47,381 bases of DNA from Deltaproteobacteria bacterium (GTDB taxonomy: Bacteria; Desulfobacterota; Syntrophia; Syntrophales; UBA8958). A program made the translations under genes and the position numbers. Below, piece after piece: positions 1 to 47,381 of this stretch (position 1 is its first letter; each line of letters opens with the position of its first letter). Under the pieces are notes generated by a model. The model worked only from the letters and a program-made list of their open reading frames with translations. It was not told the origin of the DNA and did no database searches. Location of the stretch: contig JAKPCH010000096.1 in the NCBI GenBank assembly GCA_029553375.1, forward strand, positions 1 to 47,381, in the 5' to 3' direction.

Positions 1-1
1 C

Positions 2-199
2 GCCCTGGGCGAGGACGGCCGCATCGAAAGATTTCACATGAACGATAAATGCGCCGCCGGGACGGGCCGCTTCCTGGAGATCATGGCCGCGGCCCTGGGC
101 CTCTCCCTGGCCGATTTCATCAGGGAGGCTTCCCTCGCCGAGTCGGAGGTCATCTCCACCATTAACACGTCGCGGCCCAGGGGGCGAAAGAGAGAATAA
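2..199 (+). pseudogene. Truncated CoA-dehydratase-type activase (BadF/HgdC family), 3' remnant
   Basis: Frame open from the window edge to a TAA at 197-199, giving 65 residues. It contains the block NDKCAAGTGRFLE, the family signature around the first [4Fe-4S]-ligating Cys of 2-hydroxyacyl-CoA dehydratase activases (ASKHA ATPases). Intact members continue with about 15 residues ending in a CTVFAESEV-like block that carries the second Cys, then roughly 100 more residues. Here DFIREA runs straight into SLAESEVIS and the frame stops ten residues later. The second Cys and the C-terminal nucleotide-binding part are therefore missing. I infer an internal deletion plus loss of the 3' end, so a non-functional or strongly altered protein. 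The 5' part is outside the window. Such activase-like genes are often found near selenium genes, which fits the neighbours. Confidence 0.6.
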
Positions 200-222
200 C
201 GAAGGTCGAGGAGGACCCGATC

Positions 223-837
223 ATGGAAGAGACGATAGACGCCCGGGGCCTGGCCTGTCCCGGGCCGGTGGTCCTGGCCAAGAAGGCCCTCGAGGGGAGC
301 GCGCGGGTGAAGGTCCTGGTGGACAACGAGACGGCCGTGGAGAACTTGCGCCGCCTGGCCCTGAGGAACGCCTGCGGTTTCGCCGTCGAGGGTGGGGAAG
401 GGGGGTGTTGGGAGATCGTCATCACCCGGGAGGGCCCCCTGGCGGAGGCCCCCGCCGAGGCCTCGCCCGAGACCCGCGGCACGAAGGCCCCCCGCGCCGC
501 GGGGCCCACGGTGATCGTCTTTGCCCATGACCGCATGGGCGGCGGGGACGACACCCTCGGTGACATCCTCCTGCGGGCCTTCGTCCACACCCTCCTGGAG
601 GTGAAACCCCGGCCCGACGTCGTCGTCTGTTACAACGGCGGGGTCAGGCTGGCCGTGGAGGGGGCCCAGACGGCGGCGGACCTCCGGGCCCTCGCCGAGG
701 GCGGGACGGAGATCCTCGTCTGCGGGACCTGTCTCAATTACTACGGCCTGACGGAGAAACTGGCCGTGGGGCGCGTCTCCAACATGTACGAGATCGCCGA
801 GACCCTGACGGCGGCGGGGAGGATCGTCAGGCCGTGA
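223..837 (+). CDS. yedF: Selenium metabolism protein YedF (TusA-like + DsrE-like)
   Basis: 204 residues. The N-terminal 75 residues are a TusA/SirA-like sulfur-carrier domain with the hallmark CPGP motif (Cys12). After a Pro/Ala-rich linker (about 78-95) comes a DsrE/F-like domain with the block LVCGTCLNYYG near the C-terminus. This two-domain architecture is that of YedF, a protein whose phylogenetic distribution follows selenium utilisation; a role in delivering or storing reduced Se/S is inferred, not proven. The start is chosen because AGGAGG lies about 8 bases upstream of ATG 223. The stop overlaps the GTG start of the next gene (GTGA), implying translational coupling. The adjoining DUF3343 and cysteine desulfurase genes are its usual partners. 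Confidence 0.85.
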   Translation: MEETIDARGLACPGPVVLAKKALEGSARVKVLVDNETAVENLRRLALRNACGFAVEGGEGGCWEIVITREGPLAEAPAEASPETRGTKAPRAAGPTVIVFAHDRMGGGDDTLGDILLRAFVHTLLEVKPRPDVVVCYNGGVRLAVEGAQTAADLRALAEGGTEILVCGTCLNYYGLTEKLAVGRVSNMYEIAETLTAAGRIVRP

Positions 838-1070
838 CGACCAAGGGGGGTCATGTCGTCTTTCTCTTCCCCTCCGTCAGCCACGCCCTGAAGGCGGAGA
901 AGATCCTCAAGGAGGCCGGCGTGACCCACAAGCTGATCCCCGTGCCCCGTCACATCAGCTCCGACTGCGGGGTGTGCCTCAGAGTCGAGGCGCCGCTCAG
1001 GGACGAGGTCGTCGCCCGCCTCCGGGGCCGGGTCACCTGGGAAGGCGAGGCGCCCCTCGAGGGGTCTTGA
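834..1070 (+). CDS. DUF3343 family protein, selenium-cluster partner
   Basis: 78-residue protein starting at GTG 834, overlapping the yedF stop by four bases. It shows the DUF3343 pattern: VVFLFPSVSHALKAEK at the N-terminus and a PRHISSDCGVCLRVE block with Cys45 and Cys48 in the middle. Proteins of this family are small putative Se/S carriers or binding proteins that usually sit between yedF-like genes and class V aminotransferases, as here. No enzymatic function is known to me. The size matches the family and no signal peptide or membrane segment is visible. Its role in Se or S trafficking is inferred from the context only. Confidence 0.8.
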   Translation: MTTKGGHVVFLFPSVSHALKAEKILKEAGVTHKLIPVPRHISSDCGVCLRVEAPLRDEVVARLRGRVTWEGEAPLEGS

Positions 1071-1088
1071 GGAAGGGGGGAAAGAGCG

Positions 1089-2264
1089 ATGGAGAAGGAT
1101 ACAGAGGGCCGGGTGATCTATTTCGACAACGCCGCCACGACGTGGCCCAAGCCGAAGGAGACGATCAGGGCCATGGTGGCCTACGCCGAGGAGGTCGGGG
1201 GCTCGCCGGGGCGCTCGGGCCACCGCCGGGCCGTCATGGCGGGCCGGATCATCTTCGAGGCCCGGGAGGCCCTGGCGGAGATCTTCGGCTGCGACGACCC
1301 CTTCCGGATCGTCTTCGCCAAGAACGCCACGGAGGCCATTAACACGGCCATCCTGGGCCTTCTGGAACCCGGGGACCACGTCGTCGTCTCCTCGTTGGAG
1401 CACAACTCCGTCATGCGGCCCCTGCGCCACCTCGAGAAGAGGGGACTGAGGCTCACCGTGGTGCCGCCGGGGCCCGACGGGGTCGTAGAGCCCGACCGGA
1501 TCGAGGACGCCCTGGGGGCCGACACGCGCCTCATCTGCCTCACCCACGCCTCGAACGTGACGGGCCAGATCCAGCCCGCGGCGTCGGTGGGCGAGATCGC
1601 CCGCCGCCGGGGCGTCCTCTTCCTCCTCGACGCCGCCCAGACGGCGGGCGCCGTCCCCATCGACGTCAGGGAGGCCAGGGTGGACCTCATGGCCTTCTCC
1701 GGCCACAAGTCCCTCTTCGGGCCCCAGGGGACGGGGGGTCTCTACATCGGCGAGGGGGTCGAGGAGCGCCTCCGGCCCCTGATTTACGGGGGGACGGGGA
1801 GCCGCTCGGAGTTCGAGGCCCAGCCCGATTTCCTCCCCGACAAGTACGAGTCGGGGACGCCCAACACGATCGGCATCGCCGGTCTGGGGGCGGGGGTGCG
1901 CTTCGTCCTCTCCGAGGGGATCCGGCGGATCAGGGAGAGGGAGGAGGAGCTGACGGGGCGTTTCCTCGCCGGTCTCGCGGCGATCCCGGGGGTCAGGGTC
2001 CACGGTCCCCAGGACGCCTCCTCCCGGACGGCCGTCGTCTCGTTCACCCTGGAGGGGGTCTCGCCCTCGGAGGCCGCTATGACCCTGGAGGAGGAGTTCG
2101 GGATCCTGTGCCGCCCGGGCCTCCACTGCGCCCCCTCGGCCCATAGGACCATCGGCACCTTCCCGGCGGGGACCGTCCGCTTCGGTTTCGGGTACTTCAA
2201 CACCGACGAGGAGATCGACCGGGGCCTGGAGGCCCTCCGCAAAATACGCCGACACAATACTTAA
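1089..2264 (+). CDS. Cysteine desulfurase-like class V aminotransferase
   Basis: 391-residue PLP enzyme of the SufS/CsdA-like group. It opens with YFDNAATTWPKP, carries the PLP-binding Lys in SGHKSLFGP (Lys207) and the group-II style active-site Cys in the motif RPGLHCAP (Cys347), followed by GTVRFGFGYFNT. Expected reaction: release of sulfur (or selenium) from cysteine/selenocysteine as an enzyme-bound persulfide/perselenide plus alanine. Its place directly after yedF and DUF3343 (18 bases, with a GGGGG-type ribosome site) matches the cysteine desulfurase variant linked to selenium metabolism. A general Fe-S or thiolation role cannot be excluded. Full length, with no defects seen. Confidence 0.88.
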   Translation: MEKDTEGRVIYFDNAATTWPKPKETIRAMVAYAEEVGGSPGRSGHRRAVMAGRIIFEAREALAEIFGCDDPFRIVFAKNATEAINTAILGLLEPGDHVVVSSLEHNSVMRPLRHLEKRGLRLTVVPPGPDGVVEPDRIEDALGADTRLICLTHASNVTGQIQPAASVGEIARRRGVLFLLDAAQTAGAVPIDVREARVDLMAFSGHKSLFGPQGTGGLYIGEGVEERLRPLIYGGTGSRSEFEAQPDFLPDKYESGTPNTIGIAGLGAGVRFVLSEGIRRIREREEELTGRFLAGLAAIPGVRVHGPQDASSRTAVVSFTLEGVSPSEAAMTLEEEFGILCRPGLHCAPSAHRTIGTFPAGTVRFGFGYFNTDEEIDRGLEALRKIRRHNT

Positions 2265-2545
2265 TTCGTAAGCCGCCGTATTTATTGCCGTTGTTTTCAG
2301 GGGAAGGCGTTATCGTGTCCCCGAATTTCTTCGTCGCCTTGCCTTCTCACCCCCGGCCCGGCCGCGAGAGGGACAAGAAGATGCGTTTTCCTGAAAAACC
2401 CCGGGGGCCCGGCGGCGGGGTTCTGAGTCTTTGAGGGGCCCCGGGCCTTCCGGGTGTTGACATTTTGCCCCTTTTGGGGGGAGAGATGGGCGAGGCGGGG
2501 CCTTGCCCCGTCCCTCACCCAAAACGACCGGGCAGGTGTCGAACC
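2265..2545. other. Intergenic region after the selenium operon
   Basis: 281 bases without a convincing gene. A 7-bp inverted repeat, AACCCCG (2397-2403) with CGGGGTT (2416-2422), followed by a short CTTT stretch, could end the upstream operon, but there is no strong T-tract. A TTGACA at 2457-2462 looks like a -35 box but lacks a recognisable -10 at 16-18 bases. A GC hairpin CGGGGC-CTT-GCCCCG lies around 2495-2512, just ahead of the next gene. Confidence 0.4.
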
Positions 2546-4279
2546 ATGGGCTCCCCCTTCTTCAAGAACCGCCGCCTTCCGGCGCTGATCCTCGCCGCGG
2601 CGGTCCTTGTCGTCTTCGGGCGCATGGTCTCCTTCGATTTCGTCTTCTACGACGACCAGGCCTACGTCGTCGCCAACGCCCATATCCGGGCGGGCCTGAC
2701 GGCCGATTCCCTCCGCTGGGCCCTCACGGCCCTGGAGGCGGGTTTCTGGCAGCCCCTGACCTGGATCTCCTTACTCCTGGACCGGGAGATCTGGGGCATG
2801 AACCCCGGCGGCTACCACCTGACGAACCTCCTGCTGCACCTCGCCTCGGTCCTCCTCCTCTTCGCCGCCCTGGACCGCCTGACGGGCGAGACGGCCAAGA
2901 GCTTTCTCGTCGCCGCCCTCTTCGCCGTTCATCCCCTCCACGTGGAGCCCGTGGCCTGGATCGCCGCCCGCAAGGACGTCCTGGCCGGGGTCTTCTGGTC
3001 TTTCGCCCTCCTCCTCTGGGGCGCCTACGGGGAGAAAGAGGGGAAGGGGAGCTACCTGGCCGTCCTTGGGGCCTACGTCCTGGGCCTGGCCTCCAAGGCC
3101 ATGGTCGTCACCCTGCCCGCCGTATTGCTCCTCCTCGACGTGTGGCCCCTCGGGCGCCTCGGGAGGCGGGGGTGGAAGAGGCTCGTCCTGGAAAAGGCGC
3201 CCTTCCTTATCGTCGGTCTCGCCGTCGGCCTGGCGACCGTGGCGGCGGAGGAACAGGCGGGGGCCCTCAAGGGCCTGGGGGAGTACCCCCTCGCGGCCCG
3301 CCTGGGGAACGCCGCCTGCGCCCTCGCCTTCTATCTCGGCAAGACCCTCCTCCCCTTCGACCTCGCCGTCCCCTACCCCCACCCGGGGCACTGGCCCCTC
3401 CCCTACGTGGCCGTCTCCCTGGCCGTCGTCCTTCTCTTGACCTACGGCGCCCTCAGGAACTACCGCCGGAGGCCTTATCTCCTCGTGGGGTGGCTCTGGT
3501 ACCTCGTCACCCTCCTGCCCGTCACGGGCCTCGTCCAGATCGGGAGCCACGCCTTCGCCGACCGGTACTCCTATCTGCCCCTCACGGGGATCTTCATCGC
3601 CGTCGTCTGGGGAGGGGCATCCCTGGGGGAACGGCGGGAGGGGGTGGAGAGGACCCCGGAGGCGGAAGGAACGACGGGCGCCTACGACGATTTGAGCTGG
3701 GAGAGGACGGGGGTGGGGCGGTGCGTCGCCGCCTCCCTCAAGGCCGACGGGCCCCCCGTCGCCCCCGGGACCCTCGCCGTCGCCGCCGCGGGGGCCATGG
3801 TCCTCTTCGCCGTTTTGTCCTTCGTCCAGACGGGTTACTGGCGGGACGCCGAGACCCTCTTCAGGCACGCCGTGGAGGTGACCCAGGATAACTGGGTCGC
3901 CCGCAACAACCTCGGCGCCGCCCTTTCCCGCCGGGGTCGGCCCGCCGAGGCGGTACCCCACCTGGCGGAGGCCCTGCGCCTGCGTCCCGCCTACGCCGAC
4001 GCCCTCTTCAACATGGGTGTCGCCCTCGCCCAGCAGGGCCTCTTCGACGAGGCCCGCCGTTACTACGAAGGGGCCCTGTCCCTCCGCCCGGACTGGCCGG
4101 AGGCCCACAACAACCTGGGGATCGCCCTGGCCGAGGGGGGCGACCCCGCCGCCGCCGTCGGCCGTTTCCAGGAGGCCCTGCGCCTCGACCCCACTTACGG
4201 CGCGGCGAGGAGGAACCTGGAGACGGCCCTGAAAGAGCTGGAAGCGAAGAGGGGGGCGAAGACCCCGAAGGGGGACTGA
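2546..4279 (+). CDS. TMTC-like polytopic membrane protein with TPR repeats (predicted GT-C type glycosyltransferase)
   Basis: 577 residues from ATG 2546; an upstream in-frame ATG at 2465 would add a Gly/Pro-rich, non-membrane extension and is less likely. The first half is a polytopic inner-membrane domain starting with a hydrophobic segment and an acidic pair in a FYDDQAYV block, the position where GT-C glycosyltransferases and TMTC-like proteins carry catalytic acidic residues. Further blocks HPLHVEPVAWIAARKDVL and FADRYSYLP are typical of the bacterial TMTC-like family. A hydrophilic insert (about residues 360-405) separates it from the last membrane segment. About three TPR units follow (NNLGAAL, FNMGVAL, NNLGIAL). 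Transfer of a sugar from a polyprenyl-phosphate donor to an exported acceptor is inferred. The stop lies 9 bases from the convergent DegT gene. Confidence 0.7.
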   Translation: MGSPFFKNRRLPALILAAAVLVVFGRMVSFDFVFYDDQAYVVANAHIRAGLTADSLRWALTALEAGFWQPLTWISLLLDREIWGMNPGGYHLTNLLLHLASVLLLFAALDRLTGETAKSFLVAALFAVHPLHVEPVAWIAARKDVLAGVFWSFALLLWGAYGEKEGKGSYLAVLGAYVLGLASKAMVVTLPAVLLLLDVWPLGRLGRRGWKRLVLEKAPFLIVGLAVGLATVAAEEQAGALKGLGEYPLAARLGNAACALAFYLGKTLLPFDLAVPYPHPGHWPLPYVAVSLAVVLLLTYGALRNYRRRPYLLVGWLWYLVTLLPVTGLVQIGSHAFADRYSYLPLTGIFIAVVWGGASLGERREGVERTPEAEGTTGAYDDLSWERTGVGRCVAASLKADGPPVAPGTLAVAAAGAMVLFAVLSFVQTGYWRDAETLFRHAVEVTQDNWVARNNLGAALSRRGRPAEAVPHLAEALRLRPAYADALFNMGVALAQQGLFDEARRYYEGALSLRPDWPEAHNNLGIALAEGGDPAAAVGRFQEALRLDPTYGAARRNLETALKELEAKRGAKTPKGD

Positions 4280-4288
4280 CGGGCCGTC

Positions 4289-5395
4289 TCAGAGGCCCGC
4301 GGCGAAGTCCCTGAGGGCTCCCTTCACCTTGAGCACCTCGTCGCGGGTGAGGTCGTAGAAGAGGGGCAGGGCCAGGACGCGGTCGTAGATCTCCCGGGCC
4401 CCCGGGTAGGCCCCGGCGTCCCCGAGGAGAAAGAGGGGGGTCTCGTAGGGGCGGTTGGCGGTGATCCCCCGGGACCGGAAGAAGGCCCGGGCCTCCTCAA
4501 TGGGGGTGCCGGCCAGACGGACGACGTAGCGGTAACAGGCGTCGCTCCCGTAGTCCCGCGGGACGAGAAGACCGGACCCGGCGAGGGCGGCGTCGTAGGC
4601 CCGGGCGATCCTCCTCCTCTTGGCGACGACGGCGTCGATCTCGGCCAGCTGCGCGAGGCCGAGGAAGGCGAGGAGATCCGAAAGGGAGACGTTGTAGCCG
4701 CGGGGCGTCCCTTTGGAGACGGAGTCGGTCAGCTTGTAGTCCCTGATGCGGGCCGCGATCGCCGACGGCGCCCTGGCGGCCCCGCCGTAGGCCGTGTGGA
4801 GGAGCTTGGTGGCGTAGAAGGAGAAGAAGGCGGCCTCCGCGAGGGCGCCCACGGGCCTCCCCCCCCGGCGGCAGCCGACGGTGTGGGCACAGTCCTCGAT
4901 GGGGAAGGGGAGGTCCCACAGGGCCTGGGGGTTCACGGTCCCGAAGGTGTGGACGACGACGACGGCCAGGGTCTTTTTCGTGAGGCGTCTCTTCAGGTCC
5001 CCTGCGTCGTAGGCGAAGGTGGCGGGGTCCGTGTCGGCCACGACGGGTCTCAAATCCGCGGACCGGACGGCCCAAAAGACGGAAGGGCAGCAGTAGGCGG
5101 GGACGACGACCTCTTCGCCGCGCCCCCGGTGATCCTTGAGGGCCCTCAGGAGGAGCATCAGGGCCGTGGTCCCCGAGTTGACCGTCACGACCTCAGGCGC
5201 CGTGAGGCCCTCGAGGGCCGCCTCGAACGCCGCCGTGACGGGGCCCGCCGCGAGGTGGCGCCCCCGGAGGATCGCCCCCAGGCCCCTGAGGGTCCCCTTG
5301 GGGACATGGGGCCGGGAGAGGGGGATGAGGTCGGAGCGGGAGGGCTCACCCGGCGGGGCCGCGGTGAAGCTCCCCTTTTTCCCCTTGCTTTTCAT
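4289..5395 (-). CDS. DegT/DnrJ/EryC1 family PLP aminotransferase
   Basis: 368-residue sugar-nucleotide aminotransferase-like protein. It has the family opening LSRPHVPKGT, a substrate block VNSGTTALMLLLRAL, and the internal-aldimine Lys in SFYATKLLHTAYGG (Lys197). The family converts keto-sugars of nucleotide sugars to amino-sugars for LPS, O-antigen or glycan building. Some members lack the Lys and are dehydratases; here it is present. Flanking glycosylation genes support a surface-polysaccharide role. A TTGCGC-17-TACAAT promoter reads into this gene with the -10 only six bases from the ATG, and no Shine-Dalgarno is present, so the mRNA may be leaderless. Confidence 0.82.
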   Translation of the reverse strand: MKSKGKKGSFTAAPPGEPSRSDLIPLSRPHVPKGTLRGLGAILRGRHLAAGPVTAAFEAALEGLTAPEVVTVNSGTTALMLLLRALKDHRGRGEEVVVPAYCCPSVFWAVRSADLRPVVADTDPATFAYDAGDLKRRLTKKTLAVVVVHTFGTVNPQALWDLPFPIEDCAHTVGCRRGGRPVGALAEAAFFSFYATKLLHTAYGGAARAPSAIAARIRDYKLTDSVSKGTPRGYNVSLSDLLAFLGLAQLAEIDAVVAKRRRIARAYDAALAGSGLLVPRDYGSDACYRYVVRLAGTPIEEARAFFRSRGITANRPYETPLFLLGDAGAYPGAREIYDRVLALPLFYDLTRDEVLKVKGALRDFAAGL

Positions 5396-5401
5396 GGGGC
5401 G

Positions 5402-5430
5402 ATTGTAGCATCAAAGGTGCCTTCGCGCAA
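5402..5430 (-). promoter_or_regulatory. Sigma70-like promoter of the DegT gene, predicted leaderless start
   Basis: On the minus strand TTGCGC (5430-5425) is 17 bases from TACAAT (5407-5402). The ATG begins at 5395, only six bases after the -10, so transcription would start at or next to the start codon. Confidence 0.55.
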
Positions 5431-5456
5431 AGGATGTTGGAGGGGAAAGGTCCCTT

Positions 5457-6239
5457 ATGATCGCCGGGAAAAAGGTCGTCGTCGTCATGCCCGCCTACAA
5501 CGCCGCCCGGACCCTGAGGCGGACCTACGAGGAGGTGATGGCCCAGGGGGTCGTGGATCTCGTCATCCTGGTGGACGACGCGAGCGCCGACGAGACCGTC
5601 GCCATCGGGCGGACCCTCCCCCGGACGAAGGTCCACGTCCACGAGCGCAACAGGGGCTACGGGGCCAACCAGAAGACCTGTTACCGCCTCGCCCTGGAGG
5701 AGGGGGCCGACATCGTCGTCATGTGCCACCCCGACTACCAGTACACGCCGAAGCTCATCCCCGCCATGGCCGACCTGATCGCCTGCGGCCTCTACCACTG
5801 CGTGTTGGGGTCGCGGATCCTCGGGGGGTACGCCCTGAAGGGGGGCATGCCCCCGTGGAAGTACGCGGCCAACCGTTTCTTGACCTTCGTCGAGAACCTC
5901 CTGATGGGGGCCAAGCTCTCGGAATACCACACGGGCTATCGGGCCTTCTCCCGGGAGCTCCTCCTGGCCCTCCCCCTGGAGGAGAACTCCGACGACTTCG
6001 TCTTCGACAACCAGATGCTGGCCCAGATCCTCTGGCTGGGCTACACCATCGCCGAGGTGAGCTGCCCCACCAAGTACTTCCCCGAGGCCTCCTCCATCAA
6101 CCTCCCCAGGAGCGTGAAGTACGGCTTCGGCTGCCTCCGGACGGCCCTCCTCTTCCGCCTCAACAGGATGGGGGTCCTCCGCTCCCCCCTCTTTTACGGG
6201 ACGGGCCGGCGTCCCTATCACGGCCTCGTGTCGTCCTGA
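5457..6239 (+). CDS. Family 2 glycosyltransferase (DPM/polyprenyl-phosphate type)
   Basis: 260-residue GT-A fold enzyme with no signal peptide. Motifs: VVVVMPAYNAARTL at the N-terminus, ILVDDASADET for nucleotide binding, ERNRGYGANQKTCYRLALEEGADIV and the metal-site region CHPDYQYTP. The layout resembles dolichyl/undecaprenyl-phosphate sugar transferases that use a nucleotide sugar and a lipid phosphate. There is no C-terminal membrane domain, so it is probably peripheral on the cytoplasmic face. Divergent from the DegT gene, with a 61-base shared promoter region and GGAGGGG upstream of ATG 5457. It could supply the lipid-linked sugar used by the TMTC-like protein at 2546; that link is inference. 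Confidence 0.82.
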   Translation: MIAGKKVVVVMPAYNAARTLRRTYEEVMAQGVVDLVILVDDASADETVAIGRTLPRTKVHVHERNRGYGANQKTCYRLALEEGADIVVMCHPDYQYTPKLIPAMADLIACGLYHCVLGSRILGGYALKGGMPPWKYAANRFLTFVENLLMGAKLSEYHTGYRAFSRELLLALPLEENSDDFVFDNQMLAQILWLGYTIAEVSCPTKYFPEASSINLPRSVKYGFGCLRTALLFRLNRMGVLRSPLFYGTGRRPYHGLVSS

Positions 6240-6331
6240 TTCGAGACCTTACTCACCGCGGTCACCCATCCTAAGGAATCCCTTCGCGAAAAGCTGTTTT
6301 CCTGAACGACGTCTCCGACGGAAAAAATAGC

Positions 6332-6360
6332 TTGACACGGAGACGTGTTTCGTTTATCCA
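6332..6360 (+). promoter_or_regulatory. Promoter of the tetR-beta-oxidation operon
   Basis: TTGACA at 6332-6337, 17-base spacer, TATCCA at 6355-6360. The predicted transcription start falls inside the palindromic operator that follows, as expected for repression by a TetR protein. Confidence 0.55.
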
Positions 6361-6362
6361 CG

Positions 6363-6381
6363 TTCTGACCGTCGGTCAGAA
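6363..6381 (+). promoter_or_regulatory. Perfect palindromic operator (likely TetR site)
   Basis: TTCTGACCGTCGGTCAGAA: 9-bp perfect inverted repeat around one central base, overlapping the expected +1. A weaker relative with 13 of 19 identical positions lies at 6399-6417, 36 bp centre to centre. The bound protein is most likely the TetR regulator encoded next. Confidence 0.65.
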
Positions 6382-6443
6382 TTTGACCACAATTCATAAT
6401 CTGAACAGCGGTCACGTCATTCTCAAGGAAGGGCCCCTCAACC

Positions 6444-7085
6444 ATGGGACTTGAAGAGCGCAGGAGAAGAGAGAAGGAAAGCCGCCGGGGGGCCATCCTG
6501 AAGGCCGCCCGCAAACTCTTCCTCGAGCGGGGCTTCAGGGCCGTCACCGTCGACGACATCGCCAAGAAGGCGGAGATCAGCAAGGGGGCCGTCTATCTCC
6601 ATTTCAAGAGCAAGGAGGAGATGTACGCCCAGATCCTCCTCAACGACGTGGCGAAGTTCCACCAGGCCGTCACGGACCAGCTGGCCAACGGCCGGAGCGC
6701 CGCGGACAATCTCCTGCGCTTCTCCCAGGTCTACGTCGATTTCTTCCTCAAGGAGCGGGAGCTCTTCCGCATCCTCATGACCTACATGCTCCACACGAAC
6801 AATATGAGCCTCCGGTCGGAGATCGACTCCCAGATCGTCGGGGCTACGAATAAAACAATGGAAATTATTGAGGATATCTTCAAGAAGGGCATGGAGACGG
6901 GCGAGTTCCCCCCGGGGATGGATCTCCGTCTCAAGCGCAACGCCGTCTGGGGATTTCTCAACGGAATCATCTCTCTCCACCTGTTCACCGGCCGGGAGCA
7001 GAAACGGGAGGAGAGGATAAGGTCAACGATCACGGCCACCCTCGAGATCTTCATCCGGGGTCTCAAGGCCCCCCGGGAGGATTAG
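6444..7085 (+). CDS. TetR family transcriptional regulator of the beta-oxidation operon
   Basis: 213 residues. The N-terminal helix-turn-helix is canonical: RRGAILKAARKLFLERGFRAVTVDDIAKKAEISKGAVYLHFKSKEEMY (about 13-62 in pieces). The C-terminal ligand domain resembles fatty-acyl-CoA-responsive regulators by position only. It is the first gene before acyl-CoA dehydrogenase, FadN-type and thiolase genes, 66 bases upstream of the first enzyme with no separate promoter seen. I infer autoregulation and acyl-CoA (FadR-like) control of the operon through the palindrome at 6363-6381. The inducer is not determinable from sequence. Confidence 0.85.
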   Translation: MGLEERRRREKESRRGAILKAARKLFLERGFRAVTVDDIAKKAEISKGAVYLHFKSKEEMYAQILLNDVAKFHQAVTDQLANGRSAADNLLRFSQVYVDFFLKERELFRILMTYMLHTNNMSLRSEIDSQIVGATNKTMEIIEDIFKKGMETGEFPPGMDLRLKRNAVWGFLNGIISLHLFTGREQKREERIRSTITATLEIFIRGLKAPRED

Positions 7086-7151
7086 GGCGGGGGACGGGCC
7101 GAGGGTTCGTTTGGTGACGACGGACGACTGGACGAAAAAGAGGAGGTCGGT

Positions 7152-9011
7152 ATGAGCAACGGTTTGGTAAACACGAGGGATCAACAGTTTTTGCTTTTCG
7201 AGCAGTTCAAGATCGACGGGCTCTTCGAGCGGGAGCCCTACTCGGACTTCTCCAAGGACATCGCCCTCATGATGATGAGCGAGGCGGAGAAGATGGCCGT
7301 CAACGTCATCCTCCCCACCTACGCCGAGGGTGACAGGGAGGGGTGCCACCTGGACAAGACGGGCCAGGTCCGGGTGCCGAAGTGCTTCCACGACGCCTTC
7401 AAGAAGTTCTGCGAGGGCGGCTGGCTGGCCGCCGTCCGCTCGCCCGAGGTGGGGGGACAGGGCATGCCCGTTTCGTTGTACACGGCCTGTTCGGAGTTCT
7501 TCGGGGCGGCCAACTTCGCCTTCCTCATGTACTCCGGCCTGACCAGCGGCGCCGCCCACCTCATCGAGCTCTACGGGACGGAGGAGATGAAGAACAAGTA
7601 CATGTACCGCATGTACTCCGGCGAGTGGGGAGGGACCATGTGCCTCACCGAGCCCGGGGCGGGCAGCGACGTCGGGGCCCTCAAGACGACGGCGAAACGC
7701 CTCCCCGACGGGAAGTTCCTGATCACGGGGACCAAGTGTTTCATCTCCTCGGGTGACCAGGACCTGACGACGAATATCATCCACCCCGTCCTGGCCCGCA
7801 TCGAGGGGGATCCCCCCGGGACGGCGGGCATCTCCATCTTCATCGTCCCCAAGATCCGGGTCAATGACGACGGCACCCTCGGCGAGCCCAACGACGTCAA
7901 GGTGGGCAACGTGGAACACAAGATGGGCATCAAGGGTTCCGCCACGTGCACCCTCATCTTCGGCGAGGACGGCAAGTGCGTCGGCGAGCTCCTGGGCAAG
8001 GAGCGGGAAGGCATGCGGATCATGTTCAACATGATGAACGAGGCCCGTCTCGAGGTGGGCATGCAGGCCCTGGGACACGCCTCCGCCGCTTACGAGCACG
8101 CCGTCCAGTACGCCAAGGAGAGGATCCAGAGCACCCCCGTCTGGGAGATGAAGAACCCCGACGCCAAGGCGGTGCCCATCATCATGCACCCCGACGTCCG
8201 GCGGGACCTCCTGTGGATGAAGGCCATGGTGGAAGGCATCAGGGCGATCAACTTCTTCGCCGCCTACGCCCTCGACATGGCCAAGTTCGCCCAGACGCCC
8301 GAGGATAGGGCCAAATACCTGGGGTTCGCCGAGCTGATGACCCCCATCTGCAAGGCCTACTCCTCCGACATGGCCTGCCTGGTCACCTCGAAGGCCATCG
8401 ACGTCTACGGCGGCTACGGCTACTGCCAGGAGTACCCCGTGGAGCAGTACATGCGGGACGTGAAGATCGCCTGCATCTACGAGGGGACCAACGGCATCCA
8501 GGCCCTGGACCTCGTGGGGCGGAAGCTGGGCCAGAACCAGGGCAAGAACGTCATGAACATGGCCGCGGAGGTCCAGAACACCATCAACAGGGCCAAGGCG
8601 GTTGCGGGTCTCAAGCAGTACGCCGCCAAGCTGGAGGAGGCCTACTTCGCCTTCGTCGATCTCACCATGACCTTCGCCAGTCTGGGCAAGAGCTCCAGCT
8701 TCCTCATCCCCATCCTGAACGCCTCTCCCTACCTCGAGCTCTTCGGCGACGTCCTGGTGGGGCATTTCCTCCTGTGGGGCGCCGAGATCGCCCAGAAGAG
8801 GCTGGAGGAGATCTTCGAGGCCAAGGGGGCCGACACGATCGGCAAGCGGCGGGCCCTGGTCCACGAAGACCCGGAGGTGGCCTACTACGAGGGCAAGGTG
8901 GCGGCGGCCAAGTTCTTCGCCGCCGAGGTGCTTCCCACGGTCAAGGCCCGTTGCGAGGTCATCAAGCAGGGCGAGAAGATCCCCATCGAGATGGCCATCG
9001 AGTCGTTCTAG
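7152..9011 (+). CDS. Acyl-CoA dehydrogenase (long form, with C-terminal domain)
   Basis: 619-residue FAD flavoprotein that oxidises acyl-CoA to trans-2-enoyl-CoA. Core motifs in order: CLTEPGAGSDVGALKT (FAD/substrate loop), GTKCFISSGDQD, KMGIKGSATC, NEARLEVGMQALG, and YEGTNGIQALDLVGRKL with the catalytic Glu at about 444, the position used in the medium-chain family. The longer length (about 600 instead of 380), due to an N-terminal helical part and a C-terminal domain of about 130 residues, matches the group found with FadN-type enzymes. Good Shine-Dalgarno (GAGGAGG). Electrons would go to ETF, which is not encoded here. Confidence 0.93.
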   Translation: MSNGLVNTRDQQFLLFEQFKIDGLFEREPYSDFSKDIALMMMSEAEKMAVNVILPTYAEGDREGCHLDKTGQVRVPKCFHDAFKKFCEGGWLAAVRSPEVGGQGMPVSLYTACSEFFGAANFAFLMYSGLTSGAAHLIELYGTEEMKNKYMYRMYSGEWGGTMCLTEPGAGSDVGALKTTAKRLPDGKFLITGTKCFISSGDQDLTTNIIHPVLARIEGDPPGTAGISIFIVPKIRVNDDGTLGEPNDVKVGNVEHKMGIKGSATCTLIFGEDGKCVGELLGKEREGMRIMFNMMNEARLEVGMQALGHASAAYEHAVQYAKERIQSTPVWEMKNPDAKAVPIIMHPDVRRDLLWMKAMVEGIRAINFFAAYALDMAKFAQTPEDRAKYLGFAELMTPICKAYSSDMACLVTSKAIDVYGGYGYCQEYPVEQYMRDVKIACIYEGTNGIQALDLVGRKLGQNQGKNVMNMAAEVQNTINRAKAVAGLKQYAAKLEEAYFAFVDLTMTFASLGKSSSFLIPILNASPYLELFGDVLVGHFLLWGAEIAQKRLEEIFEAKGADTIGKRRALVHEDPEVAYYEGKVAAAKFFAAEVLPTVKARCEVIKQGEKIPIEMAIESF

Positions 9012-9113
9012 GCGTGACGGGGCGGTTTAACGACAGCGGAGGCGGGGAAACATGAGACCCTTGTGCATGCATGGAGTACCCGCCGCAGAAGAGACATTAC
9101 AAGGAGGAGAATC

Positions 9114-11534
9114 ATGGCTTATGAGATAAAGAAGGCGGCCGTCCTCGGGGCGGGCGTCATGGGCGCCACCATCGCCGCTCACCTCACCAACGCGGGCATC
9201 CCCTGCTACCTTTTGGACATCGTGCCCTTCGAGCTGACGGAGGCGGACAAGAAGAAGGGCCTCACGGAACAGAGCAAGGAGTGGCGGAACCGTTTCGCCG
9301 CCAACGGCCTGGCCGGCGTGACGAAGGCCAAGCCGGCGGCTTTCTATTCCAAGAAGAACGCCTCCATGATCACCATCGGCAACTTCGAGGACGACCTCGG
9401 GCTCCTCGCCGACGTCGATTGGGTCATCGAGGTCGTGGTGGAGAACCTCAAAATCAAGCAGGACCTCCTGGCCAAGGTGGAAAAGGTGGTGAAACCGACC
9501 TGCATCGTCTCGACGAACACCTCGGGCATCCCCATCAAGGACATCAGCGCCAAGTTCGGCGCCTCCCTGAAGAAGCGCTTCCTGGGGACCCATTTCTTCA
9601 ACCCCCCCCGCTACATGAAGCTCTTGGAGATCATCCCCGGTAAGGAGACGGACAAGGAGGTCGTGGACTTCATGGTCGAGTTCGGCGAGCGGGTCCTCGG
9701 CAAGGGCGTCGTCGTCTGCAAGGACGTCCCCAACTTCGTCGGCAACCGCATCGGCGTCTACGACATCTCCAACGCCGTGCGCCTCACCATGGAGAAGGGC
9801 CTCAAGATCGACGAGGTGGACGCCATTATCAGCAAGGCCATCGGCCGTCCCGGCTCGGCCATCTACGGGACCCTGGACCTCGTCGGTCTGGACACGGGCT
9901 ACCACGTCATGAAGAACCTCTACGAGGCCGTCCCCGATGACGAGGCCCGGGACATGTTCGTCCCCGCCCCCTTCATGGACAAGATGATGGAGCTCAAGTG
10001 GCTGGGCAACAAGACCAAGCAGGGCTTCTACAAGAAGACGAAGGACGCCAAGGGCAAGAAGGTCAAGCTGATGCTCGACTACGAGAAGATGGAGTACGTC
10101 CCCGCCGGGAAGCCCAAGTTCGACTCCATCGCCGCGGCGAAGAAATTGTCGGACCTCGGACCGGCGGCCACCATCAAGGCCGTCTTCTTCGGCGAAGACA
10201 AGGCGGCGGAACTCGTCCGTGAGTACCTCTGCAACAACTTCATCTACGCCGCCAACCGCATACCCGAGATCTGCGACAACATCGTGGCCATCGACAACGC
10301 TATGAAGTGGGGCTACAACCACGCCCTGGGCCCCTTCGAGACGTGGGACGCCGTCGGGGTGAAAGAGGCCGTCGAGGTCATGAAGAAGCTCAAGAAGAAG
10401 GTCCCCAAGAAGGTGGAGGAGATGCTGAAGAAGGGTTTCAACTCCTTCTACCTCAAGAAGGAGGACGGCCTCTACTACTACGATTTCGACACCAAGGACT
10501 ACGTGAAGATCGGTGAGAACCCCCGCATCATCCTCCTGCCCAGCCTCAAGGAGCGCAACAAGGTCGTGGCCTCCAACCCCGGCGCCACCCTCGTGGACAT
10601 CGGCGACGGCGTCGTCTGCCTGGAGTTCCACACGAAGATGAACGCCGTGGACGACAACATCGTGACCATGATCGAGAAGAGCTGCGATATCGTGGAGAAG
10701 GATTTCGTCGGCATGGTCGTGGGCAACCACGCCCCCAACTTCTCGGCGGGGGCCAACATCTTCAAGGTCCTCACCCTCATCCAGCTCGGTGACTGGGACA
10801 TCCTCGAGAAGATGGTGGCGGACTTCCAGAACGCCAACATGCGCATGAAGTACCTCTCCAAACCCGTCGTCACGGCCCCGGCCGGCCTGGCCCTGGGCGG
10901 CGGTTGCGAGATGGCCATGCACGGGGCGAAGTGCCAGCCCTGCGGTGAGACCTACATCGGTCTCGTCGAGGTGGGCGTGGGCGTCATCCCCGCCGGCGGC
11001 GGCTGCAAGGAGATGATGGTCCGCGTGACGGAGGGCATCCCCGACGGCGCCGTCGAGGCCGGTCTCAACCTCCAGACCTTCTACGGCAAGGCCTTCGAGA
11101 ACATCGGGACGGCCAAGGTGGCCACGAGCGCCATGGAGGCCATGGAGCTGGGCTTCATCAGAAAGACCGACGGGATCTCCCTCAACAGGGATCACCAGAT
11201 CTGGGACGCCAAGCAGGTCGTCCTCGGTCTCGCCAAGTTCTACAAGAAGCCCAGGCCCGTCATGATCCCCGTCATGGGGGAGAACTTCCGGGGCATGGCC
11301 GAGGCGATCCTCTACAACATGCGCCACGGCAACTTCGCCACGGACTACGACGTCCATATCGGCCGCAAGCTGGCCTACATCCTCTCGGGGGGCGACTGCG
11401 CCGAGGGGACCTTCGTGACGGAACAGGAGATCCTCGACCTGGAGCGGGAGGCCTTTTTGAGCCTCTGCGGCGAGAAGCGGACCCAGGACCGGATCATGCA
11501 CATGTTGACGACGGGCAAGCCCCTGCGCAACTGA
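9114..11534 (+). CDS. Fused 3-hydroxyacyl-CoA dehydrogenase / enoyl-CoA hydratase (FadN type)
   Basis: 806 residues from ATG 9114, chosen for the AAGGAGGAGA Shine-Dalgarno; an in-frame start at 9063 lacks one. The N-terminal Rossmann site is AVLGAGVMGATIAAHL (Gly12-x-Gly14-x-x-Gly17), then GTHFFNPPRYMKLLE with the catalytic His of L-3-hydroxyacyl-CoA dehydrogenase and a VPNFVGNRIG block. The C-terminal part is a crotonase fold with NFSAGANIF and LALGGGCEMAMHG (oxyanion loops) and a catalytic-type Glu in GLVEVGVGVIP. The order dehydrogenase-then-hydratase matches FadN of Bacillus rather than E. coli FadB. It performs steps 2 and 3 of beta-oxidation. Middle gene of the operon. Confidence 0.92.
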   Translation: MAYEIKKAAVLGAGVMGATIAAHLTNAGIPCYLLDIVPFELTEADKKKGLTEQSKEWRNRFAANGLAGVTKAKPAAFYSKKNASMITIGNFEDDLGLLADVDWVIEVVVENLKIKQDLLAKVEKVVKPTCIVSTNTSGIPIKDISAKFGASLKKRFLGTHFFNPPRYMKLLEIIPGKETDKEVVDFMVEFGERVLGKGVVVCKDVPNFVGNRIGVYDISNAVRLTMEKGLKIDEVDAIISKAIGRPGSAIYGTLDLVGLDTGYHVMKNLYEAVPDDEARDMFVPAPFMDKMMELKWLGNKTKQGFYKKTKDAKGKKVKLMLDYEKMEYVPAGKPKFDSIAAAKKLSDLGPAATIKAVFFGEDKAAELVREYLCNNFIYAANRIPEICDNIVAIDNAMKWGYNHALGPFETWDAVGVKEAVEVMKKLKKKVPKKVEEMLKKGFNSFYLKKEDGLYYYDFDTKDYVKIGENPRIILLPSLKERNKVVASNPGATLVDIGDGVVCLEFHTKMNAVDDNIVTMIEKSCDIVEKDFVGMVVGNHAPNFSAGANIFKVLTLIQLGDWDILEKMVADFQNANMRMKYLSKPVVTAPAGLALGGGCEMAMHGAKCQPCGETYIGLVEVGVGVIPAGGGCKEMMVRVTEGIPDGAVEAGLNLQTFYGKAFENIGTAKVATSAMEAMELGFIRKTDGISLNRDHQIWDAKQVVLGLAKFYKKPRPVMIPVMGENFRGMAEAILYNMRHGNFATDYDVHIGRKLAYILSGGDCAEGTFVTEQEILDLEREAFLSLCGEKRTQDRIMHMLTTGKPLRN

Positions 11535-11542
11535 TGAAAACC

Positions 11543-11571
11543 GGGCGGGGGCGTCGTTGACGGCCCCGCCC
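11543..11571 (+). other. Intercistronic hairpin between the FadN-type and thiolase genes
   Basis: GGGCGGGG (11543-11550) pairs with CCCCGCCC (11564-11571) and CGTC with GACG inside, separated by a single G-G mismatch, around a GTT loop. There is no T-tract. It probably stabilises or processes the mRNA rather than terminating it. Confidence 0.55.
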
Positions 11572-11599
11572 CCTTCGAGAAACGATAAGGAGGAAAGTC

Positions 11600-12796
11600 A
11601 TGATAGATGCTGTCATTGTTGAAGCCGTGAGGAGCCCGGGCGGGAGGTACAGGAGAGGCGGTCTCGCCGCGACGAGGGCCGACGAGATAGGGATTCAGGT
11701 GATCAAGGGCCTGCTGGCCCGGGTCCCCCAGCTCAAACCCGAGGACGTGGACGACCTCATCGTCGGTTGCTCCTTCCCCGAGGGAGAGACGGGGATGAAC
11801 CTCGGCCGGGTCCTCGCCATCGGCGCCGGTCTCCCCATCACCACCAGCGGCATGACCATCAACCGGTTCTGCTCTTCCGGCCTCCAGTCCATCGCCGACG
11901 CCACGGCGAAGATCCGGGCGGGCTGGTCCGAGGTGATCATCGCCGGCGGCTGCGAGACCATGACCCACATCCCCATGGGGGGCTCCATCTTCCGCCCCAA
12001 CCCCGACTGGAAATTCGACGGCTCCATGCCGAACGTCTACGTGTCCATGGGCGTCACGGCGGAGAACGTGGCCGCCAACTACAACATCTCCCGGGAGGAC
12101 CAGGACAAGTTCGGTGTGGAGAGCAACCGGCGGGCCTACGAGGCCCAGAAGGCGGGGAAGTTCAAGGACGAGATCATCCCCATCACGGCCTTCAGGTACA
12201 AGACCCTGAAGAACGGCCGCCGGGTCCGCGAGACCTTCGTCTTCGATTACGACGACGGGATCCGCTGGCCCACGACCCTCGAGGATCTGGCGAAGCTGAA
12301 ATCCCCCTTCAAGGCCGGTGGGTCCGTGACGGCGGGCAACGCCTCCCAGATGACGGACGGGGCCGCCTTCTCCCTCCTCATGACGGCGAGGAAGGCCGAG
12401 GAGCTGGGACTCAAGCCCCTGGCGAGGCTCACCCACTACGCCGTGGCGGGCTGCAAGGCCGAGGAGATGGGTGTCGGCCCCGCCTACGCCATCCCCAAGG
12501 TCCTGAAGATGGCGGGCCTCACGACGAAGGATATCGACGTCTTCGAGATCAACGAGGCCTTCGCCTCCCAGGCGATCTATTCCTGCCGCGCCATCGGCAT
12601 CGAGGACCGCTACTGGGCCGGCGACATCAACCCCAACGGCGGCGCCATCGCCCTGGGCCACCCCCTGGGATGCACGGGCGCCAAACTGACGGCCCAGCTC
12701 CTCCATGAGCTCAAGCGCCGCAACGCCAAGAGAGGTATCGTCTCCATGTGCATCGGCGGCGGCATGGGCGCGGCGGGCATCTTCGAGATGATCTGA
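11600..12796 (+). CDS. fadA: Acetyl-CoA acyltransferase (thiolase)
   Basis: 398-residue thiolase catalysing CoA-dependent cleavage of 3-ketoacyl-CoA, the last beta-oxidation step. Nucleophilic Cys91 is in NRFCSSGLQSIADA, the GHPLG His block is in ALGHPLGCTGAK, and the second catalytic Cys is in MCIGGGMGAAGIFE at the C-terminus. AAGGAGG lies 6 bases before ATG. It is the last gene of the operon that begins with the TetR gene. An acetyl-CoA acetyltransferase cannot be fully excluded from sequence alone, but the FadN/acyl-CoA dehydrogenase neighbourhood favours degradation of longer chains. Confidence 0.92.
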   Translation: MIDAVIVEAVRSPGGRYRRGGLAATRADEIGIQVIKGLLARVPQLKPEDVDDLIVGCSFPEGETGMNLGRVLAIGAGLPITTSGMTINRFCSSGLQSIADATAKIRAGWSEVIIAGGCETMTHIPMGGSIFRPNPDWKFDGSMPNVYVSMGVTAENVAANYNISREDQDKFGVESNRRAYEAQKAGKFKDEIIPITAFRYKTLKNGRRVRETFVFDYDDGIRWPTTLEDLAKLKSPFKAGGSVTAGNASQMTDGAAFSLLMTARKAEELGLKPLARLTHYAVAGCKAEEMGVGPAYAIPKVLKMAGLTTKDIDVFEINEAFASQAIYSCRAIGIEDRYWAGDINPNGGAIALGHPLGCTGAKLTAQLLHELKRRNAKRGIVSMCIGGGMGAAGIFEMI

Positions 12797-12823
12797 GAGT
12801 CACCATAGTCTACCCCCCCTTAA

Positions 12824-12853
12824 AGGTCCCCTCCCCGGCGCGGGAGGGGACCT
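12824..12853. terminator. Perfect 12-bp hairpin ending the beta-oxidation operon
   Basis: AGGTCCCCTCCC (12824-12835), loop CGGCGC, GGGAGGGGACCT (12842-12853). The stem is flawless but not followed by a T-tract, so it is either a weak/bidirectional terminator or an RNA-stability element. Confidence 0.5.
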
Positions 12854-12940
12854 CCCACCTTCTGCCTCCGATTTTCCCCTTCCCATCGGCGGGGATTTGT
12901 GCTTAAAAAAATCCAGTCGGATACTTTTGCGAGGGGGGTC

Positions 12941-13195
12941 ATGGGGACGTTCAAGAAAGACATGGACGCCTTCCGGAGGGAGGCGAGGGCCATGGAGGCC
13001 CGCTCGCAGGCCCTCCATGGGGAGACGGCCGAGGAGCCGCGGCGGGAGAGGATCCCCCTGCCCCTGAAGGACGGCGTGCCCGATCTGACCGAACTGTTCC
13101 CCAAGGAGCTGAGGAAGATCGTCCCCCGCATCGTGACCATCCTCATCCTCGCCGCCATGTTCCTGATCTATTTCCTAACGGCGCCCCGGAGGTAG
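12941..13195 (+). CDS. Small hypothetical protein with C-terminal membrane anchor
   Basis: 84 residues from ATG 12941, preceded by GAGGGGGG; an in-frame GTG at 12899 has no ribosome site. The N-terminal half is charged and rich in Arg, Glu and Ala (probably helical). Then comes DGVPDLTELFPKELRKIVPR and a single hydrophobic segment VTILILAAMFLIYFLTA at the extreme C-terminus, followed by PRR. This is a tail-anchored topology with most of the protein in the cytoplasm. I do not recognise the family. A weak promoter TTGTGC-16-GATACT (12898-12925) precedes it. It stands alone between the beta-oxidation operon and a tRNA gene. Confidence 0.6.
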   Translation: MGTFKKDMDAFRREARAMEARSQALHGETAEEPRRERIPLPLKDGVPDLTELFPKELRKIVPRIVTILILAAMFLIYFLTAPRR

Positions 13196-13208
13196 GAAGA
13201 ATTTTTGC

Positions 13209-13237
13209 TTGAAAAAGACGCCCCCATGGGGTAAGGA
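13209..13237 (+). promoter_or_regulatory. Putative tRNA-Val promoter
   Basis: TTGAAA (13209-13214), 17 bases, TAAGGA (13232-13237), ending 10 bases before the tRNA. The -10 is poor, so confidence is limited. Confidence 0.35.
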
Positions 13238-13247
13238 CGAAGACCAC

Positions 13248-13322
13248 GGGCGGTTAACTCAGCGGGAGAGTGCTACCTTCACACGGTAGAAGTCACTGGT
13301 TCAAATCCAGTACCGCCTACCA
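13248..13322 (+). tRNA. tRNA-Val (anticodon CAC)
   Basis: 75-base cloverleaf with encoded CCA. The acceptor GGGCGGT pairs with ACCGCCT (first pair G-U). The anticodon stem is CTACC/GGTAG with loop TTCACAC and anticodon CAC, reading GUG (Val). The T arm is ACTGG-TTCAAAT-CCAGT, discriminator A, then CCA at 13320-13322. Followed at once by a strong terminator, so it is a monocistronic tRNA unit. Confidence 0.93.
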
Positions 13323-13332
13323 TGAAAGGAAC

Positions 13333-13363
13333 GGCCCGGGGGGCTCACCCCCGGGCCTTTTTT
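13333..13363 (+). terminator. Rho-independent terminator after tRNA-Val
   Basis: GGCCCGGGGG (13333-13342), loop GCTCA, CCCCCGGGCC (13348-13357), then six T. Ten perfect GC pairs and a T-run make it the clearest terminator in the window. Confidence 0.92.
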
Positions 13364-13369
13364 ATCCCC

Positions 13370-14128
13370 CTATTTCTCCAGGGGGAGGACGATCACCGGC
13401 ACCTTCGCCTTGGCCTTGAAGACATCGACGGACTTTAAGTCGCCCACGGGACCCCCCACGTGCATGGGGACCGCCACCCGGGGGGCGATGGCGGAGGCCG
13501 CCGCCGCCGCTTCCTCGGCCGTCATGACGTAGATGCCGCTCACGGGCAGAAGGGCCACATCCGGTTTTAGGCCCTTCATCTCGGGGATGAAATCGGAATC
13601 GCCGGCATGGTAGATCGTCACGCCCTTCACCGTGACGACGAAACCCACGTAACCCGCTCCCTGGGGGTGAAAGGGCACGCCGGGGCTGCGGAACTTGTTG
13701 GTGTTGTAGGCGGGGACGGCCTTGATCCGGACTCCCTTGACGGTCGTCTCGTCCCCCGGCTTGACGATCCTGACGTCCCCCTTAAGCTTGTCCGCCCCCT
13801 TGGCCACCGTGACGATGACCGTGTCGGCCTTCATGATCTTCGCCACGTCCCCGGGGCTGTTGTGGTCTCCGTGGTCGTGGGTGACGAGGATCAGGTCCGC
13901 CTTGGGCAGGCCGTCCCTGAGCATGAGGGGATCGATGTAGATACGGACGCCGTCGCCGTCGATGCGGAAGGCGTCGTGGCCCAGCCAGTGGATGTTGGAG
14001 ACGAGTTTCTTGAGGTCACCCCCCGCCGCCTTTTCGGCCGCCCCCGCCCCGTCGGAGAAAGAGGCGGTCAGGAGAAAAAAGAGGCCCAAGGACGCGACGC
14101 CGAAGACTTGGATGTAAAGACTCTTCAT
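13370..14128 (-). CDS. Exported metallo-beta-lactamase-fold hydrolase
   Basis: 252 residues from ATG 14128 (AGGAGG 8 bases upstream; a GTG one codon earlier is possible). A signal peptide is visible: MKSLYIQVFGVASLGLFFLL then a small-residue region ending around GAGAAE. The mature part has the metal motif THDHGDHNS (HxHxDH), a GDSDF block (Asp ligand) and a late PMHVGG His, i.e. a two-metal MBL fold of the UPF0173/UlaG-like type. Substrate unknown; phosphodiester or lactone hydrolysis are family options. Likely periplasmic. It is transcribed in the same direction as kdsD upstream, but a TGGACA-17-TAGATA box at 14192-14164 may drive it separately. Confidence 0.8.
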   Translation of the reverse strand: MKSLYIQVFGVASLGLFFLLTASFSDGAGAAEKAAGGDLKKLVSNIHWLGHDAFRIDGDGVRIYIDPLMLRDGLPKADLILVTHDHGDHNSPGDVAKIMKADTVIVTVAKGADKLKGDVRIVKPGDETTVKGVRIKAVPAYNTNKFRSPGVPFHPQGAGYVGFVVTVKGVTIYHAGDSDFIPEMKGLKPDVALLPVSGIYVMTAEEAAAAASAIAPRVAVPMHVGGPVGDLKSVDVFKAKAKVPVIVLPLEK

Positions 14129-14163
14129 CACCTTTTCCTCCTTTCGTCACCATGGGATGGGAG

Positions 14164-14192
14164 TATCTACCACGCCGGGGGGTGTTTGTCCA
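14164..14192 (-). promoter_or_regulatory. Possible promoter of the MBL-fold gene
   Basis: Minus strand TGGACA (14192-14187), 17 bases, TAGATA (14169-14164), 35 bases before the ATG. Moderate match only. Confidence 0.3.
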
Positions 14193-14280
14193 CGAGGGAG
14201 GTGAGGGCCCTCCATGGGCCGCCCGGGGTCTTGGGGTGTTCCTCGGGGGGATAAGGGGGCCCTGGGGATCCCCGGCCGTT

Positions 14281-15285
14281 TCAGAGGGCTATCTTCAGGG
14301 TGCCACCCCGGCCGAGGATGTCGTGGAGGTGGATGTACCCCTTGAGACGGTTCCTGCCGTTGATGACGACCAAGGTGGTGATCTCCATCCTCTGCATGAC
14401 CTCGATGGTCTCGGCGAGGGAGGCGTTCTCGTCGATGGTCTTGGGTGATTTGGTCATGTAGTCGTCGATGGGACGGTCGAGGAAATCGGCCCCCCGCCTC
14501 ACGAGACGCCGGACGTCGCCGTCCGTGAGGATCCCCAGGAGGGTGCCGGCCCGATCCACGACGAGGACGAAGCCCTTGTTCTTCCTGTCCATCTCCTCGA
14601 TGGCCTCTTTCATGGCCGTCTGGGTCTGGACCTTCGGGATCTGATTCCCCCGGATCATGATGTCCCGCACCCGGGCCCTCAGGCGGGCGCCGAGGTTACC
14701 CCCGGGGTGGAGCTTGAAGAAGTCCTTCTCGTTGAAGTTCCGCTTCTGGATGAGGGCGACGGCCAGGGCGTCGCCCATGGCCAGGGCCGCCGTCGAGCTG
14801 GAGGTGGGGGCGAGGCCGAAGGGGCAGGCCTCCCTCTCCACGCCCACGTCGATGACGATATCGCTGGCGAGGCCCAGGGTCGAGTCGGGACGGCCCGTCA
14901 GGGCGATGACGGAAGCCCCCAGGTCGCGGAGACTCCCCAGGATGGCGTTCAGCTCCTGGGTCTCGCCGCTGTTGGAGATGGCGAGGATCACGTCGTCTTT
15001 CGTCACGATCCCCAGATCGCCGTGCATCCCCTCCACGGGGTGGAGGAAGATGGCGGGCGTCCCCGTGCTGGTCAGGGTGGCGACGATCTTCTTGCCCACC
15101 AGGCCCGATTTGCCGATGCCCGTCACGATGACCCGCCCCTTGGAGGCGTAGATGGTCTCGACGGCCCGGACGAACTGATCGTCCAGCTTGTCGATGAGGC
15201 GCAGGATGCTCTCCGCCTCGATCTTCAAGACGTCCTTCGCCTGGTTGAGAGAGGGGTCCTTTTCCATGGCGCTGTGGCCTATCAA
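14281..15285 (-). CDS. kdsD: Arabinose-5-phosphate isomerase (KDO pathway)
   Basis: 334 residues with a SIS domain followed by two CBS domains, the KdsD/GutQ architecture. It interconverts D-ribulose-5-phosphate and D-arabinose-5-phosphate, the first step to KDO of LPS. Motifs: VIVTGIGKSGLVGKKI, HPVEGMHGDLGIV (catalytic His region), ISNSGETQEL, and LAPTSSSTAALAMGDALA. The CBS pair runs from about 205 to 330 with GILTDGDVRR. The TTG at 15285 is favoured as start because GGGAGGTGA lies 6 bases upstream; ATG 15267 lacks a ribosome site. KdsD is preferred over GutQ because no sorbitol genes are nearby. Confidence 0.9.
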   Translation of the reverse strand: MIGHSAMEKDPSLNQAKDVLKIEAESILRLIDKLDDQFVRAVETIYASKGRVIVTGIGKSGLVGKKIVATLTSTGTPAIFLHPVEGMHGDLGIVTKDDVILAISNSGETQELNAILGSLRDLGASVIALTGRPDSTLGLASDIVIDVGVEREACPFGLAPTSSSTAALAMGDALAVALIQKRNFNEKDFFKLHPGGNLGARLRARVRDIMIRGNQIPKVQTQTAMKEAIEEMDRKNKGFVLVVDRAGTLLGILTDGDVRRLVRRGADFLDRPIDDYMTKSPKTIDENASLAETIEVMQRMEITTLVVINGRNRLKGYIHLHDILGRGGTLKIAL

Positions 15286-15323
15286 AAAAGGTCACCTCCC
15301 GCAAGGTGTTTTTGCCGAACGTG

Positions 15324-15353
15324 TTGACAAGATCACCGTCCGTCGGATTATAT
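15324..15353 (+). promoter_or_regulatory. Promoter of the transglutaminase-ABC operon
   Basis: TTGACA (15324-15329) with ATTATA (15347-15352, spacing 17) or TTATAT (15348-15353, spacing 18). Best promoter match in this part of the window. It overlaps the first possible ATG of the downstream gene and so decides the start codon. Confidence 0.65.
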
Positions 15354-15381
15354 GGGGTCTTCCATGGGAGGGACGGCGAAG

Positions 15382-16860
15382 GTGACGATACGGGCGTTGA
15401 AGTGGCACCACGTGGCGGGGGCCTTGGTCCTGGGGGTGTTCTTCTTCCTCCTGTACATGCGGGTCGGGGGTCAGGAGACCCTCCTCATCGGGCCGACGGG
15501 TCCCGAGGCACCGGCCGTCCCGGGGGGAGAGGGCCGCGAGGTCTGGATGGACATCCTCCAGGGGGGGCGCAAGATCGGTTACACCCACCGGTCCCTCTTC
15601 CGCGAAGACGGGGCCTGGCGCTTCGTCGACACCATGGTCATGCGCGTCAACACCATGGGCGTCGTCCAGGGCCTCGCGATCTCGTCCCGGGGCCGTCTCA
15701 AGGCCGATCTGACCCTCTCTTCCTTCGCCATGGACCTGTCCTCGAACCTCTTCCGCTTCGCCGCCCGCGGCGAGGTGAGGGGCCGCCGCCTCGTCCTCTG
15801 GGCGGGCCCCCCGGGGGAGATGAGGCGGTACGACCTCGTCCTGAAGGAGGCCCCCTACCTGGGCGTCAGCGTCCTCCCCGCGGCCTGGGGGGCGGCGAGG
15901 GGGAAGGGGAGTGCCTCCCTGTCCGTCTTCGATCCCGCCACCCTCGGCGTGAGGCCCGTGAAGATCAAGATCCTGGGCGAGGAGACCCTCCAGATCGGGG
16001 GAAAGCCCCTGCGACTCACGAAGGTGGCCGTCGATTTCATGGGGAGTCCCCAGTACGCCTGGGTCGATCGGGACGGGGAGATATACAGGGAGGAGGGCGC
16101 CCTGGGCCTGGCCCTCGTGAGGACGACGCGGGAGGAGGCCCTCAGGCCCCTGCCGGAGGCCCCGGCGGCGGATCTCACCTTGGCGGCCTCCGTGCCCGTG
16201 GACGGGGCGCTCCCCGATCCGGCCCGCCTGACCGTCTTGACCGTCGCCGTCGAGGGCGTCAGCTCGGGGAACTTCCTTCTCGGCGGCGGCCGTCAGTCCT
16301 GGCAGGGGGGGCTTTTGACGGTGCGCCGCGAGGACGGCGCTCCGCCCCTTCCCGCCCGGGGAGAGGCCTGGGAGGCGAAACGTTTCCTCAGGGACACCCC
16401 CTTCATCCAGGCCGAGCACCCCGACATCGTCGCCGCCGTGGGCCGGATCACGAAGGCGGCCGACGGCGAGGAGGAAAAGGCCCGCCAGATCGTCCGCTGG
16501 GTCTTCGAGAACGTCGCCAAGAGGCCCGTCCTGTCCCTCTCCAACGCCGTGGAGACCCTCCACCGCCGCATGGGGGACTGCACGGAGCACGCCGTCCTCG
16601 TCGCCGCCCTGGGCCGGGCCGCGGGCATCCCCACGGCGGTGGAGACGGGTCTCGTCCACCAGGGCGGGCGCTTCTACTACCATGCCTGGAACAGCTTCTA
16701 CCTCGCCTCCAGGGGTACGTGGGTCACCGCCGACGCCGTCATGGACCAGATGCCCGCCGACGTGACCCATCTCCGTTTCCAGAGGGGGGAGGCGGAGGAT
16801 CACCTCGAGATCGCCGCCCTCATGGGGCGGTTGCGGTTGAAGATCAGGGAGGCCCGATGA
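15382..16860 (+). CDS. Membrane-anchored transglutaminase-like protein
   Basis: 492 residues if started at GTG 15382, which has GGGAGGG 9 bases upstream. The in-frame ATGs at 15352 and 15364 lie in the promoter -10 or at the transcription start. An N-terminal membrane anchor (about 8-27) is followed by a beta-rich extracytoplasmic region of about 330 residues. The C-terminal transglutaminase core has Cys400 in GDCTEHAVL, His434 in YYHAWNSFY and Asp451 in TADAVMDQ, the full catalytic triad. Family members cleave or cross-link peptides. The stop overlaps the ATPase start (ATGA), so it is coupled to the ABC exporter that follows. Its substrate is unknown. Confidence 0.8.
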   Translation: MTIRALKWHHVAGALVLGVFFFLLYMRVGGQETLLIGPTGPEAPAVPGGEGREVWMDILQGGRKIGYTHRSLFREDGAWRFVDTMVMRVNTMGVVQGLAISSRGRLKADLTLSSFAMDLSSNLFRFAARGEVRGRRLVLWAGPPGEMRRYDLVLKEAPYLGVSVLPAAWGAARGKGSASLSVFDPATLGVRPVKIKILGEETLQIGGKPLRLTKVAVDFMGSPQYAWVDRDGEIYREEGALGLALVRTTREEALRPLPEAPAADLTLAASVPVDGALPDPARLTVLTVAVEGVSSGNFLLGGGRQSWQGGLLTVRREDGAPPLPARGEAWEAKRFLRDTPFIQAEHPDIVAAVGRITKAADGEEEKARQIVRWVFENVAKRPVLSLSNAVETLHRRMGDCTEHAVLVAALGRAAGIPTAVETGLVHQGGRFYYHAWNSFYLASRGTWVTADAVMDQMPADVTHLRFQRGEAEDHLEIAALMGRLRLKIREAR

Positions 16861-17585
16861 TCGTCCTCAAGGAACTGACGAAACGCTACGACCGCGTCCT
16901 GGCCGTGGACCGTCTCAGCCTCCGTCTCGAGGCGGGGGAGATCTTCGGCTTCATCGGGCCCAACGGCGCCGGAAAGACGACGACGATCCGCATGCTGGGG
17001 GGTGTCCTGAAACCGACGGCGGGCGCCATCGAGATCGGCGGGGTGTCCCTCCTGGAGCGGCCCGTGGAGGCCAAGAGGATGATCGGTTTCATACCGGACC
17101 GCCCCTATCTCTACGAGAAGCTCACGGGGATGGAGTTCATGACCTTCACCGCCGATCTCTACGGTGTGGACGGCGACGTGGAGGGCAAGGCCATGGGCCT
17201 CCTCGAACGCTTCGATCTTCTCAACCGGCGGCACGAGCTCATCGAGGCCTACTCCCACGGGATGAGGCAGCGCCTCATCATCGCCGCCGCCCTCCTCCAC
17301 GACCCGGCGGCGATCGTCGTCGACGAACCCATGGTGGGCCTCGACCCGACGGCGGTGAAGATGGTCAAGGACATCTTCCGGGACCTCGCCCGGCGGGGCA
17401 AGACGATCTTCATGTCCACCCACACCCTCTCCGTCGCCGAGGACATCTGCGACCGCATCGGCATCATCCACGGCGGTTCCCTCATCGCCCTGGGGACGGT
17501 GGGGGACCTCAGGAGGAGTGCCGGCGTGGGCGAGGGGGATCTGGAGGAGGTGTTCATGCGCCTCACGGAGGAGGAGACCCGGTGA
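16857..17585 (+). CDS. ABC transporter ATP-binding protein
   Basis: 242 residues; a much longer reading frame in the same phase reaches back to 15306 but that part only shadows the transglutaminase gene. Walker A GPNGAGKTTT, Q-loop region IGFIPDRPYLYEKLTG, signature YSHGMRQRL (in place of LSGGQ-type), Walker B AIVVDEPMVGLDP and an H-loop STHTLS. It resembles ABC-2 exporters of the multidrug/ABC-A type and energises the permease encoded next, with which it overlaps by four bases (GTGA). The H for G change in the signature is seen in some exporter ATPases. Confidence 0.9.
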   Translation: MIVLKELTKRYDRVLAVDRLSLRLEAGEIFGFIGPNGAGKTTTIRMLGGVLKPTAGAIEIGGVSLLERPVEAKRMIGFIPDRPYLYEKLTGMEFMTFTADLYGVDGDVEGKAMGLLERFDLLNRRHELIEAYSHGMRQRLIIAAALLHDPAAIVVDEPMVGLDPTAVKMVKDIFRDLARRGKTIFMSTHTLSVAEDICDRIGIIHGGSLIALGTVGDLRRSAGVGEGDLEEVFMRLTEEETR

Positions 17586-19273
17586 GGACCCTGGCGATCC
17601 TCTGGCGGCCCCGCCTGCTGTCCTTCCGCAACGGCCGCCTTTCCCGGACCGCCCGGGACCGGCGGGCGAGGCTTTACCTCTTCTCCCTCGTGGGGTTCGT
17701 CTTCTGGCTGGGGACCTACGGCGTTTTTCACCGCGTCCTGACCTACTTCCAGGGGGTGGAGGGTTTCGGGGACATCCTGGCGGCCCGCCTCCTGGCCATG
17801 ACGATCATGACCTTCTTCTCCCTCCTCGTCTTCAGCCACGTCGTCACCGTCTTGGGGAAGATCTACCTGAGCCGCGACCTCGATCTCGTCCATTCCCTCC
17901 CCGTTCCGCCGGGGGAGGTCTTCCTCGCCCGCTGGGGCGAGAGCGTCGTGGACGGGTCGTGGATGGTGGTCCTCTTCGGTTTTCCCGTCTTTTTGGCCTA
18001 CGGGGTGATCTACAAGGCCCAGGTCTCCTTCTACGTCGTCACCCTCCTCGCCGTGGCCGCCATGTGCCTGGCCGCCTCGGGGATCGGCGCCCTCGTCGTC
18101 GTCGCCCTGGCCGTGGCTCTCCCGGCGGGCCGGATCAGGAACGCCGTCGTCGTCCTGGGGGTCCTCCTGCTCCTCGTCCTCGTCGTGGTCGTGCGGGTCC
18201 TGAGGCCGGAGCAGCTCGTGAACCCCGAGTATTTTCTATCCGTAGCCTTCTACCTGAGGTCCATGGAGGCCGTCGGGTCGCCCTTCTTGCCGACCACCTG
18301 GGTCTACGACGCCGTCCACGGCGCCCTGACGGGTGACCTCGGGGACGCCCTCTTCAACACCGCCCTGACGGGGAGCCTCGCCCTGAGCCTGGCCTTCGTG
18401 AACTTCTGGGTTGCTTCGGTCCTCTACTTCCCGGGGTTCTCGAGGGCCCAGACGACCTCCCTGAGGCTCTTCGCCCCCCTGAGGCGGGGGGAGGGACGCT
18501 TCCCGCCGATCCCCTTCCTGCCCCGGCCCCTGAGGGCCTTCGTGGTGAAGGAGATCAGGACCTTCTTCAGGGATTCGTCCCAGTGGTCCCAGATCTTCCT
18601 CATCCTGGGCCTCGTGGTGATCTACCTCTACAACTTCTCCGTCCTGCCCCTCGACAAGACCCCCATCAGGACCGTTTACCTGCAGAACCTCTTTTCCTTT
18701 CTCAACATGGGCCTGGCCGCCTTCGTGACCACGGCCGTGGCGGCCCGTTTCTGCTTCCCCGCCGTGAGCATGGAGGGGACGGCCTTCTGGATCGTCCGGG
18801 CCTCCCCCGTGTCCCTGGAGGCCCTCCTGTGGATCAAGTTCCTCGTCTACCTCGTCCCCCTCCTTCTCCTCACGGAGGTCCTCGTCGTGGTCACCAACAT
18901 CCTCCTGGGGGTGACGCCCTTCATGATGGCCCTAAGCGCCGGCACGATCCTCTTCATGGTCCCGGGGGTCGTGGCCATGGCCGTCGGCCTCGGGGCCGCC
19001 TATCCCGACTTCGCCTCCGAGAACCCGGCCCAGTCCGTCACCAGTTTCGGGGGTCTCCTCTACATGATGCTCTCGGCGGCCTTCATCGCCCTCGTGGCGG
19101 TCGTCGAGGCGGGACCCGTCTACTCCCTCTTCATGACGACCGTCCGGGGCCTGGAGCCCTCATGGGTGGAGATCCTCGGCCTGACGGCCTCTCTGGCCCT
19201 CGTCGTCGTCCTCTGCGCCCTGGCCGTGGTGCTGCCCCTGCGCCTCGGGGCGAGGCGCCTCGAAGACGTCTGA
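17582..19273 (+). CDS. ABC-2 type exporter permease
   Basis: 563-residue polytopic membrane protein from GTG 17582, overlapping the ATPase stop. The first residues are basic and cytoplasmic (RPRLLSFRNGRLSRTARDRRAR), followed by multiple hydrophobic segments. A large soluble part sits around residues 275-330, ending in RAFVVKEIRTFFRDSSQWSQI, a coupling-helix-like block typical of large ABC-2 permeases, and then a second set of membrane segments. This length suggests two six-helix halves in one chain. Together with the ATPase and the transglutaminase-like protein it forms a three-gene export unit; what is exported cannot be read from sequence. Confidence 0.8.
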   Translation: MRTLAILWRPRLLSFRNGRLSRTARDRRARLYLFSLVGFVFWLGTYGVFHRVLTYFQGVEGFGDILAARLLAMTIMTFFSLLVFSHVVTVLGKIYLSRDLDLVHSLPVPPGEVFLARWGESVVDGSWMVVLFGFPVFLAYGVIYKAQVSFYVVTLLAVAAMCLAASGIGALVVVALAVALPAGRIRNAVVVLGVLLLLVLVVVVRVLRPEQLVNPEYFLSVAFYLRSMEAVGSPFLPTTWVYDAVHGALTGDLGDALFNTALTGSLALSLAFVNFWVASVLYFPGFSRAQTTSLRLFAPLRRGEGRFPPIPFLPRPLRAFVVKEIRTFFRDSSQWSQIFLILGLVVIYLYNFSVLPLDKTPIRTVYLQNLFSFLNMGLAAFVTTAVAARFCFPAVSMEGTAFWIVRASPVSLEALLWIKFLVYLVPLLLLTEVLVVVTNILLGVTPFMMALSAGTILFMVPGVVAMAVGLGAAYPDFASENPAQSVTSFGGLLYMMLSAAFIALVAVVEAGPVYSLFMTTVRGLEPSWVEILGLTASLALVVVLCALAVVLPLRLGARRLEDV

Positions 19274-19282
19274 GAGACTCCG

Positions 19283-20098
19283 TCAGTCTTTCTTCTTCTG
19301 CCTCTCCATGGCCTTCAGGAAGGTCTCCTGGATGAGGCGGGTGTTTAGGAAGGCGGCGTTCCAGGCGGCGACATAGTTCAAGCCGTCCTCGACGCTGTGA
19401 TCCTCCATGTAGTTTAGGATCCTCTTCGTCCCCACGACGGCGGGGACGGCGTTGTCGGCGATCTCCGCGGCGAGCTTGAGGGCCGCCTCCATCAAGGTCT
19501 CCCGATCGTCGTAGACGGCGCTGACGAGGCCCATGGACAGGGCCTCTTCGGCGGTGAAGTCGCGGCCCGTGAAGGCCATCATCCGCGTGTGGCCCTGGCC
19601 GATGATCCTGGGGAGGCGGTTGAGACTGCCCATGTCGGCCACGATGGCGATCTTGGTTTCCCGCAGGGAGAAGACGGCGTCGCGGGAAGCGAGGCGGATG
19701 TCACAGGCGGCGGCGAGGTCGAGGGCGCCGCCGATGCAGTGACGATGGACGGCGGCGATGTAGATCTTCTCGCCCCGGTGCATGAGGTTGAAACCCCTCT
19801 GCATCTCGATGATGAGGCGGTGGAGCTTTTCCCTCGCCTCGGGGGTCGCGGCGTTGACCGTCTCCAGGTGCTGGGTGAAGAAATCGAAGACGTCGATGCC
19901 GACGCTGAAGGACCTGCCCCTCCCCGCGATGACCACGGCCCGGACCTCGTCGTCACCCTCCAGGTCCGCGACGACGAGGGGGAGGTCGCGCCAGAACGGC
20001 CAGTTCATGGCGTTCATCTTGTCCGGGCGGTTGAGGTACAGAACCGCCGTCTTCTTCTCGGGGTACTTTTCCACCTCGAAAAACGGGTAATCGTACAT
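19283..20098 (-). CDS. Enoyl-CoA hydratase/isomerase family, dienoyl-CoA isomerase-like
   Basis: 271 residues from ATG 20098 (AAAGGAG 8 bases upstream; a start at 20143 has none). Crotonase fold with oxyanion block RSFSVGIDVFDF and CIGGALDLAAACDIR. Asp127, Glu147 (LRETKI) and Asp155 (VADMGSLNRLPRIIG) line up with the three acidic residues of delta3,5-delta2,4-dienoyl-CoA isomerases, rather than with the two-Glu pattern of enoyl-CoA hydratases. It would rearrange unsaturated acyl-CoA during degradation of unsaturated fatty acids, complementing the operon at 7152-12796. It ends 9 bases from the convergent ABC permease. Confidence 0.85.
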   Translation of the reverse strand: MYDYPFFEVEKYPEKKTAVLYLNRPDKMNAMNWPFWRDLPLVVADLEGDDEVRAVVIAGRGRSFSVGIDVFDFFTQHLETVNAATPEAREKLHRLIIEMQRGFNLMHRGEKIYIAAVHRHCIGGALDLAAACDIRLASRDAVFSLRETKIAIVADMGSLNRLPRIIGQGHTRMMAFTGRDFTAEEALSMGLVSAVYDDRETLMEAALKLAAEIADNAVPAVVGTKRILNYMEDHSVEDGLNYVAAWNAAFLNTRLIQETFLKAMERQKKKD

Positions 20099-20179
20099 CT
20101 CGCTGGCTCCTTTCCGGGAAAGATTGTCCCTTACCCTTAGCACAAAGGGAAACGGGAGGACAGGGGCTCAGAAGGGGCG

Positions 20180-20208
20180 TTGCAAAGCCCCCGCCGCCGA
20201 TGTAAAAG
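20180..20208 (+). promoter_or_regulatory. Promoter of the CHAT lipoprotein gene
   Basis: TTGCAA (20180-20185), 17 bases, TAAAAG (20203-20208), about 40 bases before the chosen ATG. Confidence 0.45.
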
Positions 20209-20248
20209 GGCGTCTCGAGAAAACAGGTCTTTTGGGAGGAACACGCGC

Positions 20249-22606
20249 ATGGCCTCCGGTGTTTTTTTCCGCGGCCCGTCCCTGACGGTCGTCTTGTCCA
20301 TTCTCGTTTTTCTCCTGGGTGGATGCGCCCACACGAAGACGGAGGAGCTCTTCACGAAGGGTCAGTACGACGAGGCGGAGAGGGTCATCGAGACGAGGAT
20401 CCCCGACACGGCCAAGGCGGGGAGCAGCGAACTGGTCTGGCTTTGCCAGGCCCGATACAAGCTCAAGAAATACGCCCCCCTCTTCTCCTGTCTCGACGAG
20501 CTGGAGAGGAAGATCGCCGGCGGCGACAGGTACCTCAGGGGCGACATCAACTCCCTCCTGGGGACGATGCGGAGCTTCCCCCACGACCTCACCGTCATCC
20601 CCCACCTGATCAGGGCCGAGGCCCTCATCGAGACGGCGGATTACGACGGGGCGGCGAGGCAGGCCCAGTTGGCCTACGACAAGGCCTTGGCCATAAATTG
20701 GCCCTTCGCGGACATCCAGATCAACTGGGAGAGGATCTGCCGCATCCGGGCCCTGGGTCTCTTGGCGATGGCCCACGCCTTTCGGGGCGACATGGAGCGT
20801 TCGCGGTATTACTCCGACAAGCTGGAGGAGGAGGGCATGGGTTTTTCGGCCCGCTACTTCGTGGAGAAGGAGAAGACCCTGGCCCTCGGCCGGGCCTACA
20901 TGGCCCAGGGCCGCTACGACAAGGTCCTCGAGTTGGGCGGCGATTTCCTCCTCGCCTTCGCCCACGTCTTCACCCTGGGGATCATGAAGGCCGTGGAGGG
21001 AACCAATTACGCCTACGTGGAGCTGCCCAAGGAATTCGTGAGATACAAGGCCCTCTTCGAGACGGGGCGGATCGGCGAGGCGAAGGAGGGTTACGACCGC
21101 CTCCTGAGGCGGCCGGAGACGAGGGACAACGGCGAGCTCTACTGGCCCATCCTCTACGACCGGGGCAGGATCCACGAGAGGCAGGGGGAGAGGAAGAAGG
21201 CCCTGGAGCGGTACCGCCAGGCCGTGGAGGTCGTGGAGAGACAGCGGTCGACCATCAACAACGAGGCGAGCAAGATCGGTTTCGTGGGAGACAAGCAGGG
21301 CCTCTACCACCGTGTCGTCGATCTGTCTTACGCCGAGGGGGATTTCGAGGGGGCCTTCGCCTACACGGAGCGGGCCAAGGCCCGGGCCCTCGTCGATCTC
21401 CTGGCGGCCTCCGCCCTGGCCGACGGCCGGGACCCCCTGGGGGGAAACAGCCTCGTGGCGGTCATGACGGAGGCGGAGAGGGAGGAGAAGGCGGCCGCGT
21501 TCACCCTGGCCGCCGATGCGTCCCAGGGGCGGCGGGGCATCGAGATCCGGCAGAAGATCAAGGAACGGGACCCCGAACTCGCCTCCCTGGTCTCCGTGGA
21601 TCCCCCGGCGCCGGCGGAGATACGCGCCGCCCTGGACCGGGAAGAGACCCTGCTGGAGTATTTCCTCCAGGGGAACGATCTCTTCGCTTTCTTGGTGACG
21701 AAGGACGGCATCAGGGCCGTCAAACTCGACGGCCGGGGCCTGGATCAACTGGTGAGGAGGTACCGTGAGGAACTCAAGGATCTCAAGACGGAGCGTTACG
21801 CCGCCGCTTCGGGGGAGCTCTGGGGGAGGCTGATCGACCCCCTCCGGCCCCACCTGCGGACGGGGCGTCTCCTCGTCGTCCCCCACGGGATCCTCCACTA
21901 CCTGCCCTTCGCCTCCCTGAAGGGACCGGAGGGGTATCTCGGCGAGCGTTTCACCCTGTCCCTCCTGCCCAGCGGGGGGGTTCTGACCTACCTCAAGGCG
22001 AGGAAGAAGGTGAAGAACGACGAGATCCTCATCCTGGCCAACCCCGACCTGGGCGACGAGCGGTTGGCCCTCCGCTTCGCCGAGCGGGAGGGGGAGGACG
22101 TGGCGTCCCTGTTCGGCCGATCGCGGAAACTGGTGGGCAAAGAGGCGAGCAAGGGGGCCTTCCTCAGGGAGGCGGGACGCTACGGTTACATCCACGTGGC
22201 GGCCCACGGCGTCTTCCTGCCGGAGAGGCCCCTGAACTCTGGTCTCATGCTGGCGGGCCGTGAGGGGGACGACGGGCTGTTGAGGGTCAAGGACATCTAC
22301 GGCCTCCGCCTCGACGCCGATCTCGTCGTTCTGAGCGCCTGCGAGACCGCCCTGGGCCGTGTCGGCGCCGGGGACGACGTCCTGGGCCTGACGAGGGGGT
22401 TCCTCTACGCCGGGGCCCACTCCGTCATCGCCAGCCTCTGGCCCGTGGACGACGAGGCGACGGCGGAGTTCATGAAGGCCTTTTACACCTCCCTCAAAAA
22501 GAAGGACAAGGCCGAGGCCCTGAAAGAGGCCCAGGCCTCCGTCCGGGCGAGATACACCCACCCCTATTTCTGGGCCCCCTTCCAGCTCGTCGGCCTCGGT
22601 CGCTGA
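20249..22606 (+). CDS. TPR-CHAT domain lipoprotein (caspase-like peptidase)
   Basis: 785 residues from ATG 20249, with GGGAGGA 8 bases upstream; an earlier in-frame start at 20180 would bury the signal. A lipoprotein signal is clear: hydrophobic LTVVLSILVFLLGG followed by Cys of an LGGC lipobox. Residues about 30-380 are helical TPR-like repeats. The C-terminal CHAT (caspase HetF-associated) domain has His653 in IHVAAHGVF and Cys698 in VVLSACETALG, then GLTRGFLYAGAHSVIASLWPVDD. Most CHAT proteins described as effectors are cytoplasmic, so an envelope-anchored one is notable. Substrate unknown. It stands alone between divergent and downstream genes. Confidence 0.85.
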   Translation: MASGVFFRGPSLTVVLSILVFLLGGCAHTKTEELFTKGQYDEAERVIETRIPDTAKAGSSELVWLCQARYKLKKYAPLFSCLDELERKIAGGDRYLRGDINSLLGTMRSFPHDLTVIPHLIRAEALIETADYDGAARQAQLAYDKALAINWPFADIQINWERICRIRALGLLAMAHAFRGDMERSRYYSDKLEEEGMGFSARYFVEKEKTLALGRAYMAQGRYDKVLELGGDFLLAFAHVFTLGIMKAVEGTNYAYVELPKEFVRYKALFETGRIGEAKEGYDRLLRRPETRDNGELYWPILYDRGRIHERQGERKKALERYRQAVEVVERQRSTINNEASKIGFVGDKQGLYHRVVDLSYAEGDFEGAFAYTERAKARALVDLLAASALADGRDPLGGNSLVAVMTEAEREEKAAAFTLAADASQGRRGIEIRQKIKERDPELASLVSVDPPAPAEIRAALDREETLLEYFLQGNDLFAFLVTKDGIRAVKLDGRGLDQLVRRYREELKDLKTERYAAASGELWGRLIDPLRPHLRTGRLLVVPHGILHYLPFASLKGPEGYLGERFTLSLLPSGGVLTYLKARKKVKNDEILILANPDLGDERLALRFAEREGEDVASLFGRSRKLVGKEASKGAFLREAGRYGYIHVAAHGVFLPERPLNSGLMLAGREGDDGLLRVKDIYGLRLDADLVVLSACETALGRVGAGDDVLGLTRGFLYAGAHSVIASLWPVDDEATAEFMKAFYTSLKKKDKAEALKEAQASVRARYTHPYFWAPFQLVGLGR

Positions 22607-22654
22607 CCTAGTTTCCCCTTTGGGGGCCGGGGGTGAGGGGTGCCAAAAAACAGC

Positions 22655-22683
22655 TTGACAAGGGGCGGAAGCCTGCATTATGC
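22655..22683 (+). promoter_or_regulatory. Promoter of the tetR-RND efflux operon
   Basis: TTGACA at 22655-22660; -10 candidates are TTATGC (22678-22683, spacing 17) and CATTAT (22676-22681, spacing 15). Confidence 0.5.
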
Positions 22684-22692
22684 CCGACCCAC

Positions 22693-22708
22693 GAATGAAC
22701 GTTCATTC
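22693..22708 (+). promoter_or_regulatory. Perfect palindromic operator of the efflux operon
   Basis: GAATGAACGTTCATTC, a perfect 16-bp palindrome just downstream of the -10 and 21 bases before the TetR start codon. This is a typical TetR-family operator; the likely ligand-responsive repressor is the adjacent gene. Confidence 0.7.
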
Positions 22709-22728
22709 ATGTATCCGGGGCCGGGGGA

Positions 22729-23294
22729 GTGGACAAAAAGAGGGAGATCATGGACGTGGCGGTGGGTCTTCTGGCCCAGATGGGGTTCTACCGGGTCCCC
22801 ATGTCCATGATCGCCGAACGGGCCCAGGTGGCCGTGGGGACCATCTACCTCTATTTCCCCTCGAAGGACGCCCTGATCGAGGAGCTTTTCCGGGACCTCG
22901 AGGGGAGGATCGTCGAACACCTGAGGGAGGGATACCCCGAAGGGGCCCCCGTGCGGGGAGGTTCCTGTTCCTCGCGGGGCGCCTGTGCCGCTACTTCATC
23001 GAAAACCCGCTTCATTTCAGCTACATGGAACAGTTCTTCAATTCCCCCTACGGCATATCCGTCAGGAGGGACAAGCTGCTGGACAAACCCAGCCGTAAAG
23101 ACGTTTTCCGGACCCTGTTCGCCGAGGCCAAGAAGGAGGGGATGATCAAGGACCTGCCCTTAAACGTCGTCTTCTCCCTCGCCATCGCCCCTGTGGTCTT
23201 CCTCCTCAGGGACCATGTCCTCGGTTTCATCCACCTCGACGACACGACGGTCCGGCAGACCGCCGAGGCCTGCTGGGACGCCATCAGGAAATAA
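22729..23294 (+). pseudogene. TetR family regulator, disrupted by a frameshift
   Basis: The N-terminal DNA-binding domain is intact from GTG 22729: KREIMDVAVGLLAQMGFYRVPMSMIAERAQVAVGTIYLYFPSKDALIEELF (read in pieces). After ..REGYPEGAP the frame becomes nonsense. The continuation, RFLFLAGRLCRYFIENPLHFSYMEQFF to ..TAEACWDAIRK and stop 23292-23294, lies in another frame. One missing base within the runs at 22942-22958 (GGGG CCCCC GTGC GGGG) restores a normal TetR protein of about 188 residues. This is either a real null mutation, which would derepress the efflux genes downstream, or a homopolymer sequencing error. The operator upstream is intact. Confidence 0.75.
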
Positions 23295-23307
23295 AGGGAG
23301 CCCTTTT

Positions 23308-24516
23308 ATGAAGATCTTCGCCCCATGGTTTGCGAAAGCCGCCGCGACCGCTTTGGTTCTATCCTTGGCCTTGACCGGCTGCGGCCAGGCACCCCCCGGC
23401 GGCAAGGGGGGGCAGGGCCTGATGATGCCCGAGGTTTCCGTCACGACCATCGAGACGAGACAGATCGTCGTGACGACGGAACTGACGGGACGGACCTCGG
23501 CCTTCCTGGTGGCCGAGGTGAGGCCCCAGGTGAGCGGTATCGTCAAGAAACGCCTCTTCACCGAGGGTTCGGAGGTGAAGGAGGGACAGGTCCTCTTCCA
23601 GATCGACCCGGTGCCTTTCGAGACGGCCCTAGAGAACGCCCGGGCGGCCAAGGAGCGGGCCGAGGCCAACCTGCCCGCCATCAGGTCCCGGGCCCAGAGG
23701 GCGAAGGAACTCCTGGCGGACCGGGCGGTGAGCCAGCAGGAGGCGGACGACGCGGCGGCGGCCGTGAGGCAGGCGGAGGCGGATATCCGCTATTGGCAGG
23801 CGGCCGTCGAGGCGGCGAAGATCAATCTCGGTTACACGGCCGTCAAGGCCCCCATCTCGGGGAGGATCGGAAAGTCCAACGTGACGGAAGGGGCCCTCGT
23901 GACGGCCATGCAGCCCCAGCCCCTGGCGACGATCCAGCAGCTCAACCCCGTGTATGTCGATGTCCCCCAGTCCACGACGGAACTGCTTCAGCTCAAGAGG
24001 CGCCTGAAGGAGGGGCGACTCCACCGGGACGGCCGGATCCGCGACAAGGTCAGGATCGTCCTCGAGGACGGCAGTGTCTATCCCCTCCCCGGGACCCTGG
24101 AGTTCCGGGACGTGACGGTGGACCCGACGACGGGTTCCGTAAACCTGAGGGTCCTCGTCCCCAACCCGGCGGGGACCCTGCTGCCGGGCATGTTCGTCCG
24201 GGCCCTCGTCGAGGAGGGGCTTAATCCCCGGGCGATCCTCGTCCCCCAGCAGGCCGTCATGCGCGACCCCAAGGGCAACCCCTACACCCTCGTGGTGGAC
24301 CCCCAGGGCAAGGTGGAGATGAGATACCTCGTCCTCGAGCGGACCTGGGAGGACCAGTGGCTCGTCTCCTCAGGTCTTTCTCCCGGGGAGAAGGTCGTCA
24401 TGGAAGGGGTCCAGAAGATAAGACCGGGGATGACGGTGAAGACAGTCCCCTTCACCCCCGCCGCCGGCCAGGGGGGGCGGGCCCCGGCGACCGCCCCGGC
24501 GGCCCCGGCCCGTTGA
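23308..24516 (+). CDS. RND efflux periplasmic adaptor (AcrA/MexA-like lipoprotein)
   Basis: 402 residues from ATG 23308. Lipoprotein signal with LALTGC lipobox. Adaptor blocks: AEVRPQVSGIVKKRLFTEGSEVKEGQVLFQIDP (first half of the lipoyl domain), an alpha-hairpin rich in Ala/Glu/Arg, the second lipoyl half LGYTAVKAPISGRIGKSNVTEGALV, then the beta-barrel and membrane-proximal parts. It links the inner-membrane pump to the outer-membrane channel. It is followed after 10 bases by the RND permease. An alternative upstream in-frame start (23215) lies inside the tetR gene and is rejected. Confidence 0.92.
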   Translation: MKIFAPWFAKAAATALVLSLALTGCGQAPPGGKGGQGLMMPEVSVTTIETRQIVVTTELTGRTSAFLVAEVRPQVSGIVKKRLFTEGSEVKEGQVLFQIDPVPFETALENARAAKERAEANLPAIRSRAQRAKELLADRAVSQQEADDAAAAVRQAEADIRYWQAAVEAAKINLGYTAVKAPISGRIGKSNVTEGALVTAMQPQPLATIQQLNPVYVDVPQSTTELLQLKRRLKEGRLHRDGRIRDKVRIVLEDGSVYPLPGTLEFRDVTVDPTTGSVNLRVLVPNPAGTLLPGMFVRALVEEGLNPRAILVPQQAVMRDPKGNPYTLVVDPQGKVEMRYLVLERTWEDQWLVSSGLSPGEKVVMEGVQKIRPGMTVKTVPFTPAAGQGGRAPATAPAAPAR

Positions 24517-24526
24517 GGGGGGGACG

Positions 24527-27500
24527 ATGCTTTCCAAGTTTTTCCTCGACCGCCCCGTCTTCGCCTGGGTCATCGCCATCGTGATGATGGTCCTGGGGGG
24601 ATTGGCCATCTACAATCTCCCCATCTCCCAGTACCCCCCCATCGCCCCCCCGTCCATCGCCATCCAGGCCTACTACGCCGGGGCCTCGGCGGAGACGGTG
24701 GAGAACAGCGTGACCCAGATCATCGAACAGAAGATGACGGGTCTGGACGACATGATCTACATCTCCGGCACGAGCGACTCGTCGGGAACTTCCCGGATCG
24801 AGCTGACCTTCAAACCCGGGACGGACCCCGACATCGCCTGGGCCAAGGTGCAGAACAAGCTCCAGCTGGCCCTGACGGGTCTTCCCGAGGCGGTGCAGCG
24901 GGCCGGGGTCACCGTCAGCAAGTCGACGAGTAACTACCTCATCATCGTGGGCCTCATCTCCGAGGACGGGAGCATGGACGGCAACGACCTGAGGGACTTC
25001 GCCCAATCCAACCTCGAGAAGGTCCTCGCCCGCATCCCCGGCGTGGGGGAGGTCCAGAACTTCGGCGGCGAGTACGCCATGAGGATCTGGCTCAACCCCG
25101 ACCGCCTCAACGATTACCGCCTCACCATCGAGGACGTCATCCAGGCCCTGAAGACCTACAACGTCGAGGTCTCGGCGGGGCAGTTCGGCGGCGCCCCCGC
25201 CGTGCCGGGCCAGCGCCTCAACGCCTCCATCATCGTCCAGAACCTCCTGAAGACCCCGGAGGAGTTCGAGGCCATCCCCATCCGGATCCGACCCGACGGG
25301 GCCGTCGTGCGAATCCGCGACGTGGGGCGGGCGGAGCTGGGCACGGAGTTCTACGACATCCAGAGCGCTTACAACGGTAAGCCCTCGGCGGGCATGGCCA
25401 TCCGTCAGAGCCCCGGGGCCAACGCCCTCGACGTGGCGGACGCCGTGAAGAAAAAGCTCGCCGAGATGAGCCGTTTCTTCCCCAAGGGGATGAAGGTCGT
25501 CTACCCCTACGACACGACCCCCTTCATCCGCGTCGCCATCGGCGAGGTGGTGAAGACCCTCTTCGAGGCCGTTTTCCTGGTGTTCTTGGTCATGTGGCTC
25601 TTCTTGGGCAACATCCGGGCCACCCTCATCCCCACCATCGCCGTCCCCGTGGTGATCCTGGGGACCTTCGCCGTCCTGTGGGCCTTCGGTTTCTCCATCA
25701 ACATGCTCACCATGTTCGCCATGGTCCTGGCCATCGGTCTCTTGGTGGACGACGCCATCGTCGTCGTCGAGAACGTCGAGCGGATCATGAGCGAGGAGGG
25801 TCTCCCCCCCCGGGAGGCGACGGCCAAGTCGATGGAGCAGATCACCCCCGCCCTGATCGGCATCGGCCTCGTCCTGGCGGCCGTCTTCGGCCCCATGGCC
25901 TTCTTCCCCGGTTCCACGGGGGTGATCTACCGCCAGTTCTCCCTGACCGTGGCCACCTCCATGCTCCTGTCCGTGGTGGTCGCCTTGATCCTGACGCCCG
26001 TCCTGTGCGCCTCACTTCTCAGATCCGTTCCGGCCGGTCACCAACCCTCGGAAAACGCCGTCTCCTTCCTCCGCCCCTTCTTCGCCTGGTTCGACCGGAC
26101 CTTCTTCGGACTGCGGGACCGCTACGTCTCCTATCTGGCCGGCATCCTTTCCCGCAAGCGGCGTTTCCTCGCCGTTTTCTGTCTCCTTCTGGCCCTCTTG
26201 GCCGTCCTGTTCTACCGGATGCCCACCAGCTACCTGCCCGACGAGGACCAGGGGATCCTCCTGTGCCAGATCCTCATGCCCACGGGGGCCACCCTCGAGC
26301 AGACCCAGGCGGTGGCCGACCAGGTCCAGAAGTATTTTGAGGAGAAGGAAAAGGAGGCGGTGGAGTCCTGCATGTACGTCGTGGGGATCGGTTACTCGGG
26401 CCGCGCCCAGAACAATGGCATGGTCTTCGTGAGGATGAAGGACTGGGAACTGCGGGACCGGGCCGATCTCAGGGTCAAGGCCGTCGCGGCGCGGGCCACG
26501 CGGGCCTTCGCCCGCATCAAGGGGGGGTTGGTCTTCGCCTTCCCGCCCCCGCCCGTGGTGGAGATGGGCAACGCCCGGGGGGTGGATTTCCAGCTCCTTG
26601 ATCGTGGCGGCTTGGGACACGAGGCCCTCATGGCGGCCCGCAACCAGCTCCTGGGCATGGCCGCCAAGGACCCGCGCCTCGTCAACGTCCGTCCCAACGG
26701 GATGGAGGACGTCCCTCAGTTCCGCATCGACGTCGATTGGGAGAAGGCCGGATCCCTCGGCGTGCCCCTGCCGTCGATCCACAACACCATCTCCGCCTCC
26801 TTCGGCGGGGCCTACGTCAACAACTTCATCCGCGCCGGGCGGGTGAAGAAGGTCTACGTTCAGGCGGACGCCCCTTACCGCATGCTCCCCCATCACCTGG
26901 ACAAGCTCTATGTCCGCAACGGGGCCGGTCAGATGACGCCCTTCTCCGCCATCGCCAAGACCCGCTGGACCACCGGATCGCCCCGCCTGGAGAGGTTCAA
27001 CGGTTTCCCCTCCCTCAACATCTGGGGTGAGCCGGCGCCGGGGAAGAGCACCGGCGACGCCATGCAGGCCATGGAGGAGATCACGGCCCGGCTGCCCCAG
27101 GGGATCGGTTTCGACTGGTCGGGCCTCTCCTACCAGGAACGGATGGCCAAGAGCCAGGCGCCGCTCCTCTACGCCTTCTCCGTCCTGGTCATCTTCCTCT
27201 GCCTCGCCGCCCTCTACGAGAGCTGGCCCATCCCCATCTCCATCCTCCTGGCCCTGCCCCTGGGGGCCATCGGGGGCGTCATCGCCTCGAGCGCGCGGGG
27301 GATGCACAACGACGTCTATTTCCAGATCGGCCTCCTGACCACCCTGGGCCTGACGACGAAGAACGCCATCCTCATCGTCCAGTTCGCCAAGGCGCGGTAC
27401 GACGAGGGGATGGACCTCCTCGCCGCCACCCTCGAGGGGGCGAAGCTGCGTTTCCGGCCCATCATGATGACTTCCTTGGCCTTCGGTTTCGGCGTCCTGC

Positions 27501-27751
27501 CCCTGGCCGTCGCCACCGGGGCCGGTGCCGGCGCCATGACGGCCATCGGCACCGGGGTCCTGGGGGGGATGGTCACGGGCACCTTTTTGGTGGTCCTCTT
27601 CGCCCCCCTGTTCTACGTCCTCATCGAGAGGTTTTTCGGCAGGAGATCCCGCTCTGAGGGCGGGGGATCGGCCTGGGCCGCCCTGACGGGGCGCCTCCGG
27701 CGCCGGCGGGCCGAGGGGACCACGGGGGGTGATGTCAAGGAGGGAAGGTGA
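24527..27751 (+). CDS. HAE1 family RND multidrug efflux permease (AcrB-like)
   Basis: 1074 residues, the usual length. It begins MLSKFFLDRPVFAWVIAIVMM and continues with the porter-domain motif NLPISQYPPIAPPSI typical of HAE1 pumps. The proton-relay pair Asp-Asp is in GLLVDDAIVVVENV of TM4 and the essential Lys in LTTKNAILIVQFAK of TM10, so it should be active. Twelve membrane segments and two large periplasmic loops are expected, working as a trimer with the adaptor (23308) and channel (27753). Substrates are hydrophobic drugs, solvents or bile-type detergents by family; not resolvable here. Confidence 0.95.
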   Translation: MLSKFFLDRPVFAWVIAIVMMVLGGLAIYNLPISQYPPIAPPSIAIQAYYAGASAETVENSVTQIIEQKMTGLDDMIYISGTSDSSGTSRIELTFKPGTDPDIAWAKVQNKLQLALTGLPEAVQRAGVTVSKSTSNYLIIVGLISEDGSMDGNDLRDFAQSNLEKVLARIPGVGEVQNFGGEYAMRIWLNPDRLNDYRLTIEDVIQALKTYNVEVSAGQFGGAPAVPGQRLNASIIVQNLLKTPEEFEAIPIRIRPDGAVVRIRDVGRAELGTEFYDIQSAYNGKPSAGMAIRQSPGANALDVADAVKKKLAEMSRFFPKGMKVVYPYDTTPFIRVAIGEVVKTLFEAVFLVFLVMWLFLGNIRATLIPTIAVPVVILGTFAVLWAFGFSINMLTMFAMVLAIGLLVDDAIVVVENVERIMSEEGLPPREATAKSMEQITPALIGIGLVLAAVFGPMAFFPGSTGVIYRQFSLTVATSMLLSVVVALILTPVLCASLLRSVPAGHQPSENAVSFLRPFFAWFDRTFFGLRDRYVSYLAGILSRKRRFLAVFCLLLALLAVLFYRMPTSYLPDEDQGILLCQILMPTGATLEQTQAVADQVQKYFEEKEKEAVESCMYVVGIGYSGRAQNNGMVFVRMKDWELRDRADLRVKAVAARATRAFARIKGGLVFAFPPPPVVEMGNARGVDFQLLDRGGLGHEALMAARNQLLGMAAKDPRLVNVRPNGMEDVPQFRIDVDWEKAGSLGVPLPSIHNTISASFGGAYVNNFIRAGRVKKVYVQADAPYRMLPHHLDKLYVRNGAGQMTPFSAIAKTRWTTGSPRLERFNGFPSLNIWGEPAPGKSTGDAMQAMEEITARLPQGIGFDWSGLSYQERMAKSQAPLLYAFSVLVIFLCLAALYESWPIPISILLALPLGAIGGVIASSARGMHNDVYFQIGLLTTLGLTTKNAILIVQFAKARYDEGMDLLAATLEGAKLRFRPIMMTSLAFGFGVLPLAVATGAGAGAMTAIGTGVLGGMVTGTFLVVLFAPLFYVLIERFFGRRSRSEGGGSAWAALTGRLRRRRAEGTTGGDVKEGR

Positions 27752-27752
27752 G

Positions 27753-29207
27753 ATGGAGAAGGGGTCTCTTTCCAAGCGTAGGATTTTCGGGAAGCGGCTG
27801 ATCGTTTGGCGCCCCTGGGCGGCCGTTTTCCTCGCCGTCTCCCTGATCGTGGGCGGCTGCAGCCTCGCCCCCAAGTACGAACGCCCCGCCGCGCCCGTCC
27901 CCGGGGATTGGCCCACGGGAGCGGCATACCCGGAAAAGGTCGCCCCCGACGCGAAGAAAGGGGCCGACACGGCCTGGGAGGAGTATTTCACCGACCCGGC
28001 CCTCAAGACCCTGATCGCGGAGGCCCTCAAGAACAACCGCGACCTGCGCCTGGCGGTTCTCAACGTCGAGCGTGCCATGGCCCTCTACGGCGTCCAGCGC
28101 TCGGAGCTCTTTCCGGCCTTGAACGCCGTGGGCGCCATGAGCAAGGGCCGGGTCCCCGCCGATCTCTCCTACACGGGGAAGGAGACGACGGCGGAACAGT
28201 ACAGTGTCAACCTCGGCGTCACGGCGTGGGAGGTCGATTTCTTCGGAAGGATCAGGAGCCTCAAGGACCGGGCCTGGGAGGAGTACATGGCCACGGAGAT
28301 GGCCCGCCGCAGCGCCCGGACCCTCCTCGTCGCCGCCGTGGCCTCGGCCTACCTGAATCTCGCCGCGGACCGCGAGGCCTTGGAACTGTCCCGGGCGGTC
28401 CTGGAGGCCCAGGAGGAGACCCACCGCCTCATCAAGAGGCGCTACGACGTGGGTTTCGCCTCCGCCCTCGATGTCCAGCGCTCCCTCAGCCAGGTGGAGG
28501 CGGCGAGGGCGGACGTGGCCCGCTACACCCAGCTTACGGCCCAGGACGAGAACGCCCTCCAGCTCCTCGTCGGGTCCCCCCTGCCGCGGGAGACCCTGCC
28601 GACATCCCTGAGCGCCTGCCGACCCCTCGGGGAACTGTCGCCGGGTCTGCCCTCCGAGACCCTCCTCAAACGGCCGGACGTCATGATGGCGGAACACCGT
28701 CTGAAAGGGGCCAACGCCAATGTCGGCGCCGCCCGGGCGGCCTTGTTCCCCCGCATCGCCCTGACGGCCACCTTCGGCACGGCCAGCGCCGAGCTTTCCG
28801 GCCTGTTCCGCGACGGGTCCAGCACGTGGAACTTCGCCCCCCAGATCGTCCTGCCCATCTTCGACGCCCGGACCTGGTCGGCCTACAAGGTGACGAAGGT
28901 GGAGAGGGAGATCATGGTCGCCCAGTACGAGAAGACGATCCAGACGGCCTTCAGGGAGGTGGCCGACGCCCTCGCCGTGGAGGGGTCCGTGAGGGGCCAG
29001 CTCCAGGCCCAGGAGTCCTTGGTCGCGGCCCTCGCCGAGGCCCACCGCCTGGCGAGGGTGAGGTACGAGAAAGGGATGGACGGTTACCTGAGCGTCCTCG
29101 ACGCCCAGAGGTCATGGTACGGCGCCCGCAAGGGTCTCATCTCCCTCCGGCTCCTCAGGTCGACCAACCGGGTCAACCTCTACAAGGTCCTCGGGGGAGG
29201 GGCGTGA
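27753..29207 (+). CDS. Outer-membrane efflux channel lipoprotein (NodT/OprM type)
   Basis: 484 residues from ATG 27753 (AAGGAGGGAAGG upstream, one base after the pump stop). Lipoprotein signal with LIVGGC. Typical family start SLAPKYERPAAPVP, then two repeated halves (about 70-270 and 280-484), including FRSEL-type helices, ALDVQRSLSQVEAARAD and GASNANVGAARAALFPRIALTATFG-like blocks (here GANANVGAARAALFPR). Forms a trimeric beta-barrel and alpha tunnel completing the tripartite pump. It ends 64 bases before a radical SAM gene that may share the transcript. Confidence 0.92.
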   Translation: MEKGSLSKRRIFGKRLIVWRPWAAVFLAVSLIVGGCSLAPKYERPAAPVPGDWPTGAAYPEKVAPDAKKGADTAWEEYFTDPALKTLIAEALKNNRDLRLAVLNVERAMALYGVQRSELFPALNAVGAMSKGRVPADLSYTGKETTAEQYSVNLGVTAWEVDFFGRIRSLKDRAWEEYMATEMARRSARTLLVAAVASAYLNLAADREALELSRAVLEAQEETHRLIKRRYDVGFASALDVQRSLSQVEAARADVARYTQLTAQDENALQLLVGSPLPRETLPTSLSACRPLGELSPGLPSETLLKRPDVMMAEHRLKGANANVGAARAALFPRIALTATFGTASAELSGLFRDGSSTWNFAPQIVLPIFDARTWSAYKVTKVEREIMVAQYEKTIQTAFREVADALAVEGSVRGQLQAQESLVAALAEAHRLARVRYEKGMDGYLSVLDAQRSWYGARKGLISLRLLRSTNRVNLYKVLGGGA

Positions 29208-29271
29208 TCGGCGTCGGAGCCAAGGTTGCGAGGGACTCGCTGCCGGGGCGTGGTCATGTGACAGACTGCCG

Positions 29272-30186
29272 ATGAAACGGCGCCGGCGTCTGGCCTCTTT
29301 GCTGCTCTTCTTCCTCCGCCGCCTCGTCTTGCGGAGGCGGATGCCCCTCATCGCCAGTTTCAAGGTCACCCACCACTGCAACCTCGCCTGCGCCCCCTGT
29401 CCCTTCCACCGTCTCCCCCCTTCCCGGAAGGGTCACATGGACCGCGACACGGCCCGGAAGGCCCTGACGACCCTCAGGGGGACGGGGGTGCCCATCGTCG
29501 TCTTCGAGGGCGGGGAACCCCTCCTGTGGCGGGACGGGGACTATACGATCAGGGAACTTATGGACTACGCCAGGGGGCTCTTCCCCGTCGTGGCCGTGAC
29601 GACGAACGGGACACAGCCCCTGGACGTGCCGGCGGACCGCCTCTGGGTCAGCATCGACGGCCTCAAGGAGACCCACGACCGCCTGCGCTCCGCCTCCTTC
29701 GATACGGTGTGGTCCCATATCGTCTCCTGCGGCCGGCCCTTTATGGTCCACTTCACCGTCAACAGGATCAACCGCCGGGATATCGGTCCCCTCCTGGAGC
29801 GCCTCCGGGAGGTGAGGGGGTTCGGGGGGATGACCGTCCAGTTCTTCTATCCCTACGGCGGGGGGGAGGAGGACCTGACCCTCTCGTCCTTTGAGAGAGG
29901 GGCCGTCGTCGAGGAGGTGGCGGCCCTGAAGGCCCGGGGCTTCCCCATCCTCAATTCCCAAGGACGCCTGCGGGCCATGGTGGAGAACACCTGGAAGTGC
30001 CGCGACGACATCCTGGTCAACGTGGACCCCGACGGGACGGTCACGGAGGGCTGCTACGCGAGGAGAAGGGGCCGGATCGACTGTCGGGCCTGCGGTTTCA
30101 CCCCCGTGGCCGAGGCCTCGGCCGCCGTCGCCCTTCACCCGGGGTCGTTGCGCGCCGGATGGTCCATCTTCCTCGCCCATAGATAG
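29272..30186 (+). CDS. Radical SAM protein, specific function unknown
   Basis: 304 residues. The strongly basic N-terminus MKRRRRLASLLLFFLRRLVLRRR suggests membrane association. The [4Fe-4S]-SAM motif is HHCNLACAPCP (Cys36, Cys40, Cys43), followed by VFEGGEPLLW (SAM-binding GGEP) and LWVSIDGLKETHDRLR. The C-terminal third has four Cys (WKCRDDILVN, EGCYARR, DCRACGF), suggesting an auxiliary cluster as in SPASM/twitch proteins. It resembles the HpnH-like group only loosely. No precursor or partner gene is adjacent; it follows the efflux channel gene by 64 bases without a promoter or Shine-Dalgarno that I can see. Confidence 0.75.
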   Translation: MKRRRRLASLLLFFLRRLVLRRRMPLIASFKVTHHCNLACAPCPFHRLPPSRKGHMDRDTARKALTTLRGTGVPIVVFEGGEPLLWRDGDYTIRELMDYARGLFPVVAVTTNGTQPLDVPADRLWVSIDGLKETHDRLRSASFDTVWSHIVSCGRPFMVHFTVNRINRRDIGPLLERLREVRGFGGMTVQFFYPYGGGEEDLTLSSFERGAVVEEVAALKARGFPILNSQGRLRAMVENTWKCRDDILVNVDPDGTVTEGCYARRRGRIDCRACGFTPVAEASAAVALHPGSLRAGWSIFLAHR

Positions 30187-30210
30187 TCCTGAACAATGTT
30201 TATTATTTTA

Positions 30211-30239
30211 TTGACATCCCTTAGCCGTTGGTTTAACAG
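30211..30239 (+). promoter_or_regulatory. Promoter of the first RND-cNMP gene
   Basis: TTGACA (30211-30216), 17 bases, TAACAG (30234-30239), inside an AT-rich patch, with about 120 bases of leader before ATG 30363. A 34-codon frame with GGGAG upstream (30266-30370) overlaps the gene start and could be a leader peptide, but this is speculative. Confidence 0.45.
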
Positions 30240-30362
30240 GGAGGCACATGGAGAGGGAGCGGTAAATGACACCGCCCCCTTTCTGCCTCCGGGTTTCGTC
30301 CGTTGTTGATGGATCGGGTCTTGGAACGGATCTTCAAGAAAAACAGCAAGGAGAGGTAGGTT

Positions 30363-33110
30363 ATGGGTAAGGTAATGCTCTGGAGCGCCCGGCACGCGAA
30401 ACTCGTCGTCGCGGTGATCGTGGCCGTGTCCCTCGTTGCCGCCTTTTTAGCCGTCAAGGTCCGCATCGACTCGAGCACCGAGGGGATGATGATCGAGGGC
30501 GATCCGGCGAAGGCATACCACCGGGAAACGGTGGAGAGGTTCGGCAGCGACAACGTCACCGTCGTCTTCGTCCGTGACAAGAGGCTCTTCACGCCGGAGA
30601 AGCTCAAGATCCTCGAATCCCTCTACTACGACCTGAAGGACCTCCCCGGCGTCGAGCGGGCCGAGAGCCTCTTCTCCGTCACGAACTTCAAGGGGGTGGG
30701 CGGGGCCCTCGAGACGAACCCCCTCATGGACCGCGCCCCCGACACCCAGGAAGAGGCCGACCGGATCAAGGCCGACGCCATGCGCTCGCCCCTGTTCATC
30801 AACAGCCTCGTGTCGGCGGACGGCCAGATGACGGCCGTCAACCTCTACGTCGACGTGGATCGTAACGACCCAGATTTCCATACGAAGTTCTCCAAGAAGG
30901 TCGACGAGGTGGCGGCCAAGTACGAAAAGAGCTTCGACCGTCTCTTCCAGTTCGGCAACTCCTTCAGCCGTCGGGCCATCGCCGAGAACATCATCAGCGA
31001 CCAGATGCGGATCGCCCCCATGGCCGTCTCCGTCTTGGTGATCACCCTCATCCTGGCCCTGAGAAACTTCAGCGCCGGCATGATGCCCATGCTCACGGCG
31101 GGGACGTCCGTCCTTTGGACCTTCGCCTTCATGGTCCTCGTCGGGATCCCCATCAACGTCCTGACGGTCATCGTCCCGTCCATCATGATCGTCGTGGGTT
31201 CCACGGAGGACCTCCACATGCTCTCGGAGTACATGATGGGTATCGAGGAGACCAACGGCGACGCCGACAAGTCCATCGAGCTCATGAGCAGCAAGCTGGG
31301 CCTCGCCGTCCTCATGACGGCCCTGACGACCTTCCTCGGGTTTCTGTCCATCGTCTACAACGACATCTCCATGCTGGTCCAGTTCGGTATCGTCTCCTCC
31401 TTCGCCCTCTTCATCAACCCCTGCATCACCTTTACCCTCGGCCCGGCCTATCTCCACTTCTTCGGCCCCCGGAAGGTGAGGAAACACGAGGAGAAGGTCC
31501 ACTACACGGACCGGATCTTCAACTGGGTCCGCCACGGCATCATCAACCTCGTCAACCACCCGAAGCGCAAGATCGCCGCCTCGGTCGTCTTCGCCCTCTT
31601 CGCCGCCGGCGCCCTCGGTGCGACGTACTTCGTCAAGGTCAACAACGACTTCATCGCCTATTTCAAGGAGAGCTCGGAGCTGCGCCAGCGCAGCGCCGTC
31701 CTCCACAAGGAGCTCTCGGGGGCCCAGACCTTCTTCATCCGCATCACGGGCAACGCCCCCGACACCTTCAAACAGTCGGAGTACCTCTCCCAGCTGGCGG
31801 CCATCCAACAGTTCATGCAGCGGAAGGGCTGGTTCGACAAGACGGAGTCCCTGGCGGACCGGGTGGCCCTCATCAACATGGAGATGCACGACGGGGACCG
31901 CAGCTATTTCCGCATCCCCGAGGATTCCAACCTCGTTTCCCAGTACCTCCTGTTTTTCCAGCGCGACGACCTCTCCCGGTTCGTCACCCCCGATTACAGC
32001 GAGGCCTGCATCATGGTGCGCCACAACGTGAGCGCCAGCTACGAGATCAACGCCATCCTCGCCGAGCTGCGTAAATACATCAAGGAGACCATCAACCCGG
32101 CCTTCAAGTTCGAGTTCACGGGGGAGTACATCCTCGTCAACAAGGCCGCCGAGACCCTGGCCGTCAATTCCGTCACCTCCCTGGGGCTCCTCCTCTTCAT
32201 CGTCTTCGTCTGCATGTACATCCTCTTCTGGTCCGTGAAGGCCGGCCTCATCTCCCTGATCCCCAACGTCTTCCCCATCATCATGATCTTCGGCGTCATG
32301 GGACTCTTCGATATCCCCCTCAACGTGGGGACGGCCATGGTGGCCTGTATCTCCATCGGCATCGCCGTGGACGACACGATGCACCTCATGACGCGGTATA
32401 ACGCCGAGATGCGCCAGCGCCAGAACGGACCCGAGGCCCTGGCGGCGGTCCTCCACGACGAGATCAGACCCGTCATCTCCACCTCCGTGGCCCTCACCCT
32501 GGGGTTCGCCGTCTGCGCCGCCTCGAACTTCGTCCCCGTCATCCAGTTCGGGATCCTCTCGGCGGTGGTCATGGTTGTGGCCCTCCTGGCGGACCTGATC
32601 ATCACCCCCATCCTCCTGTCGACGACCCAGCTCATCACCCTGTGGGATCTGGTGGGTTTGAAACTCCGGGAGGAGGTCATCAAGCAGTCCCCCTTCTTCG
32701 AGGGCCTCAAGGCCTGGCAGCGTAAGAAGGTCTGCCTCCTGGGGAGGATGGTGGAGAAGAACGCCGGCGACTACGTCGTCGTCCAGGGCGAGATGGGCAG
32801 GAGCATGTTTCTCCTCCTCGACGGCGTAGCCGACGTGGTCGGTCATGACGAGAAGACGGGCAGGGACATCACCTTCGCCACCCTCAAGCCCGGCGACGTA
32901 TTCGGCGAGATCGCCCTCATCAAGGCGGGTCCCCGGTCGGCCAACGTCGTGGCCCGGGAACCCGTCAGAATGCTCGAGATCGACTGGGACGGCCTCAAGC
33001 GTATCCATCGTATCTACCCCCGCATCGGCGGCAAGCTGTTCCTCAATCTCGCCAAGATCCTCGGGGAGCGCCTGGTCCACACCAACGAGATGCTCTTCGG
33101 GAAGACTTGA
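30363..33110 (+). CDS. RND (MMPL/HAE3-like) exporter with C-terminal cNMP-binding domain, copy 1
   Basis: 915 residues. One N-terminal membrane helix (about 13-32), a periplasmic domain, a membrane block with sterol-sensing-like RND helices (about 215-400), a second helix around 425, a second periplasmic loop and a second membrane block (about 600-770). The Asp residues in GIAVDDTMHLMTRYNAEM are the proton-relay-like site of this family. The last about 140 residues form a cyclic-nucleotide-binding fold: VVVQGEMGRSMFLLLDGVADVVG and the phosphate cassette FGEIALIKAGPRSANVV. Fusion of a pump to a cNMP sensor suggests gating by a nucleotide or an anchored regulatory role; no cyclase is nearby. 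Unlike HAE1, no adaptor or channel gene is attached. Confidence 0.85.
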   Translation: MGKVMLWSARHAKLVVAVIVAVSLVAAFLAVKVRIDSSTEGMMIEGDPAKAYHRETVERFGSDNVTVVFVRDKRLFTPEKLKILESLYYDLKDLPGVERAESLFSVTNFKGVGGALETNPLMDRAPDTQEEADRIKADAMRSPLFINSLVSADGQMTAVNLYVDVDRNDPDFHTKFSKKVDEVAAKYEKSFDRLFQFGNSFSRRAIAENIISDQMRIAPMAVSVLVITLILALRNFSAGMMPMLTAGTSVLWTFAFMVLVGIPINVLTVIVPSIMIVVGSTEDLHMLSEYMMGIEETNGDADKSIELMSSKLGLAVLMTALTTFLGFLSIVYNDISMLVQFGIVSSFALFINPCITFTLGPAYLHFFGPRKVRKHEEKVHYTDRIFNWVRHGIINLVNHPKRKIAASVVFALFAAGALGATYFVKVNNDFIAYFKESSELRQRSAVLHKELSGAQTFFIRITGNAPDTFKQSEYLSQLAAIQQFMQRKGWFDKTESLADRVALINMEMHDGDRSYFRIPEDSNLVSQYLLFFQRDDLSRFVTPDYSEACIMVRHNVSASYEINAILAELRKYIKETINPAFKFEFTGEYILVNKAAETLAVNSVTSLGLLLFIVFVCMYILFWSVKAGLISLIPNVFPIIMIFGVMGLFDIPLNVGTAMVACISIGIAVDDTMHLMTRYNAEMRQRQNGPEALAAVLHDEIRPVISTSVALTLGFAVCAASNFVPVIQFGILSAVVMVVALLADLIITPILLSTTQLITLWDLVGLKLREEVIKQSPFFEGLKAWQRKKVCLLGRMVEKNAGDYVVVQGEMGRSMFLLLDGVADVVGHDEKTGRDITFATLKPGDVFGEIALIKAGPRSANVVAREPVRMLEIDWDGLKRIHRIYPRIGGKLFLNLAKILGERLVHTNEMLFGKT

Positions 33111-33747
33111 TTTGAGGATGCATTATAACAGTTGCCCTTTTTTTCCTGTTAATTGTAAGGTGGATCCAAAATGGACACCATGATTATTTTGGTGTGCTGA
33201 TATTGCCCTTTAAGTGCCTGATATTTTAGATTCAATGCTCATACTGTCCAGAAAGATCAGTGGCAAGGTAGCCGTTTTAGGCCTCTTCATGCTGCTGCTT
33301 TCCCTGTGGCAGGGTCTGGAGGGCACAGGCGATTATTTTTTGGCTCGAGTCCCAATGAAACGGAAGTCCGTTTTGAGATCATCAAGGTCGAAGAATCTGT
33401 TCAAGTCACTTTCAAACGTTCCCTGCCGGCAATCAAGGCAAGCTTCTCTATGGAGAGAGAGGATCCGGTCAGGTATTGCTGCCTTATCCAGGTTTGTTTG
33501 CCGAAGATTTACCGTTGTTTCGATTCGCAATCCAACCGCGACCCTCCCCTCCCTGTCTAATGACCCTTTCTCAAGATCGACATTTTTAAAACAACAGCGG
33601 CACTTCCAAAACCGATAGGGGGTTGCACCTTATGAATAGTCGATCACAAAAGCATGTTCATTGCGTGGTTAACATGATGGGCGAAAAGAAATGTATAGGA
33701 ATGCATTGCCGTTGTCTCAACAGCGATAAGCATAGGGAGGAGGCGGT
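33111..33747. other. AT-rich spacer between the two RND-cNMP genes
   Basis: 637 bases with no supported gene. It is much AT-richer than its surroundings (26 G+C in 33601-33660 by hand count). Open frames at 33214-33618 (plus) and 33333-33530 (minus) have no ribosome site, no recognisable domain and unusual composition; they may be relics. An imperfect palindrome AAACGGA-AG-TCCGTTT lies at 33358-33373. A possible -10 box TATAGG is at 33694-33699, and GGGAGGAGG sits 5 bases before the next gene at 33748. No insertion-sequence ends or transposase motifs were seen. Confidence 0.5.
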
Positions 33748-36700
33748 ATGACCAAATTAATGCTCTGGAGCCTGCGCAACGCGAAGCTCGTCATTATCAT
33801 CAACGTCATAATTACGATTATTTTCGGCTACTATGCCCTGCAGATTAAGGTGGATTCATCCACGGAAGGGATGATGATCAGCGGCGACCCGGCCAAGGAT
33901 TACCACCAGGACACGGTGCGGAAGTTCGGCAGCGACAACATCACCGTCGTCTTTGTCCGGGACAAAAAGCTCTTTACCCCGGAAAAGCTCAAGGATGTGG
34001 AGAAACTCTACTACGAGCTGAAAGATATCAAGTTCGAGCCGAAGGACCCTGAGGAATACGTTCGGGCCAAGGATCCCGAGGAATATCTGAAGATCAGATA
34101 TCCCGCGGTCTATGCCAAACTCTCCGCCAAGTCTGATGAATATGCCAAGCTGGTCAACAACCGCGAAGAATACAACAAGCTGGTCTATGATCCCGAAACC
34201 TATCTGAAACATAAATTTCCTGATAACTACAAGGAACTCCTCAAGGGCAAGACCCAACCATCCCCGCAGGAGTTGAAGCAGCAGTTTCTCGAGGCGGTGG
34301 AGAGGATCGGGAAGCCCGGCGTGGGGCGCTGTGAAAGCCTCTTCTCCGTAACGAACTTCAAGGGCGTGGGCGGGGGTCTGGAGACGAACCCCCTGATGGA
34401 CCGCGCCCCCGACACCCAGGAAGACGCCGACCGGATCAAGGCCGACGCCCTGAAGAGCCCGCTGTTCATGAACAGCCTGATCGACAGGGACGGCCAGATG
34501 ACGGCCATCAACCTCTATGTGGAAGCCGATCCCACAGAACCGGAATTCCACACCTTTTTCTCCCGGAAGGTCGATGAGGTTTCCGGGAAATACGAAAAGC
34601 TCTTCGACCGGGTTTTCCAGTTCGGCAATTCCTACGGCCGCCGGAACATCGGCGAGAACATCATCAAGGATCAGGCCCAGATCGTTCCCCTGGCCTGTGC
34701 GGTTCTCATCGGGACGATCATCATCGCCCTCCGCAACATCAGGGCGGGTCTTATGCCCATGATCACCGCCGGGACAAGCGTTATCTGGACCTTCGGCTTC
34801 ATGGTCGTGATGGGCATCCCCCTGAATGTCATCACCGTGATTATCCCCTCGATCCTCCTGGTTATCGGGTCCGCCGAAGATCTCCATATGATGCACGAGT
34901 ACCTGGAGGGGATCGAAGAGACCAACGGCAACCGGGACGGCTCCGTCAAGCTCATGGCGAGCAAGCTGGGCCTGGCGGTCCTGATGACCTCGATCACGAC
35001 GATCGTCGGCTTCGCCTCCATCATGTACAACGACATCCTCATGTTGATCCAGTTCGGCGCGGTGTCGACCTTCGCCCTGACGGCCAACTCGCTGTCCACC
35101 TTCACCTTCGGTCCCGCGCTTCTCCACATGTTCGGCCCCGTGAAGGTCCAGAAACACCGGGAGAAGAAGCACTTCATCGACGCCTTCTTCCACGGCATTG
35201 CCGTGGGGACCCTGAAGCTCGTCACGCCCAAGAAGAATAAGATCATCATCACCGTTGTCATGTCCATCCTGACCCTGGCGATGTTCGGCGCCACCTTCCT
35301 CGTCAAGGTGAACAACGACTTCATGGCCTACTTCAAGGCGGATTCGGAGATCAGAAAACGGAGCGATACCCTCCACAAGGAGCTGGCGGGCGCCCAGACC
35401 TTCTTCATCCGCATCTCCAGCGGCATGCCCGAGACCTTCAAGCAGGCCGAGTACCTCTCCCAGGTGGCGGCCCTCCAGCAGTACATGGCCCAGAAGGGCT
35501 GGTTCGACAAGACGGAGTCCCTGGCGGACCGGGTGGCCCTGATCCATCGGGAAATGAACAACGGCGACAAGAAGTTCTATGCCATTCCGGCGGATTCCAA
35601 TCTGATATCCCAGTATCTCCTCTTCTTCCAACGCGACGAGATCTCCCGCTTCGTGACGCCCGATTTCAGCGAGGTGAGTATCATGGTCCGCCACAACGTC
35701 ACCTCGAGCTATGAAACCCAGCAGATCCTCGAAGAGCTGCGGCAGTACATGCGCAAGAACATCAACCCGAACTTCAAGTTTGATTTCACCGGGGAATACA
35801 TCCTCATCAACAAGGCGGCGGAGAGTCTGGTCATGAACTCCGTCACCTCTCTGGCGATGACTCTGGGCATGGTTTTCGCGTGCATCTATTTCCTCTTCTG
35901 GTCCATGAAGGCGGGGCTTATCTCCCTGGTTCCGAATGTCTTCCCCATTATCGGCATCTTCGGGATCATGGGGATCTTCGATGTGCCGCTGAACGTCGGC
36001 ACCGCCATGGTGGCCGACATCGCCATCGGCATCGCCGTGGATGACACCATCCACTTCATGAGCCGTTACAACCTGGCCATGCGGGAGCTCCAGGACCGGG
36101 AGGCCGCCGTGGCGGAGGCGCTCCACGACGAGGTCCGGCCCGTGGTCTGCAGCTCCATCGCCCTGGCCGGCGGCTTTGCCATCTGCGCCGTTTCCCAGTT
36201 CATCCCCGTCATCCAGTTCGGCATCCTCTCCTCGGTGGTTATGATCATCGCCATCTTCAGCGAGCTCCTCATCACCCCCATCCTCCTCCAGTCCACGCAG
36301 CTCATCACTCTGTGGGATATGATCGGCTTGAAACTCCAGGATGCGGTGGTCAAGACCTCGCCCTTTTTTGAGGGTCTGCGCCCCTGGTCGCGGCGGAAGG
36401 TCTGTCTCCTGGGCCGGATGGTGGAGAAGAACGCCGGGGAAAAGGCCGTGGTCCAGGGAGAGTTCGGCAAGAGCATGTACCTCCTGCTGGAGGGCAAGGC
36501 CGAGGCGGTGGGCGTCGATCCCAAGACGGGCAAGGAGATTGTCTTTGCCGTCATCCACCCCGGGGAGATCTTCGGCGAGATCGCCCTGGTCAATCCTGGT
36601 CCCCGTTCCGCCGACGTCCGGGCCCTCGAGCCTATAAAATACCTGGAGATCGACTGGGAAGGCCTCAAGCGTATCCATCGTATCTACCCCCGCATCGGCG

Positions 36701-36780
36701 GCAAGCTGTTCCTCAATCTCGCCAAGATCCTCGGGGACCGCCTGGTCCACACCAGCGGCATGCTCTTCGAGAAGGCCTGA
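33748..36780 (+). CDS. RND (MMPL/HAE3-like) exporter with C-terminal cNMP-binding domain, copy 2 with insertion
   Basis: 1010 residues, paralogue of the gene at 30363 along its whole length. It is longer by exactly 95 residues because of an insertion at about residues 95-189, in the first periplasmic loop. The insert is charged and Tyr-rich and contains two related 17-residue units (DPEEYLKIRYPAVYAKL at 109, DPETYLKHKFPDNYKEL at 148). The rest keeps the proton-relay block GIAVDDTIHFMSRYN and the cNMP cassette FGEIALVNPGPRSADV. The 5' part through the insert is AT-rich; the 3' part is GC-rich and shares long identical DNA stretches with copy 1, so the gene is a mosaic. GGGAGGAGG precedes ATG. 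Confidence 0.85.
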   Translation: MTKLMLWSLRNAKLVIIINVIITIIFGYYALQIKVDSSTEGMMISGDPAKDYHQDTVRKFGSDNITVVFVRDKKLFTPEKLKDVEKLYYELKDIKFEPKDPEEYVRAKDPEEYLKIRYPAVYAKLSAKSDEYAKLVNNREEYNKLVYDPETYLKHKFPDNYKELLKGKTQPSPQELKQQFLEAVERIGKPGVGRCESLFSVTNFKGVGGGLETNPLMDRAPDTQEDADRIKADALKSPLFMNSLIDRDGQMTAINLYVEADPTEPEFHTFFSRKVDEVSGKYEKLFDRVFQFGNSYGRRNIGENIIKDQAQIVPLACAVLIGTIIIALRNIRAGLMPMITAGTSVIWTFGFMVVMGIPLNVITVIIPSILLVIGSAEDLHMMHEYLEGIEETNGNRDGSVKLMASKLGLAVLMTSITTIVGFASIMYNDILMLIQFGAVSTFALTANSLSTFTFGPALLHMFGPVKVQKHREKKHFIDAFFHGIAVGTLKLVTPKKNKIIITVVMSILTLAMFGATFLVKVNNDFMAYFKADSEIRKRSDTLHKELAGAQTFFIRISSGMPETFKQAEYLSQVAALQQYMAQKGWFDKTESLADRVALIHREMNNGDKKFYAIPADSNLISQYLLFFQRDEISRFVTPDFSEVSIMVRHNVTSSYETQQILEELRQYMRKNINPNFKFDFTGEYILINKAAESLVMNSVTSLAMTLGMVFACIYFLFWSMKAGLISLVPNVFPIIGIFGIMGIFDVPLNVGTAMVADIAIGIAVDDTIHFMSRYNLAMRELQDREAAVAEALHDEVRPVVCSSIALAGGFAICAVSQFIPVIQFGILSSVVMIIAIFSELLITPILLQSTQLITLWDMIGLKLQDAVVKTSPFFEGLRPWSRRKVCLLGRMVEKNAGEKAVVQGEFGKSMYLLLEGKAEAVGVDPKTGKEIVFAVIHPGEIFGEIALVNPGPRSADVRALEPIKYLEIDWEGLKRIHRIYPRIGGKLFLNLAKILGDRLVHTSGMLFEKA

Positions 36781-36798
36781 AGGTAAACTCTTCTCCAT

Positions 36799-36831
36799 GG
36801 GGGGCAGCCTGGGGGCCGCCCCCTTTTTTTT
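36799..36831 (+). terminator. Rho-independent terminator after the second RND-cNMP gene
   Basis: GGGGGC (36800-36805) pairs with GCCCCC (36818-36823), with inner GCC/GGC across an A-C mismatch, loop TGGG(G), then eight T (36824-36831). Confidence 0.85.
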
Positions 36832-36856
36832 GCCCTGAAGGGGCCGTTTTTTGAGG

Positions 36857-36886
36857 GACCGGCGGCCCGCGCCGGGTCGTTTTTTT
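36857..36886 (+). terminator. Second, tandem terminator
   Basis: GACC-GGCG pairs with CGCC-GGTC (one bulged G), loop about GCCCG, followed by G and seven T (36880-36886). With the previous hairpin it insulates the cassette downstream from the RND genes. Confidence 0.65.
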
Positions 36887-37034
36887 GAAAATCGTCCATT
36901 TTTATGAATGGATTATGCATTCTGTGTCAGACCAAAAACGAAATTCTTTTCCTCCCCCCCGGCTTGCAGTGGATGGGGGGATAAGGCCCTAAGAGGGAAA
37001 TGGCATTCGGGACGCCGGAGACGGATGTTGCCCG
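36887..37034. other. Spacer upstream of the radical SAM/SPASM cassette
   Basis: AT-rich stretch without a supported gene. Contains a short repeat GAATG..CATTC (about 36906-36923) and a 26-codon frame from ATG 36904 with a CILC motif, but no ribosome site. Confidence 0.35.
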
Positions 37035-37063
37035 TTGACAGGCGTATGGCTTTCATCTAATTC
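37035..37063 (+). promoter_or_regulatory. Promoter of the radical SAM/SPASM cassette
   Basis: TTGACA (37035-37040), 17 bases, TAATTC (37058-37063), 36 bases before the GTG start of the PqqD-like gene, which has AAGGAGGT 6-8 bases upstream. Confidence 0.6.
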
Positions 37064-37098
37064 GTGAAACAGAGGCTGGATATGAAGGAGGTGCCGAG

Positions 37099-37386
37099 GT
37101 GGACGACGTGAACGAGAGGATCCCCATCGCCAACCCCGCCGTGGTCCTGAGGGAGGAGTTCGACGACTGGGCCATCGTCTTCGACCCCGACACGGGCCAG
37201 GCCTTCGGCCTCAACCCCATCGGGGTGATGGTTTGGAAGTCCCTGGACGGTAAGGGATCGGTGGCGGCGATCGCCCGGCGCATCCGCGAGGAGGCGGAGG
37301 GGGTGCCCGAGGACGTGGAGGAGCATATCAGGACCTTCATGGAGGCGGCCGTGAGGCTCGGTCTGGCGGGTTATGAGGTCTCCTAG
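37099..37386 (+). CDS. PqqD-like peptide-recognition protein (ScmD type)
   Basis: 95 residues from GTG 37099 (AAGGAGGT upstream; ATG 37082 is out of frame). PqqD/RRE fold pattern: NPAVVLREEFDDWAIVFDPDTGQAFGLNPIGVMVWKSLDGKGSVAAIARRI..(read in pieces) with VPEDVEEHIRTFMEAAVRLGLAG, i.e. a winged-helix-like domain that binds the leader of a precursor peptide and presents it to a radical SAM enzyme. Its stop overlaps the next radical SAM gene by 14 bases. In the family nomenclature I recall (SynChlorMet cassette) this is ScmD. Its presence argues for a ribosomal peptide as substrate of the enzymes that follow. Confidence 0.85.
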   Translation: MDDVNERIPIANPAVVLREEFDDWAIVFDPDTGQAFGLNPIGVMVWKSLDGKGSVAAIARRIREEAEGVPEDVEEHIRTFMEAAVRLGLAGYEVS

Positions 37387-38518
37387 GGAAGAGGAACCCT
37401 TGCGGGTGATGGCCACCCCGCGCCAGGTGGACGTGGAGATCACCACGGCCTGCAACCTCCGCTGTGCCTATTGCAGTCATTTCACGAGCCCCGGCGACGT
37501 GGGGGAGGATCTGTCCCTCGAGACGTGGCGGGATTTTTTCGCGGAATTGGGGAGGGCGGCGGTGATGTCCGTCACCCTCTCGGGGGGGGAACCCTTCGTG
37601 CGGCCCGACCTCCTCGCGATCATCGAGGCCGTCTGCGCCAACCGCCTGCGTTTCTCCATCCTCACCAACGGCACCTGTATCACTGAAGAAGGGGCCGCCC
37701 ACATCGCCGCCACGGGTCGATGTGACTCCATCCAGATCTCCATCGACGGCGCCGACCCCTTCACCCACGACGCCTTCAGGGGGCGCGGCTCCTTCGGTTT
37801 GGCCGTGGAGGGTGTCCGGATCCTGAGGGAGCACGGCCTACCCGTGACGGTTAGGGTCACCGTCCACCGCCGCAACGTCCGCAGCCTCCCCGAGATCGCC
37901 CGTTTTCTCCTCGAAGACCTGGGTCTTCCCTCCTTCTCCACCAACTCCGCGAGTCACATGGGCCTGTGCCGGAAGAACGCCGCCATGATCCAGCTCACCC
38001 CCGAGGAACACAGCGAGGCCATGGACATCCTCATGGACCTCGCGGAACGCTACGAGGGCAGGATCGACGCCCAGGCCGGCCCCCTGGCCGACGGCCGCCT
38101 CTGGTCGGAGATGGAACGGGCGCGCCTCGAGGGTCTCGACACCCTCCCCGGGCGGGGCTACCTCACGGGCTGCGGGGGACCCTACCAGTCCCTCGCCGTC
38201 CGGGCCGACGGGGCCTACGTCCCCTGCAGCCAGCTCGGCCACCTCGTCTTGGGCTACATCGGCCGGGACGATCTCCTCACGGTCTGGCGGACCCACCCGG
38301 AATTGCAGCGCCTGCGCCGGCGGGTCTTTATACCCCTTGAGGGGCTCGCCTTCTGCCGGGGTTGTCCCTATGTCCCCTACTGCACGGGGAACTGCCCCGC
38401 CTTGGCCTACAACCTGACGGGGGAGACGGATCAGCCAAGTCCCGACGCCTGTCTGCGTCTCTTCCTGGAGCGGGGCGGGAGGCTCCCCCGGGCCCGGGCG
38501 GGCGTGGGGGGACACTGA
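37373..38518 (+). CDS. Radical SAM/SPASM peptide-modifying enzyme (ScmE type)
   Basis: 381 residues from ATG 37373; GTG 37406 or ATG 37409, with GAGGAA upstream, are alternative starts that leave all domains intact. Radical SAM motif TTACNLRCAYCSHF (Cys27, Cys31, Cys34), GGEP in VTLSGGEPFVRPDL, ILTNGT and ISIDGAD blocks. The C-terminal SPASM domain has LTGCGGPYQSLAVRADGAYVPCSQLGHL, then CRGCPYVPYCTGNCPA and a final PSPDACLR, enough Cys for two auxiliary [4Fe-4S] clusters. Organisation and wording of the motifs fit PqqE-like enzymes that install C-C, C-S or epimer modifications in peptides. The AVMSVTLSGGEPF block fits the ScmE group. Confidence 0.85.
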   Translation: MRSPREEEPLRVMATPRQVDVEITTACNLRCAYCSHFTSPGDVGEDLSLETWRDFFAELGRAAVMSVTLSGGEPFVRPDLLAIIEAVCANRLRFSILTNGTCITEEGAAHIAATGRCDSIQISIDGADPFTHDAFRGRGSFGLAVEGVRILREHGLPVTVRVTVHRRNVRSLPEIARFLLEDLGLPSFSTNSASHMGLCRKNAAMIQLTPEEHSEAMDILMDLAERYEGRIDAQAGPLADGRLWSEMERARLEGLDTLPGRGYLTGCGGPYQSLAVRADGAYVPCSQLGHLVLGYIGRDDLLTVWRTHPELQRLRRRVFIPLEGLAFCRGCPYVPYCTGNCPALAYNLTGETDQPSPDACLRLFLERGGRLPRARAGVGGH

Positions 38519-38533
38519 CGGGAGGTCGAGAAG

Positions 38534-39625
38534 GTGGATTACCCCCTCAACCAGCTCTACGCCTACGTGACGGACACCTGCAACCTCCGCTGCCGCCACT
38601 GCTGGATCGCCCCGCGCTACACGGCGGCCCCCGGGGGGGAGGACGGGATCGACGCCGACCTTTTCGCCTCCGTCCTCGACGAGGCCCTGCCCCTGGGCCT
38701 GACGGCCGTGAAGCTGACGGGGGGAGAGCCCCTCTGCCACCCCCGCTTCGACCGCCTCTTGGAGGCCGTCCGGGAGAGGGAGCTGGGTTTGTCCGTGGAG
38801 ACGAACGGCACCCTCGTCACGGCCGACGCGGCCCGTCTGATGGCCTCCCGGGGTGGCGCCTTCGTCTCCGTGAGCCTCGATTCCGCCGACCCCGCCGTCC
38901 ACGAGGCGATCCGGGGCGTGGAGGGATGTTTCGCGGCGGCCGTCAGGGGGATCGAGAACCTCGTCGCGGCGGGCCTGAGGCCCCAGGTGATCATGACCGT
39001 CATGGGGAGGGACCGCCGGGACCTGGAGGGCCTGGCCTTTCTGGCCCGGGACCTGGGGGCCTCGTCGGTGAAATTCAACATCGTCCAGCCCACGGCCCGG
39101 GGGAGGGGTATACACGAACGGGGCGACATGCCGACGGTCCCGGAGCTGGTCGCCCTGGGCCGGTGGGTGGACAGGGAACTGGCGCCGTCCCTGGACATCC
39201 CCGTCATTTTTCATCACCCCCCCGCCTTCTTATCCCTGAGCCGGATGTTCGGCCCCGGGGGCGACGGTTGTCACAACTGCGGTATCAAGGGCATCCTAGG
39301 GATCCTGGCCGACGGTTCCTACGCCCTGTGCGGTATCGGCGTCACCGTGCCCGAGCTGGTCTTCGGCCGGGCCGGCCGGGACCCCCTGGCGGAGGTCTGG
39401 CGCCACAACGAGGTTCTGAGGGGGATCAGGGAAAACCTGCCCCGGGGTCTCAAGGGCGTGTGCGCCTCCTGTCTCCTCAAGGGGGTCTGCCTCGGGGGCT
39501 GCATCGCCGTCAATTACGGGACGACGAAAGACCTCTGGGCCCCCTTCTGGTACTGCCGACAGGCCTTCGAGGCGGGCCTCTTCCCCGAGGGACGCCTCCT
39601 ACCCGGGTCGTTTCCTACGAATTGA
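38534..39625 (+). CDS. Second radical SAM/SPASM peptide-modifying enzyme (ScmF type)
   Basis: 363 residues from GTG 38534 with GGAGGT 7 bases upstream. It opens LNQLYAYVTDTCNLRCRHCWIAP (read in pieces; Cys16, Cys20, Cys23), a form I recognise as typical for the ScmF group. LTGGEPLCHP, VETNGTLVT and VSLDSADPAVHEAI follow. The SPASM region has CHNCGIKGILGILADGSYALCGIG, then CASCLLKGVCLGGCIAVN and WYCRQAF. It differs clearly in sequence from the upstream enzyme, so the two probably act in sequence on one peptide. The third usual partner (ScmC, HPr-kinase-like) is not present in this window. Confidence 0.85.
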   Translation: MDYPLNQLYAYVTDTCNLRCRHCWIAPRYTAAPGGEDGIDADLFASVLDEALPLGLTAVKLTGGEPLCHPRFDRLLEAVRERELGLSVETNGTLVTADAARLMASRGGAFVSVSLDSADPAVHEAIRGVEGCFAAAVRGIENLVAAGLRPQVIMTVMGRDRRDLEGLAFLARDLGASSVKFNIVQPTARGRGIHERGDMPTVPELVALGRWVDRELAPSLDIPVIFHHPPAFLSLSRMFGPGGDGCHNCGIKGILGILADGSYALCGIGVTVPELVFGRAGRDPLAEVWRHNEVLRGIRENLPRGLKGVCASCLLKGVCLGGCIAVNYGTTKDLWAPFWYCRQAFEAGLFPEGRLLPGSFPTN

Positions 39626-39728
39626 GCGGCGGGAGGAAATCGCGAAGGGCAAGATCACACCCGAGCCGCCCCTGTTAATCGACCTTACGGGCGGGGACGC
39701 CGTGGTCCTATCTCTTTTTCTTTGGTGA
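39621..39728 (+). other. Leader-like open frame without canonical start (possible precursor peptide or relic)
   Basis: Directly after the ScmF-type gene one frame, overlapping its stop, reads ..EEIAKGKITPEPPLLIDLTGG.. (in pieces) and ends DAVVLSLFLW at TGA 39726-39728. The segment PEPPLLIDLTGG looks like leader sequences recognised by PqqD-like domains. No ATG, GTG or TTG is available: ATT 39621 (overlapping the ScmF stop) or CTG 39672 would be needed. The 3' part overlaps a possible terminator and the convergent gene end. It may be a real precursor with a rare start, a decayed one, or chance. Confidence 0.3.
39687..39723 (+). terminator. Possible terminator after the cassette
   Basis: Stem ACGG(g)CG / CGCCGT (39687-39703) with a GGGA loop, then after about 5 bases a T-rich tract to 39723. 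The gap and bulge make it weak. Confidence 0.35.
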
Positions 39729-40757
39729 CGCCTCCCGGGGGGGTCGGGGCGGGAAGAGGTCGTCCAGCTGGGGGAAGACGGCATCCGAACCTTCCCATCC
39801 GTAGGCGAGGGTCTCGATGCCCCGCGCCCGCAGCTCGGCGGCCTCTTCGGGCGTCGGGGAACGGGGCAGGACGAGGACCAGAAGGGGATGATCGGTCCGA
39901 CCGGCCCCTTCCCAGAGGAGCAGGGCCGCCTCCCGGCGGACGGTGTCACCCCCCCCTCCCGTGACGACGCGAAAGACCGCCCCCTTGTCCCCCCCGGCCG
40001 ACGATAGGTAGAGATCGCCCCCGTCGTCGTTCGCCGGCCTGTATCCCCGCCCCCGCAGGGCCCCCGCCAGGGCCAGGACCAGGGGGCCGTGATCGCACCG
40101 GCCGGCCAGGTCGAACCCTTCCTCGGCACCGGATCCGCCTATCCGCCGGATCTGGAAACCTCCCGCCTCGAGGGGTATGGCCAGTTGGGGGGAACGCTCG
40201 TCCCGGACCTCGGCCTTGACGGCAGCCACCTTGTGGACGAAGAGGGAGACCTGGTCGGCGAGGGACCGGCTGCCCAGGCAACAGACGACGGCCACCTCCG
40301 CGACCCCGTCACCCTCGTCGAGGTCCGTCCAGACGCCGCGGAACCTCTCGAGGAAGATCTTCTTGCCCATGCCCCGCTGGCCCCCGCCGAGGCGGCCCCG
40401 GTGGACGAGGAAGACCCTCCCCCTGGCGTCGCGCCCGAAGGCGGCCCCCACGCGGCGGTCCCTCCCCTCGGCGGGGACGTTCAGCTCACAGGTTATGGAA
40501 ACCACGGCGCCCTCCTCCGGCCTCTCCGTCCCGAGGAGGGTCCAGATCTGGCCCTCCTCCGTCCGCCGGTGACACATCCACAGGCCGAGTCTCTCCGACC
40601 AGTGGACCCGGGCGGGGAAACGACCCCCGGGATGGCCGATGCAAACGGGGACGCGCCGGTCCCAGAAGGGTCTTAGGCCGGCGAGAAACCGCCCCCGGCA
40701 ACGGGCCACCAGGCGCCTGTCGGTGATGATCTTCAACATGTTTTGGCTGTTTAACAC
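39708..40757 (-). CDS. Hypothetical protein, possible degenerate PD-(D/E)XK-like C-terminal half
   Basis: 349 residues from GTG 40757; ATG 40739 is an equally possible start and neither has a good ribosome site. Not a family I can name. The central part has RDRRVGAAFGRDARGRVFLVHRGRLGGGQRGMGKKIFLERF (in pieces), a Gly/Arg-rich block. The last about 130 residues read DGGDLYLSSAGG..AVFRVVTGGGGDTVRREAALLLW..PLLVLVLPRSPTPEEAAELRARGIETLAYGW. That order of a D in a strand, a strand ending where E-x-K would be, and then helix, strand, helix, strand resembles PD-(D/E)XK nuclease folds. The E-x-K triad is replaced by R-V-V-T, so activity is doubtful. No membrane segments. Confidence 0.55.
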   Translation of the reverse strand: MLNSQNMLKIITDRRLVARCRGRFLAGLRPFWDRRVPVCIGHPGGRFPARVHWSERLGLWMCHRRTEEGQIWTLLGTERPEEGAVVSITCELNVPAEGRDRRVGAAFGRDARGRVFLVHRGRLGGGQRGMGKKIFLERFRGVWTDLDEGDGVAEVAVVCCLGSRSLADQVSLFVHKVAAVKAEVRDERSPQLAIPLEAGGFQIRRIGGSGAEEGFDLAGRCDHGPLVLALAGALRGRGYRPANDDGGDLYLSSAGGDKGAVFRVVTGGGGDTVRREAALLLWEGAGRTDHPLLVLVLPRSPTPEEAAELRARGIETLAYGWEGSDAVFPQLDDLFPPRPPREASPKKKR

Positions 40758-40800
40758 ATCAACCCGCCGGGGCCAAAAGGGAATTTCGATAAGTGCCCTC

Positions 40801-41922
40801 TCAATCGAGCCGTTTGTGGAAACGCCTGACGGCGCCGGCGAAGACCGCCGTCGACAGTACGGTCAGGGCCAGGTACTGGGGCCAGAGGACCTCCATCCCC
40901 ACCCCCTTGAGAAAGATCCCGCGGATGATGACGAGGATGTAACGGAAGGGGTTTAGGTAGGTGAGCCACTGGACGAGGGTCGGCATGTTGGCGATGGGGA
41001 AGACGAAACCGGAGAGGAGGAAGGCGGGCTGGACGAAGAAAAAGGTGGTCATCATGGCCTGCTGCTGGGTGCGGGAGATGGTGGAGATGAAGAGGCCGAT
41101 CCCCAAGGAGCATATCAGGAACAGCGAGATGCCCAAGAGAAAGAGCAACCTGCTGCCCGCGAAGGGGACCTCGAACCAGAAGACGGCCAGGAGGAGGACC
41201 ACCGACATCTGGATCAGGGAGATGATCACGAAGGGGACGGTCTTGCCCAGGATGAGCTCGTAGGGCTTGATGGGCGTGACGATGAGCTGTTCCATCGTTC
41301 CCCTCTCCTTCTCCCTGATCACGGCCATGGAGGTGAACAGGAGGGAGATGAGCATGACGACGAAGGCCACGATGCCGGGGACGAAGAAACGGCGGCTGTA
41401 GAGATTGGGGTTGTACCACGTGCGCAGGCGGTTGTCGATGTTCCCGTAGGACAGGCGGAAGGGGTACAGCTCCGCCATGAACCTCCGGTTCAGCTGCTGG
41501 AGGACCGTCATGGTGTAGGCGACGCGGACGGCGGCCATGTTGCTTACCGTGCCGTCCACAAGGATCTGGATGGGGGCCGTCTCACCCCTGTGGATCAGGA
41601 CGGCGAGATCGGGGGGTATCTTTATGGCCATGTCCACCTTGCCCCTGAGGAGGAGATCGTCCACCTCCCTCTGGTCCCGGGCGTACCGCTCGATGCGGAA
41701 GGTGCCGCCCGCCGTGAAGGCCCGCTCCACGGTCCGGCTCTCCCTCGTCTGGGACAAGTCGAGGAGGGCCACGCGGATGGTCTCGATGTCGAAATTGATC
41801 ACGTAGCCGAAGACGAGGATCTGGACCACGGGGGCGATGACGATGATGCCCCGGTTGCGGCGGTCCCGGAAGAGCTGGAGGAACTCCTTGCGGATCAGTT
41901 CCCTCAGGCGGATCCAGTTCAC
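40801..41922 (-). CDS. ybhR: ABC-2 permease, YbhR/YhhJ-like
   Basis: 373 residues from GTG 41922, one base after the stop of the upstream permease. N-terminal LRELIRKEFLQLFRDRRNRGIIVIAPVVQILVFGYVINFD (in pieces) is the family opening with the first helix, followed by a soluble extracytoplasmic domain of about 150 residues and five helices with VIREKERGTMEQLIVTPI, a conserved cytoplasmic loop of ABC-2 permeases. It pairs with the permease at 41924-43075 to form a heterodimer driven by the two ATPases. By analogy with E. coli YbhFSR it may export cations, drugs or lipids; substrate unknown. Confidence 0.88.
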   Translation of the reverse strand: MNWIRLRELIRKEFLQLFRDRRNRGIIVIAPVVQILVFGYVINFDIETIRVALLDLSQTRESRTVERAFTAGGTFRIERYARDQREVDDLLLRGKVDMAIKIPPDLAVLIHRGETAPIQILVDGTVSNMAAVRVAYTMTVLQQLNRRFMAELYPFRLSYGNIDNRLRTWYNPNLYSRRFFVPGIVAFVVMLISLLFTSMAVIREKERGTMEQLIVTPIKPYELILGKTVPFVIISLIQMSVVLLLAVFWFEVPFAGSRLLFLLGISLFLICSLGIGLFISTISRTQQQAMMTTFFFVQPAFLLSGFVFPIANMPTLVQWLTYLNPFRYILVIIRGIFLKGVGMEVLWPQYLALTVLSTAVFAGAVRRFHKRLD

Positions 41923-41923
41923 G

Positions 41924-43075
41924 TCACATGCCCTCCCTTCTGAGGGTCAGGAAGGTCAAAAGACTGAGCAGCAACGCCATCGCGGCCAGGACGAGGAAGT
42001 TGGGCCAGAGGAGGGCCAGGCCCAGGTTCTTGAGATAGACCCCCTTGAGGACGTTGATGAAGTAGGTGGCGGGGACGATGTAGGTCACGGGGCGGATGGC
42101 CGCGGGCATGTTGATGATGGGGAAGACGAAATCGGACAGGAGCATGGAGGGCAGAAAGGTCACCAGGGGGGCGATCTGGTTGGCGATGATCTGGGAGCGG
42201 GTGGCGGCGGAGATGAAAAGGCCTAAAGATACGGCGACGCAGAGGTAGAGGGTGACGGCGCCGAGGAGGACGAGAAAGTCCGCCTTCATGACGATGCCGA
42301 ACAGGAGCTGCCCCAGGAGGACGGCGGTGAGGACGTCGGCCATGGTGATGAGGAGATAGGGCAGGGCCTTGCCCACGAGAAACTCCCCCGCCCCGAGGGG
42401 GAGGGACTTGAGGGTCTCCATCGTCCCGTTCTCGTACTCCCGGGCGATGACGAGGGAGGTGAGCATGGCGCCCACGATCATGATGATGACGCCGATGATC
42501 CCCGGGACGATGAGGTTGCGGCTCTCGAGGTCCTCGTTGAACCAGATCCTGATGCGGCCCTCCAGGGGCGGCTTCCTCTCCCCCTCGCCCAGGCGGTTCA
42601 GGTATTCCTTCAGGCGCCGCGAGTTTTCCCCCTCGATGAAGGCGTTCACGTAGCCGACGGTCATCCACCCGAAATTGGGGTCGCTGCCGTCGACGATGAC
42701 CTGGAGGGGGGCCTCCCGGTCGGCCCTCAGGTTGCGTCCCCAGTCGGGGGGGATGATGACGGCGAGGGAGGCCTTCCCCGCATCGAGCCAGGCGGCGGCG
42801 CCCTTCGTGTCCGCCGGGTAGGCGGCCACGTGGAAGTAGGCCGAGGCGTCGAGGCGCCGGGCGAGGTCGCGGCTCTCCGCGGAGCCGTCGTGGTCCACGA
42901 CGACGGTGGTGATGTTGTCCACATCGAGACTCAGGGCGTACCCGAAGAGGAGGATGAGGATGATGGGGAGGGCGAAGGCGAGGTAGAGGCTCCGGTAGTC
43001 GCGGATGATATGGTAGAACTCCTTGCGGGCCACGGCCTGGACCTTCCTGAGGGAGGAAAGGACCCCCTTCATCAC
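41924..43075 (-). CDS. ybhS: ABC-2 permease, YbhS-like
   Basis: 383 residues. Opens KVQAVARKEFYHIIRDYRSLYLAFALPIILILLFGYALSLDVD (in pieces), then an extracytoplasmic domain and five membrane helices with REYENGTMETLKSLPLGAGEFLVGKALPY, the coupling loop. Start ATG overlaps the upstream ATPase stop by four bases. The paralogous permease at 40801 follows. Both halves keep the pattern of the YbhS/YbhR pair. Confidence 0.88.
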   Translation of the reverse strand: MMKGVLSSLRKVQAVARKEFYHIIRDYRSLYLAFALPIILILLFGYALSLDVDNITTVVVDHDGSAESRDLARRLDASAYFHVAAYPADTKGAAAWLDAGKASLAVIIPPDWGRNLRADREAPLQVIVDGSDPNFGWMTVGYVNAFIEGENSRRLKEYLNRLGEGERKPPLEGRIRIWFNEDLESRNLIVPGIIGVIIMIVGAMLTSLVIAREYENGTMETLKSLPLGAGEFLVGKALPYLLITMADVLTAVLLGQLLFGIVMKADFLVLLGAVTLYLCVAVSLGLFISAATRSQIIANQIAPLVTFLPSMLLSDFVFPIINMPAAIRPVTYIVPATYFINVLKGVYLKNLGLALLWPNFLVLAAMALLLSLLTFLTLRREGM

Positions 43076-43833
43076 GCCGCCCCCCTGCCCATGAGGGCGA
43101 TGAAGGCGTCGTTGAGGTCCGCGTTTTCCCTTTCGGGGCAGGCGTTTCTGATTATCCCGCCGGGGGGACCCTGGGCGACGATGCGCCCCTGGTTGATCAT
43201 GACGAGGCGGTCGCAGTTCGTCGCCTCGTCCATGTAGTGGGTCGTGACGAAGACGGTGATCCCCTCCCGGGTCAGTTCCCTGATGAAGTTCCAGAAGTGG
43301 CGCCTCGTGACGGGGTCCACACCGGAGGTCGGCTCGTCGAGGAAGAGGATCTCGGGCCTATGGAGGAGGGCGCAGCCCAGGGCGAGGCGCTGCCGCCACC
43401 CCTGGGGCAGGTCGCGGGTGAGACGGTCCTTCACGTCCCAGAGGCGCGTCATCGTCAGGACCCAGTCCATCCTCTCCTCCCACAGCCCGGGAGGCACGGC
43501 GTAAACACCCAAATAGAAGCGGATGTTCTCCCGGGGCGTCAGGTCCTCGTAGAGGGAAAAACGCTGGGACATGTAGCCGATGGAGGCCTTGATGGCCTCC
43601 GTTTCCGTATAGATGTCGTGACCCGCCACGACCCCCTCGCCGGCCGTGGGGGTGAGGATCCCGCAGAGCATGCGGATGGTCGTCGATTTCCCCGAGCCGT
43701 TGGAGCCGAGGAAGCCGAAGATCTCACCCCTCCGCACGGAAAAGGTGACGCCGTCGACGGCGGCGAAGGACCCGAAGCGTTTGACCAGGTCCCGGACCCT
43801 TATGACCGCCCCGTTGTCCGTAGTCATGGACAC
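43072..43833 (-). CDS. ABC transporter ATPase (second YbhF-half type)
   Basis: 253 residues (GTG 43833, or ATG 43827 two codons later). Walker A GFLGSNGSGKSTTIRML, Q-loop IGYMSQRFSLYEDLTP, signature region LPQGWRQRLALGCALLHRP, Walker B ILFLDEPTSGVDP and H-loop TTHYMDEA. The L-P-x-G-W-R-Q-R signature is the variant of the second ATPase domain of E. coli YbhF. In E. coli both domains are in one protein; here they are separate genes. Seven bases separate it from the first ATPase. Confidence 0.9.
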   Translation of the reverse strand: MSMTTDNGAVIRVRDLVKRFGSFAAVDGVTFSVRRGEIFGFLGSNGSGKSTTIRMLCGILTPTAGEGVVAGHDIYTETEAIKASIGYMSQRFSLYEDLTPRENIRFYLGVYAVPPGLWEERMDWVLTMTRLWDVKDRLTRDLPQGWRQRLALGCALLHRPEILFLDEPTSGVDPVTRRHFWNFIRELTREGITVFVTTHYMDEATNCDRLVMINQGRIVAQGPPGGIIRNACPERENADLNDAFIALMGRGAA

Positions 43834-43840
43834 GAAAACC

Positions 43841-44641
43841 TCAACGCCCCGGGACGCCCCCGGTCCGAAGGAAAGATTCGCCGGCCGTCCGGGGGTCCGC
43901 CGCCTCGATGCGGGCGATCATGGCCTCCTCCAGGTCGCCGTGGGGGCCCTTCACGGCCTCGGGGGTGTCCCAGGCAAGGATCTCCCCCCGGTGCATAAGG
44001 ACCACGGTGTCGCACAGGGACCCCTCGTCGAGATAGGCCGTGGAGACGACGATCGTCATCCCCTCCCGGCGCCGGGAAAGGAGGATCTCCCAGAACTCCC
44101 GCCGCGAGACGGGGTCGACGCCGTTGGTGGGTTCGTCGAGGATGAGGAGGGAGGGTTCGTGGACGAGGACGCAGGCGAGGGCCAGCTTCTGCTTCATCCC
44201 CCCGGAGAGGGCGCCGGCGGGGCGGTCGTGGAACGGTAGGAGGTTGGAGAAGCCCAGGTATGTCTCCCGGCGCCGGGGGCGGTCGGCGGGGGGGATATCG
44301 AAGACGTCCATGAAGAAACGGAGGTTCTCGTCCACCGTCAGGTCCTCGTAGAGGCCGAAGCGCTGGGGCATGTAACCGATGAGGGGTTTGATGAGGTCCT
44401 TGCGGGTCGTGACGTCCATCCCGGCGATGGTGATCCTGCCCTCCGTCGGGGGGAGCATGGTGGCCATCATCCTCAGGAGGGTCGATTTTCCCGCCCCGTC
44501 GGATCCGATGAGCCCCACCACCGTCCCCGCCTCCACCGTCAGGGAGAGGCGGCCGACGGCCGTGAGTTCGCCGAAGCGTCTCGTCACGCCCTCCACGGTC
44601 ACCAGGGGGGCGGCGGATGACCCGTAGCCCGTCAAGGTCAA
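43841..44641 (-). CDS. ABC transporter ATPase (first YbhF-half type)
   Basis: 266 residues, apparently from TTG 44641. Walker A GLIGSDGAGKSTLLRMM, Q-loop IGYMPQRFGLYEDLTV, canonical signature LSGGMKQKLALACVLVHEP, Walker B LLILDEPTNGVDP, then STAYLDEGS, where the switch His of the H-loop is replaced (T-A-Y instead of T-H-Y). The missing H-loop His suggests a reduced hydrolysis site in the ATPase pair. It follows the adaptor gene by four bases. The N-terminal residues before VTVEGVTRRFG are uncertain. Confidence 0.88.
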   Translation of the reverse strand: MTLTGYGSSAAPLVTVEGVTRRFGELTAVGRLSLTVEAGTVVGLIGSDGAGKSTLLRMMATMLPPTEGRITIAGMDVTTRKDLIKPLIGYMPQRFGLYEDLTVDENLRFFMDVFDIPPADRPRRRETYLGFSNLLPFHDRPAGALSGGMKQKLALACVLVHEPSLLILDEPTNGVDPVSRREFWEILLSRRREGMTIVVSTAYLDEGSLCDTVVLMHRGEILAWDTPEAVKGPHGDLEEAMIARIEAADPRTAGESFLRTGGVPGR

Positions 44642-44645
44642 GCCC

Positions 44646-45656
44646 CTACTTGAGCCTGGCGTCGGCGGGCATGCCCGTCTTCAGCTCCAGATCGGGGTTG
44701 GGGATGGAGATCTTCACGAGGTACACCAGCTTGACCCGCTCCTTCTTCGTCTGGATGATCTTGGGCGTGAACTCGCCCACGGGGGAGACGAAGGTCACGA
44801 CGCCCCGGTAGGTCTTGCCCGGGAAGGTGTCGATCCGGACCTCGGCCTCCTGGGACGGTTTCACCTTGCCGATCTCCGTCTCGCCCACGAAGATCTTCAG
44901 GTCGATCCTCCTCAGGTCGGCCAGGGTCAGGACCTCCCGGGAAGGGGAAACGACCTCGCCGGGTTCGACGTTGCGGCTGGTGATGATCCCGTCGAAGGGG
45001 GCCAGAAGTTTCGTGTAGCCCGCCTGGAGGGCCGCCTGTTCCACGCCGGCCCTGGCCTGGAGGACCTGGGCCCGGGCCGCCTCCACCTCCCTGCCGACGG
45101 CCTCGATCCTCTTGAGGTTGCTCCGGGCCTGGGAGAGGGCCGTCTCGGCCTCCGTCAGGCGCGAGGCGGCCGTGTCGGCGTGGAGCCGTAATGCGTCCCG
45201 GTCCTTCTCCGTGACGATCTGCTCCTTGTAGAGGGCCTCGTAACGATCCCGGTTGCGCCGGGCGTCTTCCGCCGCCTGGCGGGCCGCCCGGAGGGCGGCC
45301 TCCGTCCGTACCACGTCCGCCGGGAGGGTGGCGCGGTATATCTCCGCCATGGTCTGGAGCTGCTCCAGGGTCTTTTGGGACCGCTCAAGGTTGGCCCGGG
45401 CCTGATCGAGGCGGGCCGTGAACTCCGCCGTTTCCAGTTCCGCCAGGACCTGGCCCGCCTTTACCTCCTGGCCCTCCCTGACGTGCACCGCCGCCACCCT
45501 GCCGCCCGCCTGGAAGGCCAGGCGCGCCTCCACGGCCTCGAGGGTCCCCGAGTAGGAGAGATCGCCCTGCCGGGACCACCACTGCCCCAGGTAGACGAAG
45601 GCGCCGACGGCGATCAGGAGGATGAAGAAGGCCCCCAGGATGAGTCTCTTTTTCAA
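44646..45656 (-). CDS. ybhG: HlyD-family membrane fusion protein, YbhG-like
   Basis: 336 residues from TTG 45656 (GKKRLIL-type start MKKRLILGAFFILLIAVGAFVYL gives a single N-terminal anchor). Lipoyl half ARLAFQAGGRVAAVHVREGQEVKAGQVLAELET, a long coiled-coil hairpin rich in Gln/Arg/Ala (about 85-200), second lipoyl half YTKLLAPFDGIITSRNVEPGEVVSPSREVLTLADL (in pieces), and a C-terminal beta domain. It would connect the ABC permeases to the outer envelope. First gene of the five-gene export operon; 14 bases after the lon stop on the same strand, so readthrough from lon is possible. Confidence 0.88.
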   Translation of the reverse strand: MKKRLILGAFFILLIAVGAFVYLGQWWSRQGDLSYSGTLEAVEARLAFQAGGRVAAVHVREGQEVKAGQVLAELETAEFTARLDQARANLERSQKTLEQLQTMAEIYRATLPADVVRTEAALRAARQAAEDARRNRDRYEALYKEQIVTEKDRDALRLHADTAASRLTEAETALSQARSNLKRIEAVGREVEAARAQVLQARAGVEQAALQAGYTKLLAPFDGIITSRNVEPGEVVSPSREVLTLADLRRIDLKIFVGETEIGKVKPSQEAEVRIDTFPGKTYRGVVTFVSPVGEFTPKIIQTKKERVKLVYLVKISIPNPDLELKTGMPADARLK

Positions 45657-45670
45657 GGTCCCGTCACCCC

Positions 45671-47380
45671 CTAAAGAAGACCGGACCCTTTTAGGACCTC
45701 CATCATCTCATCCACGAAGATGAACTCGATGTCCTTTCTGATCTTGGGGGGTATGTCTTCCATGTCCTTCCGGTTCCAGCGGGGGAGGATGACCGTCTTG
45801 ATCCCGGCCCGGTGGGCGGCCAGGACCTTTTCCTTTATCCCGCCGACGGGGAGGACCAGGCCCCGGAGGGTGATCTCCCCCGTCATGGCCAGGTCCTTCT
45901 TGACGGGTTTGTTCTTGAGGAGGGAGGTGAGGGCCGCCAGGATCGTCACGCCCGCCGAGGGGCCGTCCTTCGGTATGGCCCCGGAGGGGACGTGGATGTG
46001 TATGTCGAGGTTCTCGAAGAAATCCGCCGCCAGCCCCAGGGCCTCCGTGTTGGCCCTGATGAAGCTCAGGGCCGCCGAGGCCGACTCCTTCATCACGTCC
46101 CCCAGTTGACCCGTGAGGGTGAGGCCCTTCTTGCCCGGCATGGCCGTGGCCTCGATGAAGAGGAGGTCACCCCCCGTGGGCGTCCAGGCCAGGCCCATGA
46201 CGACGCCCGGCTTGGAGGTCCGGGCGGCCGTCTCCTGGAAGGTGCGCACGGGTCCCAGGTAGCGGGGGATATCCTTCCGGCGGATGACGTGTTTGCCCCT
46301 GGCCCCCTCGGCCACGGCGCTGGCCACGCCCCGGCAGACGGCCGCTATCTCCCGCTCCAGGTTCCTCACCCCCGCCTCCCTGGTATAGCCCGAGATGATC
46401 GCCTGTACCGCCCCCTTCGTGAAGGATATGAGGTCCGGCGTCAGGCCGTTTTCGGCGATCTGCCTGGGGATGAGGTAGCGGCGGGCGATGTGCAGTTTCT
46501 CCTCGCTCGTGTAGCTCACCAGCTCGATGATCTCCAGACGGTCCCGCAGGGCGGGGGGGATGGTGTCGAGGATGTTGGCCGTGGTGATGAACATGACGTG
46601 GGACAGGTCGAAGGCCAGATCGAGGTAGTGGTCCACGAAGGAGTTGTTCTGGGCGGGGTCGAGGACCTCCAGGAGGGCCGAGGAGGGGTCGCCCCGGAAA
46701 TCGCTGCCCACCTTGTCGATCTCGTCGAGCATGAAGACGGGATTGTTGGACTCGGCCCGGCGGATGCCCTGGATGATCCTTCCCGGGAGGGCCCCGATGT
46801 AGGTACGCCGGTGTCCCCTGATCTCGGCCTCGTCCCTCACGCCCCCCAGGGCGATGCGCACGAACTTGCGTCCCAGGGCCCGGGCGATGGACTGGCCCAG
46901 GGAGGTCTTGCCCGTCCCCGGGGGGCCCACGAAGCAGAGGATGGGACCCCGGGTGTCGGGTTTCAGCTTCCTGACGGCCAGATATTCGATGATGCGCTTT
47001 TTCGGTTTTTCCAGGCCCCAGTGGTCCTCGTCCAGGACCCGCCTGGCCTTCTTGATGTCCAGGTTGTCCTCCGTCCCCTCCCGCCAGGGGAGGGCGAGGA
47101 TCCAATCGAGGTAGGTGGAAGAGACGGTATACTCGGCCGACGAGGGGTGCATCCTCTCCAGGCGCGCCAGTTCCCTCTCCGCCTCCTTGCGGGCCTCCTC
47201 GGGGAGGTCCTTGGCCGCCAGTTTCGCCCGGTACTCCTCGATCTCCACCCTCGTCTCGTCGCTCTCCCCGAGTTCCTTGCGGATGGCGTTGAGCTGCTGG
47301 CGGAGATAGTACTCCCTCTGGCTCTTCTCCATGTCGTCCTTGACCTGGGACTGGATCTTGTTGCCCAACTCCAGGATTTC
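45671..47380 (-). CDS. lon: ATP-dependent Lon protease, 5' end outside the window
   Basis: The frame is open to the window edge; about 569 C-terminal residues of a usual 780-810 are present. Contents: coiled-coil part [25 protein letters not shown]+ module with Walker [10 protein letters not shown] and Walker [12 protein letters not shown], the arginine-finger region [11 protein letters not shown], then the protease domain with the catalytic Ser in [10 protein letters not shown] and Lys in [14 protein letters not shown]. The substrate-binding N-domain is cut off. Degrades misfolded and regulatory proteins. Both catalytic residues are intact. No terminator is seen between it and the YbhG-like gene. 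Confidence 0.95.
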
Positions 47381-47381
47381 C

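Follow-up and report, generated by a model that had tools for sequence, protein, structure and literature searches.

Three adjacent genes for a PqqD-like protein and two radical SAM/SPASM enzymes raise the question of which pathway they serve, and where in the genome the remaining parts of that pathway are encoded. The window analysed here is the whole stretch of 47,381 nucleotides, which forms the start of contig C55 (1-47381) in a genome of 2.40 Mb and 96 contigs. The sequence-only reading had assigned the three genes to the SynChlorMet (Scm) type, and this assignment holds, as ScmD, ScmE and ScmF all exceed the cut-offs of the corresponding NCBIfam equivalogs (117 bits against 100 for TIGR04248, 545 against 400 for TIGR04250 and 488 against 400 for TIGR04251). 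The cluster cysteines, described as intact, are indeed complete, with CX3CX2C motifs at C27/31/34 in ScmE and C16/20/23 in ScmF, followed by SPASM cysteines at C267, C285, C328/331/337/341 and C360 in the former and at C249, C266, C310/313/319/323 and C341 in the latter. Placement in another SPASM group, for example mycofactocin or quinohemoprotein maturation, had been named as the outcome that would overturn the assignment; beyond the three Scm models, no NCBIfam model passes its cut-off for any of the three proteins. Identities as mycofactocin maturase (MftC, 106-121 bits against a cut-off of 265) and as PqqE of the PQQ pathway (65-115 bits against 381) were rejected, as were all other SPASM groups for ScmE and ScmF, each scoring below its cut-off.

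The features of the window and of the partner loci are collected in Table 1. The overlap between scmD and scmE, proposed earlier, is present with the scmE start at 37373 and becomes doubtful with the start at Met13, near which the relatives of ScmE begin and which leaves a short gap after scmD. Upstream of scmD, the tandem terminators described before are found again as two T-tailed hairpins; the scan gave seven terminator sites (several overlapping), with 2.0 expected. The claim of an own promoter fares less evenly: a perfect TTGACA, resembling a -35 element, lies at 37035-37040, but nothing upstream of scmD passed the threshold of a sigma-70-type scan, which leaves an own promoter for scmDEF plausible. 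This hexamer is part of the 15-mer TGCCCGTTGACAGGC, whose only second exact copy in the 331 kb of genome examined is located on contig C34 upstream of the genes for a second PqqD protein (PqqD2) and an ScmA-like precursor; near the kinase gene on contig C57 the 15-mer is missing. As slight evidence, the shared element may represent a promoter or regulatory site common to scmDEF and the C34 locus.

Table 1. Location of the scmDEF genes, their surroundings and the candidate partner genes
Feature	Position	Strand	Basis or remark
Radical SAM protein, 304 aa	window 29272-30186	+	PF04055, 38.6 bits; 7 kb upstream
Two adjoining HAE3-type RND transporters	window 30363-33110 and 33748-36780		C-terminal CRP-like cNMP-binding domain fused to each
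Intrinsic-terminator-like hairpin, T8 tail	window 36811..36823	+	end of upstream RND-cNMP gene
Second terminator-like hairpin, T tail	window 36859..36881	+	terminator scan
15-mer TGCCCGTTGACAGGC containing TTGACA	window 37029..37043	+	recurs exactly at C34:2711-2725
scmD, PqqD-family peptide chaperone	window 37099..37386	+	GTG start, AAGGAGGTG upstream; TIGR04248, PF05402
scmE, radical SAM/SPASM peptide maturase	window 37373..38518; probable true start ATG 37409	+	TIGR04250; start from relatives
scmF, radical SAM/SPASM peptide maturase	window 38534..39625	+	TIGR04251
ORF beside scmF, 349 aa	window 39708-40757	-	no Pfam or NCBIfam match
PqqD2, second PqqD with twin-arginine N-terminus	C34:2968-3369		PqqD search
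ScmA-like precursor, 135 aa	C34:3420-3827		between PqqD2 and nucleotidyltransferase; leader YEPPQIFDL..SDAQA, ten-Cys core
Nucleotidyltransferase	C34:3965-5239		PF14907
ScmC-like HprK/PEPCK-fold protein	C57 about 34486-35408 (L048 about 9487-10409)		TIGR04249 weak match

Exporters had been noted on both sides of scmDEF. The RND-cNMP pumps and the YbhFSR-type system are real, but they are not conserved Scm neighbours, since a search for homologs of the window's RND-cNMP pumps near other Scm cassettes returned generic matches only. As their neighbourhood is not conserved across cassettes, the adjoining exporters were rejected as part of the system.

Neither ScmC nor a precursor is encoded in the window, as the sequence-only reading had stated; for the precursor, both a motif scan and a precursor profile built from 12 sequences (A1) came back empty there. 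The conclusion that these partners are missing, however, does not extend to the genome. A genome-wide search for scmC and for leader-bearing peptides, proposed in the same reading, recovered a divergent ScmC-type kinase on C57 and, on C34, a leader-bearing precursor accompanied by PqqD2 and a nucleotidyltransferase. The implied ribosomal peptide product is upheld as well. The kinase is matched weakly by the ScmC model TIGR04249 (C57:34911-35138, about 30-31 bits, below the cut-off of 125), carries a P-loop GASGAGKST and a conserved DD pair, and belongs to a profile that matches HPr kinase/phosphatase structures. Its AlphaFold2 model (mean pLDDT 81) matches PEPCK and HprK folds. The precursor scores 12.6 bits with the ScmA model TIGR04252, below the cut-off of 35, and is the only gene in the genome matched by profile A1. 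The genome further holds a single ScmE-class enzyme above cut-off and only two PqqD genes, scmD and the C34 PqqD2. We therefore consider it likely that scmDEF is the peptide-modifying part of a RiPP pathway scattered through the genome, its genes lying on the three contigs C34, C55 and C57 instead of in one cassette. Because the genes are unlinked, their pairing relies on homology and co-occurrence.

In a whole-genome search, TIGR04252 found nothing in 14 Scm-positive genomes, and precursors were hence sought through gene neighbourhood; a single-protein search of genome contigs had returned only one true relative. Small ORFs around the Scm loci of other genomes share a leader of the form Y-E-P/K-P-x-I/L-x-D/x-L, followed by a core of cysteine repeats, and the precursor of this genome, with YEPPxIxDL, conforms to it. 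For most candidates TIGR04252 is the best or sole family, always below its cut-off (at best 28.7 of 35). About 60 non-identical sequences were collected, most being long peptides built of repeats, with 2-17 cysteines. Glycine occupies position +3 of 85% of their 482 cysteines, and two thirds of the Cys-Cys spacings are the modal 10 or 11. The ten cysteines of the C34 precursor are spaced 7,3,10,11,10,11,10,11,10 and form nine CxxG motifs; neither the motif count nor the 10/11 repeat was matched in any of 20,000 shuffles.

These repeats bear on the idea of a PQQ- or mycofactocin-like cofactor pathway, in which trimming of the peptide would yield a small redox carrier as the product instead of the repeats. 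The kinship of the enzymes to PqqE and the mycofactocin maturase, together with the PqqD partner, speaks for it, but the respective models score far below cut-off, the precursors are mostly long, regularly spaced CxxG repeats, and the cassette includes a kinase, joined in other genomes by an exporter. We regard a cofactor pathway as very improbable.

The precursor family shows further variation. Family f4 precursors (L151, L154, L155, L180, L039) reach 14-17 cysteines including CC pairs; there are often several precursors per locus, and some genomes carry several ScmC genes. The second ScmA of G116:C201 (L096, about 4509-4850, minus strand) contains an in-frame TAG between its leader (..GVQAVGQ) and its Cys-repeat core, where relatives have Ser. 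It may be a pseudogene, a sequencing error or a case of readthrough.

Co-occurrence links precursor and enzymes across genomes. Among 155 genomes of the order, profile A1 matches all 30 that are ScmE-positive and 5 of the 125 others (Fisher p 3e-27, uncorrected, like the other co-occurrence statistics, for phylogeny or whole-cassette transfer). Two source genomes of the profile belong to this order, and after their removal the count is 28/28. At least four of the five ScmE-negative genomes with a match hold divergent Scm radical-SAM genes, namely an ScmE about 30% identical to that of the window (G366, G367, G404) or an ScmF (G434); the match in G308 lies on a short contig together with ScmC and an S26 peptidase. 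In a phylum sample (n=297), A1 is found in 14/14 Scm-positive genomes and in a further four. In G023, G108 and G116 the match lies beside Scm-like genes, while that in G193, a frame of 1071 aa, is probably false. PF14907, the family of the C34 nucleotidyltransferase, is present in all 14 Scm-positive genomes and in two of 14 controls. ScmA-ScmC pairs multiply jointly in G250, G375 and G378 with D, E and F mostly staying single, a pattern consistent with a kinase tuned to its peptide.

Genomes of the same family display the same genes side by side. In G436, G437 and G439, ScmD, ScmE, PqqD2, ScmA, ScmC, an ScmF-like enzyme (37-40%) and the nucleotidyltransferase lie within about 8 kb, and G415 and G304 have the full seven-gene block with a canonical ScmF. 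The nearest relatives of the scattered genes occur in G434, G436, G437 and G439 (ScmE 67%, PqqD2 45%, nucleotidyltransferase 60%, ScmC 49%, ScmA 69%), with a lead over the next families that is mostly clear and smallest for ScmE. That these relatives sit in compact sister cassettes is the main argument for treating C34, C57 and the window as one system.

The loci could instead stem from two unrelated systems, with scmDEF acting on another precursor and the C34 genes (PqqD2, ScmA, nucleotidyltransferase) and the C57 kinase coming from another pathway or from another organism in the bin. Consistent with this, the loci are on separate contigs, the ScmF of the window is nearest to families other than the sister genomes that hold the relatives of the other parts, and the tetranucleotide correlation of C34 with the window (0.91) falls short of that of C57 (0.96) and of the adjoining stretch (0.98). 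DNA of sister species, however, correlates far less well than either contig (0.64-0.79), and bin contamination is 0.93%. The sister genome G271 is similarly dispersed, with ScmDEF and the nucleotidyltransferase on its C39, ScmC on C44 and ScmA on C7. The single ScmE-class enzyme, single precursor match and two PqqD genes of the genome, as well as the side-by-side nearest relatives, also argue against separate systems, a reading that we find unlikely.

Comparison of 33 cassettes reveals two types. One includes a SipW-like S26 peptidase, often together with an ABC exporter, whereas the other, represented by this genome, has no peptidase and combines PqqD2 with a leader ending in AxA. The S26-like proteins carry the SMxP, HR and GD motifs of SipW-type peptidases. 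By a loose motif, 14/14 cassettes without S26 have a leader with an AxA-like end, as do 2/19 with it (p 1.5e-7); the two exceptions are G033, a double cassette of mixed type, and G013, where the match is probably spurious. Splitting by the twin-arginine PqqD instead gives identical counts (p 1.5e-7), though individual cassettes do not always fall on the same side: G415, which is without S26, has a PqqD2 by homology, its N-terminus unflagged by the motif search, and G033 has twin-arginine PqqD and S26 together. An MsbA-like ABC exporter accompanies 11/21 S26-positive and 0/14 S26-negative cassettes. Both types are present inside families f110 (G403 vs G404) and f111 (G417 vs G407, G408 and G415), indicating that the association is not a single-clade effect; whole-cassette transfer possibly lies behind the distribution.

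The types also help to judge whether the dispersed genes are decaying leftovers without joint function. Their dispersal and the absence of both an S26 peptidase and an exporter partner from the finds in this genome would suit such a remnant. The peptidase, however, is missing throughout the AxA type, compact cassettes included, the reading frames and catalytic motifs of every part in the window, C34 and C57 are undamaged, and the precursor retains its strict repeat. We consider decay hardly probable at all.

The twin arginines of PqqD2 are strongly conserved (R6 at least 90%, R7 100% in 17 sequences, a set partly chosen by this motif), and AlphaFold2 predicts residues 1-30 with low confidence ahead of a confident domain. 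The Pfam TAT_signal model recognises 1/17 of these proteins, so that Tat export is something we infer. Literature searches on twin-arginine export in connection with PqqD or with RiPP leaders yielded no such paper. As a tentative and rather doubtful idea, PqqD2 might bind the leader of the already cross-linked, folded peptide and, through Tat, take this peptide along over the membrane as a hitch-hiker; ordinary signal peptidase I would then cut the AxA end. Such a route would replace the S26 peptidase and the ABC exporter.

Compared with SynChlorMet as modelled by TIGR04248-TIGR04252, the system has the three enzymes above cut-off, a precursor of the ScmA kind and an HprK-like partner, but its ScmA and ScmC are unlinked and below cut-off, it adds the twin-arginine PqqD and the PF14907 nucleotidyltransferase, and it lacks an S26-like peptidase, while beside its parts there was no sign of the ABC exporter type that occurs in other Scm cassettes. 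Since the cut-offs for ScmA and ScmC and the linkage fail, we describe it as a variant system whose enzymes are of the Scm type.

In sactipeptides and ranthipeptides, SPASM radical-SAM maturases act on Cys-rich precursors. Maturases and precursors of the Scm system are alike in this respect, but there are two dissimilar maturases, a kinase, a nucleotidyltransferase and CxxG repeats of 10/11 residues, and the Scm thioether is a prediction.

Phosphorylated and phosphoglycosylated lasso clusters (paeninodin, pseudomycoidin, bsf; PMC8498205, PMC10368454) share a discrete PqqD/RRE protein, a YxxPxL leader, an HPr-kinase homolog, a nucleotidyltransferase (leaving aside whether lasso N proteins equal PF14907) and, in some members, a dedicated exporter. 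Lasso B1 (RRE) proteins are reported to require Tyr, Pro and Leu of the YxxPxL motif for recognition, and a deltaproteobacterial lasso cluster has both kinase and nucleotidyltransferase (PMC10368454). Pseudomycoidin receives its phosphate from the kinase, and hexoses on that phosphate from the nucleotidyltransferase (PMC8498205). Scm differs by two SPASM radical-SAM enzymes instead of lasso cyclase and B2, and by its Cys-repeat core; a scan of the neighbour genes found neither an asparagine synthetase-like cyclase (C) nor a B2 protease. The analogy makes Scm resemble a lasso-type chassis with radical-SAM enzymes in the cyclase's place. One PF14907 frame of G033 (L036 8196-9743) also matches the S26-like peptidase profile, which suggests a nucleotidyltransferase-peptidase fusion, recalling the N-B2 fusions described for lasso clusters.

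Following these likenesses, ScmD would, like lasso RRE proteins, bind the YxxPxI/L leader, and ScmE and ScmF would install radical-derived links at the Cys repeats, at best guess thioethers of the sacti/ranthionine kind. Phosphorylation by ScmC would take place on Ser/Thr of the core, and the nucleotidyltransferase may further modify this phosphate in the manner known from phosphoglycosylated lasso peptides. In the variant without S26-like peptidase and with no dedicated exporter found, the AxA leader would probably be cut by the general signal peptidase, with PqqD2, which has a twin-arginine N-terminus, assisting at or across the membrane. Which crosslink forms, where phosphate is added, what the nucleotidyltransferase does and how the product is exported are all points that we infer.

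Papers found by literature search do not name the Scm cassette or its models, and there appears to be no earlier description of the second cassette type, of the precursor assignment or of the dispersed layout. The analysis contributes a broad family of precursors in which leader and repeat core are clear, two system types and four further Scm partners (PF14907 nucleotidyltransferase, S26 peptidase, ABC exporter and twin-arginine PqqD), which makes Scm chemistry directly testable. Pathway parts scattered in this way would be overlooked by cluster-based mining, and PqqD2 hints that a PqqD domain may act outside the cytoplasm, which would be unusual.

In genomes of the same family (L161, L162, L163 and L185), the Scm cassette lies within an apparent exopolysaccharide export cluster, with Poly_export/SLBB, an AAA_22 ATPase, a low-molecular-weight tyrosine phosphatase and an HD domain.
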